Source: Gemmata massiliana
Lineage (GTDB): Bacteria > Planctomycetota > Planctomycetia > Gemmatales > Gemmataceae
Assembly (NCBI RefSeq): GCF_901538265.1
Contig: NZ_LR593886.1
Location: 3,617,738-3,681,737, forward strand
Reading direction: 5' to 3'
DNA: 64,000 nt
Shown here: positions 1-64,000 of the stretch, in pieces
How positions within the stretch are numbered: position 1 is the stretch's first letter
Layout of the letters: each line of letters opens with the position of its first letter
Translations under genes and position numbers: made by a program
The notes under the pieces: generated by a model
What the model saw: only the letters and a program-made list of their open reading frames with translations
What the model was told of the DNA's origin: nothing
The model's database searches: none

Positions 1-7
1 CGCGCTG

Positions 8-646
8 GTGAGCGCGAAGCTCCGCGCCGCGGCCATTATTTCCGGCGTGACCTGGGCGCTGACCGTCGCCGTTGCCGGTGCGTGGATGGCCTTTACCGGT
101 GGCATGGATGGGCTCTCTCAAAAGTGGGATTGCGCTGTGTCCGCGGTCGGTACCGCTCGTGCGTGTGTTCTCTTCGGGCTGATCGCCATTGGTCCGATGT
201 TCCTCATCTGGCGGCTGTTGGTCGAGAACCTCTGGATCGGACTCACAGGCCGGACGTGGGTGGCATTTGCCACGGCTATCCTCGCAGCATTCGTGGGTCT
301 CCAGGCGGCATACGAGTGGACCCGGTGGGGTTCGGAACCGGCCCGCCTCGACCGCATTCGTGCCGCGATCCCGTGGGTGGCCACGGGGTTGATCGCGCTG
401 AAGTTACTGCTCGCGGGGGCCGCGCTGCGTGTACTGCACCGACGCGGGGAACTGAGCACCGGGGCCGTACAGCGCGTTCTCGGTGCGTGGGTACTGGTTG
501 TGGCGGGGCTTTTCGCAGTGCTGCTCTGGCTGGCCCCGCCCGAATGGACCTCCGACTACAACTTGGCTGCGGGTGTGGTCCTGTTCGTGCCGCTTGCCAG
601 GTTACTTGTGGCTCCCATCGCTCTGGGATGGAACCGCCACCGGTGA
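8..646 (+). CDS. Multi-pass membrane protein of unknown function (5' end may lie outside the window)
   Basis: The 212-residue reading frame is rich in hydrophobic stretches. Segments near residues 7-27, 50-70, 83-103, 120-140, 155-177 and 185-205 each look long enough to cross the inner membrane, so about six helices are likely. Short Arg/Lys-rich loops lie between them. I recognise no family motif. The frame is still open upstream of the GTG at position 8, and the window begins there, so the true start may be further upstream. No partner gene follows; the next 440 bases are non-coding and contain a hairpin repeat. An alternative frame over the same bases is Arg/Gly-rich and not protein-like. 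Confidence 0.6.
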   Translation: MSAKLRAAAIISGVTWALTVAVAGAWMAFTGGMDGLSQKWDCAVSAVGTARACVLFGLIAIGPMFLIWRLLVENLWIGLTGRTWVAFATAILAAFVGLQAAYEWTRWGSEPARLDRIRAAIPWVATGLIALKLLLAGAALRVLHRRGELSTGAVQRVLGAWVLVVAGLFAVLLWLAPPEWTSDYNLAAGVVLFVPLARLLVAPIALGWNRHR

Positions 647-964
647 CGTGCCGCGACACCCCAATTCACTGCTAACATTGGCTAACATTTCGGGACCGAG
701 GTGCTCCGGCCCTCGGTATTCCCCGCAGAAAATGCCATTTCTCCTTTCTGATTGCTAACATTCGCGCGTTTTTGGGGAGTTGGAGGGTCGTTCGTGCTCC
801 GCGGGTTCTTTGGGATTCCGGTACGAGGGCCGCCGTATTTACCCATCACACGGCATTATAAATCGACCGGATTTGTGCATTCAAGTTCACTAGTGAATTT
901 TTGTAAATTTATTTCTGCGTCCCAACACGAAGTCCACGATCAAGCACTTGCGCGCATGCGGTCG

Positions 965-1086
965 CAGAGAAGAAGGTTTCACCGCAGAGGGCGCGGAGAA
1001 CGCAGAGAAGAACGAGAGCTTGCGCACGAGCGTTTTTGTTTTCTCTGCGCCCTCTCGTGCTCTCCGCGGTGAAATCTTCTTCTCTG
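965..1086. repeat. Purine-rich inverted repeat (REP/MITE-like hairpin) in the 647-1090 gap
   Basis: The left arm (965-1009) begins CAGAGAAGAAGGTTTCACCG. The right arm (1041-1086) is its imperfect reverse complement, so the RNA would fold into a roughly 45-bp stem with a loop of about 30 bases. The motif type (accgcagagg-gcgc-gagaa) resembles dispersed intergenic repeats of many bacteria. It ends a few bases before the stop of the minus-strand gene at 1091, so it could act as a transcription terminator or mRNA-stabilising hairpin there. The rest of the 647-1090 gap shows nothing recognisable. Confidence 0.75.
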
Positions 1087-1090
1087 TCTC

Positions 1091-1810
1091 CTATCGCTTG
1101 CCGAGCACTCGGTCGATGACCCAGCACCCGTACACGTGTGGCCCGGCGCCGCGGCAGTGATCGAGAATGTCGATGCTATCGCACCCCGCGTCCTGGAGCG
1201 CGTCCGCGAGAATCGGCATCGCGAAGAAATCGCGCGACTCGTACATCCGCGCTGTGAGTGTCGAGACGGTAGGGGTGCGCCAATCCGACGGGAACGCGGT
1301 GGCCCGAAACGGGTTCCCGAAGATGTCGCGGAAAAGAGCCGGGCCGAGGCGAATCAGAGTCGGGTCCGTGCGGAGTAGCGGCATGTCGTCGGAGAGCAAC
1401 CGCTGATCGCTACCGGTCATGAACGCTACGAGATACATTCGTTTGAGCACGTCGTCAGTAGCACCTCCCAGGCGCTCGCGGTAGTACGCGCGCTGTTCCG
1501 CGCTATCGGTTCCGTGTGGTTCGCGCCGCGTGTAATACTCGGCGTGCCAGGCTTCCGAATGGGCCGCGTTGCGAGCGCCGCGGAGTTCGGCCTCGGTCGC
1601 TCGACCGTCCGCGAACCGTTCGTTAACGTCGATGGCCGACCGGGTCGCGTCGATCGGAAACTCGTCCCAAAACAGTCGGCAACACGCGACGCTAAACAGC
1701 CGCAACTTCCGTCTTGAAGAGCGCTGTAACCTCCGGTTCGACGCGCGCTGCTGAACCAGCGGGAGCATCCGCGCCGGTTCCTCGCACGTGAGCCATTCCG
1801 CTTCGGTCAT
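1091..1810 (-). CDS. Gemmata-type paralogous family protein, unknown function (copy 1 of 3)
   Basis: This 239-residue protein starts MTEAEWLTCEEPARML and is clearly related to the genes at 26225-26989 and 46659-47390. Shared landmarks, in order, are: EWLTCEEP near the N terminus; the basic, Cys-containing block RKLRLFSVACCRLFW; a charged helix beginning with ERFADG; IFGNPFR; a W-R-T-P segment; a R-(D/A)-F--MPILADALQDAGCD block; and the end HCRGAGPHVYGCWVID. The C-terminal half, with several Cys and His residues, is the most conserved part. I recall many such proteins in Gemmata genomes but know no function. No signal peptide or membrane segment is seen. Transcription runs into the purine-rich hairpin at 965-1086. 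Confidence 0.75.
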   Translation of the reverse strand: MTEAEWLTCEEPARMLPLVQQRASNRRLQRSSRRKLRLFSVACCRLFWDEFPIDATRSAIDVNERFADGRATEAELRGARNAAHSEAWHAEYYTRREPHGTDSAEQRAYYRERLGGATDDVLKRMYLVAFMTGSDQRLLSDDMPLLRTDPTLIRLGPALFRDIFGNPFRATAFPSDWRTPTVSTLTARMYESRDFFAMPILADALQDAGCDSIDILDHCRGAGPHVYGCWVIDRVLGKR

Positions 1811-2200
1811 TCGTCACCCTCCCTCACAGCGTGACCGATCCGGTCCGCCACAGGTTCGGGTGTGGCACTGCGAGCTGATCGCGCTTGCGGCTGCCTGCAC
1901 CAATGCGAAAATCGCTCAAACATCGCAGAATCCCTGTTTTGTTGTCGGCGGAAGAACGAGCTGCAACAGCAAAACCCGCCACCAAACATGTCGGAGCGGT
2001 GATGATTTGGTTGCGTAAAGTGTTTTGTTCATTTTGTTTACGGTCGAATTTGCGCTGCGGAGTAATTGTAAGGTGCAGTCGAAAAAAATGCGCACACGAC
2101 TAGTTCCCGTTCGCAACTTCGTGCTACGATTCACGTGTTGTTTTTCGGACTCTTAAACTCATTCGACCGGACTTCCCATCCGCCCGGCCGCACACGACCA
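1811..2200. other. Divergent intergenic region, no gene seen
   Basis: About 390 bases separate the divergent paralogue-family gene (minus) and the PAS-rich kinase (plus). The stretch 1996-2060 is clearly more AT-rich than the surrounding DNA and probably holds promoters, but I could not fix a convincing -35/-10 pair. Short overlapping frames here have poor composition. Confidence 0.5.
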
Positions 2201-5200
2201 ATGCCCAACATCGTGGATGTGACTGGCTCAGTAAACACGACCGTGGCCGAAGCCCGGTTCCGGGCGCTCATTGAAAAGAGCCTCGACGCGGTCGTTCTGT
2301 TCGACGCGGACGGGGTGATGGAGTACGCCAGCCCGTCCAGTGCCCGGCTCCTGGGGTACGACCCCGCGGAGCTCACCGGGGCCGACGGGTTCGAGTACGT
2401 CCACCCCGACGACCGGGACTGGGTGCGGTCCGCGTTCGCATCGCTCCTGGCGGAACCCGAGTCCACGTTCACCGAAACGTACCGGGTGCAGCACAAGAGC
2501 GGGGCGTGGCGCTGGTTGGAGGCGCGGGCGGTCAACTTGCTGTGCGACCCGAGCGTCGGTGCGACGGTCGTCACGTACCGGGACGTGACCCGGCAGCACG
2601 AGATCGAGGACGTGCTGCGGGTGAACGAGCGCCGGTTCCGCGCGCTGATCGAGAACGGGGCCGATGCGATCAAGTTGCTATCGGCCGACGGCACCATCCT
2701 GTACTCCACCCCGACCGTGGTCGGGATCTGCGGGCGCACCCCAGAAGAGGTAGCGGGGCGGAACGCCTTCGAGTGGTGCCACCCGGACGACCTGAGCGAC
2801 TTCGTCGCCCGGTACACGCGGTTCCTGGCCGAGCCGGGGGCCGTTGTGAGCGGGGAGTTCCGGTATCAGCACAAGGACGGGTCGTGGCACTGGGCCGCGG
2901 TCACGTGTACCAACCGGCTGCGCGACCTAGCGGTCGGGGCCGTGGTCGTGAACCTGCGCGACGTGACGGCGCGGGTGCGGGCGGAGACCGTGTTGCGGGC
3001 CGCGATGGAGGGGAGCCTGGACGCCGTCTTCTTGTTCGCGTCCGATCGCGGACCGGACGGACAGATCCGGGACTTTCGCTTCACCGATCTGAACCAGAGA
3101 GCGGCCGCGCTCATTGAGAGGGACCGGGCCGCGGTCATTGGGACGCGCTTGTGTGAGCTGTTCCCATTGCACCGAACCGCCGGGCTGTTTGATCGGTACG
3201 CGCGCGTGGTCGAGTCCGGCGAGCCGCTGGAAGAGGAGTTCCCGCTCGAATACGAGGGGCGCGTGATATGGCTGCACCACCAGGTGGTGCGGACCGGGGA
3301 CGGGGTCGTCATTACCACCCGTGATGTGAGCGCGCGTAAGAACGATGAGGAAAAGCTGCGGCGCAGCGAAGACCAGTACCGGCGCCTGTTCGAGGCGAGC
3401 CCGCACCCGATGTGGGTGTTCGACACCCAGACCCTCGGGTTCCTGGCGGTCAACGACGCGGCGGTGTCTCAGTACGGGTACACGCGCGACGAATTCGCGG
3501 GCCTGACCCTGCGGGACATCCGGCCCTCCGAAGACGTTCCGGCTCTGATGGCGGACCTGGGTACCCCGGTTACAGCCCGGATGTGGCGTCACCGGTGGAA
3601 GGACGGGACCGTGCGCCTGGTCGAGGTGACCGGGCACGACCTGGAATACAACGGGCGCCCCGGGCGCCTAGTGCTGGCCCACGACGTCACCGACCGCGAG
3701 CGCACGAGCGCGACCCTGCGCGAGCGCGAGGAGTTGCTGCGCAGTGTCATCGACAACATCCCGTGCGGGGTGTTCTGGAAGGACCGGAACTCGGTCTACA
3801 TCGGGTGCAACACGCTGTTCGCCCGGAACCACGCACTCCCCGGTCCCGAAGCGGTCATCGGGCGCACGGACCTCGAACTGGGCACGTCCCTTGCCGAAGC
3901 CGAGGAGTTCCGCGCGTTCGACCGGCGCGTGATCGAAACCGGGCAGTCGGTCCTCGGGATCGAAGAGGCGCTCACGCGGCCGGACGGGTCGCGTGTGGTG
4001 CTGCTCACCAGTAAGGTTCCGCTCCGGGACGCAGCAGGAGCCGTGGTCGGGGTCATTGGGGTGTATCAAGACATCACGGACCGGTCGCGCGCCGCGGACG
4101 AGGTCCGGGCGTGGAAGGCCCGCTACGAGGCCGCGGTCAAGGCCGCGGGTCAGGTGCTCTACGACTGGGACATCGTCACGAACCGCGTGGAGTGGGGCGG
4201 GAGCTGTTTGGCGACGCTCGGGTATAAGGACATCGACATGCCGCCCGGACTGGCGGGCTGGGTCGCACTGGTCCACCCGGACGACCGGGTCGCGTTCGAG
4301 CTCGAGGCCGAGCGGTGCGCGGTGACCGGGATGCCGTTCCGAATGGAGTACCGGGTGCGCCGCCGGGACGGTGCCTACATCACCGTGGACGACCAGGGGC
4401 ACTTCGTTCCCGAACCGAACGGCCGGTCGAAGCGGATGGTCGGGTTCGTGTCGGACGTGTCCGAGCGCCGGCGCCTGGAGGACCAGTACCGGCAGGCTCA
4501 GAAGATGGACGCGGTGGGGCAACTCGCGGGCGGGATCGCGCACGATTTCAACAACCTGCTCACCGTTATCAACGGGTACTCCGACATCATCCTCGGTACG
4601 CTCCAGACGCACGATCCCGCGCGCTCAATGGTCGAGGAGGTGAAGAAGGCCGGGAACCGGGCCGCGGACCTGACCCGGCAGTTGCTCGCGTTCGGGCGCC
4701 AGCAGGTGCTCCAGCCCAAAATCCTGGATCCGAACGAGATCATTAAAAACGTGGCCCAGATGTTGCGCCGGCTCATCGGCGAGGACATCGGGCTTGTCTT
4801 GCGCCCGGACCCGGAACTGCTCCGGGTGAAGGTCGATCCGGGGCAAATGAGCCAGGTACTCATGAACTTGGCCGTGAACGCCCGGGACGCGATGCCGATC
4901 GGCGGAACTGTAACGATCGAAACCCGGAACGTGGTGCTCGGCACCGGGGCCACGGTCGACGGGGCCGAGGTGCGCTCCGGTCCCTACGTCCGGCTCTCCG
5001 TGACCGACACCGGAACGGGGATGACGGCCGCCGTTCGGCGCCACATCTTCGAGCCGTTCTTTACCACAAAGGAACAGGGGAAGGGAACGGGGTTGGGATT
5101 GGCGACCGTGTACGGCATCGTCAAACAGTCCGGCGGGCACATCGAGGTGGAAACCGCGCTCGGGCGCGGCACCACGTTCCGCATTTACCTGCCGGGTACC

Positions 5201-5635
5201 GCGAGCCCTGTGCTGAGTGAGAACGCGGCCGACGGCATGGTGCCAGAAGGGACCGAGGTCATTCTGCTGGTCGAAGACGAACCCGGGGTCCGGGCGCTGG
5301 CGGAACTCGCGCTCCGGAAGCGCGGGTACACGGTGCTCACCGCGGGCCACGCCGAGGAAGCCGCAGCGGTCGCGGTTCGGAGCATGCGGCCGGTGGACCT
5401 GCTGCTGACCGACGTGGTGATGCCCGGAACCGGGGGGCGCGCGCTGGCCGAGCGCCTCTTCACCCTACAACCACGCCTGAAAGTGCTGTACATGTCGGGC
5501 TACACAGACGACGCGGTGGTGCGCCACGGGGTCGAGGCCGCGCGCGTCAACTTCATCCAGAAGCCGTTCACGCCCAGTTCGCTCGCGCGCAAGGTGCGCG
5601 AGGTGCTCGATTCACACACACCGTCCGTGCGCTAG
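2201..5635 (+). CDS. Hybrid sensor histidine kinase with about six PAS domains and a C-terminal receiver
   Basis: The 1144-residue protein lacks a transmembrane segment, so it probably senses a cytoplasmic signal. About six PAS/PAC units follow one another from residue 15 to 760, each ending in a recognisable PAC segment such as TYRDVTRQHE, NLRDVTARVR or VYQDITDRSR. Then come HisKA with H-box AGGIAHDFNNLL (phospho-acceptor His at about 781), a HATPase_c domain with an N box (NLAVNARDAM) and G boxes (DTGTGM, GKGTGLGLATVYG), and a receiver domain with acidic EDE and phospho-acceptor Asp about 1071 (LLTDVVMPG). I chose the ATG at 2201; a GTG at 2135 would add 22 residues with no motif. Its stop overlaps the stop of the converging kinase gene. 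The DNA-binding partner is not obvious. Confidence 0.9.
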   Translation: MPNIVDVTGSVNTTVAEARFRALIEKSLDAVVLFDADGVMEYASPSSARLLGYDPAELTGADGFEYVHPDDRDWVRSAFASLLAEPESTFTETYRVQHKSGAWRWLEARAVNLLCDPSVGATVVTYRDVTRQHEIEDVLRVNERRFRALIENGADAIKLLSADGTILYSTPTVVGICGRTPEEVAGRNAFEWCHPDDLSDFVARYTRFLAEPGAVVSGEFRYQHKDGSWHWAAVTCTNRLRDLAVGAVVVNLRDVTARVRAETVLRAAMEGSLDAVFLFASDRGPDGQIRDFRFTDLNQRAAALIERDRAAVIGTRLCELFPLHRTAGLFDRYARVVESGEPLEEEFPLEYEGRVIWLHHQVVRTGDGVVITTRDVSARKNDEEKLRRSEDQYRRLFEASPHPMWVFDTQTLGFLAVNDAAVSQYGYTRDEFAGLTLRDIRPSEDVPALMADLGTPVTARMWRHRWKDGTVRLVEVTGHDLEYNGRPGRLVLAHDVTDRERTSATLREREELLRSVIDNIPCGVFWKDRNSVYIGCNTLFARNHALPGPEAVIGRTDLELGTSLAEAEEFRAFDRRVIETGQSVLGIEEALTRPDGSRVVLLTSKVPLRDAAGAVVGVIGVYQDITDRSRAADEVRAWKARYEAAVKAAGQVLYDWDIVTNRVEWGGSCLATLGYKDIDMPPGLAGWVALVHPDDRVAFELEAERCAVTGMPFRMEYRVRRRDGAYITVDDQGHFVPEPNGRSKRMVGFVSDVSERRRLEDQYRQAQKMDAVGQLAGGIAHDFNNLLTVINGYSDIILGTLQTHDPARSMVEEVKKAGNRAADLTRQLLAFGRQQVLQPKILDPNEIIKNVAQMLRRLIGEDIGLVLRPDPELLRVKVDPGQMSQVLMNLAVNARDAMPIGGTVTIETRNVVLGTGATVDGAEVRSGPYVRLSVTDTGTGMTAAVRRHIFEPFFTTKEQGKGTGLGLATVYGIVKQSGGHIEVETALGRGTTFRIYLPGTASPVLSENAADGMVPEGTEVILLVEDEPGVRALAELALRKRGYTVLTAGHAEEAAAVAVRSMRPVDLLLTDVVMPGTGGRALAERLFTLQPRLKVLYMSGYTDDAVVRHGVEAARVNFIQKPFTPSSLARKVREVLDSHTPSVR

Positions 5636-7974
5636 CCGGCCCGCACGGTGAGATGCTCCATCCTCAACCCGTCCGTTTGTCGGAGCAGGGAGTTAACGGC
5701 CGATTCGAGTTGGGCTGCAAGCGCGACGGCTTCCCGCAGTTCCCCCACAGCGGCCCGGTCTTCCGCACGCGACGCGAGTTCCCCGGCTGGGGTGGAGAAT
5801 ACCGCGAGCGTCCCGGCGAGCTTGTGGGCCGCTTCTTGTATCCCGAAGAGGTTCTCCGCCCGACACGCCGCCGAGAGCGCAGACAGGTGCGCGGGCACTT
5901 TGTCCCGGAACCACTTACACAGTTTCTCCAGTAGCGCCGCATCTTCTTCGCAAGCCGCCAGGATCGCGGAAGGCGTCAGCATCGATTCGACCACTTCCGG
6001 TACGCGACGACTCCGAATGACGCGCTCGATCGCGGCGAACAGTTCTGGCGACCGGACCGGTTTGGTCAGAAAGTCGTCCATCCCGGCCGCGAGGCAGCGC
6101 GCCCGGTCTTCGGGGCGGGCGCTAGCGGTCAGCGCGATCACGGGTAGGTGGCGCCCGGTGCCCGCTTCCCGTTCGCGGAGCGCGCGGATCACCTGGAACC
6201 CGTCCCGTTCCGGCATGTGAAGATCCAGCAGTAGCACGTCGGCATTGCCTTCCGCAGCCAGTGCGAGTGCCTGTTCGCCGTCCGGGGCCAACCGAACCCG
6301 GTGGCCGCGTCGGATGAGGAGTTGTTCCATGAGTTGAGCGTTGAACTCGTTGTCTTCGGCGAGCAACACTCGTAGTGGTGCGGGGGCGCTGGCGGAAGGG
6401 GGGTGTTGTTCCATTGTTTGAGGTTTGCCTTGCGCCTGTGCTGCGTTCTGCGGGGACGCCGCTTTCGCCGGTAACTGGAACCGGGCCGCGAAGTGGAACG
6501 TGCTCCCGCGCCCCAACTCGCTGTCCACTGCGATCGTCCCGCCCATCAACCCGGCCAACCGTGACGCGATCGACACCCCCAGCCCGGTGCCGCCGTACTT
6601 GCGCGTCATCGAGTTGTCGGCCTGCTCGAACGCGCGGAAAATCGTCTCCCGCTTGTCGCGCGCGATCCCAATGCCTGTATCTTGTACCGAGACGCGCAGA
6701 ACGCACCTATTAGGGGCCTGCGTGTCCTGAACGGCTACCTCGACGGTCACCGAGCCGCGTTCGGTGAACTTGACCGCGTTGCCGATCAGGTTGAGGAGCA
6801 CCTGACGGAACCGGCCCGCGTCACCGGTCAGGGCATCGGGTACGTCGGCCCGAACGTGGCTGGTCAGCGCCAGCCCCTTCTGCTGCGCACGCGGAGTGAG
6901 AGCACGGATCACATCGTCGAGTGCGGTGCGCAGGGAAAAATCGACCGGGTCCAGTTCCATCTTCCCGGCCTCGATCTTCGAGAAATCGAGCAGATCGTTG
7001 ATGATCGCGAGCAGATTTTCCGCGGCCGATTTGACCGTTTCGAGCCACTGGCGCTGGTCCGCGTTCAGAGAGGTGTCGAGCGTCAGTTCGGTCATCCCGA
7101 GAATGGCGTTCATCGGGGTCCGGATCTCGTGGCTGACGTTGGCCAGGAACTCGTCCTTCGCCCGGTTCGCCGATTCCGCGATCTCCTTCGCGCGCCGGAG
7201 TTCCTCTTCGGCCCGGACGCGATTGGTGATGTCGACGCTGCTGCCGATGAACCGCGCGGGGCGCCCGGTGGCGTCGCGCACGACCACACCGCGGTTGAGG
7301 CGCCACTGGTACGAGCCGTCGCGGTGCCGGAGCCGGTACTCGGCCTCGAAGTCTTTAGTTTCTCCCTTCAGGCAGGCGCGAACGGCGCGCAACACGCGCT
7401 CCCGGTCGTCGGGGTGCCACATGGCGATGCGGCCCTCGAAATCCAGCGGGGGTTCGGACGTGTAGCCGAACTGCTCCCACAGGTTGACCGCGGTCAGGCG
7501 CCCGTTCTCGAACGTGCCGTCGGGCAGCGCGAGATCCCAGATCCCGACGTTCGACCCGCGCACACCCAGTTCCAGGCGCTCTTCCGTTTCGCGGATCGCT
7601 TCGGCGGCCCGGGCGCGCTCTTCCGCCAACAGCCGGCGCCGCGTGCGGTGCAGGGCCTCGCACACGCCGCTCATCATGACCCCAACGAACAAAAATAGCG
7701 GGAGCGCGACCGCGGCGTTGAGGCTCTTGATCCCCAAGCGGAAGTGCGGCTCGGTGAACACGAGGTTCGCGGCCACTGCACTCAGGGCCGTGGCCATTAG
7801 CCCGGGCCGGAACCCGCCGACGTAGGCCGCGAGCATGACGGCCGGGAGGAAGGCCATGTGGGGAACCACGTCCCCGATGATCGGCCAGAGCGCCAGTCGG
7901 AGCGCGAACGTGATCGTTGTGGCCGCCAGCGCGACACTGTAACCGATGCGCCGATCGGGTCGTAACTCGTCCAT
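5632..7974 (-). CDS. Membrane-bound hybrid histidine kinase (DUF4118-like, PAS, HisKA, HATPase, REC, Hpt)
   Basis: The 780-residue protein has four hydrophobic segments in residues 12-110, arranged like the KdpD-type DUF4118 sensor. A PAS_3 domain follows (about 125-255, ending SSVDITNRVR). HisKA carries the H-box NVSHEIRTPMNAILG (His about 282). HATPase_c shows DTGIGI and the G box GGTGLGVSIA. A receiver follows with LLLDLHMPERDG (Asp about 584), and a C-terminal Hpt domain with AAHKLAGTL (His about 717). This is the full ArcB/BarA-type phosphorelay His-Asp-His, so a separate receiver protein must take the final phosphate. I chose the ATG at 7974; an in-frame start at 8016 would add 14 residues. 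It converges with the PAS-rich kinase gene. Confidence 0.9.
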   Translation of the reverse strand: MDELRPDRRIGYSVALAATTITFALRLALWPIIGDVVPHMAFLPAVMLAAYVGGFRPGLMATALSAVAANLVFTEPHFRLGIKSLNAAVALPLFLFVGVMMSGVCEALHRTRRRLLAEERARAAEAIRETEERLELGVRGSNVGIWDLALPDGTFENGRLTAVNLWEQFGYTSEPPLDFEGRIAMWHPDDRERVLRAVRACLKGETKDFEAEYRLRHRDGSYQWRLNRGVVVRDATGRPARFIGSSVDITNRVRAEEELRRAKEIAESANRAKDEFLANVSHEIRTPMNAILGMTELTLDTSLNADQRQWLETVKSAAENLLAIINDLLDFSKIEAGKMELDPVDFSLRTALDDVIRALTPRAQQKGLALTSHVRADVPDALTGDAGRFRQVLLNLIGNAVKFTERGSVTVEVAVQDTQAPNRCVLRVSVQDTGIGIARDKRETIFRAFEQADNSMTRKYGGTGLGVSIASRLAGLMGGTIAVDSELGRGSTFHFAARFQLPAKAASPQNAAQAQGKPQTMEQHPPSASAPAPLRVLLAEDNEFNAQLMEQLLIRRGHRVRLAPDGEQALALAAEGNADVLLLDLHMPERDGFQVIRALREREAGTGRHLPVIALTASARPEDRARCLAAGMDDFLTKPVRSPELFAAIERVIRSRRVPEVVESMLTPSAILAACEEDAALLEKLCKWFRDKVPAHLSALSAACRAENLFGIQEAAHKLAGTLAVFSTPAGELASRAEDRAAVGELREAVALAAQLESAVNSLLRQTDGLRMEHLTVRAG

Positions 7975-8429
7975 TCCTGCCTCGTGACCCAGGCGACCCC
8001 GAGGAGGGGCGCACACCTCTCAGTTCTACCCACACGTTCCGAACATCGGTACGGGTCAGCGGGTAGAGCGAACGCCGTACCCTTATGCGACACAATTCGA
8101 TGAAGCCGCGATTGTTGGGCGATTATCGCTCCGACTGCGCTGTTCGCGGCGGTGCGAGGGAACCGCTCGGCGCGTGAGTGGCCAACTTGGATGATCCCGT
8201 ACCACGCGAGCGCCACCCGCTCGGGGAGCGAGATACCGGAGCTGCTGCGGGCACGCACAAAATTCACACGCACACGAAATCACAGTGGAATCGCGGTTTC
8301 ACACGCTCCCCGTTGCGGTGCGTGGGGCACATTTCGCGCTCCGGCATCGCGGTTGCTTTGGCCGTCTGTCGCACGAAACAAGTACGTGATCGAGTTCGGT
8401 TTCCCACATTCCTTCACACAGGTGATGCG
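7975..8429. other. Divergent intergenic region between kinase and bicupin genes
   Basis: These 455 bases lie between divergently transcribed genes. The frame of the bicupin gene stays open upstream to about 8178, but that extension has none of the features of the family and precedes the Tat signal. I therefore treat the region as non-coding and as promoter DNA for both genes. I see no strong hairpin or operator-like palindrome. Confidence 0.5.
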
Positions 8430-9599
8430 ATGTCTCAGCTCCAACGTCGAGATTTCCTGACTAGTGCCGCGGCGTTCGCGGCGGCCACTGCCGCCCTGAG
8501 TGCGGCCGGGCGCGCGAACGCGGGCGACCCGACCTTCATGAACAACGTCCCCGATCACTTGCTCGCCGACAAGGATCTGCCGACGTTCAAGTTCGCCCTG
8601 GAGAAGTCGGAGGGGAAGGTCATCGGGAAGAGCTCGGGGAAGGAAGCGACCGTCGTCCAACTGCCGATCTCGAAGGGGATCGCGGGCGTGTCCATGAGGC
8701 TCGAACCGGGTGCGATGCGGGAACTGCACTGGCACGCGACCGCGGCGGAGTGGGCGTTCGTGCTGACCGGTCACGTGCGGACCACGGTCATCGACCCGCA
8801 GGGTTCGGCCGAGACGAACGACTTCGGTCCCGGCGACGTGTGGTACTTCCCGCGCGGGCACGGCCACATGCTCGAATGCCTGGGTGACAAGCCGGCCCAC
8901 TTCATCCTGATCTTCGACAACGGGTACTTCTCCGAGTTCGGCACGTTCAGCATCACCGACTGGATCGGCCACACGCCGAAGGCGCTGTTGGCGAAGAACT
9001 TCGGGCTGCCCGAATCGGCGTTCGACGGGTTCCCGAAGGACGAGGTCTACTTCGCACGCGGCGCGGTCCCGCCCGCGACCGCCGCGGCCCCGCTTCAGGG
9101 GCGCAAGTTGCCGCCGCTCACGCACAAGTACGAACTGCTCGAACAGCCCCCGCACAAGGTCTTCAAGGGCGGGCGCGAGTGGCGCGTCGATTCGACCCGG
9201 TTCCCGATCTCGAAGACGGTCACGGGCGTGGTTCTTGACCTCGAACCGGGCGCGCTGCGGGAACTGCACTGGCACCCGAACGCCGACGAGTGGCAGTACG
9301 TGATCGACGGGAACATCAGCGTGACGATGTTCGGTTCGCACGGCCGGTACCGGACCGAGCAAATGGAGAAGGGCGACGTGGGATACATCCCGCAGGGGTA
9401 CGGGCACTCGATCGAGAACGTCGGCGACCGGCCGTGCCGGGTGCTCATCGGGTTCAACACCGGCAACTACGAGGCCATCGACCTGTCCCAGTGGATCGCG
9501 GGGAACCCGCTCGACGTGCTGGCCACGAACTTCAGCAAGCCGGTTTCGCTGTTCGAGAAGTTCCCGAAGCAGGACGTGTTCATCGCGCCCGGAAAATAA
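8430..9599 (+). CDS. oxdC: Tat-exported bicupin, oxalate decarboxylase-like
   Basis: The 389-residue protein starts MSQLQRRDFLTSAAAFAAA, a twin-arginine signal ending near RANA (residue 31), so it is probably exported folded with its metal. Two cupin domains follow. Cupin 1 has His100, His102, Glu107 and His146 as manganese ligands (RELHWHATAAEW, GHGHMLE). Cupin 2 has His280, His282, Glu287 and His326 (RELHWHPNADEW, GYGHSIEN). In the lid loop FSEFGT, Glu169 matches the proton-donating Glu162 of Bacillus OxdC, which favours decarboxylation of oxalate to formate and CO2 over oxidation. The loop sequence differs from the canonical SENST, so activity needs testing. A longer frame from 8178 would bury the Tat signal, so the ATG at 8430 is preferred. 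Confidence 0.85.
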   Translation: MSQLQRRDFLTSAAAFAAATAALSAAGRANAGDPTFMNNVPDHLLADKDLPTFKFALEKSEGKVIGKSSGKEATVVQLPISKGIAGVSMRLEPGAMRELHWHATAAEWAFVLTGHVRTTVIDPQGSAETNDFGPGDVWYFPRGHGHMLECLGDKPAHFILIFDNGYFSEFGTFSITDWIGHTPKALLAKNFGLPESAFDGFPKDEVYFARGAVPPATAAAPLQGRKLPPLTHKYELLEQPPHKVFKGGREWRVDSTRFPISKTVTGVVLDLEPGALRELHWHPNADEWQYVIDGNISVTMFGSHGRYRTEQMEKGDVGYIPQGYGHSIENVGDRPCRVLIGFNTGNYEAIDLSQWIAGNPLDVLATNFSKPVSLFEKFPKQDVFIAPGK

Positions 9600-9614
9600 C
9601 GTCCGGAATCGATG

Positions 9615-9742
9615 GCGCGCGGCCCGCACGGGCCGGCTGGTGACGAACGCCCGCACGGAGCGTGGGTTGTTCCCACAACGGACCCACGGGGAGACTTCGT
9701 GTGGTGTTCGTTCTCACCCGTCGGTCCGTGTGGGCCGCGCGC
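9615..9742. repeat. Long imperfect palindrome between bicupin and peroxidase genes
   Basis: The left arm starts at 9615 with GCGCGCGGCCCGCACGGGCC. The right arm ends at 9742 and is its reverse complement with a few mismatches and a short indel (arms about 44 bases). The central part (about 9660-9688) is itself nearly palindromic. The unit follows the stop of the bicupin gene by 16 bases and ends just before the ribosome-binding site of the next gene. It may be a MITE/REP-type element or serve as a terminator. Confidence 0.65.
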
Positions 9743-9785
9743 TTAGTGTTGTGCAACGGGGGACTTTTAACTCGGAGGAAACACC

Positions 9786-10865
9786 GTGCGAGCCATGAGC
9801 AGAATGAGTCGGCACAGCGTGCTGTGGGGTGTTTTGGTTCCCGCTACGTTGATCGGCGGCGAGCGACCGCAACTCACGTTGGCTGCTAACGCACCACAAG
9901 AAAAGGACTCGGAGCTACTCAAGGACGCACGAGATACTTTTGAGCCGCTCCCGAAGGACATGGCGACTCGCGAGTTCCCGGTTTCGCCGGAGCGCGTGAG
10001 CTTGGGGCGCAAGCTGTTTTTCGATCCCCGGATCTCGGTCGACGGCACCGTGAGTTGCTCCCGTTGCCACCTGTCCGCATTGTACGCGACCGACGCGCTG
10101 CCGAAGTCGCACGGCGCACGCGACAAGATGCTCCCGCGCAACGCGAACACGCTGTTCAATACCGCGCTGCAGTTCAAACAGCACTGGCGTGGCGACTTCG
10201 AGAACGTCGAAGCGCAAGCGAAACACGCTCTCACCGGTCCGGGGTTCGGGAACCCGGATTTTGCCGCGGCAATGGCACGAGTCAACGCGATTACTGGGTA
10301 CCCGGAGCTGTTCAAGAAGGCGTTCCCGGACGAAGCCGATCCGGTCAACGCGGACAATTGGGGTAAAGCGATCGGGGCCTTCGAGCGCACGCTGGTCACG
10401 CCGTCGCGGTTCGACGAGTACCTCGGCGGCAAGGCCGATGCTCTCACCCCCGCGGAACGCAACGGGCTGCGGGTCTTCATGGACATCGGCTGTGCGAACT
10501 GTCACAGCGGCGTGGGGATCGGCGGGAGCAAGTTCCGTAAGTTCGGCGTGAAGGAAGACTACTGGAAAGCAACCGGCAGCAAGGAGATCGATAAGGGGCG
10601 CTTTGATCTGACGAAGGATGCTGCCGATACCTATACGTTCAAAGTTCCGGGGCTGCGTAACGTCGAAATGACCGCGCCGTACTTCCACGACGGCTCGGTC
10701 GATGCGCTGCCCGGTGCGGTGCGCGTGATGGCCCGTGTCCAACTCGGGAAGACGCTGTCGGACGAGGACACGGGGGCGATCATCACGTTTCTCAAAAGCC
10801 TCACCGGTAAGCCGCCCGCGGACTTCATCACGGCCCCGGTTCTTCCTCCGGCGGGCTTTAAATAA
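9786..10865 (+). CDS. Di-haem cytochrome c peroxidase family protein
   Basis: The 359-residue protein has two CxxCH haem c sites, CSRCH at residues 91-95 and CANCH at 236-240, spaced as in the bacterial CcpA/MauG family. The region around the first site (GRKLFFDPRIS, then SCSRCH) is typical of the peroxidase. The N-terminal hydrophobic stretch (about 7-34) is a probable signal peptide, so the protein works in the periplasm, reducing peroxide with electrons from small cytochromes. A strong ribosome-binding site (GGAGGAAA, 9775-9782) fits the GTG at 9786; an ATG at 9795 is the alternative. Formation of haem c requires the cytochrome c maturation system, not in this window. Co-expression with the bicupin upstream is possible but a long palindrome lies between. 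Confidence 0.85.
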   Translation: MRAMSRMSRHSVLWGVLVPATLIGGERPQLTLAANAPQEKDSELLKDARDTFEPLPKDMATREFPVSPERVSLGRKLFFDPRISVDGTVSCSRCHLSALYATDALPKSHGARDKMLPRNANTLFNTALQFKQHWRGDFENVEAQAKHALTGPGFGNPDFAAAMARVNAITGYPELFKKAFPDEADPVNADNWGKAIGAFERTLVTPSRFDEYLGGKADALTPAERNGLRVFMDIGCANCHSGVGIGGSKFRKFGVKEDYWKATGSKEIDKGRFDLTKDAADTYTFKVPGLRNVEMTAPYFHDGSVDALPGAVRVMARVQLGKTLSDEDTGAIITFLKSLTGKPPADFITAPVLPPAGFK

Positions 10866-10882
10866 CGAGCACACTCTCTGGT

Positions 10883-11049
10883 GCACAGGGCTTCCGCCCT
10901 GTGCTACGTCCGCCGGCCCCTCCGGGGCGGAAAGGCACTGGCCTTCACTGCCTTATCGAGAAGGGATGAAGGTGATCGGGCGACAGATCGTTTTCTGGTT
11001 TTCGCCCCGGAGGGGCCGACTGACGTAGCACAGGGCGGAAGCCCTGTGC
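10883..11049. repeat. MITE-like 167-bp inverted repeat with nested palindromes
   Basis: Two 47-base arms (10883-10929 and 11003-11049) are reverse complements with only two mismatches. Each arm contains its own short palindrome, GCACAGGGC-ttcc-GCCCTGTGC. The 73 bases between the arms contain no gene. Terminal inverted repeats this long around a short, gene-free centre suggest a non-autonomous mobile element; the position between the convergent genes at 9786 and 11077 would also let it stop transcription from both sides. I do not see a clear target-site duplication. Confidence 0.75.
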
Positions 11050-11076
11050 TTTCTTTTGTGCGCCCCATTTTGCCTT

Positions 11077-11517
11077 CTACACCGACTCGGTTGTCACCAC
11101 GACGTTCACGAACAGCATCCCGCTGCGCCAGCCCGCGACGTCCATAACGACCGGCGCGGCCCAGGAGTGCTCGTCCACGGATTCGCGGTGCTTCACCGAG
11201 GCCAGGACACAGCACTGGAGCCCGGGGAGCTGCGCCTTCAGTCGGTTGAAGAGAACGAGCGGCGGGAGGTCGGGCAGGTTCTCGTCACACACCAGCACGT
11301 CCATATTCGCGTGGAACTCGGCACAGGCGCGGTAGGCGCTCAGACCCGAGACGGCCGCCCATACATCGTACCCCAGGTGCTCCAGGTGGTCCGCGACGAG
11401 CAACCGCGTTTCGCGGTCGGCGATTGCGACCACGCACCCGTGGCGCCGGGTCGGATCGGGGAAGCGCGTGAAAAGTGTGAGATCGTCTGCTTCGTTAATT
11501 GTTTCGATGTGAGTCAT
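11077..11517 (-). CDS. Stand-alone receiver-like protein
   Basis: The 146-residue protein resembles a response-regulator receiver without an output domain. Residues 26-120 have the alternating strand/helix pattern, with VVAIADRE for the first strand, MDVLVCDENLPDLPP with the probable phospho-acceptor Asp78, and a Lys at the position of the conserved lysine (ASVKHRE). The first acidic pair is reduced to one Asp (34), so phosphorylation may be weak. The C terminus (about 121-146) is hydrophobic beta-like and does not resemble a DNA-binding domain. It is divergent from the NtrC-type regulator at 11807 with 289 bases between them, which suggests a common pathway, perhaps as a phosphate sink or adaptor. 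Confidence 0.6.
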   Translation of the reverse strand: MTHIETINEADDLTLFTRFPDPTRRHGCVVAIADRETRLLVADHLEHLGYDVWAAVSGLSAYRACAEFHANMDVLVCDENLPDLPPLVLFNRLKAQLPGLQCCVLASVKHRESVDEHSWAAPVVMDVAGWRSGMLFVNVVVTTESV

Positions 11518-11806
11518 GACGGATGCGCCTTGTACGCTTTGAGCGAAGTGGGCAAGAAGGGAAAAGGCAAAACGTGTACCGATTCAAAATGAGAAATGGG
11601 AACGCTCGATTTTGCAGGTAGAAGCAGACAGTGTGACCACGATTTGGTGATTGCGAGTCGGGCGCGATGATCGCCCCGCGCTCATCGCGGTCGGGTGCGT
11701 TCGGGCTGATTCGGAATTCGATTCGAGTGTAGCCGGCGCTGCGTGCAGTTGCGAAAATGGGTCTGAACTCACCAGATTCATTACCAGGGCCGGTTGCGAC
11801 TCATTC

Positions 11807-13252
11807 ATGGCCCACGTATTACTCATCGACGACGATCCCGACCTGATCGCCGAGCAGGTCCGGCATGCGTTCCCGGCGCCCGCACACAAGGTCGAGGTCG
11901 CGCGGACCGGTGCGGCTGGCGTCGCGCGCGTTCGGGAAGCCGCGCCGGACGTTGTGCTCCTCGATCTCCGGTTACCCGACCGGCCGGGTCTGGAGATCTA
12001 CGAAGAGATCCACGCGGTCGACGCCCGGATTCCGGTCGTGTTCGTGACGCTCTCGAAGAACGCGGACGCGGCGATCGAAGCGATGAAGCGCGGCGCGTTC
12101 GACTACCTGTTCAAGCCGCTGAACCCGGCCCAGCTCCGGCGGGTCGTCGGGGAAGCGGCGGATGTGGCCCAGCGGATGCGGGAACCGGCGGTGCTGGCCG
12201 AAACGCTCCCGGAGGAAGATGTCGGCGGGGCGATCGTCGGGGCATGCCCGGCGATGCGGGAGGTTTACAAGGCGATCGGTCGAGTCGCGGCGCAGGACGT
12301 TCCGGTGCTCATTACCGGGGAGAGCGGAACCGGTAAAGAACTGGTCGCGCGGGCGATTTATCAGCACAGTCGCCGCAGCCGGGCAACGTTCCTCGCACTG
12401 AACTGCGCGGCGATCCCGGAAAACTTGCTGGAAAGCGAACTCTTCGGGTACGAGAAAGGGGCATTCACCGGCGCGGACCGCAAGCGCATCGGCAAGTTCG
12501 AGCAGTGCTCGGGCGGAACGCTCTTTCTCGATGAAATCGGCGACATGCCGCTCGCGCTCCAGGCGAAAATGCTCCGCGTGCTGCAAGAGCAGACGTTCGA
12601 ACGAGTTGGGGGCGGCGAGACGATCACGACCGACGTCCGAATCATCTCCGCCACGCACCGCGACTTGAAAGCCGTGTCGGCGGACGGGCGGTTCCGGTCC
12701 GACCTGTATTATCGGCTCGGGGTGTTCACGATCCACCTGCCGCCGCTGCGCGAACGCGGGGACGATTTACCGGTACTCATTCAACACTTCCTCCGGCGGT
12801 TCAATCGTGAACTCGGGCGCGACGTGCGCGAGGTCAGTCCGGAAGTGATGGAGCGCTTGCGGGCGTACCCTTGGCCCGGGAATTTGCGTGAATTGCAGAG
12901 CGTCCTGAAACAAGCGCTCCTCGGGTCGGTCGGGTCCGTGTTGCTCCCGGCCATGCTTCCGGAACTGATTGTGGAGCCAGCACCTACCGCTGGCCCCGCT
13001 CCGACGACGGAACGCTCGAGCCTGGAAGAGTTCATCCGCGGGCGCCTCGCAGAGGGGAGCGAAACGCTTCATGATGATGCGCACCGCGAACTCGATCGCG
13101 TCCTGCTGCCTCTAGTGATGGAGTACACCCGGGGGAACCAGTTGCAAGCCGCGAAAATTCTCGGCGTCGCGCGCCAGACTTTACGGCGAAGGCTGCGCGA
13201 ACTGCACATCACCCCGCGGTTTACCGACGGTTCCGAGGACGATACCGATTAA
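11807..13252 (+). CDS. Sigma-54-dependent response regulator (NtrC family)
   Basis: The 481-residue protein has three domains. The receiver (1-120) has IDDDPD and phospho-acceptor Asp53 (VLLDLRLPDRPG). The AAA+ domain (about 140-380) has Walker A GESGTGKE (171-178), the sigma-54 contact loop GAFTGA (218-223) and Walker B GGTLFLDEIGD. The C-terminal Fis-type helix-turn-helix (about 440-475) contains NQLQAAKILGVARQTLRRRL. It activates sigma-54 promoters by remodelling the closed complex. I chose the ATG at 11807, which places the receiver at the N terminus as usual; a frame open to 11651 has no family similarity. No cognate kinase is adjacent; candidates in the window are the hybrid kinases at 2201 and 5632. 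Confidence 0.92.
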   Translation: MAHVLLIDDDPDLIAEQVRHAFPAPAHKVEVARTGAAGVARVREAAPDVVLLDLRLPDRPGLEIYEEIHAVDARIPVVFVTLSKNADAAIEAMKRGAFDYLFKPLNPAQLRRVVGEAADVAQRMREPAVLAETLPEEDVGGAIVGACPAMREVYKAIGRVAAQDVPVLITGESGTGKELVARAIYQHSRRSRATFLALNCAAIPENLLESELFGYEKGAFTGADRKRIGKFEQCSGGTLFLDEIGDMPLALQAKMLRVLQEQTFERVGGGETITTDVRIISATHRDLKAVSADGRFRSDLYYRLGVFTIHLPPLRERGDDLPVLIQHFLRRFNRELGRDVREVSPEVMERLRAYPWPGNLRELQSVLKQALLGSVGSVLLPAMLPELIVEPAPTAGPAPTTERSSLEEFIRGRLAEGSETLHDDAHRELDRVLLPLVMEYTRGNQLQAAKILGVARQTLRRRLRELHITPRFTDGSEDDTD

Positions 13253-13576
13253 GCTTGTCCGGTTTGTGGTGTATACTGCATTAATTGAGTAACTGAGAAC
13301 GGTCCGCACAGCGTTTTCGACGCGCCATTTCGAGAGTGATGAGAGCCAACCGCGTGTAAGTGAAGGGCTACGGATCTGGTGCCCCGGCGCCGCTGCCCTT
13401 CTCTCGTCGAGACGAAACCCGAATTGCGCCGGCCGATTTGCCGATGAGACTGGTAGCCTCGGGCGCCACGGTCAATCGGTCGCGCGGTGCGATTGTCAGA
13501 AAACCTGTGCTGACCAACTGGACGAGCGCGGTCGGCGTCCTACTTTACTCGTTCCCACAGGAGGTTTAGGTGAGTC
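13253..13576 (+). other. Upstream region of the acidic protein gene
   Basis: This 324-base stretch shows no convincing gene. A TATACT hexamer at 13272-13277 could be a -10 element but lacks a well-spaced -35. A good ribosome-binding site (AGGAGGT, about 13558-13564) serves the ATG at 13577. A 69-codon frame at 13360-13569 ends just before that gene and has no coding character that I can support. Confidence 0.4.
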
Positions 13577-14104
13577 ATGGCGAAGGCTAAGACCAAGAAG
13601 CCGGTTATTGAAGAAGAAGAAGAGAACGAGGTTCTCGAAACCCCCGAGGTCGCCGAACCCGTTGCGGCCGCTGCTCCGGTTCGCCGGGTCGATAACGGGA
13701 TGATCTTGGACATGGAGGGGTACGGGGCCGAAGTCGCGAGCGCGCTGATCGTGAACGGGCTGCGAGCGTACCTGTCGGTCGTGAACAAGGGCGTGAACGT
13801 GGTCGCTACGAACCGCGCGCACACCGCGTTCATCCCGGTGAAGATCGAAGCGAGCAACGCGGGACTCGACGTTCGCCGCGACGACGCCAAGCCGCTGGTC
13901 GAAGCGCAGGGCGTGCTGGCGTTCCTGTACGAAGAGGGCGAGGAGCGGACGAGCTTCTACCTGCCGGTCTCGGAATACCTGGAAATGGCCGAGGATCGGG
14001 GCGAGAGCGGGCTGCGCCTGGACGTCGAAGAGCACGGGAAGTGGCTCGAAAAGTACGAGGGGCACGCGGGCATCAAGCGCGTGTTCGCCCGGCTGTTGAG
14101 CTGA
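13577..14104 (+). CDS. Small protein with acidic N terminus, unknown function
   Basis: The 175-residue protein begins MAKAKTKKPVIEEEEENEVL: a short Lys-rich leader, then an acidic run and an Ala/Pro/Val linker to about residue 35. The rest (36-175) looks like a compact alpha/beta domain without Cys clusters, signal peptide or membrane segment. I do not recognise a family. The very good AGGAGGT ribosome-binding site suggests high expression. The long charged leader resembles the disordered tails of nucleoid- or ribosome-associated proteins, but this is only an impression. It stands 101 bases ahead of the SET-domain gene, on the same strand. Confidence 0.7.
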   Translation: MAKAKTKKPVIEEEEENEVLETPEVAEPVAAAAPVRRVDNGMILDMEGYGAEVASALIVNGLRAYLSVVNKGVNVVATNRAHTAFIPVKIEASNAGLDVRRDDAKPLVEAQGVLAFLYEEGEERTSFYLPVSEYLEMAEDRGESGLRLDVEEHGKWLEKYEGHAGIKRVFARLLS

Positions 14105-14205
14105 TCTGTTCCATCGGTCCCGGCGCGGATCTGAGTCCGCGTCGGGGCGCAAGTCTCGTGGTAGTTCGCGTTCCCTTCCGACACTTACTCGCCGGATAAT
14201 TGCAA

Positions 14206-14562
14206 ATGCAGTTCTTCCGCTTGAAGCCTTCCACCATTGAGGGGGCGGGTGTCGGTGTGTTCGCCGCAGCGAACATCCCGAAAGGAGCGGTGCTGACCGA
14301 CTTGTTCGCGGAAGACGACGTGCGGCGACTGACCTGGGAGGAGTTTGCCGCCCTCGATGTACCAGCCGAGATCAAAGAGAACTTCGTGACTCGGTACGAA
14401 ACCGAATGCTTTTTGCCCAAGTGCCTGAATCGGATGAGCGTCGGGTGGTATCTCAACGACTCAGAAGATCCGAACTTGGCGCACGACGCGAACTACGTTT
14501 ACTTCGCGCTTCGCGACATCGTCGCGGGCGAAGAGCTGCTGATCCGGTACGACGATTTGTAA
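14206..14562 (+). CDS. Short SET-domain protein
   Basis: The 118-residue protein is almost only a SET domain. It shows the N-terminal signature GAGVGVFAAANIPKGAVL, the central LNDSEDPNLAHDANYV in place of the eukaryotic NHS block, and the terminal ALRDIVAGEELLIRYDD, equivalent to the GEELTYDY knot that binds S-adenosylmethionine and lysine. SET proteins methylate protein lysines; bacterial targets are mostly unknown. The family length of 110-140 residues fits. The ATG at 14206 is preferred; a TTG two codons upstream is possible. It may be co-transcribed with the acidic, Lys-tailed protein upstream, which would be a natural substrate to test. Confidence 0.8.
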   Translation: MQFFRLKPSTIEGAGVGVFAAANIPKGAVLTDLFAEDDVRRLTWEEFAALDVPAEIKENFVTRYETECFLPKCLNRMSVGWYLNDSEDPNLAHDANYVYFALRDIVAGEELLIRYDDL

Positions 14563-15360
14563 GTTTGTGGGCTTGGAATCCGTCCTTTTTCGGAACGGCC
14601 CGGATTTGCGGAGCGGAAAAGTGCGGGCGCGCATCGTCATCAACCGATTAGGGTTGGGCGCGCGGCATGTGGGGTGAGAGGAAGTCGCTGGCCGGTTAGT
14701 CTTGGCAACGTCTGGTCGAGTCCCTATACCTCAGTCTTCCCAGCGAAGTGGGTTTGTTTTGGCGGGACCGCGAGTTCCGCGTCCGTCGGTGAACCAGCAC
14801 TCCTAGAAGCAGGGCACGAGCCGCAGGTGGCGCCCGCGAGTACGGGCGAGTGGGGCGTTTCGCTTCCCGATTGGAAAAGTTACATTGGTTAGCTCGATCG
14901 GGCTGAGTGTCGTTTGGTTAGGTGTGTGATCGGGCTGGGTTCTGGTTGTCTGAATGGGTTCGCGGCGGGACGTTTTTGACTCAAGTGCGGATTCTGATCG
15001 TCGGAATCGCTGGGATCAAAGAGAGTTCGGTGGGATCTGCGAGAAAGTTTTTTCGGGGCGGTTGACGGGTGGTGGGGGTGGCGGTAAGTTAACTTCGCAG
15101 CAGTGACGCAAGTGCAACAGCCGCAAGGGGTTGCGAAAGAAAATGGGGTTGGCGATCGGGTCGCTGCTGATAACATTCACTGAGCGACGATGAGTTGCGA
15201 GTGAGTGTGGAAAAGCGAAGAGTCGGGGTTGGTTGTTTGAGTTGGTATTTGGTTCGCGTCGCTCGACAGGGCGGGCGAACCACTCGGGTGATCGGGCGGG
15301 CCTTAGCGGGCCGGCACTGATTGCCCAAAAAGTGCGAGCGGTTTGGCCGCTCGCGAGATC
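14563..15360 (+). other. Gene-free stretch and rRNA leader
   Basis: About 800 bases lie between the SET gene and the boxA-like site of the rRNA locus. Most of it must be promoter and leader DNA. A frame at 14674-14892 ends with a segment (SASVGEPALLEAG...) that faintly recalls the C-terminal tails of transposon TnpB proteins; the rest of such a gene is missing. Minus-strand frames at 14889-15176 and 15016-15495 cover the leader and look like chance frames. Confidence 0.45.
15062..15090 (+). promoter_or_regulatory. Possible sigma-70-type promoter for the rRNA locus
   Basis: TTGACG (15062-15067) is followed after 17 bases by TAAGTT (15085-15090). The -35 fits well and the -10 poorly. It lies about 270 bases ahead of the boxA-like element, a plausible rRNA leader length, but other sites cannot be excluded. 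Confidence 0.25.
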
Positions 15361-15390
15361 GATCTTTGACAACGTGGTGAAGCAAGTTAG
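15361..15390 (+). promoter_or_regulatory. boxA-like antitermination site and left arm of the 23S processing stem
   Basis: GATCTTTGACAA (15361-15372) resembles the boxA sequence that recruits Nus factors to rRNA transcripts, and the same 12 bases recur at 18747-18758 ahead of the 16S gene. Overlapping it, 15370-15390 pairs with 18421-18440 over about 20 bp with a single bulged base. This stem would enclose the complete 23S transcript, as expected for RNase III processing. Confidence 0.75.
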
Positions 15391-15617
15391 TTGCATCTGT
15401 TCGGTGCCACTGGCGGCGGATTGTGTCGGCCCGCGAGGGTCGGTTCGTCCGGTGTGAGTGGTGACCGAGTGCATGACAATGCAAAGACAAGACACGAGCC
15501 TTAGAAGTGAGAAATAAATCGTCAGCCCGGGCTGCCTCCCAGGTGGTTCGGGAAGATGCTAGCTGGAAGAGTGCTTGCTGCTCTGTTGCGGCGACGTAGC
15601 GGGGGAGCGAGCAATGC

Positions 15618-18371
<2,754 letters not shown>

Positions 18372-18420
18372 GCATTGCTCGCTTCCTCGCTCGTGTCGCA
18401 TGTCATGCGACCCAGAGCCA

Positions 18421-18440
18421 CTAACTGCTTCACCACGTTG
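18421..18440 (+). other. Right arm of the 23S processing stem
   Basis: CTAACTGCTTCACCACGTTG is the reverse complement of 15370-15390 apart from one missing base. The pair brackets the 23S gene alone and separates it from the 5S gene 89 bases downstream. Confidence 0.8.
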
Positions 18441-18528
18441 ACAACGATACACCGACCCCGGGTCATACTGGGGTCACCGGGCGACCGAACCTCGCCCCCA
18501 GCGACTTCAAGCAGATTTGAAGCAGCTT

Positions 18529-18635
18529 GCCGGTGACCTTACCCGAGCGGAAACACCCGTTCCCATTCCGAACACGGCCGTGAAACGCTCGGGGCCGATG
18601 GTAGTGCGTCCAGCGCGAGAGTAGGTATCGCCGGC
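18529..18635 (+). rRNA. 5S ribosomal RNA
   Basis: The roughly 107-base segment has the 5S pattern: GCCGGTGACC at the 5' end, the CCCGTTCCCATTCCGAACACGG core, GAGAGTAGG near the 3' end, and the closing GCCGGC that pairs with the start. It follows the 23S gene by about 157 bases with no tRNA between. A short T run (TACTTTTT) directly after the gene might allow partial termination. Confidence 0.92.
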
Positions 18636-18962
18636 TACTTTTTGAAATTCCGATCGGTCCTCGACACGACAGTGGACGAAGTGACTGATCTGTAATACAC
18701 TCTCTGGAGTGAACTGTCTGACTCGCTTCGGCGGTTAGATAGAGCTGATCTTTGACAAGTCGGTAGCGATAGCTGAGAGGTGTGGGTTGTTGTCGTTAAT
18801 CGGCATCGACCCGGATCTCTGACCAAGTAAGGAGCCAGTTGGTGGCCCGCGAGGGTTGTCAGCTGGTGCCAGACCGGTCAAAGTCTTTTGAGTTGATGAC
18901 CGAACAACGGCGAGTGTTGAACTCAACAAGATCCGCGGCGCGAGAGTGCCGTGGTGTAATAA
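18636..18962 (+). promoter_or_regulatory. 5S-16S spacer with second boxA-like site and left arm of the 16S processing stem
   Basis: The 327-base spacer contains no tRNA-like cloverleaf. GATCTTTGACAA at 18747-18758 repeats the boxA-like site found ahead of the 23S gene. Bases 18756-18774 are a perfect 19-base match to the reverse complement of 20537-20555, giving a stem that encloses only the 16S gene. The block GGCCCGCGAGGG also occurs in both leaders (about 15430 and 18845). I found no convincing separate promoter, although TGTAAT near 18691 could be a -10. Confidence 0.7.
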
Positions 18963-20464
<1,502 letters not shown>

Positions 20465-20536
20465 CTAAGGATGTTAACAAGTACCGGATCGCACGCCTTG
20501 AGCAGCGTGATGAATCCCATATCACCCGCACCGAAC

Positions 20537-20555
20537 AGCTATCGCTACCGACTTG
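20537..20555 (+). other. Right arm of the 16S processing stem
   Basis: AGCTATCGCTACCGACTTG pairs perfectly with 18756-18774. The 16S precursor can thus be cut out independently of the 23S-5S part. Confidence 0.85.
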
Positions 20556-20567
20556 CCGAGATATACT

Positions 20568-20604
20568 ATCCCCCACCCGTTGCAAAACGGGTGGGGGATT
20601 TTTT
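20568..20604 (+). terminator. Intrinsic terminator of the rRNA locus
   Basis: A perfect 14-bp stem (20568-20581 with 20586-20599) with loop GCAA is followed directly by five T residues. It is the only strong Rho-independent terminator seen in the locus and lies after the 16S gene. Confidence 0.93.
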
Positions 20605-20670
20605 ACGTACTTACAGCACGTCACATACGTTACACGTCCTGACTTCCTCTTTTCCTTCGTATCGAGCAAG

Positions 20671-20699
20671 TTGACAGGTAACTTTGCAATCGTTGAGTA
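20671..20699 (+). promoter_or_regulatory. Possible promoter of the transporter gene
   Basis: A perfect -35 TTGACA (20671-20676) is followed, after 17 bases, by the weak -10 TGAGTA. The site lies about 75 bases before the GTG start at 20775, in DNA that is AT-rich for this genome. Confidence 0.35.
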
Positions 20700-20774
20700 G
20701 ATCGAGTTCGCGCTCGGCTCGCGCGTCGCTATACCGCCGTCGCGACATCAACAGTTTTTGCGGCCGGAGGCTTT

Positions 20775-22028
20775 GTGTCAGGGACGACATTTTGGCTGAC
20801 GCTGTTCTGGTTCGGACTCACCTACTTGGGATTGGCGTTGGGCCGGCTCCCCGGGCTACGTACCGATCGGGCTGGAGTTGCTCTGGTGGGCGCGGCAGGT
20901 GTTCTCGCGTGCGGTCTACTGTCGTTCAAAGCAGCGGTTGAGGCCATCGATTTTGCGACGATCGCGCTGCTCTTGGGCATGATGGTGGTCGTCGCTTTCT
21001 TGCGAAGGGCGGGATTCTTTGCGCGGCTCGCCGGGCTCGCGCTGGGGCGCGTGAAGTCGCCGAGCGGGCTGCTCGCAGTCACGATGCTCCTGTCAGGTGT
21101 TCTTTCGGCGATTCTGGTCAATGACGTGGTTTGTCTGGCGCTCACGCCGCTAGTGTTGCACCTCACGCGGCGCCTGGGACTGGACCCGCGCCCGCACCTG
21201 GTCGGGCTCGCGGTGGCGAGTAACCTCGGGTCGGCTGCAACTCTCACCGGTAACCCGCAGAACATGATTATCGGAGGGCTGTCCGGCATCTCGTATTTAC
21301 GCTTCGCCGCCAAACTCGCTCCGCCGGCCCTCATTGGTCTGGCGATTGGCTACGTCGTCACGTTGGTCGCCTATCGAAAGGTTCTTAGGAAAGGTACGTC
21401 GCCGGAAACGAAGCCGAACGGTAATGGTGACCGCGTGCCCAACGGGAAGCGGCACACCGCGCTGCTCGCGAAGAGCCTGCTCGTCACGGTCGCGGCAGTC
21501 GGGCTGTTCTTCGCGGGTGTACCGATGGCCGTTGTCGCGCTCGGAGCCGCGGCCGTGTTGCTGCTCGATCGCGTGAACCCCGCGAAGGTGTACGCACACA
21601 TCGACTGGAGCCTGCTCCTCATGTTTGCCGGGCTGTTCGTTGTGGTGCGGGCCTTCGAGGTTCACGTGCTCGCGGTGAGTGGAGTAGACGAGTGGGCGGG
21701 CCGCGCCGATCCGGTGTGGGCGCTTTCCGGCCTTTCGGCGGTCCTGTCGAACGTGGTCTCGAACGTCCCGGCCGTGCTCCTGTTCAAACCGATTGTGTTA
21801 GCCATGCCGGACGCGGTGCGCGAAACCGCGTGGCTGGCCCTGGCCCTATCCAGTACGTTCGCAGGGAACCTGACGATCCTCGGCTCTGTGGCGAACCTGA
21901 TCGTGGTCGAACAGGCACGCAAGGAGGGCGTGACGATCGGGTTCTGGGACTACTGTCGAGTCGGTACCCCGGTCACGCTGATTACCCTCGTGGTCGGAGC
22001 CACGTGGCTCGCCTTTGTGCCTTATTAA
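20775..22028 (+). CDS. ArsB/NhaD/SLC13-type ion transporter
   Basis: The 417-residue protein is a multi-pass membrane carrier with about 11 hydrophobic segments. Two related half-site motifs typical of the ion-transporter superfamily are seen: SNLGSAATLTGNPQN (about residues 153-167) and, in the second half, NVVSNVPAVLLF and STFAGNLTILGSVANLIV (about 320-375). This family moves anions such as arsenite, citrate or sulfate, or exchanges sodium for protons; the substrate cannot be read from sequence. A hydrophilic cytoplasmic loop (about 205-230) separates the halves. Start GTG at 20775 has GGAGG a few bases upstream. It ends 17 bases from the converging sigma factor gene. No arsenic-responsive regulator is adjacent. 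Confidence 0.8.
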   Translation: MSGTTFWLTLFWFGLTYLGLALGRLPGLRTDRAGVALVGAAGVLACGLLSFKAAVEAIDFATIALLLGMMVVVAFLRRAGFFARLAGLALGRVKSPSGLLAVTMLLSGVLSAILVNDVVCLALTPLVLHLTRRLGLDPRPHLVGLAVASNLGSAATLTGNPQNMIIGGLSGISYLRFAAKLAPPALIGLAIGYVVTLVAYRKVLRKGTSPETKPNGNGDRVPNGKRHTALLAKSLLVTVAAVGLFFAGVPMAVVALGAAAVLLLDRVNPAKVYAHIDWSLLLMFAGLFVVVRAFEVHVLAVSGVDEWAGRADPVWALSGLSAVLSNVVSNVPAVLLFKPIVLAMPDAVRETAWLALALSSTFAGNLTILGSVANLIVVEQARKEGVTIGFWDYCRVGTPVTLITLVVGATWLAFVPY

Positions 22029-22045
22029 AGCGCGCCGCGGAACTG

Positions 22046-25000
22046 TTATTTCGACTGTGCCTTCAACCGAGTAACCGCGGCGGCCGCCTCTACTGTCAAT
22101 CGGGCGTCGGGTATTCCGCCCGTCAGCGTGTCCAGTACTTTCCGTGCCTCTGCGGTGCCAATGCGCTCCAGGATCGCTACCGCTCGCAGCTCTCGAAGAT
22201 TGTCGCCCGCGGGTACGACGGGAGCGTTTAGAGCTGCCAGTAATCGCTTGATCCGGTCTGCGCGTTCGGCCGACGGATCGGCCTTAAGAGCGGATCGTAG
22301 TGCGGGAGCTGCTGCGGTGCTGAGAGCTTGAAGCGCTTTCGTGGCCGATTCGCGCTCGACGAAATCCGTGTCGTCCAACTTCGAGATCAGTTTCCGAACC
22401 GTAACTTCGTCCGCTGGTCGCGTCGGCTTCAGTTTGTCTCGGATTAGGTCCAGTGCTTCGGCCGGTCGATCCACCAGTTCCCATGCGGCCTTGTGCGTTG
22501 CGGGTGAGTCCTTGCCTGCCAGCGTATCCCATAGTTTGGTGGGAGTGTCGGCTGATACTTTGGCGCGAACGGGGAACGCGGTCAGATCCCAGACCAGCCC
22601 CGTACCGTCTGCCAGCGCGGTAATTGCGCGAGTATCACCAGCAAGCAGCAGGGCGGTCGACTGAACCGGGACAGCCCACCGCCCGCGTTCGGCTCCGCTC
22701 GTCGTGTCGAACACTTTCAGCGCCCCAGCCCCCGTTGTTACCAGCGTGCGCCCGCCGTCCGCCAGCGCGACGCGGTCGATCTTCCCGGTTTTCACTACCG
22801 CGACCACGGCGCCGGTAGTCACCTCGACGATTATCACTCCTCCGGCGTTCGGTTCCTCCTTCGTGGTCCTTCGAGTGGCCAATAATCGACCATCCGAAGA
22901 AAACGCGATCGGCGCGTTGGCTTCTACCCCGGATATCGTGAACCGCGTGCGGGACGGATCGGCACCGTCAGCGACTATCAGACTGTCTGGGGTCGAAAGG
23001 GCGACGGTCGATTCGTCCGCGGTCCATGCCCATACCCGCTGCTCGGGCGGGAGCACGCGCTCGCCTTTCACTCGACCCGAGGCGATGTCCCACACCACAC
23101 AACTGGTCTTTTCAGATTGTGCTAATTGGCGAGCAAGTGCGGCTGCGGTTTTGCCGTCCGAAGAGACTCGAACTTGGTACAGGTAGGTGAACTGCGGCGG
23201 GTTAGTGACCGGTATGTTGAGTTGAACTGATCTCTGTTCCTTTCCGGTTGTCGGCTCCCACCATTGAACGAACCCTTCGTGGTCAGCGGCCCATGCGGTA
23301 TACCCATCCGGGGAGAAACTGAGATTCCGCACGTAGCGCCCCTCTTTGCCCCGGAACGGTTGTGTGCGCACGAGCCGTCCGTTTGTCAGATCCCAGACCG
23401 AAATACCCTTATCCAGCCAGTCGGCCGAGGTGAGCGTTTTCCCGTCTGGGGAGGCGGCCAACACCGGGAGGTGTCCCAGGTTTCCGGGGCGCTCGAACAA
23501 TTCGGTGCCCGTGGCCGCAGTCCACACGCGAAGCTTCTGACCGGTGCTTGCGATCACGTGCTTACCGTTACGCGTGAACGTGACCGCGATCGGTCGGCCG
23601 GTCAATTCTCGGAGGACGCGCCCGGAGCCGAGGTCCACCAGACAACTGTCGTCCGTGAACCCGCACGCGAGCGTTTTGCCGTCTGGCGATACGTCCAGAG
23701 AGTAGAAATGTTGCCGCGAACCCATATCAAACCGCGCTTGCTCCCGACCGGTCGTGAGGTCGAAGGTCACGAGTTCGGACCCCTTTTGTCCGTTCGGCTT
23801 CCAGGACGAGACGATCAGCGTTCGGTCGTCTGGAGTGAGGGTGGACCGGCTGCCGGCGCAATCCAGGCGGTGCTTTTCTGTGCCCGTGGCCGCGTCGAAC
23901 ACGCATATCGGTTCGCCCCACCCGCCACCGGTGACGATCCACTTGCCGGTGGTAGAGAAGTATCCGTGGAACGTGCTGTCCTGGCCGATTCGTCGTGCCG
24001 GTAGCGGAAGTTCGCGTTGTTTCTGGGTGCTCCACTCGACCAGCGTGAGGCGCGGCTCCCAGGTGAGGACGGCGAGCGTGTTCCCGTCTGGCGAGAAGAA
24101 TGTTGAGTGGAAGTCCTTACCCGGAGCGAGGAACGAGGCTTTCTCTTTTCCCGTGGCGGTGTCGAAGACAACCAGATTCTTCCCGGCGAACCCGGCTGCT
24201 AACCGACCATCGGGCGACAAACAGTCGAGCCACTTCACGTTCGTGGTCACGGGTACTTTTCGGAGCTCGCGGCCCGTACTCAAGTCCCAAGTGCGGAGTT
24301 GTTGGTCGGACCCGGCCGAGAGCACAGATTTGCCGTCGGGTAGAAGAACAAAGTCCGACAGCCCGGCGTGGCGAAACAGCGTGCTTCCCAGTCGCAGGAC
24401 CGCACCGTCTGGGAGTGGGGCGCCGTCTGCGTCGGTCCGCGCCTTCGCCTCGGGTTCCGCGGGTTGCTTTTTCTCGGATGAGGGAGGGTCCACTGGGTCG
24501 TCGTGGGCCGGTAACCCCATTCCGGCGGCCAACCCGCCCACCAGCAGGACGATCGACGCGGTCACCTTCCAGCCCCACAACGGGAACATAGTTCCGACGA
24601 CATCCGCTGTCCTCGCCCCGAATGCCGCTCCCGTGCGTTGGGCGAGCGTGAGGGGAACCGCGGCCGTGAGCCCTGAGCCGCTGAGTGCAGCCGCGACCAG
24701 CCCCAGCCCACTGACTCCGCGGCGCGTGAGTCGGCGGTTCAGCCGGTCCAGTCCGTCGGCCAATCGGCGCTTGAGGGTGCTCAGTGACACTCCGAGGACG
24801 GCGGCTGCGGCGTCCCGCGTTTGCCCGTCCAGGTAGCACAGGACCAACGGCGCACGCAAGTCATCGGGAAGCGCGTTGAGTTCCTCGTCGAGTGCCGCGC
24901 GCACCTCTTTCCATGACAGGTCGGCGAGCGGCTCTGCGGTAATTGCGGGTTCTGGTGGGGCCGTTGGGCTAATTCGTCGGGCCTTGAGCTTCATCGCGGC

Positions 25001-25282
25001 GCGGAAGGCAGTGCGGTGCAACCAGCCGGGCAGGGCGGTGGGTGTGTGAAGGGCTCGGGCGTTTTCGACCAGCGCGAGGAACGTAGTTTGAAAGGCGTCG
25101 TCGGCGTCAGTGGTCGGCCCGAGTACGCGGTGGCACACGCCCAGCACCATTGGCCCGTGCCGTCGCACCAGCTCTGTGAACGCGCCTCCATCACCGCCCG
25201 CGGCGCGGGTCAGAAGGTTACTCTCGTTACACTCCGGACGCAGCGCGCGGGCCAATGAGCGGATTACGACAGGTGCGGACAT
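22046..25282 (-). CDS. ECF sigma factor fused to a membrane anchor, WD40 propeller and C-terminal helical repeat
   Basis: The 1078-residue protein starts with an ECF sigma factor: region 2 at about 26-95 (ELVRRHGPMVLGVC, DADDAFQTTFLALV) and region 4 at about 130-190 (LPDDLRAPLVLCYLDG, AAAVLGVSLSTLKRRL). A hydrophobic segment at about 238-256 would cross the membrane. Residues about 300-880 contain many WD40-like blades (LLPDGKSVLSAGSDQQLRTW, SPDGKTL and similar). The last 130 residues look like HEAT-type helices (KLDDTDFVERESATKALQAL). Fusions of this kind are known from planctomycetes. The anchor suggests that the sigma part is held at the membrane and released or exposed on an external signal; this is inference. 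No separate anti-sigma gene is adjacent. Confidence 0.88.
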   Translation of the reverse strand: MSAPVVIRSLARALRPECNESNLLTRAAGGDGGAFTELVRRHGPMVLGVCHRVLGPTTDADDAFQTTFLALVENARALHTPTALPGWLHRTAFRAAMKLKARRISPTAPPEPAITAEPLADLSWKEVRAALDEELNALPDDLRAPLVLCYLDGQTRDAAAAVLGVSLSTLKRRLADGLDRLNRRLTRRGVSGLGLVAAALSGSGLTAAVPLTLAQRTGAAFGARTADVVGTMFPLWGWKVTASIVLLVGGLAAGMGLPAHDDPVDPPSSEKKQPAEPEAKARTDADGAPLPDGAVLRLGSTLFRHAGLSDFVLLPDGKSVLSAGSDQQLRTWDLSTGRELRKVPVTTNVKWLDCLSPDGRLAAGFAGKNLVVFDTATGKEKASFLAPGKDFHSTFFSPDGNTLAVLTWEPRLTLVEWSTQKQRELPLPARRIGQDSTFHGYFSTTGKWIVTGGGWGEPICVFDAATGTEKHRLDCAGSRSTLTPDDRTLIVSSWKPNGQKGSELVTFDLTTGREQARFDMGSRQHFYSLDVSPDGKTLACGFTDDSCLVDLGSGRVLRELTGRPIAVTFTRNGKHVIASTGQKLRVWTAATGTELFERPGNLGHLPVLAASPDGKTLTSADWLDKGISVWDLTNGRLVRTQPFRGKEGRYVRNLSFSPDGYTAWAADHEGFVQWWEPTTGKEQRSVQLNIPVTNPPQFTYLYQVRVSSDGKTAAALARQLAQSEKTSCVVWDIASGRVKGERVLPPEQRVWAWTADESTVALSTPDSLIVADGADPSRTRFTISGVEANAPIAFSSDGRLLATRRTTKEEPNAGGVIIVEVTTGAVVAVVKTGKIDRVALADGGRTLVTTGAGALKVFDTTSGAERGRWAVPVQSTALLLAGDTRAITALADGTGLVWDLTAFPVRAKVSADTPTKLWDTLAGKDSPATHKAAWELVDRPAEALDLIRDKLKPTRPADEVTVRKLISKLDDTDFVERESATKALQALSTAAAPALRSALKADPSAERADRIKRLLAALNAPVVPAGDNLRELRAVAILERIGTAEARKVLDTLTGGIPDARLTVEAAAAVTRLKAQSK

Positions 25283-25555
25283 AACGTTGCCCCTGGATAC
25301 GGTGTCCTCATTATGAGCCGCGAGCCGGTCTCAACGGGTCAACATTTTGTGGTGCAATCCGTTCGGTTCGCACCCTGATCTTCCCAATTGCTGAGCGGCT
25401 CTGTGTTTTTACTCGTGCCGTTGAGATCGCAGTCATGTCCAACGCGAGCCTAATCGCCCTAACTTCAGTACGGCTCTGTTTCGCAGGATCGGGTATGATT
25501 TTCTGACAACACAGGGTGTCGTCGCAGATTGTCGTTAAGTCACGGGGACGGTGTG

Positions 25556-26104
25556 ATGGTGAATTCGTGGCGCGAGCATCCGAAGCTTAAGGGCCGGTTC
25601 TTGCCAGACCACCCGGACGACCTGCAAGTGCTCGTTCACGACGGCGGCCCGCGCATTTCCCGCAACGCGGGCGAGGTAGTGTGGGTCACGGTTACGGGGG
25701 CGGACGGCGAGGTGTTCCGCGGGCGCCTGCTGAATCAGCCGCACAACTTGCAGAGTGTCGGTCAGGGTGACGAGATCCGGTTCGTGGTCGCGGCCGGCGC
25801 CCGGTTCCCCGTAATGGTGACCGAGAAGTACCTACAGGAGCGCGGCGCGTGGATCATCATTCCCTGCCGCAAGTGCGGGTTCTCGGAACTGTTCGATGCC
25901 CCGTCCGACCTCATCCGGGTCGTGTTCCCGGACCAGCCGGCGGGGGCGGTGACGAGCATGTTCACCGCGTTCTGCCCGCTCTGCGGTGGGGTGCAGGGCG
26001 TCAAGTCGGTGGACAATCCGTTGCCTCGCGAAGAGAGCGAGCCGTCCGCACCGCGACCCGCGCTGGAGAAGCCCAAGCGCCCTTGGTGGCGGCTCTGGGG
26101 GTGA
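25556..26104 (+). CDS. DUF2314-like protein with a zinc-ribbon-like second half
   Basis: The 182-residue protein begins MVNSWREHPK. The N-terminal half (about 30-85; EVVWVTVTGADGEVFRGRLL, then GQGDEIRFVV) resembles DUF2314, a small beta-barrel-like domain of unknown role. The second half contains two Cys pairs, CRKCG and CPLCGG, about 45 residues apart, that could bind one zinc ion. The end is basic and Pro/Trp-rich (KPKRPWWRLWG). No signal peptide or membrane segment is seen. I chose the ATG at 25556; the frame is open further upstream. A paralogue-family gene follows 120 bases later on the same strand. Confidence 0.65.
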   Translation: MVNSWREHPKLKGRFLPDHPDDLQVLVHDGGPRISRNAGEVVWVTVTGADGEVFRGRLLNQPHNLQSVGQGDEIRFVVAAGARFPVMVTEKYLQERGAWIIIPCRKCGFSELFDAPSDLIRVVFPDQPAGAVTSMFTAFCPLCGGVQGVKSVDNPLPREESEPSAPRPALEKPKRPWWRLWG

Positions 26105-26224
26105 AACCGGTTCCGTTCGGTTGCACTCAACCCCGACGGATTGCTCGCCGCAGCCGGGAATGAGATGGTGGCGGATCAAACTTCGTTGGCGTTAGCACTT
26201 CGCGCTGGTTCAGTGGGGAACTCC

Positions 26225-26989
26225 ATGATCGAGGAGATGTGGCAGAGCGGCGAAGACCCACAACCGATGCTTCGCTACTTGATCGGTACCGATGAGCCCC
26301 GCGTTCAGAGCGTCGAGGCGTTTCTCAACACGCGCGGGAGTGGGCGGAAGTTGCGCCTCTTCGCGTGCGCCTGCTACCACCGCATCAGCCGATTCTTGCC
26401 ACACCCCGTGGCCCGCGAAACGGTGAGTACCGCCGAGCGATTCGCCGACGGCGCTGTGAGTGTAGCCGAGTTCCGCGCGGCGGAGGCCGCGGTGCGCGAA
26501 CTGGTGACGGCCCTTGAACCGAGGTGGCGCGCTTCGACCGGGGCCGAGCGCGAGGCCCTCCACCCGACGCACGCGGCCCTCGCACTGGCCGGTATCGTGT
26601 GCTGGTGGGAATCGCAGAAAGCGGCGTACTACGCGGCGTCGAACGCCCATCTCGAATTGCCGTACCTTGCGAACCCCGGAGTGGAGCCGCGTGGCTCCGA
26701 GTGCGGTCGGTACGAAAGGGCTGAAAAACGGGCACAGTGCGAGTTGCTCCGCGAGATGTTCGGGAACCCGTTCCGCTCTGTTGCTTTCTCTTCTTTGTGG
26801 CGCACGTCTACTGCAGCTGCAATTGCGAAGCAGATGTACGAGGCGCGCGACTTCAGCGCAATGCCGATTCTCGCGGACGCACTTCAAGATGCCGGGTGCG
26901 ACAGTGCCGATGCGCTCGGTCACTGCCGCGGTCCCGGTCCGCACGTGTACGGGTGCTGGGTCGCCGACCTCGTGTTCAGCAAGGAATAG
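26225..26989 (+). CDS. Gemmata-type paralogous family protein, unknown function (copy 2 of 3)
   Basis: The 254-residue protein has the same architecture as the genes at 1091 and 46659: a variable N terminus (MIEEMWQSGEDPQPMLRYL), GRKLRLFACACYHRISRF, AERFADGAVSVAEFRAA, then MFGNPFRSVAF, ARDFSAMPILADALQDAGCD and HCRGPGPHVYGCWVADLV near the C terminus. It carries a short insert (about residues 25-40) absent from copy 1. I chose the ATG at 26225 because it aligns with the family start; the frame runs open to 26141. It sits just before a sigma factor gene on the same strand (108 bases). Function unknown. Confidence 0.75.
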   Translation: MIEEMWQSGEDPQPMLRYLIGTDEPRVQSVEAFLNTRGSGRKLRLFACACYHRISRFLPHPVARETVSTAERFADGAVSVAEFRAAEAAVRELVTALEPRWRASTGAEREALHPTHAALALAGIVCWWESQKAAYYAASNAHLELPYLANPGVEPRGSECGRYERAEKRAQCELLREMFGNPFRSVAFSSLWRTSTAAAIAKQMYEARDFSAMPILADALQDAGCDSADALGHCRGPGPHVYGCWVADLVFSKE

Positions 26990-27097
26990 GGCGAGGCGTG
27001 AAACGGTTCTGGTTGTGACTGCTCTACGTTCGACGTTCCTGAGATTTTCGCGCGACGCGCTCGGGGCGTGCGGGGACTATACGAGCGGAGGAAGCGA

Positions 27098-28414
27098 ATG
27101 AGCGCGGCGCGGCCGGCGGAGATCCTGCGACAGTTGGAGCACACCGGCACGACCGATGCCGAACTGCTCGCGCGCTTCGTCGCGACCAAGGACACCGCCG
27201 CGTTCGAGGAACTGGTGCGCCGGCACGGATCACTGGTGCTGGGCGTGTGCAAGCGCGTGGTGCGCAACCCACAGGACGCAGAGGACGTGTTCCAGGCCAC
27301 GTTCCTGGTGCTCGCGCAACAGGCCGCATCGGTACGCGACGGCACGCGCCTGTGGAGCTGGTTGTACGGGGTCGCGTTCCGGATCGCGTGGCGCGCCCGG
27401 CGTGCGGTCCGTCGGCGGCGCGGGCGGGAGGTTACGGTGGCTCAGTTACCCGAACCACCTGCACCCGACCACGCACCACCGCAAACGGACCTTGCACCGG
27501 TTCTGGACGAGGAACTCGCCGCGCTCCCGACGCACTACCGCGAGGCGATTGTTCTGTGCGACCTGCGCGGGACGTCGCGCGAGGACGCGGCAGTCGCGCT
27601 GGGCGTGCCCGAGGGGACGCTGTCGAGTCGGCTCGCTAACGGGCGGAAGAAGCTCGCGGCCCGGCTCACCAAGCGCGGGATCGCGCTGACGGTCGCCGCG
27701 CTGCCGGGAGCCCTCGCGGACGCTCGGGCCGGTGCTGTGCCGGGCGAATTGCTCGCCCGAACGTGCGAGCGGGTAACGCAATACACAACGAGCGGCACCA
27801 TTCCCGGTTCGCTCGCCCAACTCATCAAAGGGAGACTGACGGTGCGCAACGTATTCGTGTTCGGATTGGTTACGCTCGCGGCAATTACGGGGACGGTGCT
27901 CGCTGCGCGCCCCAACAGCGCGCCACCGCGCGCGACGTCGAAGGCACCTGCCGTTGAGGAAAAGCAGGTTGTTACCGCTCCGCCCGACGCGAAGCACGCG
28001 ACCGAGCCGGACAAGCCGAAGAAGCTCAAGACCGATGATGTGGTCAAACAGTGGCGGCCCCAGTTAAAGGGGGCAACCGACTTCCACCAGATGGGCGGAG
28101 AGCCAACAGATTCAGGCGTTGCGGCGTATGCGTTTCGAGTCGAAGGGCCGACGTTCGAGGAGGTGTGGACGCACTACGCCAAAATGTGTGGGGCGAAGCA
28201 GGAGTACAAAGCGAAAACGATGCTGGTTACCGCTGATAGCGGTCCCAATGGTAGTTTCGTGATATCCGACCGCGTGTACGCGGATAACGGCGCTGTTAAA
28301 CGCGCGCTGTCCGTGTTCATGCTCAAAACGGACACCTACGTCGTGACCGTGACGTTCCAGCCGGACCCGGACGGTAAGGCAATCATCGGCAGCCTCAGTG
28401 TGGTTCTCCGCTAG
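27098..28414 (+). CDS. ECF sigma factor with membrane anchor and extracytoplasmic domain
   Basis: The 438-residue protein has ECF region 2 at about 24-100 (ELVRRHGSLVLGVC, DAEDVFQATFLVLAQQ) and region 4 at about 130-190 (LPTHYREAIVLCDLRG, AAVALGVPEGTLSSRL). A single hydrophobic segment follows at about 251-270. Beyond it come a Pro/Ala/Lys-rich linker and a C-terminal domain (about 315-438) that I do not recognise, probably outside the cytoplasm. The start ATG at 27098 has GGAGGAA eight bases upstream; an in-frame start at 27068 is less likely. It is built like the sigma fusions at 22046 and 33645 but with a different sensor-side domain. No anti-sigma gene is adjacent. Confidence 0.85.
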   Translation: MSAARPAEILRQLEHTGTTDAELLARFVATKDTAAFEELVRRHGSLVLGVCKRVVRNPQDAEDVFQATFLVLAQQAASVRDGTRLWSWLYGVAFRIAWRARRAVRRRRGREVTVAQLPEPPAPDHAPPQTDLAPVLDEELAALPTHYREAIVLCDLRGTSREDAAVALGVPEGTLSSRLANGRKKLAARLTKRGIALTVAALPGALADARAGAVPGELLARTCERVTQYTTSGTIPGSLAQLIKGRLTVRNVFVFGLVTLAAITGTVLAARPNSAPPRATSKAPAVEEKQVVTAPPDAKHATEPDKPKKLKTDDVVKQWRPQLKGATDFHQMGGEPTDSGVAAYAFRVEGPTFEEVWTHYAKMCGAKQEYKAKTMLVTADSGPNGSFVISDRVYADNGAVKRALSVFMLKTDTYVVTVTFQPDPDGKAIIGSLSVVLR

Positions 28415-28541
28415 ATCCGCCCTCCATTTCAAGCGTTCTCACAATCCGCTCTGCTGTGTCTTCCCGATTGTCCTCACGGGCACCTTCGGGCGAACGCGCC
28501 GTTTTCGTGTCAATTCGGGGCGGTGTGGTACAATTGGGAAT

Positions 28542-29330
28542 ATGCAACGTCTCAACAAGTATCTGGCGCACGCGGGGGTCGGCTCGCGGCGCCACTGTGA
28601 CAAACTCATCGCTGCCGGGCGCGTGAAGGTGGACGGCGTCCGGGTCAAGGAACTCGGGCTGAAGATCGACCCCGCGCACCACCAAGTCGCGGTCGACGAC
28701 CAGCCGGTGAAGGCCGAGAAACTCGTCTACTGGGCAGTGAACAAGCCCGTCGGTCACCTCTGCACGAACCACGACCCCGCCGGGCGCCCCCGCGCGGTCG
28801 ATCTGCTCCCGCACGTCGAACAGCGTGTCTACACCGTCGGGCGGCTCGACGAGGGCAGCGACGGGCTGTTGCTGATGACCAACGACGGCGACCTCGCGAT
28901 GGGGCTGACGCACCCGCGGTACGGCGTGCCGAAAACGTACTTCGTGCTCGTCGCCGGGCGCCCCACCGACGAAGACCTCCAGAAACTACTCGACGGCGTC
29001 TGGCTGAGCGACGGTAAGGTGCGCGCGAAGAGCGTCAAGCGGGTGAAAGCCCAGGGGAACGGCACCTGGCTCCGCGTGATCCTGACCGAAGGGAAGAACC
29101 GCGAAATCCGCCGGATGCTCGCGAAGCTCGACCACAAGGTGATGCGCCTGAAGCGCGTCGCGATCGGTCCGGTGAAGCTGGACAAACTGCCGAAGGGCAA
29201 GGCGCGGCGGATCAGCGAGGACGAGCTGAAAGAACTCAAGTTGTTTGTCACGAAGTCGCAAGAAAAGATCACCGCCGCGCGCCTGCGGGCCAGCGAGAAG
29301 AAAGCCGATCCGGGTGACCGCCCTGCGTAA
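28542..29330 (+). CDS. RsuA/RluB-family pseudouridine synthase
   Basis: The 262-residue protein has an N-terminal S4 RNA-binding domain (about 1-60; RLNKYLAHAGVGSRR, AGRVKVDG) and a pseudouridine synthase domain with the catalytic motif GRLDEGSDGLLL, in which Asp103 attacks the uridine. Later blocks EGKNREIRRML and LKRVAIGP are typical. Members modify a single uridine in 16S (RsuA) or 23S (RluB/RluE/RluF) rRNA; the S4 domain with KYLAHAG favours RluB, but the target cannot be settled here. The C terminus is Lys/Arg-rich. The ATG at 28542 aligns with the family start. Just after the stop, a tandem and inverted repeat fills the gap to pyrK. Confidence 0.88.
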   Translation: MQRLNKYLAHAGVGSRRHCDKLIAAGRVKVDGVRVKELGLKIDPAHHQVAVDDQPVKAEKLVYWAVNKPVGHLCTNHDPAGRPRAVDLLPHVEQRVYTVGRLDEGSDGLLLMTNDGDLAMGLTHPRYGVPKTYFVLVAGRPTDEDLQKLLDGVWLSDGKVRAKSVKRVKAQGNGTWLRVILTEGKNREIRRMLAKLDHKVMRLKRVAIGPVKLDKLPKGKARRISEDELKELKLFVTKSQEKITAARLRASEKKADPGDRPA

Positions 29331-29337
29331 TGTCTGT

Positions 29338-29526
29338 GAACGGTCTGCGCGAGCCAGCCGGTGCGATTTTGGCGAACGGCTGGCGTGAGCCGGCCGGTGC
29401 TGCCAGACCCACTAAACTCACACCAGCGCAGAAGACGAAACCGATTCGGTGTCGGTACGCTAAACTCACCCGGTCTCACTACCTCGTTCGCCTCAAACAC
29501 CGGCCGGTTCACACCGGCCGTTCGCC
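29338..29526. repeat. Tandem and inverted GC-rich repeat (CCGGCCGGTG type)
   Basis: Two tandem copies of a 36-base unit start at 29338 and 29374 (GAACGG-CTG-GCG-GAGCC-GCCGGTG). A third copy in inverted orientation lies at 29498-29526 and matches the reverse complement of 29371-29399 with three mismatches in 29 bases. The repeat fills the gap between the pseudouridine synthase and pyrK genes and ends six bases before the pyrK start, so it could fold over the ribosome-binding site. It has the look of a dispersed genome repeat. Confidence 0.7.
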
Positions 29527-29532
29527 AAAACA

Positions 29533-30354
29533 ATGTTCCACCGCACCGCGCGCGTTCTCGAACACGTCAAACTCGCCGAGCGCACGTTCCGCGTTCGGCT
29601 CCACTGTCCCGAACTGGCCGCCACTATCAGGCCCGGTCAGTTCGTGATGCTCCGGCTGCCGAACACCACCGACCCACTGCTCGGGCGCCCGTTCGCGCTG
29701 TACGACACCGTGCTCGACGACTCCGGCGCTCCGGTCGCCGTGGACGTGGTCTACCTCGTCGTGGGGAAGATGACGGGCCGGCTCGTAGAAGTGCGAGCGG
29801 GCGAAGACCTTCAGGTATGGGGGCCGCTCGGGAAGCCGTTCTTGGATGTGGGGACGCCGGACCGCGTGACGCTCGTGGCGGGCGGGATCGGGCAGACTCC
29901 GTTTCTTGCTTACGCGCGCGAATTACTCGGCACACGCGGGTTCGGGGGCGATGCCCCGCGCGCACGCACGAAGAAAATTTCGCTCTATTACGGCGTGCGG
30001 TGTGCGGACCTCGCGGCCGGTGTGGACGACTTCCGCGCCGCGGGTGTCGATGTGAACCTCGCGAGCGACGACGGGAGTATCGGCACGAAGGGGTTCGTGA
30101 CGCAGTTACTCGAAGCACACGGGGTAACAGGACCGCTCGTGGGGTGCGGACCGGAGCCGATGTTGCACGCGCTCGCGAAACTGGCGGCAAAGTGGAACGT
30201 ACCGTGTCAGGTGTCGCTCGAAACGCCGATGGCCTGCGGCGTGGGTATCTGCTTCAGTTGCGTGGCGAAGGTGAAGACGCCGGAAGGCGATGACTACAAG
30301 CGCGTCTGTGTGGACGGCCCGTGTTTCGACGCGGCGAAGTTGGTGTGGGAGTAG
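29533..30354 (+). CDS. pyrK: Dihydroorotate dehydrogenase electron-transfer subunit (PyrK type)
   Basis: The 273-residue protein carries FAD and a [2Fe-2S] cluster and passes electrons from NADH to the PyrD catalytic subunit in pyrimidine synthesis. The N-terminal FAD barrel has RPFALY at residues 52-57. The nucleotide-binding domain has GGIGQTP (about 117-123) and CGPEPM (about 215-220). The cluster ligands are Cys235, Cys240, Cys243 and Cys259 (MACGVGICFSC, then RVCVDGP), spaced as in PyrK. The ATG at 29533 is tight behind the repeat at 29338-29526. The pyrD gene is not adjacent, so the partner must be elsewhere; other electron-transfer roles in the same family remain possible. Confidence 0.87.
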   Translation: MFHRTARVLEHVKLAERTFRVRLHCPELAATIRPGQFVMLRLPNTTDPLLGRPFALYDTVLDDSGAPVAVDVVYLVVGKMTGRLVEVRAGEDLQVWGPLGKPFLDVGTPDRVTLVAGGIGQTPFLAYARELLGTRGFGGDAPRARTKKISLYYGVRCADLAAGVDDFRAAGVDVNLASDDGSIGTKGFVTQLLEAHGVTGPLVGCGPEPMLHALAKLAAKWNVPCQVSLETPMACGVGICFSCVAKVKTPEGDDYKRVCVDGPCFDAAKLVWE

Positions 30355-30415
30355 GTTCTCTTCGTTGGCACCTCGCGTTTTGCCAAGAACCATCGACTTG
30401 AAGTGGACATCAAAT

Positions 30416-30451
30416 GACCACGCCCGAGCGCGTCCTGCGTCGGGCGTGGTC
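30416..30451. terminator. Hairpin between convergent pyrK and TPR genes
   Basis: GACCACGCCCGA (30416-30427) pairs perfectly with TCGGGCGTGGTC (30440-30451) around a 12-base loop. No T run follows on either strand. The place between two convergent genes suggests a bidirectional terminator or RNA 3'-end stabiliser. Confidence 0.55.
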
Positions 30452-30495
30452 GCGGCCGTGGCTTCCTGCCAGCCGCTTAGCTCATCGTGATGTCG

Positions 30496-31302
30496 TTAGC
30501 GGTCCAGTTTGCTGATCCGGAGCCGGTCGAAGTGCGGGCGCGGGAACGACACCGTGTCCACACGCACCGAGGGGCCGCTCGCGGTGCTCGTACCGTCCGC
30601 GATGCGGATGAACGGCAGGAGCACACGGTCGCCTTCCCTGGCGAATTGCGCATCCTGCGCGTACCGTGTGTTTTCGCGTGTCTTGAGCACTCGGCGCTGG
30701 TTGCGCCGAGCGGCCTCGAACTTGGTCCGCTCCCAGGCGGTCGAGAGTTCGGAGTGCCCCGGACGGAGGAACATCGCCTTCGCCAACACGCTGCGAGCTT
30801 TACCCAGTTTGCCCAGTTCCAGCAATCCGTTCACAGCGATGCGCACAACGGCCACATCGTCGACAGCTTGCTCGGCTGCGGCCGTCATTTCGCAAACGCC
30901 GCGCCGAACTTGTCCGCACCGTGCCGCGGCCCGGCCGAACGCGGCGCGGTAGAGCGGGTTAGTGCCGTCGAGCAGCGTCGCCTTTCGGAACGCAATCGCG
31001 GCCTTGCGATCGCACCCTTCCGGATCTTCTTCCCACGCGCGCCCGGTCAAGTATCGCGTGTTCGCGTCCGTCACATCGAACCCCGACGCGGCCTTCAGGT
31101 GCCGACGAGCAGTGGTAAAGCGCCCCAGGTCGAGGGCGATGGTGCCGGCCAGTTGGTGGCCTTCGGCCGCGATGTCCGTGGGCACGTCGGTGCGCACGAG
31201 GAGCAACTCCAGTTGGGCCAGGGCGTCCGCTTTGCGACCGCTCGCGGCGATCGATCGGATCGAGTCCCAACCGGTTCGGATCAGGGTGAGCGTCCTGCTC
31301 AT
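30496..31302 (-). CDS. Tetratricopeptide-repeat protein
   Basis: The 268-residue protein consists mostly of paired amphipathic helices. TPR-like units appear at about 20-50, 53-85 (GTIALDLGRFTTARRHLKAA), 105-140 (AFRKATLLDGTNPLYRAAFG) and 165-200 (GLLELGKLGKARSVLAKAMF). The C-terminal 65 residues are basic and then beta-like. No signal peptide or membrane segment is present, so it is likely a cytoplasmic scaffold. I chose the ATG at 31302 (MSRTLTLIRTGWD); the frame continues to 31383 with an Arg/Cys-rich extension. It is divergent from the ExeA-like gene at 31563, and the two could share a regulatory region. Confidence 0.7.
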   Translation of the reverse strand: MSRTLTLIRTGWDSIRSIAASGRKADALAQLELLLVRTDVPTDIAAEGHQLAGTIALDLGRFTTARRHLKAASGFDVTDANTRYLTGRAWEEDPEGCDRKAAIAFRKATLLDGTNPLYRAAFGRAAARCGQVRRGVCEMTAAAEQAVDDVAVVRIAVNGLLELGKLGKARSVLAKAMFLRPGHSELSTAWERTKFEAARRNQRRVLKTRENTRYAQDAQFAREGDRVLLPFIRIADGTSTASGPSVRVDTVSFPRPHFDRLRISKLDR

Positions 31303-31562
31303 GCCTCTGCACTCCTTGCAGCGTGTTCGCAGTGCGGTGACCTGTAGGTTGGGAAGATATACCGGTCGAGACCGTGTGTGCAAGTACGAAATCTTGTGCC
31401 GTTTAATTCAAAAAAAACGAGGAGAAAACCGAGCGCCGACACTTGACGCGACGCTTCGCGCGGATGGGGTTAAGTCGCACCTTCACAATCGCCGATTACG
31501 CACAAACAGGGAACCAATTTTGCCCCCTGCCGAGCGCGAAACACCAAGATGGAGAAGCGATC

Positions 31563-32525
31563 GTGGACTGGTCGCACTTCGGCATGGACCGCCCCCCGTT
31601 CCGCCCGGCCGTAGACGCCGCCGCGTACTTCCCCGCGCCCGCGCACTCCGCGGCGCTGGCCGCGCTGGTGGCCGCGTTCAGCCGGCGCGACCCGCTCGTA
31701 CTCATTGACGGCGCCCCCGGGATCGGCAAATCACTCGTCGCTCGCAAGTGGCTCGACGACCTGCTCCCCGACGTACCTCGAGTGCTGCTCCCGAACGCTC
31801 GCGCTCAGACCCCGGTCGACCTCCTCCAAGCGATCCTGTTCGACCTCAACAAGCCCTATCAGGGACTGAGCGAACAGGAACTCCGGCTCGCTGTCACGGG
31901 CCACCTACTCGACGCTGCGGCCGGCGGGTTCCCCACGGTCATCGTGATCGACGAGGCCCAGCACCTGAGCACCCACGCGCTCGAAGAGCTGCGACTGCTC
32001 GGCAACCTGGAGTCGCGTTCCGGCGCGGTCGTGTTCGCGGTGCTGGTCGCGCAGCCGGCCCTGCGCGACGCGCTGCGCAAGCCGGTCAACGCCCCGATCG
32101 CGGGGCGTATCTCTGTGCGGTGCTCGATCGACGCCCTTTCAGTGGAAGAATCTGCGGCGTACTTGCGGCACCAGGTGCGCGCTGCGAACGGTGACCCGGC
32201 CAAGGTGTTCGACGAGGGCACAGTGGAGCTGCTCGCTTCCGCCTGCCGTGGGGTTCCCCGCGTGCTGAACCGCGCCGCGGCGTTGGCGTTCGAGCTGGCG
32301 TCCGAAGGTGAGACGGAACTGGTGGACGTGGAGGCCGCGCTCGAAGCACTGGAGCGCATCGGGATCACGCCCCCGGACGAGGACGGTACCAGCGACGCCG
32401 TGCTGCTCCCACACCCGGGGCGTGAATCGGAGCCAGAAGCCCGTGCGAAGCGCAAACCGACGGTCACTGAGCGCAGCGCCGGCCGCGGCGCGAAGGACAA
32501 GGCCGTTCGCAAGCGCCCGGCTTAG
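31563..32525 (+). CDS. ExeA/XrtA-associated-type AAA ATPase
   Basis: The 320-residue protein resembles the ExeA/MSHA-type AAA ATPases: the N-terminal WSHFGMDRPPFRPA, a Walker A GAPGIGKS (50-57), a Walker B with VIVIDEAQHLS (about 126-136) and a sensor region with GVPRVLNRAA. ATPases of this group help build secretion systems or sit in exosortase-linked polysaccharide loci. The C terminus is a Lys/Arg-rich tail. The GTG at 31563 is preferred: GGAGAA lies six bases upstream and the protein then begins with the family block; the frame runs open to 31443. A CpsD-like P-loop gene follows 93 bases later, so the pair is probably one operon. Confidence 0.8.
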   Translation: MDWSHFGMDRPPFRPAVDAAAYFPAPAHSAALAALVAAFSRRDPLVLIDGAPGIGKSLVARKWLDDLLPDVPRVLLPNARAQTPVDLLQAILFDLNKPYQGLSEQELRLAVTGHLLDAAAGGFPTVIVIDEAQHLSTHALEELRLLGNLESRSGAVVFAVLVAQPALRDALRKPVNAPIAGRISVRCSIDALSVEESAAYLRHQVRAANGDPAKVFDEGTVELLASACRGVPRVLNRAAALAFELASEGETELVDVEAALEALERIGITPPDEDGTSDAVLLPHPGRESEPEARAKRKPTVTERSAGRGAKDKAVRKRPA

Positions 32526-32618
32526 CAGGAATTGAAGCGTCTGAATCATTCGCGCACACGGGCCGCCGGTCGTGGCGCGGAAAACAATACCGCTCGGGTT
32601 GGCTAACAGGGGCACGGA

Positions 32619-33593
32619 ATGAGCCGGGTGTTTAGCGCACTGACCGGATCGAATGTGGCCCGCTCGATCGCGAGCGAGGAACCGCGCGGGGACGACGATC
32701 TATTCGAGATCGGCGCCGAAGACGCGCCGTTTGTGGAGATCGGTGGCCCGAGCGGTCCCATCTTCTCCGCGGCGCGGGCGGAAGCGAAGAAGCCGGAACC
32801 CGTGCGCTCGTTCCCGCGCATCGCCACTCCGGTGGTGCCGCCCGCTCCCGTCCCGGTGCCCGCACCAGCTCCTATTCCCACCGCAACCCCGGTTGCCGAA
32901 GTACCGGCCGCGTCCTTCCTGTCGGTGCGGTTCCACGACACCGTGCCGCGCGTCACCGGGCGCACGGGCGGCCCCGATGCGGGGTTGGTCGCGCTCCACT
33001 TCCCGGATCACGCGGTGAGCGCCGAGTACCGCACGCTGCGCGACGAGGTTACGAAGCAGTTGCCGGGCGCGACCTCGCGAACGCTGATGTTCACGGCCGC
33101 CACCCCGCAAGCGGGCACCACCACGGTGCTGCTCAACCTCGCGCTGACGCTCGCACGGGACGGCCAGCGCGTGCTGGTGGCCGACGCGAACTTCACGCGC
33201 CCCGGGATCGCTAACAGCCTCGCGCTGCGCCCCGCTCCCGGACTCGCCGAGGTGCTCGGCCAGCACCTCCCGCTCCCGTGGGCGCTTCAACCGACCCCGC
33301 TCCCGAGCCTTCAAGCGCTTGCCGCTGGCGAGGCCCACGACGGCACCGCCGGCGCAATGGGCCACGACCTGCCGAAACTGATGGTACAGTTGCGTCAGTG
33401 GTTCGACTGGGTGCTCATCGACGCGGGCGTATGGGGTGTGGTGCCGGAACGCGACGCGACCTGCTCGTCCGCGGACGCGGTGTACCTGGTGACCCGCGAA
33501 CCGGACGTCGAGCGCCCCGAGTTCGCCGGGCTGAAGGCGTGGGTGAAGCAACTCGGTGGCTCGCTCCGTGGGTACGTCACCACACGAGCGTAA
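32619..33593 (+). CDS. CpsD/CapB-like P-loop protein with altered Walker A motif
   Basis: The 324-residue protein has a Pro/Ala-rich linker (about 60-95) and then a domain like the bacterial tyrosine kinases of exopolysaccharide systems. AVSAEYRTLRDEV (about 130-142) is the usual entry motif. The P-loop reads AATPQAGTTTVLLNLAL (about 160-176): the Lys of the consensus GKS/T is Thr167, so ATP binding may be impaired. The Walker A' reads VLVADANFTRPG and the later strand FDWVLIDAG. The C terminus lacks the Tyr cluster that is autophosphorylated in active kinases. It may be a regulatory pseudokinase partner of the ExeA-like ATPase upstream. A terminator follows at 33609. Confidence 0.75.
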   Translation: MSRVFSALTGSNVARSIASEEPRGDDDLFEIGAEDAPFVEIGGPSGPIFSAARAEAKKPEPVRSFPRIATPVVPPAPVPVPAPAPIPTATPVAEVPAASFLSVRFHDTVPRVTGRTGGPDAGLVALHFPDHAVSAEYRTLRDEVTKQLPGATSRTLMFTAATPQAGTTTVLLNLALTLARDGQRVLVADANFTRPGIANSLALRPAPGLAEVLGQHLPLPWALQPTPLPSLQALAAGEAHDGTAGAMGHDLPKLMVQLRQWFDWVLIDAGVWGVVPERDATCSSADAVYLVTREPDVERPEFAGLKAWVKQLGGSLRGYVTTRA

Positions 33594-33608
33594 GTCCGCC
33601 CCAGATGG

Positions 33609-33652
33609 TCCCAGGGTCGATCGCGTTGCGGTCGACCCTGGGATTCATTTTT
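33609..33652 (+). terminator. Intrinsic terminator after the CpsD-like gene
   Basis: A perfect 12-bp stem (33609-33620, 33632-33643) is followed by TTCATTTTT. It overlaps the last codons of the converging sigma fusion gene at 33645. Confidence 0.85.
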
Positions 33653-36176
33653 GCCGTTTGAAGACAAGGACCGTGGCGTGTTCCCCGCCCTCGAAGTCTT
33701 TCGGGCGCTCGTCTTTGTCCGATAGCCCGTGACTTACGCGGAGCGTATCGCCCTTCACTTCGTAAATCCCTTTGTGTGTTACGCCGTCGATTACCAAGTT
33801 GATCTGCTTTAGTTCCTGGGACGCATCGAGCGTGTACCACGTCCCTCGGTAGACGGTGTTGTCGAGTTTGTACACCCGGATCATATTCGCTCCGAATTCC
33901 CAGTGCTCGCGGACAGTCGGTTTGCTTATCAGAGACAACAGCCCCCACTCGCCCCACAGATCCGCGGCCCAGTTCCCGATCTCCACTTTGTCCGGGCTCA
34001 CCGTCCAGACGTCTGAGCGACCGGTGCTGTTCCGCGTTCCCATTGGGTCGTAACGGTACTCGCTCCCCCACGGGTCGCGCAGGCTCGTATCCGGAGCAAC
34101 GAACCCGCTGTCTTTCAGTGCGGCCAATTTCTCCGGGTAAACGCCCGTTTTGGCCTTAAATGCTTCGATCGCGTTGGCCAGATTCAGAACGTCCGTGCGC
34201 GCCCGGCCGAGCTTCGGATCTTCGGGCGGTGGAGGCGCTTCGATGAGCTTCAGTAGCTCCGCGTGGTATTGCGTTCGGACGGCCTTTTCCTTCGCCGAAA
34301 CCATGCCCGCTTTCACTGCGTCCGCGATGCTCTTATTGAACGGTAGAGGGACGTTTTTCCAATTGTCGATGTAGGCCCGGATCAGGTGCTCGTAGCCCAT
34401 GTCGTTGGGGTCGCCGCCGTCCCGGATCACTTCGGCGATCGTCGGAACTGCGATCGCACCGAGTTTGATAAGCTCCCACGGCGCTTCGGACGTGCTCCGA
34501 AGCATCTTCCGCAGCACCGGTACGGCCTTCTCTCCGCCCAGGCGCGCGACCGCCAGTGCCACGGCCGAGCGGACACTCGAATCACGGTCCGTCGCCAGAT
34601 CGTTCACGTGCTCGCGCTCGGATTCCAGTTTCAACAGCCCGATCAGGCGCACCGCGACGCGCACCTCATCGACCTGCTTGTTGAACGAGTTGCGAACGGT
34701 CCGCTTGGCCCACGGGGTGAACCGCGTCAAGTCGATCACGTACTGCGACCGACCGATCAACTCCCCCAGCTCTCCGCCGATGATGTTGTCCAGGTCGCGG
34801 CGCGCGTCGGCCATCGTCTCGGGCACCCATTCCAGTCGGTAGAGCAAATGCTCCTGGTGCGCGATCGAGTCGAAGAAGTGCAATACCTTCGGGTACACCT
34901 CGGATTCGCCCGCGATTTTTAGTGTCCTTTTGACATGATTCTTTTGCCCGATGTTCTGTTCCAACGTGATCGCGTACTCCGCCGCGTGCAGGCGCATCAC
35001 GTCCTTCGCGTCCTTCTTGAGCCAGTCGGTGTCCTTGAGCAGTTCGTTCAGAGTGCGGAGCCGATCGAGTGGGAGTTTGTGAACGAGGCGTGCCCCGAGA
35101 AGAGGTTCTCTGCCCCCGGGGGGAATGCGCCCGGGAATCTCGCACAAACACGAGCCGTCTGATGAGATCCTGATCGTTGCCCCCGGTTGGTTGCTCAATC
35201 CGGGTGGCTTGATGACGACGGTGATGCTCTCGAACCCGATGCGCGGCGCAGCAGCCGGAGGCGGGGCAACGGGCAGGTCCGCGCGCACGACCTCGGGCGG
35301 GGGCGCGTCGGGCGGATCGACCGCGGATACTTCTCCGGGTACCTCAACGGCGGGCGCTTCGACGTCCCGAATCCCGGCCACCACGAGCCCCACGGCGCCG
35401 AACGTGATCGCGAACAGTAGTCCGAGTTTGAAACGAGCGGGAATCATAGCGGGCATCGCTCCGTTGGCGAGTTCGGCGGCGCGCGACCGATCGCCAATCC
35501 CGGAAGCGAATCGGATCGCGGATCTCGCTGTTCCCAGAACCGTTAAGGGTGGTACGGCGTTGGAGATGGCCGTCGGAAAAGCGATCGCGGCCACGGCCAA
35601 CCCGCGCTGTGCCAGGCGCTTGCGCAATACCGCGCGACCGCGGTCCAGGCGATCGCGCAGCGTCCCGCGTGGAAGAGCGAGCCGCGCGGCGGCTTCGTCG
35701 ATCGTCAGCCCTTCGAGGTGGCACAGGAGTACTGGCGCGCGGAGCGCATCGGGGAGTTGTGCGAGTTCGTCGTGGATCAGCGCGCGGACTTCGCCCCACG
35801 TCAGTTCATCTCCAGGCGCCAGCGCCGCCACACGCGGGACCGCCTCGTGACGTGACCGGCGCGCACGCGCACGCAGTGCTTTCAGTGCGAGCCGGCGCGC
35901 GACCCCGTGCAACCAGCACCCGACCGAAGTGCGCGTGCGAATCGTGCTGGCATTGCGCGCGAGCACCAGGAACGAGGCCTGGAACACGTCCTCGGCGTCC
36001 TGGGCGTGACGCAGAACGGCTCGGGCCACGTCGAGCACGACCGGTCCGTGGCGCTCCACCAGGGCCGCGAACGCGCACTCGTCGCGGTCGGCCGCGAACC
36101 GATCCAGGAGTGTGTGGTCGGGTAAGCCGGTGTGTGCGAGAGTCGCGAGTCGCGCGAGTGCGTGTGCATCGGGCAT
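33645..36176 (-). CDS. ECF sigma factor fused to membrane anchor, HEAT-like, GspG-like and TIGR03067-like domains
   Basis: The 843-residue protein begins with an ECF sigma factor: region 2 (about 25-100; ALVERHGPVVLDVARAVL, DAEDVFQASFLVLARN) and region 4 (about 135-195; LPDALRAPVLLCHLEG, AAARLALPRGTLRDRL). A membrane segment lies at about 250-272, then a Pro-rich linker. Residues about 330-500 are unassigned. HEAT-like helices follow (about 520-570; SSVRSAVALAVARLGGEKAV). Residues 656-735 look like the soluble part of the major pseudopilin GspG (LANAIEAFKAKTGVYPEKLA, DPWGSEYRY, GRSDVWTVSPD). The C terminus (about 755-843) resembles the planctomycete domain TIGR03067 (VIDGVTHKGIYEVKGDTLRV). 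The order sigma-anchor-sensor parallels the other two fusions here, with a novel sensor side. Confidence 0.82.
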   Translation of the reverse strand: MPDAHALARLATLAHTGLPDHTLLDRFAADRDECAFAALVERHGPVVLDVARAVLRHAQDAEDVFQASFLVLARNASTIRTRTSVGCWLHGVARRLALKALRARARRSRHEAVPRVAALAPGDELTWGEVRALIHDELAQLPDALRAPVLLCHLEGLTIDEAAARLALPRGTLRDRLDRGRAVLRKRLAQRGLAVAAIAFPTAISNAVPPLTVLGTARSAIRFASGIGDRSRAAELANGAMPAMIPARFKLGLLFAITFGAVGLVVAGIRDVEAPAVEVPGEVSAVDPPDAPPPEVVRADLPVAPPPAAAPRIGFESITVVIKPPGLSNQPGATIRISSDGSCLCEIPGRIPPGGREPLLGARLVHKLPLDRLRTLNELLKDTDWLKKDAKDVMRLHAAEYAITLEQNIGQKNHVKRTLKIAGESEVYPKVLHFFDSIAHQEHLLYRLEWVPETMADARRDLDNIIGGELGELIGRSQYVIDLTRFTPWAKRTVRNSFNKQVDEVRVAVRLIGLLKLESEREHVNDLATDRDSSVRSAVALAVARLGGEKAVPVLRKMLRSTSEAPWELIKLGAIAVPTIAEVIRDGGDPNDMGYEHLIRAYIDNWKNVPLPFNKSIADAVKAGMVSAKEKAVRTQYHAELLKLIEAPPPPEDPKLGRARTDVLNLANAIEAFKAKTGVYPEKLAALKDSGFVAPDTSLRDPWGSEYRYDPMGTRNSTGRSDVWTVSPDKVEIGNWAADLWGEWGLLSLISKPTVREHWEFGANMIRVYKLDNTVYRGTWYTLDASQELKQINLVIDGVTHKGIYEVKGDTLRVSHGLSDKDERPKDFEGGEHATVLVFKRQK

Positions 36177-36346
36177 GGGATTGCGCCTCCTTTATCCCAT
36201 AGTCCCCGATCGAGTTCCCAGGTGCTGGACAATTCGCGGATTTCCTTGTGGAGTCGGGAGGCAAGGCACTCGTTCGGAAAGGCGCTTTGATTGGTAAGTA
36301 GGTTGGTGTACATTGCTGGCGCCACTTCCCCGTGTGAGGTTCCCCC

Positions 36347-37546
36347 ATGCGAACTCTGCTCCTGGCTTTGATGCTCGGCGCTCTCGGCGCGCGACTGCCT
36401 GCCGCGGACGAGCCGAAACCCGCGAAGGACCAGCCGACGCTCAAAGTCGGCGACGCGCCCCCGCCGCTAAAAGTGACCAAGTGGCTCGCGGGCTCCGAAG
36501 TGAAGGCATTCGAGTCGGGTAAGGTGTACGTGGTGGAGTTTTGGGCCACGTGGTGCGGGCCGTGCGTGGTCATGATGCCGCACCTGGGCGACATTCAGGA
36601 GGAACTCGCGGGCAAGGTGACGGTGATCGGGTTCACCGCCAAGGACGCGAGCAATACGCCCGAGCGCGTGGACGAGTTCGTCAAGAAGCGCGGGGCCAAA
36701 CTCGGCTACACGATCGCTTACGCCGACGACCGGGAAACCTATGACTCGTACATGAAGGCTTCGGGGCACGGTGGCATCCCGTGCTCCTTCGTGATCGGTA
36801 AGGACGGGAAGATCGCGTACATCGGGCACCCGCTGTTCCTGGACGAGGTACTGCCAAAGGTGTTGGCCGGAACCTGGGACGCGGCCAAGGGCGCCGCCGA
36901 ACTGGAAGCCGCGGACAAGCTGTGGGACAAGACGTTCGAGGTGATGAGCAAGCCGAACGGTGACCCGGCCGCGCAACTGGCCGAGTGGGAGCAGTTCTCC
37001 GCCAAGTGGCCGCGCCTGGCCGCGGACCCGTACATGACCAGCGCTCGGCTCAAGTTGCTCGTCGCCGCCAAGCGGTTCGGCGATGCCCAGAAACTGGCCG
37101 AGGAGATGGCAACTAAGGCATCCAAGCGGAACGACATCGCCGCGTTGGGAGCGGTGGCCGATGCGGTGACGGTGGACGCCGCCGCCGGGCAAGCCGCCCT
37201 CGTCGCGGTCGGGGTGAAAGCGGCCGAGTCCGCACTGACCATCGACGGCGAAACGGCCACGGCGCTAATCCGGGTCATCAAAACGCACGCCGCTGCGGGC
37301 AACACGGCCAAAGTGAAAGAGTTTGGGGCAAAGGCCGTGACCGCGGCCGAAAAGGAAGTGAAGGACGACAAGGACGCGATCGGCACTCTGCGCGTGGCCG
37401 CCGCTCACTTTGCCGCTGGCGATAAGGCCAAGGCGCGGGCCGCTGCGGAAAAGGCGATCAACATGGTGGATGCACAGAACGCCGGCATGAAGAAGTACGT
37501 CGAGGATCAGGCGAAGAAGTACACGGGCGAGCCGAAGAGCAAGTAG
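36347..37546 (+). CDS. Exported TlpA/ResA-type thioredoxin with helical-repeat C terminus
   Basis: The 399-residue protein has a signal peptide (cleavage near residue 20, ARLPAADE) and a thioredoxin fold (about 32-175). The active site FWATWCGPC has Cys70 and Cys73. A cis-Pro lies in GGIPCSFVIG. TlpA-type proteins reduce disulfides in the periplasm, for example during cytochrome c maturation. The rest (about 180-399) is Ala/Lys-rich and helical with TPR-like spacing, ending in PKSK. Many planctomycete proteins combine these parts. It is divergent from the sigma fusion at 33645, with 170 bases between, so the two could be co-regulated. Peroxiredoxin activity is not suggested. Confidence 0.85.
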   Translation: MRTLLLALMLGALGARLPAADEPKPAKDQPTLKVGDAPPPLKVTKWLAGSEVKAFESGKVYVVEFWATWCGPCVVMMPHLGDIQEELAGKVTVIGFTAKDASNTPERVDEFVKKRGAKLGYTIAYADDRETYDSYMKASGHGGIPCSFVIGKDGKIAYIGHPLFLDEVLPKVLAGTWDAAKGAAELEAADKLWDKTFEVMSKPNGDPAAQLAEWEQFSAKWPRLAADPYMTSARLKLLVAAKRFGDAQKLAEEMATKASKRNDIAALGAVADAVTVDAAAGQAALVAVGVKAAESALTIDGETATALIRVIKTHAAAGNTAKVKEFGAKAVTAAEKEVKDDKDAIGTLRVAAAHFAAGDKAKARAAAEKAINMVDAQNAGMKKYVEDQAKKYTGEPKSK

Positions 37547-37564
37547 TCAACGACGTGAACACTG

Positions 37565-37601
37565 CCGCCCGGACACTTGCGGTTGCGCTTGTGCCGGGCG
37601 G
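37565..37601. terminator. Hairpin after the thioredoxin gene
   Basis: CCGCCCGGACAC (37565-37576) pairs with GTGCCGGGCGG (37591-37601) with one bulged base. No T run follows. It lies between convergent genes (36347 plus, 37658 minus) and probably ends transcription or protects 3' ends. Confidence 0.5.
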
Positions 37602-37657
37602 TTGAAGGCTCGAAGTACGAATGCTATTCGCGGTCAGCTTCAGCCGCGGCTGAGTTG

Positions 37658-39172
37658 TCACCCTGCCCGGCGCTGGCGCTCTTCTTCGTACTTGTGCAGC
37701 TTGTTGTAGAGCGTCTTCAAACTGATCCCAAGTTCGTCGGACGTCTTCTGCTTGTTCATACCGTTCTTCGAGTACACCTGAAGGATGTACTCCATTTCGA
37801 CGTCTGCCAGCGATTTCGTCGGTCCCGTGCCCGCTCCGGTGTCGCCCTGATTCGCAGGGAAGGGCAGGGTGGGCATCGGCGCGGGCGCGCCGGGGAACGC
37901 GGCGGAGTAGCCACTCGGTGCGGGCGCGCTGGGCGCGACCGGGAACGCCACCGGGATCGTCGCGGACGGCTTCGGGTACACCATGTCGCGCGGGAGCGCT
38001 TCGGGTGTGATGGCCCCGCCCCCGGAGACGATCCAGGCGTACTCCATCGCGTTCGTCAGTTCCCGCACGTTCCCCTTGTAGTCGTGGTTGAGCATGATCC
38101 GGAGCGCTTCGGGGGTCAGCAGGTGGGCCACGTTCTCCACCGGGCGTTTGGCGTGCCGGGCGAGCAGGTGCCGGGCCAGTTCGGGGATGTCCTCGCGCCG
38201 GTCGCGGAGCGGCGGCAGGTGAACGTGGAACATGTTCAGCCGGAACAGCAGATCCTCGCGGAACGTCCCCTCTTCGATCATCTTCCGCAGGTCTTTGTTC
38301 GTTGCGCTGATGACCCGCACGTCCACGGTGATGGGCTGGCTTTCGCCGAGGCGCTGGATCTCACCCGCTTCGAGAACCCGGAGCAGCTTCACCTGGAGGT
38401 TCTTGTCCAGTTCCCCGAGTTCGTCGAGGAACAGGGTGCCGCCGTTCGCGACCTCGAAGAACCCCTTGTGGTCCTTGTCCGCGCCGGTGAAGGCGCCCTT
38501 CTTGTGGCCGAACAGTTGGCTCTCGGCGAGGGTCTGTGTTAGCGCCCCGCAGTTCACCGGGACGAACGGCATGTCGGCGCGCTTGCTCTTCGTGTACAGC
38601 GAGCGCGCGACGACCTCTTTGCCGGTTCCGGTTTCGCCGGTGATGAGCACCCGGCCGTCGGTCGGTCCGACGCGGTCGATGAACTGCTGCACCGGCGTCA
38701 TGGCGGCGCTGGCCCCGATCAGCCCGGACGGGCCTTCGGCGGCCTCGACGCGGCTCTCGAGGGCCGCGGTCTTGTTCTTGAGCTTCCGCTTCTCCTGGAT
38801 GCGGAGCAGCAGCGCCTCGATGTCGGTGAGCTTGCACGGCTTGGTGAGGTAATCGAACGCGCCGAGCCGGAGCGCCTCGACCGCGGTCTCGGTGCTGCCG
38901 TACCCCGTCATGATGACGGCTTCGGTGTCCGGCGCGACCTGCTTGAGCGCGGCGAGCACCTGGAGCCCCGCCTTGTCGTGCTCCATCCGCATGTCGAGGA
39001 TGGCCGCGTCGAACGTCTGTTTCTTGACCGTCTCGATGCCGCTCTTACTGTCCGCGCAGGTCGTGACCTCGTGCCCGAGCCGAGGCAGTTCGGACTTCAT
39101 GAACTCCCGGAGGTGGGTTTCATCGTCAACGAACAGGATTCGCAGGCGGTTGTGTGCGGGTGTGGTAGCCAC
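37658..39172 (-). CDS. Sigma-54-dependent response regulator (NtrC/AtoC type), partner of the kinase at 39257
   Basis: The 504-residue protein has a receiver (FVDDETH, phospho-acceptor Asp60 in AAILDMRME), an AAA+ domain with Walker A GETGTGKE (179-186), GAFTGA (226-231) and Walker B GGTLFLDELGE, a Pro/Ala-rich linker (about 395-445) and a Fis-type helix-turn-helix (KTSDELGISLKTLYNKLH, about 478-495). It activates sigma-54 promoters on phosphorylation. The kinase gene lies 84 bases upstream on the same strand, so the two probably form one operon and one two-component system. The HTH is of the NtrC/ZraR group. Its targets are not visible here, although an own-promoter loop is common. Confidence 0.93.
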   Translation of the reverse strand: MATTPAHNRLRILFVDDETHLREFMKSELPRLGHEVTTCADSKSGIETVKKQTFDAAILDMRMEHDKAGLQVLAALKQVAPDTEAVIMTGYGSTETAVEALRLGAFDYLTKPCKLTDIEALLLRIQEKRKLKNKTAALESRVEAAEGPSGLIGASAAMTPVQQFIDRVGPTDGRVLITGETGTGKEVVARSLYTKSKRADMPFVPVNCGALTQTLAESQLFGHKKGAFTGADKDHKGFFEVANGGTLFLDELGELDKNLQVKLLRVLEAGEIQRLGESQPITVDVRVISATNKDLRKMIEEGTFREDLLFRLNMFHVHLPPLRDRREDIPELARHLLARHAKRPVENVAHLLTPEALRIMLNHDYKGNVRELTNAMEYAWIVSGGGAITPEALPRDMVYPKPSATIPVAFPVAPSAPAPSGYSAAFPGAPAPMPTLPFPANQGDTGAGTGPTKSLADVEMEYILQVYSKNGMNKQKTSDELGISLKTLYNKLHKYEEERQRRAG

Positions 39173-39256
39173 TCGCGGTCTCCGTGTCTCGATCCGAACT
39201 TGGGGCGGCGGAGCTTAGACGGGTTTGCAGGATTTACAAGCCCGTTTCTGCCGCCA

Positions 39257-40882
39257 TCATGCCGCGGTGCGGCTGCCGGGGAATGTCAGCACGGTGGGCG
39301 CCGGTTCCGGCTCGCCCTCGGTGCCCGGCGCATCCGTTACGCCCGGCGCGATCTGTAGCGGGATGCGCACCGTGAATGTACTCCCGGTCCCGGGACCGGC
39401 GCTGGCGGCGGTGATCGTCCCGCCGTGCTGGTCCACGATCTGGTGGCTGATGAACAGCCCCAGTCCGGTGCCCTTTCCGGTGCGGCTTTTGGTGAAGAAC
39501 GGCTCGAAGATGTTCTGTAACACGTCCGGCGCCATGCCGCACCCGGTGTCCACGAAGACCAGTTCCGCGTACCCGCCGGCGGTGCCGAGGGTGATCCCCA
39601 ACTGGCCGCCGTCTTCCATACTGTCGAGTGCGTTCACTACGAGATTCAGGATCACGCTCTTCAGGTCTTGCGCGTTGACCGGCGCGACGATGTACCCGGT
39701 CGGCTCGAAAATCACTTCTTTCCCGCGGCTCGACGGCAGGTGCCGGGCGACTTCGAGCACGCCGCGGATCAGGCCGGTCAGGTCCGCTGGGTCTTTCGTG
39801 CGCTCCCCGGTGCGGCTGAAGTCGAGGAGCTTCTGCGTGATGTCTTTGCACCGGAGCGCTTCCTGTTGAACCATCTTCAGGTAGCGCGTGAGCACCTCGG
39901 TCTCGGCCGGCGGCGCGGTGCTGGACGCGAGCACGTCCTGCAACCGGCGTTCGAGCGCTTCGGAACAGAACAGGATGCTCGCGAGGGGGTTGTTGATTTC
40001 GTGCGCGACGCCCGCGGCGAGGAACCCGACGGACACCATGCGCTCGGAGCGCACGAGCTGTCGGCTCCGCTCGTTTACCTGGCGCGCGAGGTCCGCGTAG
40101 ACCGCGTGGAGGCGCGCGACCATCGCGTTGAACTCGTCCGCGAGCTCTTGAAGCTCATCACCGGAATTGAGAACGAGGGGTTGGTCGAACGTCCCGTGGT
40201 GAACTCGTTGGACGCCGGCTTGGAGTTCACGAATGGGGGCGAACATCCACACGCGGAAGTAGTACAGCATCGTCGCGACGAGCGCGAGTGCCCAGACCAT
40301 TGCGAACCCGACGATCCAAACGGCACGGCGGATGGCGGCGAAAGATTCCTGGCCGCTCTTTTGAATATCGTCGAGGAGCGCGTGACGTAAATTTTCCGCC
40401 GTGCGCCGAGCGTTTTCGTACTCCGCGCGGACCCGTGGGTTCTCCCGGATTTTTAAGCTCTTATCGCCGTTGTAGGAGCTTTTGGTCGCGTCGTTGACTT
40501 CTTTCTGAAGGGCATCCAGATTCTTGTTCAATTCGGGTACCAGAAACGCCTCTTGAGCGCCGTCATCAGGGTCGTACCCGGCTTGAACGTTTTTCTTGTT
40601 CGCGAAATCGAAACCGTGTGGTGTGCCGTTCAGGAATCCCTGCGTGGACCCGATGGCCAGAAGGCAACCGTCGGCCTTGTCAGGGTCGCCCTGGTCGAAA
40701 GTGTTCAAAGCGCCGATCATCTGGGTCACGATCCCGAGCTCGTTAACCTTCCGATCGATCGTCTTGACGCTGATGTAGTACGTGTAGAGCCCGTAAGCGG
40801 TCCCGCTCGCCAATAGCCCGATACTCCCGGCCACGAGGACCAGTCCCAGCATCAGTTTGTGGCGCAAACGGCGGCGAGCCAC
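39257..40882 (-). CDS. Membrane sensor histidine kinase with HAMP domain
   Basis: The 541-residue protein has an N-terminal membrane segment (about 8-32), a periplasmic sensor domain to about residue 190, a second membrane segment (about 190-215), HAMP (about 215-270), HisKA with AAGVAHEINNPLASI (His about 294) and HATPase_c (NLVVNALDSMEDGG, DTGCGM, GKGTGLGLFISHQI). The H-box is of the NtrB/ZraS type, which fits the NtrC-type regulator downstream. The GTG at 40882 is chosen because a full AGGAGGT lies six bases upstream; a TTG at 40900 would add six residues and lies upstream of that site. The signal sensed by the periplasmic domain is unknown. Confidence 0.92.
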   Translation of the reverse strand: MARRRLRHKLMLGLVLVAGSIGLLASGTAYGLYTYYISVKTIDRKVNELGIVTQMIGALNTFDQGDPDKADGCLLAIGSTQGFLNGTPHGFDFANKKNVQAGYDPDDGAQEAFLVPELNKNLDALQKEVNDATKSSYNGDKSLKIRENPRVRAEYENARRTAENLRHALLDDIQKSGQESFAAIRRAVWIVGFAMVWALALVATMLYYFRVWMFAPIRELQAGVQRVHHGTFDQPLVLNSGDELQELADEFNAMVARLHAVYADLARQVNERSRQLVRSERMVSVGFLAAGVAHEINNPLASILFCSEALERRLQDVLASSTAPPAETEVLTRYLKMVQQEALRCKDITQKLLDFSRTGERTKDPADLTGLIRGVLEVARHLPSSRGKEVIFEPTGYIVAPVNAQDLKSVILNLVVNALDSMEDGGQLGITLGTAGGYAELVFVDTGCGMAPDVLQNIFEPFFTKSRTGKGTGLGLFISHQIVDQHGGTITAASAGPGTGSTFTVRIPLQIAPGVTDAPGTEGEPEPAPTVLTFPGSRTAA

Positions 40883-41304
40883 GCAACGACCTCCTGCCAA
40901 ATCACACTCGTCCGTGAGTGCGGCCCACGATCCGGGAGAATCCCGGTACCGTGAAGGCGGCGGAATCTACCAAGTGCGTTCTTACAAAACGAGAGCAACT
41001 TTTTCCGATGGCACCAGAACCCCGTTACCGGGGCGGTCCATTCAAGTTTGCCCCGTTTCCCAGGCGATTGGATGTAGCAGAGCCGAAAGGTGCAGTCCCC
41101 TTCATCGGGCGGCGGGACGCAAGAGTTGCAAAATTTCCGGTCCGAATTATCGCGGCAGCGAGATTTTGCCCCCGTACTTCGCTCCGCCTAAATTGGGCGC
41201 TCCCCTCAGCTCACCCGATTTAACCAGTTGGGGTTGCTCCGGGGCGCGCGGACCCGCTACACCTCAATTTCCGCCCTGCGCGGCCATATGTCTGAGGAGA
41301 ACCG
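40883..41304. other. Divergent intergenic region between kinase and kdsA
   Basis: These 422 bases have no supported gene. Frames on the plus strand here are short and end before kdsA. The ribosome-binding site of kdsA (GAGGAGA, 41294-41300) is clear. I see no convincing -24/-12 (sigma-54) element, although the adjacent regulator would make autoregulation plausible. Confidence 0.45.
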
Positions 41305-42195
41305 ATGGAGCCGCAACCCCCGATGAGCGTCGTGACCGTGGGGTCGTACCAGGTCGGTGCCGGGCACCCGCTACTGTGGATCTGCGGGCCGTGCGTGATC
41401 GAATCGCACACGCTCACTCTGCGCATCGCGGAAACGCTCCGCGGGTTCGCGGACCGGTTCGCGCTGCCGCTCGTGTTCAAGGCGTCCTTCGACAAGGCGA
41501 ACCGGAGCTCCGGGAAGTCGTTCCGCGGGCCGGGGCTTTACGAGGGCCTAAAAACACTGGAAGCCGTTAAAAAGGCGACCGGGTTTCCGGTGACCACCGA
41601 CATCCACGAGTGCGCGCAAGCGGCCCCGGCCGCCGAAGTGTGCGACATCTTGCAGGTGCCGGCGTTCCTCGCGCGCCAAACCGACCTGCTCGAAGCGTGC
41701 GGCCGGACCGGGCGCGTGGTGAACGTGAAAAAGGGGCAATTTATGTCCCCGTGGGATATGAAAAACGTGGTCGCGAAGCTCTCCGAGTTCGGGAGCCGCA
41801 ACGTGCTCCTGACCGAGCGCGGTACGACCTTCGGTTACGGGCTGCTGGTCAACGACATGCGGTCCGTGCCCTGGATGCAGGAAACCGGCGCGCCGGTGAT
41901 CTTTGACGCCACCCACAGCGTACAGAGACCAGGGGCGCTCGGGGACCGCACGGGGGGGGACCGCGACATGGTGCCGGTCCTGACCCGCGCCGCGGTCGCC
42001 GCCGGGTGCGACGGGGTGTTCCTCGAAACGCACCCGAACCCCGACGAGGCGAAGAGCGACGGGCCGAACATGCTCCCGCTCGACGCGCTGCCCGAGCTGT
42101 TCACCCGGTGCCTGCGAATTCGAGGCGCCCTGAGTAATGCTGTTTCCCAAAGTCCGGGCTCCAAGTTCCAGGCGGAAGACAAAAAGGCGTCGTGA
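41305..42195 (+). CDS. kdsA: 3-deoxy-8-phosphooctulonate synthase (metal-dependent class)
   Basis: The 296-residue enzyme joins phosphoenolpyruvate and arabinose 5-phosphate to Kdo 8-phosphate, the first committed step to the Kdo sugar of lipopolysaccharide. Family blocks include [11 protein letters not shown] (about 54-64), [54 protein letters not shown] and [15 protein letters not shown]. Cys30 in CGPCVIES matches the metal-binding Cys11 of the Aquifex enzyme; the metal-free E. coli class has Asn there. The later His (DATHSVQ), Glu (ETHP) and Asp (KSDGP) ligands are also present. The Asn/Ala-rich C-terminal extension (about 275-296) is not conserved. A planctomycete with KdsA very probably has a Gram-negative-type outer membrane. 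Confidence 0.95.
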
Positions 42196-42302
42196 CGGTG
42201 AACTTCGGTAGGATGCGGAGCGCACCGGCCCGTCGTGGGGTATCGAACTCGAACTTGCAACTTTGAACTCATGCCAAGCCACTGCCACACGAGCCAACCC
42301 GC

Positions 42303-44174
42303 ATGACCACCGACCACCGGTCCGATTCCCGCTCTCGTCGCCCCCTTGCTACATTCGCTTTCGCAGCCGGCCTGTTCGCGGTCGGGGCCGCCGCGCTCGT
42401 GGGGGCGAGCGGATGTACCAAACCGCCGACCGGCGTAAAGAACACCGAGGAACAAGCTGTCACCAAGGGCGACCCCTGGAAGGTCGCCGGGCAGCGGTTG
42501 CGGAAGGAGACCGACTGGGCCGCGTGCCGAACCGCCCTCGGTGGGCTCGCGACCGATCTGAACACCCAGACCAAGGAAACGCTCCCGGTTCTTTCGGACC
42601 CGGAGTTCGCGAGCCTTTCACAACTCGTCGCGCTCTCGGCGGATGATCGCGAAGAGGTGCGAGCGACCACCTTCACCGCTCACGATAGCGTGTACCTCGC
42701 GGACTGCCTGTACCTGCGAGACGCGGCCGATTCACTCGCGCTGGGCCGGTTCCCGCCCGATCAGCGCGCGGAGCGCGCGTTCGCGTGGGTGTGCCGCCAA
42801 GTTTACCTGCGACCGTGGATGCTGATCGCGGGCCGGGCGGACGGTGCCAGCGCGCTCCCGCCCACAGCGGTGTTGCGCCGCGGGTTCGGCTCCGGACTCG
42901 AGCGGATGTACGTCTTCCTCGCGCTGCTCCAGCAACTCGAACTCGACGGGTGCCTGATCGGGGGGCCGGACGCGGGCAAACAACCGGCCGGGCTGCCGCT
43001 CGTGACACCCGATAATAAGGCGTTCGTGACCGGCGCCCCGCGCGGCCCGTTCTGGGCGGTCGGCGTGCGCATCGGGGCCGACGTGAAACTCTTCGACCCG
43101 TGGCGCGGGCAAGCGCTCCCGGTCACGCTCGCGCAGCTCAAAGCGAACCCGGACGCCGCCAAAGAGTGGTTCGCGGACCCGGCCAACGTCAGCGGCGCGA
43201 CGCTCGACGACGCGAAGAAGGCGACCGCGTTCCTCGCCGTTCCGGTCAACGCCCTCGCCCCGCGGATGGGTCTGGTCGAAACCAAGCTCAAAAATGATTT
43301 GGGCGTGAAGCTCGCTTACAACGCGAACGCGCTTCAGAGCGCGTTCTCCGATCCGAAGCCCGCGTACTGGAACCCGGAAGACAAATCAACTCAATCGGCC
43401 GCGTTCGCTTACGGGCACGCGAGCCGCTCGCTCTTGCCGCTCGACATGGGCGGCACCGACCGCAACCCGCCCGCGGTCCGGTTGTTCGACGTCTACCGGC
43501 GCGAGCAGCTCCCGAGTAGCGTGTTCCGGATACCGGCCGGGATTCAACCGGACGGTCAAATTGCGCAGCGGTTGCGGGCGTCCGCGGCCGGGGCACTGGG
43601 GTTGTCGTTCATCGAACCGCCCAACCCGCGCGAGCGCATCCAGCGCGGCCAGTTCCAGGACGCCGCGAAGGATCTCGTAACGAAGCAGGAAACGTTCGCC
43701 AACGGCCGGGAGCGCCTCCGACTGAACAAGGACGCGGACCACCAGATTAGGGAGTGGATCGAACTGATCAACGGGCTGTATCAGGATCTCCGACTCGCGC
43801 AGTTGAACGGGGACAAATCCACAGAAGCGACCGCGCTCGGACAAATCGACAGCGCGTGGAAGCAGCCCGGTGCCCAACTCGTTGTGGACCAGGCTTCGTC
43901 CGAGGTCGGGCTGGCGGAATCGACGCTGCTCCTCGCGCTGTGCAAGCACGAACTCGCGGAGCGGAGCCAGGCGCGCCTGGAGGCCGCGACGGGGGCCGAA
44001 GCCGACCGGCTGCGACCCGATGCCATCGATTCGTGGAAAACAGCCCTCTCTGCGTGGCGCACCTACGAGCAAAATGCAGTTTCGCACGCCGGTTTCCTCG
44101 GACGATCGGAGCACGCGCGGGTACTCGCGGCTCGGGCCGCACAGCTCGCGAACCCCGCGCCGCCCAAGAAGTGA
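42303..44174 (+). CDS. Large probable lipoprotein, unknown function
   Basis: The 623-residue protein has a basic N terminus, a hydrophobic segment (about 16-36) and the end GASGC, which could be a lipobox with Cys38 as lipid anchor. A middle region (about 160-230) with FAWVCRQVYLRP and RRGFGSGLERMYVFLALLQQ vaguely resembles the transglutaminase/peptidase-like fold used by planctomycete surface proteins. The rest is helical with high charge, and the last 150 residues contain coiled-coil-like stretches (LAESTLLLALCKHELAERSQ). No enzyme family is recognised. It lies on the same strand as kdsA with 107 bases between, so it might act on the cell envelope. It converges with the ATP-grasp gene, 20 bases away. 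Confidence 0.6.
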   Translation: MTTDHRSDSRSRRPLATFAFAAGLFAVGAAALVGASGCTKPPTGVKNTEEQAVTKGDPWKVAGQRLRKETDWAACRTALGGLATDLNTQTKETLPVLSDPEFASLSQLVALSADDREEVRATTFTAHDSVYLADCLYLRDAADSLALGRFPPDQRAERAFAWVCRQVYLRPWMLIAGRADGASALPPTAVLRRGFGSGLERMYVFLALLQQLELDGCLIGGPDAGKQPAGLPLVTPDNKAFVTGAPRGPFWAVGVRIGADVKLFDPWRGQALPVTLAQLKANPDAAKEWFADPANVSGATLDDAKKATAFLAVPVNALAPRMGLVETKLKNDLGVKLAYNANALQSAFSDPKPAYWNPEDKSTQSAAFAYGHASRSLLPLDMGGTDRNPPAVRLFDVYRREQLPSSVFRIPAGIQPDGQIAQRLRASAAGALGLSFIEPPNPRERIQRGQFQDAAKDLVTKQETFANGRERLRLNKDADHQIREWIELINGLYQDLRLAQLNGDKSTEATALGQIDSAWKQPGAQLVVDQASSEVGLAESTLLLALCKHELAERSQARLEAATGAEADRLRPDAIDSWKTALSAWRTYEQNAVSHAGFLGRSEHARVLAARAAQLANPAPPKK

Positions 44175-44194
44175 TTGCACACGGACGGGTGCAG

Positions 44195-45166
44195 TTAGAG
44201 AGAAAGAACGGACCCGTCTGGACCGAACCGCATGCGCCCTGGCTTCCACCGGGGCGCGTCGACTTCTTCGCCCCGCGCGACGCGGAGCATCATTTCGGCA
44301 ACGTTGAAGTCCGCTAGTTCTCGCAGCCCGATGTAAGAAGTCGTAAGCCGCGGATTGACCTCGATCGCGTAATCGCGCGAGCCATCGGGCGCGTCTCCCA
44401 ATACCAGGTCGACACCCACATACCCTAGCAATTCGGGCACGCACTCCACCGCCGCACGGCCGAGCTTCACCGCGCGCGCCGCGATGTCACCGGGGATCGG
44501 CACTTCTCCGCCTTCGTATTTGAGCCGCCCGTCGGCGCTCAGAGTCTGGAACGTGGGTTGAAGGGGCACGTACCCGTGCGGCCCGCACAGAAACGCGACG
44601 CTGGCCGCACGGCCCGGCACGAATTCCTGAAGGATCATCGCGTGTTCGGGCGCGCGAGCCGCGAGCGCGGTCGCCAACTCGAACCGGTCGCGGATCAAAA
44701 ACGTGTCGGCTGAGCCGGCTCCGTCCCGCAGTTTCCAGACCACCGGGAGCGCTTCACACAGGGTCGGGGCGCGATCCGTTGTCGCCGGCGTGCGCACGCC
44801 GTGAGCATGCCAGTGCTCCGCGAGCGCGAGCTTATCGGTCGTGAGAGCGACTGCCGTGATCGCAGACCCCAATAGGGCGCTCGCCGATTGTCGGACCGCC
44901 CAACAGTCGCGGTCGAGTCGTCCGGCCGTTTCAGGGGCGATCACGAGTGCCCACTCGCACCGCGCCGCGACGCGCCGGATCTCGTGTTCGTGATCGTCGC
45001 CCTCAAACCGATCGAGTATTTCGACCGTCACCCCTGGCACACGTGCGAAATCTTCGGCGACCGCGTCCCGCATTGTGCGGCCCTCGCGATACATTCCGTG
45101 ATCGGGCGAACCGGGTTCGCGCCCGACACCGGTCGCGGTCATGTACTCGTAAACGAACACGCGCAT
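44195..45166 (-). CDS. ATP-grasp ligase, resembles tyramine-glutamate ligase (COG1821)
   Basis: The 323-residue protein begins MRVFVYEYMTATGVG, followed by a Rossmann-like N-terminal domain (to about 105), and an ATP-grasp fold with LTTDKLALAEHW (about 120-131), VVWKLRDGAGSADTFLI, ILQEFVPGRAASVAFL and, at the end, DYAIEVNPRLTTSYIGL, with Glu and Asn as metal ligands. The order resembles COG1821, which includes the archaeal tyramine-glutamate ligase of methanofuran synthesis; planctomycetes often have the related methanopterin-type C1 pathway, so this role is plausible but not shown. A longer frame to 45205 adds 13 basic residues without family similarity. It converges with the lipoprotein gene and is divergent from the DUF1501 gene. 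Confidence 0.7.
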   Translation of the reverse strand: MRVFVYEYMTATGVGREPGSPDHGMYREGRTMRDAVAEDFARVPGVTVEILDRFEGDDHEHEIRRVAARCEWALVIAPETAGRLDRDCWAVRQSASALLGSAITAVALTTDKLALAEHWHAHGVRTPATTDRAPTLCEALPVVWKLRDGAGSADTFLIRDRFELATALAARAPEHAMILQEFVPGRAASVAFLCGPHGYVPLQPTFQTLSADGRLKYEGGEVPIPGDIAARAVKLGRAAVECVPELLGYVGVDLVLGDAPDGSRDYAIEVNPRLTTSYIGLRELADFNVAEMMLRVARGEEVDAPRWKPGRMRFGPDGSVLSL

Positions 45167-45262
45167 CGGGAGTTTCCGCTTCACCTTTGGGGCGCCTTGC
45201 GGCATACTCTATTCACAACCCGCCTACCGAGCTCGCAACCCTCCCACCGCGCGAGTTTTCTG

Positions 45263-46654
45263 ATGCTCTCATTCCCCGCGCCCCATTCCGCCCGTCTTTG
45301 TGACGGTCTGTCTCGCCGCGAAGCGCTCACTATTGGCTCGCTCGGCGCCTTCGGCCTCACGCTCCCGAACCTGTTACACGCCCGTGAGGAGCAGCGCCAT
45401 TCGCGCTCCGCGCCGCTCAAGAAGAGGAGCGTAATTCTGCTGTTCTTGGGCGGCGCGCCGCCACAGCAGGAGACGTGGGACCCGAAACCGGACTCGCCTG
45501 CGGAGGCGCGCGGGGACATGGGCGTGATTCGCACCGCGACGCCCGGTCTCATCGTCGGCGAGACGATGGTGAAGACGAGCCGCCTCACGGAGAAGATCGC
45601 GGTTCTGCGGGCGTGTCAGACCAACGACAACGCCCACAGCGCCAGTGGCTACTACATGACCACCGGGTACCCGCACCAGCCGATGCAGGTGGAGAATGCC
45701 AAGACGGGCGCCCCGAACGACTGGCCGAGTATCGGGGGCGTGGTGCGGAAGCTGCTGCAACCGCACTGCCCGCTGCCCGCGGCCGTCACGCTCCCGGAAC
45801 AGAGCGCGAACGACGGCAACCTCACGTGGCCCGGTCAGGACGGCGGGTTCCTCGGGCGCGGGGCGGACCCGTGGCTCATCACCTGTGCGCCCGAGTTGGG
45901 GACGTTTGAAGTGCCAGGGTTGTCGCTCCCCCCTGAAGTGCCGGGCGCGCGCTTCAATCAACGCAAGGGGCTACTCGAAGCCCTGGGGCAAGCGGTCGTT
46001 CATCGGCGCACTGCACCGGACGGGGCCGGCGCCCACACGCAGCGCGCCTTCGAGATGATTTCGTCCCCCGCGGCGCGCAAGGCGTTCGACCTCGACGCCG
46101 AGAGCGTGAAGACCCGCGACCGCTACGGGCGTTCCCGGTTCGGGCAGTCGTGCTTGCTCGCGCGCCGGATGGTCGAGTCCGGGATACCGCTGATCCGCGT
46201 GAACTGGACGCGGGTCGCGAACGCGCCGAACAACGGGCACTGGGACACGCACACCAACAACTCCGAGGGCGTGCGCAAACTGATGCCCGTTCTCGACACG
46301 GCGTACAGTGCTCTACTCGAAGACCTGTCGGACCGCGGGATGCTCGAAGACACGCTCGTGGTGTGGGTGGCCGAGTTCGGGCGCACGCCGAAAATCAACG
46401 GGGCAGGCGGGCGCGACCACTGGGGACCGTGTTTCTCGGTTGCGCTCGCCGGAGGTGGGGTGCGAGGTGGGACCGTGTACGGCTCCAGCGACAAACTCGC
46501 GGCCTATCCGAAGGACGGGCGCGTGCTGCCACAAGACCTGCACGCCACGATCTACCATTCACTGGGCATCCCGCTCGATACTGAGATCCAGGACGGCCTC
46601 GGGCGCCCGCTCGCGATCTGTCGCGGCGAACCGGTGAAGCAGATTCTGGGGTGA
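45263..46654 (+). CDS. DUF1501 protein (Tat-exported sulfatase-fold protein)
   Basis: The 463-residue protein has a Tat-like signal (SRREALTIGSLGAFGLTL, to about residue 40) and a DUF1501 domain with ILLFLGGAPPQQETWDPKPD (about 58-77), CQTNDNAHSASGYYMTTG and DTLVVWVAEFGRTPKINGAGG (about 364-384), followed by GRDHWG. The fold is like alkaline phosphatase/sulfatase. Planctomycete genomes carry dozens of copies, mostly beside DUF1549/DUF1553 cytochrome proteins; here no such partner lies next to it. I chose the ATG at 45263, since the frame open to 44888 runs antisense over the ATP-grasp gene. The third paralogue-family gene starts only four bases after the stop, so translation may be coupled. 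Confidence 0.85.
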   Translation: MLSFPAPHSARLCDGLSRREALTIGSLGAFGLTLPNLLHAREEQRHSRSAPLKKRSVILLFLGGAPPQQETWDPKPDSPAEARGDMGVIRTATPGLIVGETMVKTSRLTEKIAVLRACQTNDNAHSASGYYMTTGYPHQPMQVENAKTGAPNDWPSIGGVVRKLLQPHCPLPAAVTLPEQSANDGNLTWPGQDGGFLGRGADPWLITCAPELGTFEVPGLSLPPEVPGARFNQRKGLLEALGQAVVHRRTAPDGAGAHTQRAFEMISSPAARKAFDLDAESVKTRDRYGRSRFGQSCLLARRMVESGIPLIRVNWTRVANAPNNGHWDTHTNNSEGVRKLMPVLDTAYSALLEDLSDRGMLEDTLVVWVAEFGRTPKINGAGGRDHWGPCFSVALAGGGVRGGTVYGSSDKLAAYPKDGRVLPQDLHATIYHSLGIPLDTEIQDGLGRPLAICRGEPVKQILG

Positions 46655-46658
46655 TACT

Positions 46659-47390
46659 GTGGACGAACAGACCTGGTTGACGGTAAGTCGTCCCCTCAAC
46701 CTACTTTGGGTTCTGGCCCGCCTCAATCGACGGCTACAGCGCCCAATCAATGTCCGTAAATTGCGTTTCTTCGCTTTCAGTTGCTGCCGGTTCGCGTGGC
46801 CGGCAGTCACCGATGAGCGCAGTCAGCGCGTGATCGAAATTGCGGAACTCCACGCGGTCAATTTGGCGACACAGAACCAATTTGACGATGCGATCTCGGA
46901 CGCTTACGCGGCCCGGTGTGAAGCACAAATGGTGCGCGAGAACCTGTTTGCGGCGTCTGCGCCTCACATCGACCATGTCCGTGCGACGAGTCTATCCGCT
47001 GCCATCGCGACTCACGTCGCCTGGAGCGCGGCCGCGAACGGTTTCTACAACGGGATGCTTGCCCAGACGCGGGACGTATTGGCCTTCCGTATGATGCTCG
47101 ACGCGAAGGGGAATCAAATACTCACGGGCGAAATGTGCCACGCACTCCGCGACATCTTCGGGAACCCGTTTCGATCCGTGAGGTTTTCGCCCGAGTGGCG
47201 CACGAATACCGCGCTGGCCCTCGCCGAGCAGATATACGCGGCGCGCGACTTCAGCGCGATGCCGGTCTTTGCGGACGCTCTTCAAGACGCCGGTTGCGAC
47301 AACGATGATATCTTGAACCACTGTCGCAGCGCGAATCAGGTTCACGCGCGCGGGTGCTGGGTCGTCGATCTCGTGATGAGTAGGGAATGA
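46659..47390 (+). CDS. Gemmata-type paralogous family protein, unknown function (copy 3 of 3)
   Basis: The 243-residue protein shares with the genes at 1091 and 26225 the blocks VRKLRFFAFSCCRFAW (about 29-44), IFGNPFRSVRF, ARDFSAMPVFADALQDAGCD and HCRSANQVHARGCWVVDLVM. The N terminus (MDEQTWLTVSRPLNLL) is more diverged, and the segment corresponding to GPHVYGCW has extra residues. The start GTG at 46659 follows the DUF1501 stop by four bases, so the two are probably translated from one message. The function is unknown. The Cys residues in the N-terminal block and the His/Cys pattern at the C terminus are conserved in all three copies and could bind metal. Confidence 0.72.
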   Translation: MDEQTWLTVSRPLNLLWVLARLNRRLQRPINVRKLRFFAFSCCRFAWPAVTDERSQRVIEIAELHAVNLATQNQFDDAISDAYAARCEAQMVRENLFAASAPHIDHVRATSLSAAIATHVAWSAAANGFYNGMLAQTRDVLAFRMMLDAKGNQILTGEMCHALRDIFGNPFRSVRFSPEWRTNTALALAEQIYAARDFSAMPVFADALQDAGCDNDDILNHCRSANQVHARGCWVVDLVMSRE

Positions 47391-47450
47391 GCACGGTGCG
47401 GTCGCGCTCATACAACGACAGCACGAATCCTCTTCCGCTGGAGTTCGGTC

Positions 47451-48305
47451 ATGCAATTCGGTAAGGTGCGGCGCGCGGGCCAGGAGACGGTTGTAGTGGT
47501 CGAGCACGGGCTGGCGCGCCCGCTCGATATGGGGCGTAACCCCGCGATTAAGACGCTCGCGGATCTGCTCAACACCCCGGACCCGGTCAAGACCGCTAGC
47601 GAATTGCTCGACTCGCTGGCCACCGCGGACCGGCTCGAAGGCACCACGTTTCGCGCACCAATCGATCAACAGGAAGTGTGGGCGGCCGGCGTCACCTACA
47701 AGCGGAGCAAGATCGCCCGCGAAGAGGAATCGGTGGGTGCGGCGCAGTTCTACGACAAGGTCTACTCCGCCCCGCGCCCCGAACTGTTCCTCAAAGCGAC
47801 CCCGGCGCGGGTCGTTCACCCGGGGCAGCCGGTGCGCATCCGCGGTGACGCGACCTGGAGCGTTCCCGAGCCGGAACTCGCGCTGGTGATCTCGCCCGCG
47901 GGGAAGATCGTCGGGTTCACGGTCGGCAACGACATGAGTTCGCGCGACATTGAGGGCGAGAACCCGCTGTACCTGCCGCAAGCGAAAATCTACAAGGGTT
48001 CGTGCTCGATCGGGCCGCTCGTTACGCCCGTCGGCCACATGCCGGAGCTCCCCGTGGTGGAGATCCGATTGCTCATCATGCGGGGGAAGAAGATCGCGTT
48101 CGAGGGGACGACGACGCTCGCACAAATGGCCCGCACCGTCGAGAGCCTCGCGGAGTGGCTGTTCAAGGAGAACGAGTTCCCGAACGGTGCGATCCTACTC
48201 ACCGGCACCGGGATCGTGCCGCCCGACGAATTCACGCTCCAGTCGGGCGACGACGTGAGCATCACCATCAGCGGCATCGGCACGCTGCAAAACCCGGTCG
48301 CGTGA
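47451..48305 (+). CDS. Fumarylacetoacetase-family protein (possible sugar-acid dehydratase)
   Basis: The 284-residue protein belongs to the FAH fold. It has VWAAGVTYKRSK (about 75-86), the metal-binding WSVPEPELALVIS (about 138-150), GFTVGNDMSSRDIEGENPLY (about 157-176), KIYKGSCSIGP and LLTGTGIVPPDEFTLQSGD (about 248-266). The family cleaves C-C bonds, decarboxylates or dehydrates 2-keto-acids with Mg2+. The stretch NDMSSRDIEGENPLYLPQAK is close to 2-keto-3-deoxy-D-arabinonate dehydratases, but I cannot decide the substrate. The ATG at 47451 is clear and lies 60 bases after the paralogue-family gene. It converges with glpD. Confidence 0.82.
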   Translation: MQFGKVRRAGQETVVVVEHGLARPLDMGRNPAIKTLADLLNTPDPVKTASELLDSLATADRLEGTTFRAPIDQQEVWAAGVTYKRSKIAREEESVGAAQFYDKVYSAPRPELFLKATPARVVHPGQPVRIRGDATWSVPEPELALVISPAGKIVGFTVGNDMSSRDIEGENPLYLPQAKIYKGSCSIGPLVTPVGHMPELPVVEIRLLIMRGKKIAFEGTTTLAQMARTVESLAEWLFKENEFPNGAILLTGTGIVPPDEFTLQSGDDVSITISGIGTLQNPVA

Positions 48306-48326
48306 GGAGCGGTATCACGGACTTGT

Positions 48327-49796
48327 TTAGGCACCGGTTGCGAGCGAGAATTCGGTAACGTCCCGCAAGCGATCGATTTCGGTCGCCCGGCGGGCTGCGT
48401 CCCAGCCGAGGCTATCGCCCATCCAGTCGGTGACCTGCGTAATGAGGGCGGTGCGATCGGGGTGGTAGTAGAGCCAGGACGTGCGCCGGACCAACACGTC
48501 GTCCAGGTGAACCGCCCACTCGTTTTGGCAACAGTCCCGAACGACGTCCGGATCGACCGGCGGCGGGAGTACGCCGCTGTGCTCCGGGCGCGCGAGTGGC
48601 ACTTTGGCCGTGAGCGATCGCAGCAGCCGCGTACCCAGGAACCGGCCCACTTGGTTTACTGTCTGCTCGCCCATGAGCCGGTACGTGGTCAACTTTCCCC
48701 CAACCACATCGAACCACCCCGGCTCGGCCATTCGGATCGCGTGCCCGCGCGACGTGTCTGATGGGGCGCCGGGTCGGGACTTGGCCGGGGCCACAAGCGG
48801 GCGCACGCCGGCCCAGGTCGCGATCACGTCCCCGGGAGTGATGCGGGTTTCGGGGAACGCGCCGTTTACGACTCCAAGCACGTATTCGATGTCAACCGCT
48901 TCGGTGCGGACCGCGCCCGGATCTCCGGAGTAGTCCGTGTCCGTGGTTCCCAGGATGACGCGCTCGCCCCACGGGATCACGAATAGAATACGGTCCCCCT
49001 CGGGGAGCACGACCGCATCGTTCACCGGGAGCCGTGTTCGATCGATGACGAGGTGGACGCCCTTGGTGAGCCGGAGTCGCACTTCGCTGTGCGGCAGTCC
49101 GGGTGCCCAGGCGCCGGTCGCGTTGACTACTGTGCGTGCTTGTACCTCAGCCCGTGCCCCATTCAAGCGATCCTGAATGACGCATCGCCATGCGCTGTCA
49201 ACCAACTCGCCGGACACATAAGCTGTGTAGTTCATTACGCTTGTGCCTACTTCGCCCGCGGACCGCAGGGTGTCGAGGACGAGGCGAGAATCGTTCGTGA
49301 GGGCATCGAAGTACCGCACAGCGCCGTTCAGCCCGGTGGTGCGAAGCCCGGGAATTTGCTCGCGTACTGCGTCCGGGCCGAGTGTCGATGAGTGCCCAAG
49401 GTTGTGTCCGCCGCACAGCAGGTCGTAGATGCGGACCCCCAGGGACAACTTCCACCGGGACCAACCGGCCCCGCGCCACGCTGGGAACACGAACGGTAGA
49501 GGCTCGCACAGGTGCGGTGCCAGGCGGCTCAGGAGCATTTTCTCGGCACTCGCCTCGCGCACGAGTCCGATGCGCCCCTGAGCCAGGTACCGAAGCCCAC
49601 CGTGCAACAGGCGCGACGACCGGCTGCTGGTGCCCGAGGCGAAGTCGGCTTGTTCGACCAGCAGCGTTTTTAGCCCGCGTGCCGCGGCGTCCCGTGCAAC
49701 TCCCGCCCCGACGATTCCCCCACCAATCACGAGCACGTCGAATCGCCCGTTGCCGAGAGCTTTGAGTCGGTCGCTCGTGGGAGCCTCGTCTGGCAT
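48327..49796 (-). CDS. glpD: FAD-dependent glycerol-3-phosphate dehydrogenase
   Basis: The 489-residue protein oxidises glycerol 3-phosphate to dihydroxyacetone phosphate at the membrane and passes electrons to quinone. The FAD-binding motif is DVLVIGGGIVGAGVARDAAA (residues 20-39), followed by VEQADFASGTSSRSSRLLHG and GGLRYL, typical of GlpD. WGERVILGTTDTDYSG (about 275-290) and WAGVRPLVAP fit the family, as does the C-terminal domain with GGKLTTYRLMGE. I chose the ATG at 49796; the frame continues to 49895 without family similarity. The stop lies 22 bases from the converging FAH gene. glpK and glpF are not adjacent. Confidence 0.9.
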   Translation of the reverse strand: MPDEAPTSDRLKALGNGRFDVLVIGGGIVGAGVARDAAARGLKTLLVEQADFASGTSSRSSRLLHGGLRYLAQGRIGLVREASAEKMLLSRLAPHLCEPLPFVFPAWRGAGWSRWKLSLGVRIYDLLCGGHNLGHSSTLGPDAVREQIPGLRTTGLNGAVRYFDALTNDSRLVLDTLRSAGEVGTSVMNYTAYVSGELVDSAWRCVIQDRLNGARAEVQARTVVNATGAWAPGLPHSEVRLRLTKGVHLVIDRTRLPVNDAVVLPEGDRILFVIPWGERVILGTTDTDYSGDPGAVRTEAVDIEYVLGVVNGAFPETRITPGDVIATWAGVRPLVAPAKSRPGAPSDTSRGHAIRMAEPGWFDVVGGKLTTYRLMGEQTVNQVGRFLGTRLLRSLTAKVPLARPEHSGVLPPPVDPDVVRDCCQNEWAVHLDDVLVRRTSWLYYHPDRTALITQVTDWMGDSLGWDAARRATEIDRLRDVTEFSLATGA

Positions 49797-49938
49797 TACA
49801 GCCTCTCGAACGAGTAGCGAAGTGGGAGCGTTTGGAAGCGGTGTGGAAATGTAGGGCCGGATTCTGTTCGCGAATTTCGGAACGTACCGGCCCATACGGG
49901 CGATCGGCTGATCGAGCTGAGAAGCGGTGTGAGCAGCA

Positions 49939-50352
49939 CTAGCGCGGCTTCGGACCGGTCGTGTCGTCCTGTGGCGGGAGCGCCAGGCCCTTGCTCATCA
50001 ACTTGGCGGCCACCTTGCTGCTCCGCGGCGGGAGCGCCGGACCCGTCGGCTGGGGGCGCTTCTCTTGCTTCTCGCGCACGAAACGCTTCCGCTTCTTTTT
50101 GACCTCTGGGACCGGCTTGGGCGGCGGCGGTTCCTTCACGGGCGGGGGTGGGACGACCTCGGCGGGCTTGTTGAGGGGCGTGATACCCTTGCCCTTGGCC
50201 TTCGCCAGCACGTTTTTCAGTGCTTCCGCTTTCGAGATCTCCTTTTTCGGCGGCTCGGACTTGGGCGCTTCCTTCTTCACCGCTTCGGGCTTCGGGGCCT
50301 CCTTCTTGGGTTCCTCGGGTTTGGGGGCTTCTTTCTTGGACTTCTTTCCCAT
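49939..50352 (-). CDS. Low-complexity Lys/Pro/Glu-rich protein
   Basis: The 137-residue protein begins MGKKSKKEAPKPEEPKKEAP and repeats the pattern KKEAPK(P/S)E five to six times in the first 45 residues. A Pro/Lys-rich middle follows (PPPPVKEPPPPKPVPEVKKK), then a basic stretch KKKRKRFVREKQEKRPQP and a short C-terminal segment with SSKVAAKLMSKGLALPP. It is probably disordered and may bind nucleic acid or acidic partners. The ATG at 50352 has GGAGA about nine bases upstream; a frame that stays open to 51201 is unlikely to be coding upstream. It may be co-transcribed with glpD 142 bases further on. No family recognised. Confidence 0.65.
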   Translation of the reverse strand: MGKKSKKEAPKPEEPKKEAPKPEAVKKEAPKSEPPKKEISKAEALKNVLAKAKGKGITPLNKPAEVVPPPPVKEPPPPKPVPEVKKKRKRFVREKQEKRPQPTGPALPPRSSKVAAKLMSKGLALPPQDDTTGPKPR

Positions 50353-50508
50353 TGAGTGTCTCCAGCGAGAGAGGGGATGAATCATGTTTTGTAGCGGATA
50401 ACGGTTCGCGGGACGATGCCTTTTGTGATCCCGAAATGGGATGTTTTGTAACGCTAGATAGGATCGAGGTTCGGAAGCGCGGAGCAGGGGAGGGGCCGGA
50501 AAAAGAAG

Positions 50509-50534
50509 AAGCCGGCGACTTCGGTCGCCGGCTT
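50509..50534 (-). terminator. UUCG-type hairpin, minus-strand terminator candidate
   Basis: AAGCCGGCGAC (50509-50519) and GTCGCCGGCTT (50524-50534) form a perfect 11-bp stem around TTCG (plus strand). On the minus strand the stem is followed by CTTCTTTTTCC, a T-rich tail, so it would stop a minus-strand transcript coming from 50535-50850. No gene is seen there. Confidence 0.6.
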
Positions 50535-50851
50535 TCGTTGATAGGTTGGTTGAAGTGCGGTCAGGTGTGTGGGGTGGGCCGGGGGGAAGTTCAGCCCGAT
50601 TCGTGTTCGTCATCTGACGTAATGCAGCCCACGTGCCAAACAAAACGTGCAAGAACCGGGGCGTTACAAATGCCTGGAATTTCAGGGTGATCGAGCATTT
50701 CAAGGGACGTTGTGTATACTCCCCAATTGTAAGGCTTACTCTCAGCGCGGCTCGCGGGTGGGTACTTTCTTGCCGGGTAGTGGGTCGTTGTGTTCCGAAC
50801 GCGGGGCGGTGATAATCGGTCCGCCGCTGCCCCCGTTTTGAGGAACGCTTC
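50535..50851. other. Gap upstream of the thioredoxin-like gene
   Basis: Together with 50353-50508 this gap has no supported gene. A minus-strand frame at 50591-51085 overlaps the signal peptide of the next gene antisense and is rejected. TTGTGTATACTCCCC near 50709 contains a -10-like TATACT. An unannotated minus-strand RNA ending at the UUCG hairpin is possible. Confidence 0.4.
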
Positions 50852-51400
50852 ATGATTCGCGTGTTGCTCGTTTCGATGTTCGCTCTGGTTCCCAGCGCGG
50901 TTCGGGCCGAAGACCCCAAACCGAAGGGACCACCCGCGGCCGACGTGCTGGCCGAGGCACTGGCCGCTGCGAAGAAGGACGGCAAAGCCGTGTTCCTGGC
51001 GTTCGGTTCGCCGACGTGCGGGTGGTGCAAGTACCTGGATAAGTTCAACGCCCGGCCCGCGGTCGCGAAGGCGCTGGCCCCGCACGTGGTGTTCGTGAAA
51101 GTGGACGTGGTGGACAACCCGGGCGGGGAGAAGTTGTACGAGAAGTACGCGCCCGAACCGGGCGGCGTGCCGGTGTGGGTCTTCCTATCGGCCGAGGGCA
51201 AGGTGCTGTCCGATTCGTTCGCGGAAGAGAAGGGGAAGAAGCAGAACGTCGGGTTCCCCTACGAGCTGAGCGAAGTGGCCCACTACGAGAAGGCGCTGCG
51301 GACCGCGCTGCCGAAACTGACCGACGCCGAGGTCGTGGACCTGATCAAGGAACTGAAGGACGCAGGACCAAAGAAGGAAAAGAAGGACGACAAGAAGTAA
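50852..51400 (+). CDS. Exported thioredoxin-like protein (CGWC)
   Basis: The 182-residue protein has a signal peptide (MIRVLLVSMFALVPSAVRAE, cleavage near 19) and a thioredoxin-like domain of the Thioredoxin_7/DUF255 kind: FLAFGSPTCGWCKYLD with Cys56 and Cys59, VFVKVDVVDNP and a cis-Pro in GGVPVWVFLS. Proteins of this kind reduce or isomerise disulfides in the periplasm. The C terminus is Lys-rich (PKKEKKDDKK). The ATG at 50852 is the only sensible start. It ends in a 24-bp perfect inverted repeat shared with ftsH, which converges from the other side. Confidence 0.85.
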   Translation: MIRVLLVSMFALVPSAVRAEDPKPKGPPAADVLAEALAAAKKDGKAVFLAFGSPTCGWCKYLDKFNARPAVAKALAPHVVFVKVDVVDNPGGEKLYEKYAPEPGGVPVWVFLSAEGKVLSDSFAEEKGKKQNVGFPYELSEVAHYEKALRTALPKLTDAEVVDLIKELKDAGPKKEKKDDKK

Positions 51401-51417
51401 CCCCCCGTTCGTAAATC

Positions 51418-51468
51418 GTAAACGCACGCGGTTCGTCAGGAGGCTCCTGACGAACCGCGTGCGTTTAC
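51418..51468. terminator. Perfect 24-bp inverted repeat between thioredoxin-like gene and ftsH
   Basis: The arms 51418-51441 and 51445-51468 are exact reverse complements of 24 bases around the 3-base loop GGC. The inverted repeat lies between two convergent stops and should act as a bidirectional terminator even without a long T run. Confidence 0.85.
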
Positions 51469-51485
51469 AGACAGGTGAAGTTACT

Positions 51486-53546
51486 TTACGCTCCCCCGAA
51501 AGCCAGTCCCGGTTTGGGCGGGGCTTCGGGTTTCGGAGCGGGTTCGGGCTGCGGAACGGGCGCCGGAGTCACCGCTTTGGGCGCTTCCGGCCGCAGTTCC
51601 GCGAGTGGCACCCCGGACATCAGCTTCTCGACCTCCGTGCGGTCGATCTCTTCGTGCATCAGGAGCGCGTCCGCGATCACGTCGAGCTTGTCGCGGTGGG
51701 TCCGAACAAGATCCTGTGCCCGGGCCTCGGCGTCGATCAGGATGCGCTGGATCTCTTCGTCGATGAGCCGCGCCGTTCCTTCACTGTACGCCCGCGACTC
51801 TACGATCTCCTTGCCCAGGAAGACGTGCTCTTCGCCCTGCTGGTGGTACACCGGGCCGACGCGGTCGCTCATCCCGAACTGCGTCACCATCACGCGGGCA
51901 ATCCGGGTCGCTTGTTTCAGGTCGCCGACCGCCCCGGAGAGCGGCTCGCCGAGCACGAGCTTGTCGGCCGCGCGCCCGCCCATCGTCATCACGAGCATCG
52001 CGTTCAGCTCGCTTTGCGAGTGGTCCACGCGCTCTTCGTCCTGGTGGAACAGGGTGACGCCGCCCGCGCGCCCGCGCGGGATGATCGAAACGCGGTCGAG
52101 GGCGTGCATCGCCGACGGCATGAGGAACGCACAGAGCGCGTGCCCGGCTTCGTGGTACGCGGTGCGGCGCTTCTCGTCGTGCGAGAACGGTTCCTCGCGC
52201 TGGCTCCCGAGCCGCACCCGGTCGGCCGCGCGGTCGAAGTCCACTTGCTCGATCTTGTTCCGGCCCGAGCGCACGGCCAGGAGCGCGGCCTCGTTGCACA
52301 GGTTCTTCAGTTCCGCGCCACTCATCCCGACCATCCCGCGCGCCACGCGCTCCAGGTCCACGAGGTCCGAGAGCGGCTTGTTGCGCGTGTGGACCTTCAG
52401 GATCTCGAGCCGGCCCTTCCAGGTCGGTCGGTCCACGGTGATGTGCCGATCGAAGCGCCCGGGGCGGAGCAGGGCGGCGTCGAGCACGTCCGGCCGGTTG
52501 GTCGCGGCCATCACGATGACCGTTTCCGTCGGCTGGAACCCGTCCATTTCGGACAGGATCTGGTTGAGCGTCTGCTCGCGCTCGTCGGACCCGCCGCCGT
52601 ACCCGGCGCCGCGCATCCGGCCCACGGCGTCAATTTCGTCGATGAAGATCACGCACGGCGAGTGCTCCTTCGCGGTGCGGAACATGTCCCGCACGCGGCT
52701 CGCCCCGACGCCCACGAACATCTGAATGAACTCGCTCCCGCTGATGGCGAAGAACGGCACGTTCGCTTCACCGGCCACGGCCTTCGCGAGCAGCGTCTTC
52801 CCGGTTCCGGGCGGGCCGACGAGCAGCGCGCCCTTGGGAACCGCCGCCCCGATGCGGGTGAACTTGCCCGGGTTTTTCAGTTCCCCGACCATCTCGGTCA
52901 GCTCGCGCTTCGCCGACCCCATCCCCGCCACATCGTCGAACGTGACGCGCCCCTTACCCTTCTCGTACCGCTTCGCGGGGCTGCGGATGTAGTTGTTGAT
53001 GAACCCGCCGCCCATCGGGTCGCGGAGCTTCGGCAGGAAGAACACGACGAACACGGTGATGATGCCGCACACGATCAGCAGTTGCAGGAGGAGCGGCCCG
53101 AGCCACGGGGTCGGCTCCTCGCGCCGGTTGATGACGACCGGTGTCAGTTGGCTCTCGGCCGGCGCCTTCTTGATGACGTCCTGGTCGGCCTTTTCGATGT
53201 CCGCGGTGAGCGTGCGCTGGTCGTTGCTGTGCGGGAGGAGCACTGCAAATCGGCCGGTTTTGCCCAGTTCCAGCTTTTTGGCGAGTTCGGAGTTCGGGTC
53301 GCGGACCTCGCCCTCGGCTCGGTCGGTACCGACCAGGGTGACGGACTTCAGTTGGCCCGCATTCATCAGTTCGCGGAACCGGGAGTAGTCGATTTCACGG
53401 TAGTTGTTCTTGAACGCGAGGAACGCGAACGCGATGACCCCGAGTACAATGAGCGCGATCCACCCGCCGGGGAGCAGCGGGTTGGTCCGCTTGGGCGCGG
53501 GCTGTTGCGAACCGTTGGGGGGCGGGCTGTCTTGTTGCTCGGCCAT
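51486..53546 (-). CDS. ftsH: ATP-dependent zinc metalloprotease FtsH
   Basis: The 686-residue protein degrades misfolded membrane proteins and short-lived regulators at the inner membrane. Two membrane segments (about 28-48 and 150-172) flank a periplasmic domain. The AAA+ domain has Walker A GPPGTGKT (about 244-251), Walker [13 protein letters not shown], and the second region of homology [18 protein letters not shown]. The zinc site HEAGH lies at about 465-469, with the third ligand further on in the usual place. The C terminus is Pro/Ala-rich. Length and order are normal for FtsH. The ATG at 53546 is clear. It is transcribed from the 264-base gap behind the tex gene. Confidence 0.96.
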
Positions 53547-53742
53547 TTCTATGTCCTCGGTCGCGGGGTGCGTGGCCCGCGCGGGGCGACGATGCTGTTA
53601 CGAGCGTTCCGCACTCACGAAACGAGTGCGGGGTGTGAAGATATTGTACGGGCGAACGACCGCGAGAAGGGAACTCGAAACGAGAGAACGGGTTTTGCGG
53701 TTCAATTCGGTGAGGGGAGGAATTATTCAGCTACCAACTTTC

Positions 53743-53794
53743 CCCCGTGGTACCGTCCGAAGAAGCAAATCTCCTCTTCGATGATACCACGGGG
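53743..53794. terminator. Two-tier hairpin after the tex gene
   Basis: CCCCGTGGTA (53743-53752) pairs with TACCACGGGG (53785-53794). An inner stem pairs CGAAGAAG (53758-53765) with CCTCTTCG (53773-53780), with one unpaired base. The structure lies 17 bases after the tex stop (minus strand) and probably forms the 3' end of the tex message; no T run follows. The remaining bases up to 53546 are AT-rich for this genome and likely hold the ftsH promoter. Confidence 0.6.
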
Positions 53795-53810
53795 ACACAA
53801 GCGTCAGCAA

Positions 53811-56800
53811 CTAGCTCTGGCCTTCGGTCTTGGGCTCTTCCGGTTTCGGCTCCTCGGCCTTCACTTCGGGCTTCGGTTCTTCGACCTTCGGGGCCTCCGG
53901 CTCGACGGGCTTGAAGAACGCGAGCAGTTCACCGAACGTGTTCAGCGCCGCTTTGCCGGCCTTCTTTTCGGGCGTCAGGTTCGGCAGCGGCTTCGGCTTG
54001 CTCGGTTTCTTGGGCAGAAGCGGTTGAACCGGTTCCGCGGGTTGCGCACTCGCGGGCGGGTTGGTATTCGCCGGTGCCGGGCCGCGGTTGAACCGTCCGC
54101 CGCCTTGTCCCTGACCCTGGCGCGGTTGGAAGCCGCCGCGTTGCGGGTACCCACCTCGATTCCCACCGCGATCGTCGCGGGCCGGTTGCGGCGGGCGTTC
54201 GCGCTGCTCTTGCGGCGCGGGCCGCGCACCCTGTTGGGGTCGTTCGCCGCGCTGCTCACGAGGCGCGTGACCGCCGCGGGCCGGGCCGCGCTCTTGCGGG
54301 CGCCGTTCCTGCCCCGGCGGGATCATCGACAGCGAGATCTTCTTCTCGCCGGCCTTCACGTCCATCACCCACACCGTGACGACGTCGCCGACCGAAACCA
54401 CGTCGTAGGGGCTCTTGATGTAGCGGTTCGCCATCTGGCTGATGTGAACGAGGCCGCTCTCCTTCAGCCCGATGTCCACGAACGCCCCGAACGGCACCAC
54501 GTTCAGCACGGTGCCCTTCAGCTCCATGCCCTGCGTGATGTCTTCGAGGCGCAGCACGCCCGTCTTGAAGATCGGCGGGGGCAGATCCTCGCGCGGGTCG
54601 CGCCCGGGGCGCGCGAGCGAGGCGAAGATGTCGTCGAGCGTCGGTTCGCCGACGTTCAGCTTACCCGCGATCTCGGCCAGGTTCGCGCCGTTGAGTTTGG
54701 TGCGGAGTTCCTCGACCTTGGCCTTGTCGCGCAGGTCCGCGGGCGTGAGCCCGAAGTCCGAGAGCACCTGGCGCGCGAGCGGGTAGCTTTCCGGGTGAAT
54801 CCACGTGCTGTCGAGCGGGTCCGGGCCGTCGGGCAGTTTGAGGAACCCGGCGGCCTGGGTGAACCGCTTTTCGCCCAGCCCGGGCACCTGGAGGAGCTGC
54901 TCGCGGTTGGCGAACGCGCCCTGCTTCTCGCGGTAGGTGACGATCTCTCGCGCCACCAACTGGTTCAGCCCGGACACGTGGCGCAGGAGCGGCACGCTCG
55001 CGGTGTTCAGGTCGACGCCCACTTGGTTCACGCTCGATTCGATCACGCCCTCGAGCGATTCCTTCAGGAACTTCGGCTTCACGTCGTGCTGGTACAGCCC
55101 GACGCCGATGTGCTGCGGGTCGATCTTCACCAGTTCCGCGAGCGGATCCTGGAGCCGGCGCCCGATGCTGATGGTGCCGCGCGTGGTCGCGTCCAGGTCG
55201 GGGAACTCTTCCCGGGCCACCGGGCTGGCCGAGTAGTCGCTCGCGCCCGCCTCGATGACGATGACGTAAGCGAGGTCTTCCGGTGCGTCGGGCAGCCCCT
55301 CGAGCGAGATCGGCGGCGGGGGCGGGACCGCGGGCGCGGCCGGGGCCACGGGAACCGACGGTGTATCGGGGGCACCGGTCGTCAGCGTTTCGCTCGGGGC
55401 CGGCGCTGCTTCGGGGTGCGTGGTGGTCGTTTCCGCCGGAACGAGCGCGGCGGGCGCCTCGGTGGAGAGCGTCACCGCCTCGGTCGGCACCACGGGCGCG
55501 CCGGAATCGAGCGAGATCGCCGCGGGCGCGGCCGTCACGACCGGCGCGAGTACCGGCTCTTGCGGAGCCGGCGGCGCAGCGGGCGTTTCTGGCGCGAGCG
55601 TGGACGCTTGCGGCGCGTCCGGCACGGGGTTCAGGCGCCGGTCCGCGAGATCGGAGATCAGGTCCGCGACGAGCTGCTCCGTGTCGCGGCACCCGGTCCC
55701 GTTCCCGATCGCGACGACGGAGAGCTGGTACTTGCGGACGAGCTGCTCCATCTTTCGCTTGGCGTCGGTTGCGTTCTTTTTCTGGCCGTGCGGGTAGATC
55801 ACCGCGTCTTCGAGCAACTTGCCGGTTTCGTCCAGCACCGCGAGCTTGCACCCGGTGCGGATGCCGGGGTCCACCGCGAGCACCTTGCGGCCGCGCAGCG
55901 GCGGCTGGAGCAGCAGGCTCCGGAGGTTCTTCGCGAACACCATGACCGCGTGCTCTTGAGCGCGGTCGGTGAGCTCGCGGCGGATTTCGCGCTCGAGGCT
56001 CGGCTTCAGCAGGCGCTCGAGCGCGTCCTTGGCGACCTCGAGCATCAGTCCGCGGTGCGGGTGGTCCGCGAGTCCGAGGTGGTAGGTCGTGATCTCCAGA
56101 CCCATCGCCGGGTCGGTGTCGATGCGGACCTTCAGGACGCCGGCCTTCTCACCGCGGTTGATCGCGAGCACGCGGTGCGGCGGGATGTCCTTGACCGGTT
56201 CGCGGAAGTCGAAGTACGGCTCGTACTCCTTGCCCTTGCTCTCGGGGACGCTCTCGCCCCGGATCGAGACGAGGACGCCGGTGTCCCAGGAGAACGCCCG
56301 CAGCGGCCCGCGCACCTCGGCGAAGTCCGCGACCATGTCGGCGAGGATGTTCCGCACGCCGGCCATCACGTCGTCGGTGTTCAACAGCCACTTGTCCGGG
56401 TCCACCAACCCCTGAACGACCTCGTCCAGCTTGTCGACGGCCGGGTCGCGGTTGAAGACCGCCTCGGCGAGCGGCCCCAGGCCCTTTTCGCGGGCCTCGG
56501 TCGCGAGCGACTTCTTCTTGGGCTTGAACGGCAGGTACAGGTCCTCGAGGCGCTTGGGGGCCTCGGCCGCGAGAATGGCCTGGGTGAGGGCGTCGTTCAG
56601 TTTCCCCTGGAATGCGATGCTCTTGAGGATCGTGCGCTTGCGGTCGGTGAGCGCTCGCAGATTCGTGACGCGGTCCTGGATGCGCCGGATGACGTCTTCG
56701 TTCAGCCCGCCGGTGCGCTCCTTGCGGTAGCGCGTGATGAACGGAACCGTGTTCTCGTCGTCGAGCAGTTGAACGACGGCCTCGACCTGTGCCTTGCGGA

Positions 56801-57083
56801 TCTGTAGATCCTGCGCGATGCGCGAGAGGTCGTGCGGCTGCGGCGCCGGCGGCACGTCCGGCACCGGCTGAGCGGGCAGGGCCGGCTCGCGGTGCGCGGG
56901 CGGCGGGGCCGCTTCCGCGGGTGCCGCGCCCTCGGCCGTCGGCTCCGCGGACGTGGCACTTTCCACCGCCGGTGCGGTAGAGCTTTCGGCCGGCGCGACC
57001 GATTCGGTCTCGGTCGGTGCTGCGTCGGGCGCGGGAACGGTGGAGTCGGTGGGCACGTTGGTCGTCGGGTCGGACGGGGTCAT
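53811..57083 (-). CDS. tex: Tex-family RNA-binding protein with an insertion in the YqgF domain
   Basis: The 1090-residue protein is about 300 residues longer than usual Tex. Residues 1-85 are an Ala/Pro/Glu-rich leader. The Tex core starts at about 90 (LQIRKAQVEAVVQLLDD, FITRYRKERTGGL). The YqgF (RNase H-like) domain starts with VLAVDPGIRTGCK at about 401 and runs to GNGTGCRDTEQLV (about 460). A Pro/Ala/Thr-rich insertion then occupies about 481-598, before the domain resumes with IEAGASDYSASPVAREEFPD. Helix-hairpin-helix units follow (VGVDLNTASVPLL, VPGLGEKRF). The S1 domain is at about 842-918 (GTVLNVVPFGAFVDIGLKES). An Arg/Gly/Gln-rich stretch and a PEP-rich tail end the protein. Tex acts in transcription and RNA metabolism. 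Confidence 0.93.
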   Translation of the reverse strand: MTPSDPTTNVPTDSTVPAPDAAPTETESVAPAESSTAPAVESATSAEPTAEGAAPAEAAPPPAHREPALPAQPVPDVPPAPQPHDLSRIAQDLQIRKAQVEAVVQLLDDENTVPFITRYRKERTGGLNEDVIRRIQDRVTNLRALTDRKRTILKSIAFQGKLNDALTQAILAAEAPKRLEDLYLPFKPKKKSLATEAREKGLGPLAEAVFNRDPAVDKLDEVVQGLVDPDKWLLNTDDVMAGVRNILADMVADFAEVRGPLRAFSWDTGVLVSIRGESVPESKGKEYEPYFDFREPVKDIPPHRVLAINRGEKAGVLKVRIDTDPAMGLEITTYHLGLADHPHRGLMLEVAKDALERLLKPSLEREIRRELTDRAQEHAVMVFAKNLRSLLLQPPLRGRKVLAVDPGIRTGCKLAVLDETGKLLEDAVIYPHGQKKNATDAKRKMEQLVRKYQLSVVAIGNGTGCRDTEQLVADLISDLADRRLNPVPDAPQASTLAPETPAAPPAPQEPVLAPVVTAAPAAISLDSGAPVVPTEAVTLSTEAPAALVPAETTTTHPEAAPAPSETLTTGAPDTPSVPVAPAAPAVPPPPPISLEGLPDAPEDLAYVIVIEAGASDYSASPVAREEFPDLDATTRGTISIGRRLQDPLAELVKIDPQHIGVGLYQHDVKPKFLKESLEGVIESSVNQVGVDLNTASVPLLRHVSGLNQLVAREIVTYREKQGAFANREQLLQVPGLGEKRFTQAAGFLKLPDGPDPLDSTWIHPESYPLARQVLSDFGLTPADLRDKAKVEELRTKLNGANLAEIAGKLNVGEPTLDDIFASLARPGRDPREDLPPPIFKTGVLRLEDITQGMELKGTVLNVVPFGAFVDIGLKESGLVHISQMANRYIKSPYDVVSVGDVVTVWVMDVKAGEKKISLSMIPPGQERRPQERGPARGGHAPREQRGERPQQGARPAPQEQRERPPQPARDDRGGNRGGYPQRGGFQPRQGQGQGGGRFNRGPAPANTNPPASAQPAEPVQPLLPKKPSKPKPLPNLTPEKKAGKAALNTFGELLAFFKPVEPEAPKVEEPKPEVKAEEPKPEEPKTEGQS

Positions 57084-57298
57084 GTTGCGAGCGTCCTGGG
57101 GACAGCGGGGCGGCTCCGGCAGCCGGAGTCGAGACGGTCCAGTGGCCGTGTGGGTTCGCGCGACCGGCCGGGCGCGCCTGAAGAGGCGTTCAGATGGTCA
57201 TGATTACGGGCCGATTCGGGGCGCGTCAAGGAACGAATCGCCACGAAAAGCCGCGATAACGTGAAGACCGCGCCCGGTGTCACCCGCTCCGGTGAGCG

Positions 57299-58051
57299 TC
57301 AGACGGTCCCGAGCAGCTCCGCGAGGACGTTCGTTCGGGGGTAACTGTGCCCGAGATGCTGGCGGAAGCCCTCGGCGAAGGCGACGCCCGCGTGCGCGCC
57401 CTGGGCCGCGCCCCACTCGCGCATCGAGTCCACCAGGTTGTCGACCCCGTGGTGCGTCCGGAGCCAGGCGCGCTGGCTCTCGTGGCACTCTAGCATCCGC
57501 GCCTTGTCCCCGATCACCGCGCTGATGTCGACCCGGAACCCCGGGACGATCGGGCGCCCGAAGGCGTCGCTCCCCTCGAGCGGGTCGCAGTAGTACAGGT
57601 GCGGGATGTGTGCGATCGGCGGGTGCAAGTGCCGCCCGTGTAAGAAGTTCGGAATAGGAGCCGCGAACGTCGCGGCGCGCACGATTTTGCTCGTTTGCTC
57701 GTGGTCGAGGTGGTAGTCGTCCGGGCTGTGCGTGAGCACCACTTGCGCCGCGACCGCGTTAATGAGGCGCGTCACTTTTTCGAGCGCGCTCTCGGTGTAG
57801 ATCACACGCAAGTCGCGCTCTTCGAGGCAGTGGTAGGTCGCGCCGATGGTCTCGGCCGCGGCGCGACCCTCCGCGCGCCGGATGCGGGCGATCTCCTCCG
57901 GGCCGTGCTCCGCGGACCCACAGTCGCCGGGCGTCATCGTCGCGACGTGAATCGTCCAGCCGTGTTCTTTCTTCAACCGGACGAGCGTGCCGGCGCAGAG
58001 GAACTCGGCATCATCGGGGTGGGCGAGAACGGCGAGAGCGGTGCGGTTCAT
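57299..58051 (-). CDS. PIG-L/LmbE-family deacetylase
   Basis: The 250-residue protein removes N-acetyl groups from glucosamine-type sugars; relatives include BshB of bacillithiol synthesis and MshB of mycothiol synthesis. The zinc site is AHPDDAE (residues 10-16) with the second part HSPDDYHLDHEQ (about 108-119), whose last His is a ligand. The Asp of AHPDD is the usual general base. There is no signal peptide, so it acts in the cytoplasm. The ATG at 58051 is the family start. It is the last gene after an ABC export operon on the same strand but a hairpin at 58111 separates them, so co-transcription is uncertain. Confidence 0.9.
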   Translation of the reverse strand: MNRTALAVLAHPDDAEFLCAGTLVRLKKEHGWTIHVATMTPGDCGSAEHGPEEIARIRRAEGRAAAETIGATYHCLEERDLRVIYTESALEKVTRLINAVAAQVVLTHSPDDYHLDHEQTSKIVRAATFAAPIPNFLHGRHLHPPIAHIPHLYYCDPLEGSDAFGRPIVPGFRVDISAVIGDKARMLECHESQRAWLRTHHGVDNLVDSMREWGAAQGAHAGVAFAEGFRQHLGHSYPRTNVLAELLGTV

Positions 58052-58110
58052 TGCTTGTCAGTGTGGGCGCGGGTTTAGAAGGAGCAACGAGGGGCTGTTG
58101 TACGAACCGC

Positions 58111-58137
58111 GGGCCGCGGAGGTGTTCCCCGCGGCCC
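58111..58137. terminator. GC-rich hairpin after the 738-residue protein gene
   Basis: GGGCCGCGG (58111-58119) pairs with CCGCGGCCC (58129-58137) around a 9-base loop, and flanking bases extend the stem with a mismatch. It lies downstream of the minus-strand gene at 58195 and upstream of the deacetylase gene. Confidence 0.5.
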
Positions 58138-58194
58138 GGTTGGTGTTGGCTTTTGGCCCCGTTAGAGGGCGCGTTCCGAACGATCGGTCCGCGC

Positions 58195-60411
58195 CTACTG
58201 ACCCGGGATCGGGGGTGGCCCGTTCGGCGGCCCGCCCGGCGGCACCGGGCGGCCCATTGGCCCACCGGGATCGCCGGGGCCGGATGCCGGCTGTTGCGGC
58301 TTCCGTGACACCCCCTGTTTCGAGCGCACGGACTCTTTCATCGTCTCGGACACCCAGGCGATCCGGTCGGGCGCGAGTGAGCCGACGAGCGGCGAGGAGA
58401 AGTCCGCGTCGGCGACGTTCTCAACGACGTACCACTTGATTTCTTCGCGGTTCGCTGTGGCCCACAAGGGGTCAGCGACCGCCACTTGTCCCGGCGCGAG
58501 TGCCTCGGTCTGGAACGGGAGTGTCAGGAACGGGACCACAGCCTGGGCCGCGTGGACCTGTTCGTTGGCCCGCTTGCGCACCCGCTCGTCGTCCTGAACC
58601 AGAAGGCGCAGGTACGCCAACTCGTACTCGGCCGTTTCCTCTTCGGTCCGGTCGGACCGCTCCGGTCGGTGGAAGTCCCGGTTCTCGACGAGCACCTGCT
58701 TCCACAGCCCCAGCCCCTCCTTGTAGAGTCGGATGGCGAGCGGCGGGTTGCTGATCTTCCGGGCCTGTTCCGCCTTCCAGAGGGTCTTCCGGGCTTTAAC
58801 GGTCAGCGGCTTCGCCTCGGCTTGGGCGGCCGCGAGGAAGTACGGGAAGTTCGTGACGCTCCGGCTCGAGCCGTAATTTTCGAGCGCGACTTTTGCGAGG
58901 TACCGCTCGCGGAGAACCGGGTCCGCGAGCTGTTCCGAGGTCGGGTCGTTGGGGACAGACCCGGGGTCGCCGCGCCGGTTCTCCAGGGTTTCTCTCCGCC
59001 CCTGGGCGAAGACGAGGCCGTAGTCCCGCCCGTGGCGCTCCCACATTTCGGCGGCCTTGCGCCACTCTTCTAGCGACCACGCGCGGCCCGTGCCGACGAC
59101 CACGTTCCGGGGTTGGGTCGGGCGGTCGGCGTTGTCCGGGAACCACCACTTCGACGGCTGGTCCCCCGGGTCGTCGATCTGCCACCCCTCCTCGTCGAAC
59201 CACCCTTCCTTTTGCTCCATTTCTGCCTGGTAACTCTGCGCGCGCGGCGCGCCCTGGCGGAAGATGACCATCATCGGGAGCCGCGGGACGCGGTGCTTCG
59301 TCGGGTCGTGGCCGAAGGTGCCGGGGGCCGGCGTGGGGCCGGGGACCGGAACCCCCTGTGCGTCCTTGAGGGCCGGCGGGAGCAGGAGGAGCGAGTAGCT
59401 GAACCAGGCTCGTGCCGCCTTGTACCCGGTGAAGTAGCCCAGCCCGGGCGCGCGGTCGTCGGCGGTGCCGGACGTCGGGTTCGCTTCGTCGGGGCCTTCG
59501 TTGAACTGCGGGGGGAGGGCCGGGAACTGGTTCTCGGTTTCCGCCAAGTCGTCGGTCAGTTCCTTCAGGTAGTTGGGGCGGTATCGGGACGGAACCTCCC
59601 AGTTGGCCTTCAGGAAGTCGATCACCTCCTTGGGCGTGCCGCGGCGGAGCTTCTCCTTCGCGCGCTTGTCCGTGTACCGAAGGTCCTCCCCGCGCAGGCG
59701 CCGGACGAGGTGCGGGTGCTTCTCGCAGAATTCCTGGAACTTCGCGACGTCGATCTTCCCGGTCGCCGGGTCCTCGAACTGCTTGGGGTTCCGCTGGCTC
59801 GGCGGGATGCAACTCAGGTCGAACAGGCACCGCAGCGTTTCCACCTGGTCGGACACGCCGAACTTGTTCTGGTAGTAGAACGCGATCTGGTACCGGATGT
59901 CGGGGGACCGCTTGTTGTGGCGCTCGCCCTCCGCGAGCAACTGGATACCGCGGACGATGTAGAAGTACATGTCGCCGCTGCCGTGCATCTCGACCGACAC
60001 GTTGTACGCGATGTTCCAGCTCTGGAAGATCCACGGCGTAATGAAGTTCGGTTGCAGCTTGGTCACCATCATGACCCGCTGCTCGAACTCGTGGAAGTCG
60101 TTGCGCTTCTGCTTGTCGATGGCCGAGAGCCACAGCGCGGTGACCGCGAGCCCGCGGCTGCCCGTGAGAGTAAGCCGCAACGCGCTGCCCGTGATCTCGG
60201 CTTCGCCCTCCTGCGGGTCGAGTTCCCACACCTCGAGGTTCCGCGCCTGGCTCTGGATCGTGTGGTTCGCGGCCCACCGGAACGGCCCGCTCGACCCGCT
60301 CAGCGGGACCGGGATCGCGCCCCGCCAGATCATGCTGAGAGTGAACAGCACGAGGATCGCGCCGAGGTAGGTCGCCTTGCGGACGATCGCGGCTCGTTGC
60401 AGGGGGTTCAT
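58195..60411 (-). CDS. Membrane-anchored protein of unknown function, part of the ABC operon
   Basis: The 738-residue protein has one N-terminal membrane segment (about 12-30, ATYLGAILVLFTLSMIW) and a large soluble part that probably lies outside the cytoplasm. Residues 50-200 are helical with TPR-like spacing (FEQRVMMVTKLQPNFITPWI, NIAYNVSVEMHGSGDMYFYI). The middle is rich in Pro, Arg and Trp; the C terminus is Gly/Pro-rich (PGDPGGPMGRPVPPGGPPNG). I recall homologues only in planctomycetes and know no function. It follows the permease gene by 84 bases on the same strand, so it is likely the exported or accessory component of the transporter. The ATG at 60411 is the only plausible start. Confidence 0.65.
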   Translation of the reverse strand: MNPLQRAAIVRKATYLGAILVLFTLSMIWRGAIPVPLSGSSGPFRWAANHTIQSQARNLEVWELDPQEGEAEITGSALRLTLTGSRGLAVTALWLSAIDKQKRNDFHEFEQRVMMVTKLQPNFITPWIFQSWNIAYNVSVEMHGSGDMYFYIVRGIQLLAEGERHNKRSPDIRYQIAFYYQNKFGVSDQVETLRCLFDLSCIPPSQRNPKQFEDPATGKIDVAKFQEFCEKHPHLVRRLRGEDLRYTDKRAKEKLRRGTPKEVIDFLKANWEVPSRYRPNYLKELTDDLAETENQFPALPPQFNEGPDEANPTSGTADDRAPGLGYFTGYKAARAWFSYSLLLLPPALKDAQGVPVPGPTPAPGTFGHDPTKHRVPRLPMMVIFRQGAPRAQSYQAEMEQKEGWFDEEGWQIDDPGDQPSKWWFPDNADRPTQPRNVVVGTGRAWSLEEWRKAAEMWERHGRDYGLVFAQGRRETLENRRGDPGSVPNDPTSEQLADPVLRERYLAKVALENYGSSRSVTNFPYFLAAAQAEAKPLTVKARKTLWKAEQARKISNPPLAIRLYKEGLGLWKQVLVENRDFHRPERSDRTEEETAEYELAYLRLLVQDDERVRKRANEQVHAAQAVVPFLTLPFQTEALAPGQVAVADPLWATANREEIKWYVVENVADADFSSPLVGSLAPDRIAWVSETMKESVRSKQGVSRKPQQPASGPGDPGGPMGRPVPPGGPPNGPPPIPGQ

Positions 60412-60454
60412 AGTCGTGTTCGGTGCTCGGTGTTCGGTGTTCGGAACCCAGGTC

Positions 60455-60485
60455 CGCGCCCGGCTCTCACTTGGGGCCGGGCGCG
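60455..60485. terminator. Hairpin between permease and the 738-residue protein gene
   Basis: CGCGCCCGGC (60455-60464) pairs perfectly with GCCGGGCGCG (60476-60485). Next to it, 60417-60443 holds about three copies of a 9-base direct repeat (GTGTTCGGT type). The stem lies within the operon and may attenuate or stabilise the message rather than end it. Confidence 0.5.
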
Positions 60486-60495
60486 GGGCGCGGCC

Positions 60496-62775
60496 TTACG
60501 CAGCAACTTCACGGGACTTCATGAGGTAGTACGCCACGATCAGCCAGGGGATCAGGTACCCGAAGGTGACCAGCACGTTCACCACGAGGTACTCGGTGTT
60601 GATGTTGAACCCCTCGGAGACGAAGTGCCCCCAACTGAACGAGTCGATGTCCGGGATCACGTTCTGGATCCGGCGGAAGACCCACGCGGCGAACCTGTCC
60701 CCGAGCAGGAGCGTGCGAGTGTAGGCCGTGTCGGACGCGGGGGTCGTGGACTGTTCCGCCTTCACGATCTGCGACATACTCTGGAACGGGCCGCCGATGT
60801 TCCGCCCGGTAGCCAAGTCGCTCAAGTGGTCCGTGAAGAACCCGGTGATGTAGATGAGCGCGGTCCCCAGGAACGCGAGGATGCCGCTCAAGTACGTGCT
60901 CAGGGCGGTCGCGATCCCGATCACGAAGCACAGCCGGCACCACAGTCCGACCGCGCCCTTGAAGAAGTTGACCGCGTAAGGCAGTTCGGGGAGGAGCACG
61001 TACAGGTCCGGCTCGGCCATGCCGAGCAACTGCCCCTCGCTCTCGCACTTCACCTGAATCGTGAGGCGCGGGAGCGGGTCGCCCTTTTCGTCCTTGCCCG
61101 GCGGGGTCTTCGGGTTGTTCGCGTTGCGGAACAGCCCGGCGGGAACCTCGATCCCCATGACGGCGTAGTCGAAGACCGGCTTGCCCTTGTACTCGAAGAA
61201 CCCGAACTCCTCGGCGAGTTCGTTTACCTTGGCCCACGCCGGGTCGCCGGGCTGGGCGCGGTCGATCTGGAACCCCTGGCGCCGGAACTCTTCGGCGCGG
61301 GCCAGGTACTGGTCCCGCCGGGCCGTGTCCACCCATTGCCACTCGGCCCCCTCGTCCTTGGTCGGCTGGCGCAGCGGGGCGTTCTGCGTGACGAGCGTGA
61401 AGTTGACCATCACGCCCTTGTCCTGCTCGCCCTTGGTCATGCGGAACACGTCAAAGGTGAACTCGACGGGCACCTTGTCGCCCTCGGGGCGCTCCATCTC
61501 GCCGGGCACGCTCGTGAACTTCCAGATGGCCCGCTGCGGCGACTTCTCGTGCCCGGCGATGTACCGGCGGTAGTCGAACTCGCGGCCCACGTTGGTGCCC
61601 TCGAAGTCCTTTTTCTCCTGCCGGTCCTCGGCCCGCAGGCTCTTGAACTCGAGCTTCCCGCGGTGCGGCACGCGGGCCTTGTACGTCTCCTCGCGGGCCT
61701 TCTCCGAGATCGCCGTGTTGGTGATGAGCACCACGCTCACGCCAGTCAGCGCGAGGAGCGCGAGTGTCATGAGGGCGGTGTACCCGATGAACCGGCCCAG
61801 CACGATCTCGAGGCGCTCGACCGGCTTCGACACGACGGTGAAGATGTTCAGGTTCTTGATGTCGTTGGGGATGCCGAACGCCGCGAGCAGCGCGGCGGGG
61901 AACAGGATCAGGACGCTCATGACAGCCGTGAGCAGCGCGGTCGTGGTGCGCAACTCGTCGGCCGGCTTGATCTGCACGAACCACTGGGCCGGGAACAGGA
62001 ACGGGAGCAGCACGATGAGGAACACCCAGAGCAACTGGCTCCGGACGGCCTCCTTGAAACTCAGTTTCGCGATGGCCCACACCGGGCCTTCCGCCTCGAA
62101 AAGCATGAGTAGCGCGAGGGCCGCGAGGAACACGCCCGCGCCCACGGCGAGGAGCCACGTCCAGATGGCCGTGAGCCGCGGAACCCCGAAGGCAAACAGG
62201 ATCACGCCGATCAGCGCGTATGTGCCGAGCGCACCGGCCAGGGCGATCACACGGTTCCGGGTGAGCAACTCGCTCGCGTAGGCGTTGAGAGAGCCCCAGA
62301 ACCGGATCGCCCCCGAAGCGTTGAACGAGACGTTGCGCCGGAGCGTCTTAAAGAGATCCCGGGCGAACGGCTCACCCAACCCGAGCAGCGCGAACAACCC
62401 CGCGATCATCATGACCATTGGTTGCAGTTCGCGGTGCCAGGTCGGGGGCTCGGCCCGGACCGCTTCGCCCGTGGTCGGGATCGGCGCCACGGGCTGGGCC
62501 CCGCGGTTCAGGAACATCAGCACGAGCAGGACCACGTAGCAGACGAGGCTGATGGCGCCCATCAGCAGCATCCACTTGGACACCGGCACGCGGAGCCGCT
62601 CGGACTCGGACTTGTCCGTTGGGGTGCTCAGGGCGTAGATGAGGTACACGACCAAACCGATGGCCGCGAACCCGCCCGCGTCCTGGAGCCACGCCTGGAG
62701 CAGCCCCGTCACCTGTGCGTACCCGTAGGGGTCGCCCCGGTCCAGTTGCAGAATCCCGAACAGCGCCGACGACAT
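60496..62775 (-). CDS. ABC-2-type permease with a large extracytoplasmic domain
   Basis: The 759-residue protein has about 11 hydrophobic segments. Several lie in the first 300 residues, one near 350-375, and the last few near 630-665 and 730-755 (VLVTFGYLIPWLIVAYYLM). A large soluble domain (about 385-610) with many charged residues separates them. The order resembles Gld/NosY-type ABC-2 permeases with an enlarged periplasmic loop. The ATG at 62775 (MSSALFGILQ) is preferred to 62844, whose extension is very basic. The gene lies 170 bases behind the ATPase gene. Together they probably export a protein, lipid or polysaccharide; the substrate is unknown. Confidence 0.78.
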   Translation of the reverse strand: MSSALFGILQLDRGDPYGYAQVTGLLQAWLQDAGGFAAIGLVVYLIYALSTPTDKSESERLRVPVSKWMLLMGAISLVCYVVLLVLMFLNRGAQPVAPIPTTGEAVRAEPPTWHRELQPMVMMIAGLFALLGLGEPFARDLFKTLRRNVSFNASGAIRFWGSLNAYASELLTRNRVIALAGALGTYALIGVILFAFGVPRLTAIWTWLLAVGAGVFLAALALLMLFEAEGPVWAIAKLSFKEAVRSQLLWVFLIVLLPFLFPAQWFVQIKPADELRTTTALLTAVMSVLILFPAALLAAFGIPNDIKNLNIFTVVSKPVERLEIVLGRFIGYTALMTLALLALTGVSVVLITNTAISEKAREETYKARVPHRGKLEFKSLRAEDRQEKKDFEGTNVGREFDYRRYIAGHEKSPQRAIWKFTSVPGEMERPEGDKVPVEFTFDVFRMTKGEQDKGVMVNFTLVTQNAPLRQPTKDEGAEWQWVDTARRDQYLARAEEFRRQGFQIDRAQPGDPAWAKVNELAEEFGFFEYKGKPVFDYAVMGIEVPAGLFRNANNPKTPPGKDEKGDPLPRLTIQVKCESEGQLLGMAEPDLYVLLPELPYAVNFFKGAVGLWCRLCFVIGIATALSTYLSGILAFLGTALIYITGFFTDHLSDLATGRNIGGPFQSMSQIVKAEQSTTPASDTAYTRTLLLGDRFAAWVFRRIQNVIPDIDSFSWGHFVSEGFNINTEYLVVNVLVTFGYLIPWLIVAYYLMKSREVAA

Positions 62776-62945
62776 CGGGGAGCCCTTGAGAACCCTGTGG
62801 GGGGACCAGCGACTGCGCCGCTGGCGAGTACCGGTGGCCCTCATGACTCATGAAGGGGCCAAAAGAGCATGAATCTGAAACAACAGGTGCGCGTCACGCG
62901 GCCCTGCGACCGCTCACGGACACGTTTCCGACCCCGAACCGGGGA

Positions 62946-63971
62946 CTATCGCTTTTTCTTGTTCTTCTTGCCCTGATTTTGTTGCTGCTGTTGCGCGGGC
63001 GGGGAAGCCGGGGGCGCAGCGGGGGCGGTTGTGGCCGCGACCGGCGCCGAGCTCGGGGGAACCGCGGTGCTGCGGGTCGCCTCTTCGGGCGGCAGGTAGC
63101 GCCGACCCGGGCGGGCGCGCGATTCCTCAATGACCCGCAGGAACAGTTCTTCAAGCGTGCTGGACGGGTGCCCGACCGTTTCGATCGAGCCGCCGTGCTT
63201 CTTGAACACGGCTTCCAGGTCCGCCTTCAGTTCCGGCGACTCCTTGACCCCGCTGGCACGGACTTCGAGCCGTAGCGCGTCCTCGACGAGCGTGGACACT
63301 TTGCCGAGCGTCTGGAGGTCGCCGTTGTACAAAATGGCGATGCGCCCGCACACGTCCTGTACGTCTTCGAGGCGGTGCGAACACATCAGGACGGTTTTAC
63401 CCCGGGCCTTCAGGTCGAGGATGAGGTCTTTCATCCACCGCGTACCGAGCGGGTCGAGGCCGGACGTCGGTTCGTCGAGGATCACGAGTTCCGGGTCGTT
63501 GATGAGCGCCTGGGCCAGCCCGATGCGCTGCCGCATGCCCTTCGAGTATTCCTTCAGGATGCGCTTCTTGTCGGCCCCCAGCCCGACGCGCTCGATGAGT
63601 TCGGCCGCCCGGCGCTTGCGGGTGTCCGGGTCGATGTTGAAGAGCCGGCCGTAGAAGTCGAGCGTTTCTTCGGCGTTGAGGAACCGGTACAGGTAGGACT
63701 CTTCCGGCAGGTAGCCGATGCGCTCGTTCTTTTCGACCTTGGCGGCCGGTTCGCCGAACACGAAGGCGTCGCCGCTCGTGGGGAACAGGAGGCCGAGGAG
63801 CAGTTTGATGGTGGTGGTTTTGCCGGACCCGTTGGGTCCGAGGAGGCCGAAGATTTCGCCCTTGTGGATTTTGAGGTCGAGGGCGTTGAGCGCGGTCTTT
63901 TTCTTGCGACCCCAGAAGTCGCGGTACACTTTCGTCAGGCTGCGGGTCTCGACGACAACGTCTTCGGCCAT
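62946..63971 (-). CDS. ABC transporter ATP-binding protein
   Basis: The 341-residue ATPase has Walker A GPNGSGKT (45-52), Q/E-loop near YLPEESYLY (about 87-95), signature YSKGMRQRI (142-150), Walker [13 protein letters not shown] and the switch His in MCSHRLEDV (about 192-200). It is of the ABC-2 export class (CcmA/NatA/Gld). Residues from about 285 form a Pro/Ala/Gln-rich tail that ends [15 protein letters not shown], unusual for the family and possibly disordered. The ATG at 63971 has GGAGA about eight bases upstream. It heads the operon with the permease at 60496 and the anchored protein at 58195. The region upstream is cut by the window edge. Confidence 0.93.
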
Positions 63972-64000
63972 TAGGCGGTCTCCGGGGGCCGGCCAATTAA

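Follow-up and report, generated by a model that had tools for sequence, protein, structure and literature searches.

C-terminal extensions that span the membrane or contain WD40 repeats have been described for sigma factors (PMC8999054, PMC8567305). Regulation in the cytoplasm through such extensions is known for ECF41 and ECF42 and has been proposed for ECF57, and IutY is known to be released by proteolysis, as has been proposed for ECF52 (PMC8999054). In addition, detergent-soluble fractions of the related Tuwongella immobilis yielded ECF sigma factors (PMC8567305). The protein analyzed here, from Gemmata massiliana, is of this already known kind and carries a real and unusual tail. An earlier note on this DNA knew of no described system of its type, a statement that is too broad for tailed sigma factors as such; it holds for the pseudopilin head borne on the tail, for which no example on a sigma factor was found in the searchable literature, many subscription papers lying outside the search.

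The gene occupies positions 33645 to 36176, on the minus strand, of the window (the whole stretch of 64,000 nucleotides under analysis), and all its features given below lie on that strand. It encodes a membrane-anchored ECF-like sigma factor of 843 amino acids, for which an ortholog of equal length and 93% identity exists, and AAAGGAGG is located at 36186-36193, 9 nt 5' of its ATG. Sigma-70 region 2 (residues 39-107, positions 35856-36062; Pfam Sigma70_r2 PF04542, 47.3 bits) and region 4 (residues 133-182, positions 35631-35780; Sigma70_r4_2 PF08281, 34.5 bits) both exceed their cut-offs and occur without region 3, the arrangement that defines an ECF-like factor, and TIGR02937 matched the protein with 64.8 bits against a cut-off of 42.9. 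The hydropathy profile contains only one strong hydrophobic segment, a predicted transmembrane helix at about residues 248-271 (positions 35364-35435; peak 2.39, hydrophobicity highest over 249-271), which is followed by a Pro-rich linker. Next come an alpha/beta domain of no named family (about residues 317-422, positions 34911-35228) and a HEAT-like helical solenoid (about residues 429-646, positions 34239-34892), the former delineated on an AlphaFold model of residues 289-650 (four sequences in the alignment, mean pLDDT 78.7) and the latter supported by this model, by its fold matches and by HEAT_2 (PF13646, 30.6 bits at residues 506-564). The modeled solenoid matches HEAT/armadillo proteins at Z 10-12, values that are common for repeats; the HEAT part filled the rows of the structure search, and Mago-like rows for residues 317-422 were weak. 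The fusion and the membrane anchor ahead of the tail domains were thus recovered where the earlier note had placed them, and its list of domains stands as given, though it lacked the alpha/beta domain, the solenoid and the roughly 100 paralogs described below.

The genes around the sigma gene encode a thioredoxin-like protein, an NtrC-type regulator, a histidine kinase and ATPases. No secretion gene was present among the ten neighboring ORFs scanned (window 22-41 kb), and genomic linkage with secretion genes was rejected on that count. Two further tailed sigma factors are encoded less than 15 kb away, one of 1078 aa with WD40 repeats (22049-25282, minus strand) and the other 448 aa long and without a Pfam match in its tail (27068-28411, plus strand).

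The C-terminal part of the tail consists of a GspG pseudopilin head that lacks the pilin N-terminal helix (residues 655-735, positions 33972-34214) and a TIGR03067-like barrel. T2SSG (PF08334) matched the head at residues 655-735 with 25.0 bits (Pfam cut-off 21; E 2e-5), in agreement with the GspG-like stretch first noticed at 656-735. A model of residues 635-843 was built from 25 sequences (mean pLDDT 83.8), with the caveat that pseudopilin sequences in the alignment bias it toward a pseudopilin fold. Among solved structures it came closest to 3fu1_B, the Vibrio cholerae major pseudopilin EpsG, with Z 11.8, 33% identity and 88 residues aligned at an rmsd of 1.8 A (model residues 16-108, corresponding to residues 650-742), and the next rows included V. 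vulnificus EpsG and PulG, so that the structural resemblance on which the original suggestion depended is present. With the Pfam cut-off passed and the predicted fold best matching EpsG, the identity of the head as a GspG pseudopilin is firm. A chance match was rejected, given that three intact orthologs keep the head, that it is under purifying selection and that the predicted fold agrees.

When the sigma protein was aligned with 21 Gemmataceae pseudopilins bearing (G/A)FTL.E and the pilin helix, its match to them began only where the globular part starts and extended through DPWG..Y.YD to the IGNW end. The class III (prepilin) signal and the N-terminal pilin helix are absent from the aligned stretch of the sigma head, which consequently cannot be built into a pseudopilus in the way of a normal subunit. 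The long loop that precedes IGNW in EpsG is short in the sigma head and likewise in the Gemmataceae pseudopilins; in EpsG it is the place of calcium binding. In the phylogenetic tree, the sigma heads formed one group (100/97) that had pseudopilins from two other genera nearby, with moderate support (93/68 and 89/75), and the resident GspG of type II secretion (T2SS) was placed in a separate clade (99/99). The resident GspG is also less similar to the sigma head (E 0.006, 30%) than are the pseudopilins of other Gemmataceae genera. An origin of the head by copying of the resident GspG is disfavored by its placement in that separate clade.

The barrel that ends the protein (residues 738-843, positions 33648-33965) matched TIGR03067 (NCBIfam) over the last 112 residues and profile positions 32-107 with 30.8 bits, below the curated cut-off of 40.15, and its predicted fold at about residues 734-843 is a lipocalin-like barrel with lipocalin-like matches at Z 9-11. 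The TIGR03067-like domain reported earlier is therefore a real match, but a partial one. The best 50 rows of a plain Foldseek search held barrel proteins, none at E <= 0.001. TIGR03067 has 43 matches in the G. massiliana genome, several of them within sigma-factor frames.

A survey of 95 Gemmataceae genomes restricted the complete tail to the genus Gemmata, where it was found in 4 of 19 genomes (G. massiliana and those we number G009, G017 and G011) and in none of the 76 others. The G009 ortholog is 93% identical and that of G017 54%, and the same match as that of G009 was seen in Gemmata sp. IIL30. The G011 ortholog is split inside the pseudopilin head by a transposase-like ORF (L129:6620-7729). 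In the comparison with G009, dN/dS was 0.05-0.25 for all segments and 0.20 for the head, and the head, with values of 0.20 and 0.25, is under purifying selection. Against G017, identity was 67% in the head, 71% in the sigma part and 39-57% in the other tail domains. The closest sigma paralog is 76-79% identical in the sigma and helix part and carries a different tail. Furthermore, the G011 copy adjoins a sigma paralog bearing three TIGR03067 domains, and the sigma and helix parts of the fusion group and of this three-domain group are 74-81% identical when the more distant G017 is set aside. This adjacency and this identity suggest that tails were exchanged on one common sigma/helix chassis. 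Across the phylum, a PF08334 scan showed that many matches to GspG exist in Planctomycetota, where it is common, and that some of them are fusions in long frames. Two non-sigma zinc-ribbon membrane proteins (L126:1731-6152, plus strand; L127:1443-4109, minus strand) combine a GspG head, TIGR03067 and DUF1559 (SBP_bac_10) in one chain and are pilin heads put to use outside pili.

The G. massiliana genome contains 123 sigma matches, about 105 of them with long frames, and the fetched loci hold 106 sigma ORFs. Topology was assessed on the 104 ORFs of at least 290 residues, two of which are overlapping pieces of neighboring loci or split genes. A hydrophobic helix starting at residues 225-295 was present in 98 of the 104, with a median tail of 345 residues, and lysine and arginine were commoner ahead of the helix than behind it in 78 and rarer in 9 (means of 2.46 ahead of the helix and 1.23 behind it). 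Beta-propellers were matched by 31 of 100 tails and TIGR03067 by 9. Secretin_N was found on three sister tails, in L179 (1532-4330, minus strand; 89.4 bits), L160 (2083-4227, minus strand; 75.7 bits) and L158 (165-1973, plus strand; 53.6 bits), the first of which is 45% identical over about 194 residues to the resident 2232-aa GspD and is kept in G011 and G009. Another sister carries a HlyD/RND membrane-fusion adaptor (L190:2082-4220, minus strand; 64.8 bits, TIGR01730 129 bits) in a tail that is kept in G009, G011 and G026. A secretin core domain was seen in yet another sigma factor, which is split over two overlapping frames (L231:111-593 and 443-1900). Secretin_N and RND/HlyD adaptor domains are normally periplasmic, outside the inner membrane, and their presence on sister tails supports an outside location of the tails.

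The resident gspG lies at positions 1333715-1334188 of the G. massiliana genome, with a giant GspD downstream at about 1342217-1347736. This GspD contains several repeated matches to secretin N-domains, and frames of similar length occur in many genomes of the genus. Beside the gspG copies of G009 and G011, genes for GspF, GspG, a GspK-like protein and further products form a T2SS-like operon, as read from the sequence starts only. At E 0.001, the sole PF08334 match in the G. massiliana genome is the sigma protein; the resident GspG is missed because it has diverged. About 140 places in the genome match the N-terminal region of pseudopilins, most of them in frames 300-450 aa long, in keeping with the known expansion of proteins that pair a prepilin signal with SBP_bac_10. 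Proteins with SBP_bac_10 and other N-termini exist as well (PMC8567305).

How the tail should be read depends in part on where it resides. If the hydrophobic segment were not inserted, the tail would be cytoplasmic and regulatory in the manner proposed for the WD40 tails of ECF57; the ECF41 and ECF42 precedents lend this weight, and HEAT and WD40 domains function in the cytoplasm too. However, the strong helix and positive-inside bias seen in about 100 paralogs and the periplasmic domain types on sister tails argue against it, and we consider a cytoplasmic C-terminal half, the outcome that the earlier note had named as fatal to its proposal, to be improbable. Should the tail be outside, the head might dock onto the pseudopilus of the type II secretion system, or onto the platform that assembles it, and the sigma factor would report secretion activity. 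On these sequences the sigma factor could be coupled to type II secretion: the genome has a gspG locus with a GspD downstream, T2SS-like operons surround the copies in G009 and G011, and the secretin and adaptor tails of sister proteins, among them the GspD-like L179, strengthen the hypothesis. It is weakened by the missing pilin stem and prepilin site, by the distance of the resident GspG, by the lack of linkage between the sigma gene and T2SS genes among the ten neighboring ORFs and by a patchy distribution (absent from 15 of the 19 Gemmata genomes), and docking of this kind seems unlikely to us. Equally doubtful is the broader proposal of a Gemmata set of anchored sigma factors with secretion-machine tails (the GspG head, Secretin_N in L179, L160 and L158, and RND/HlyD in L190), each reporting the assembly or activity of its own envelope machine straight to RNA polymerase.

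Domain shuffling offers an account without any pilus-related role, in which the tail is put together from exchangeable scaffold modules and the head is a generic binding surface or spacer. The pairing of GspG with TIGR03067 in the zinc-ribbon proteins L126 and L127, and the different tail of a paralog that is otherwise so similar, speak for this account. Nevertheless, of all tail domains the head has changed least between G. massiliana and G017, which suggests that a specific surface is needed, and we regard shuffled scaffolding as a credible though less probable explanation.

We favor, with a probability of about 0.65, a membrane-tethered sigma factor of the ECF-like type that belongs to a family of about 105 paralogs and has an extracytoplasmic sensor tail with a borrowed pseudopilin head. 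The sensor-tail reading draws on the domains and their predicted folds, the helix in 98 of 104 paralogs, the lysine/arginine bias, the sister tails and purifying selection, and also on the detergent-fraction finding in T. immobilis and the precedents for proteolytic release. The sigma2-sigma4 part would reside in the cytoplasm and a single helix would cross the membrane, an insertion and topology predicted from sequence. The alpha/beta domain, HEAT solenoid, pseudopilin head and lipocalin-like barrel would together constitute the sensor, which may bind an envelope protein or a small ligand, and binding could free or reorient the sigma part through conformational change or intramembrane proteolysis. 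Envelope sensing by a membrane-tethered sigma factor is thus the most likely role, and since a few sister tails also bear secretion-machine domains, the fusion may tie gene switching to cell-envelope events. If the tails are outside, these proteins would be one-piece signaling devices in place of the usual sigma/anti-sigma pair, and a single genome would deploy about 100 different sensors on one chassis. Tailed sigma factors could then explain how the complex envelope of Gemmataceae is regulated, and the secretin, pseudopilin and efflux-adaptor tails provide direct, testable guesses at what some of them sense.

Compared with known systems, the protein shares with planctomycete ECF57 and the Gemmataceae ECF expansion the sigma2-sigma4 part, a long C-terminal extension and many paralogs. 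The ECF57 extension is rich in WD40 repeats, and about one third of the paralogous tails in G. massiliana are beta-propellers, whereas the tail described here combines HEAT, pseudopilin head and lipocalin-like barrel, with no WD40 match in Pfam. The ECF57 group is also marked by two conserved cysteines that link sigma2 and sigma4. Cys87 and Cys152 are present in the sigma protein; of 106 paralogs, only 3 had the two cysteines in a motif search, and such a link was rejected as a family feature. With ECF48, ECF52 and ECF53 (SCO4117) and with IutY (ECF243), in which a regulatory part that spans the membrane is joined to the sigma factor, the protein has in common a sigma factor, a membrane helix and a (here predicted) outside domain in one chain, although neither an anti-sigma zinc finger nor a FecR-like domain was detected in it. 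The barrel resembles the TIGR03067 proteins of Planctomycetes in the C-terminal half and differs in scoring below the curated cut-off. Finally, the likeness to GspG/EpsG of type II secretion resides in the sequence and predicted fold of the head, which differs in its missing prepilin signal and N-terminal helix, in its shortened loop and in being encoded by a gene outside a T2SS operon.
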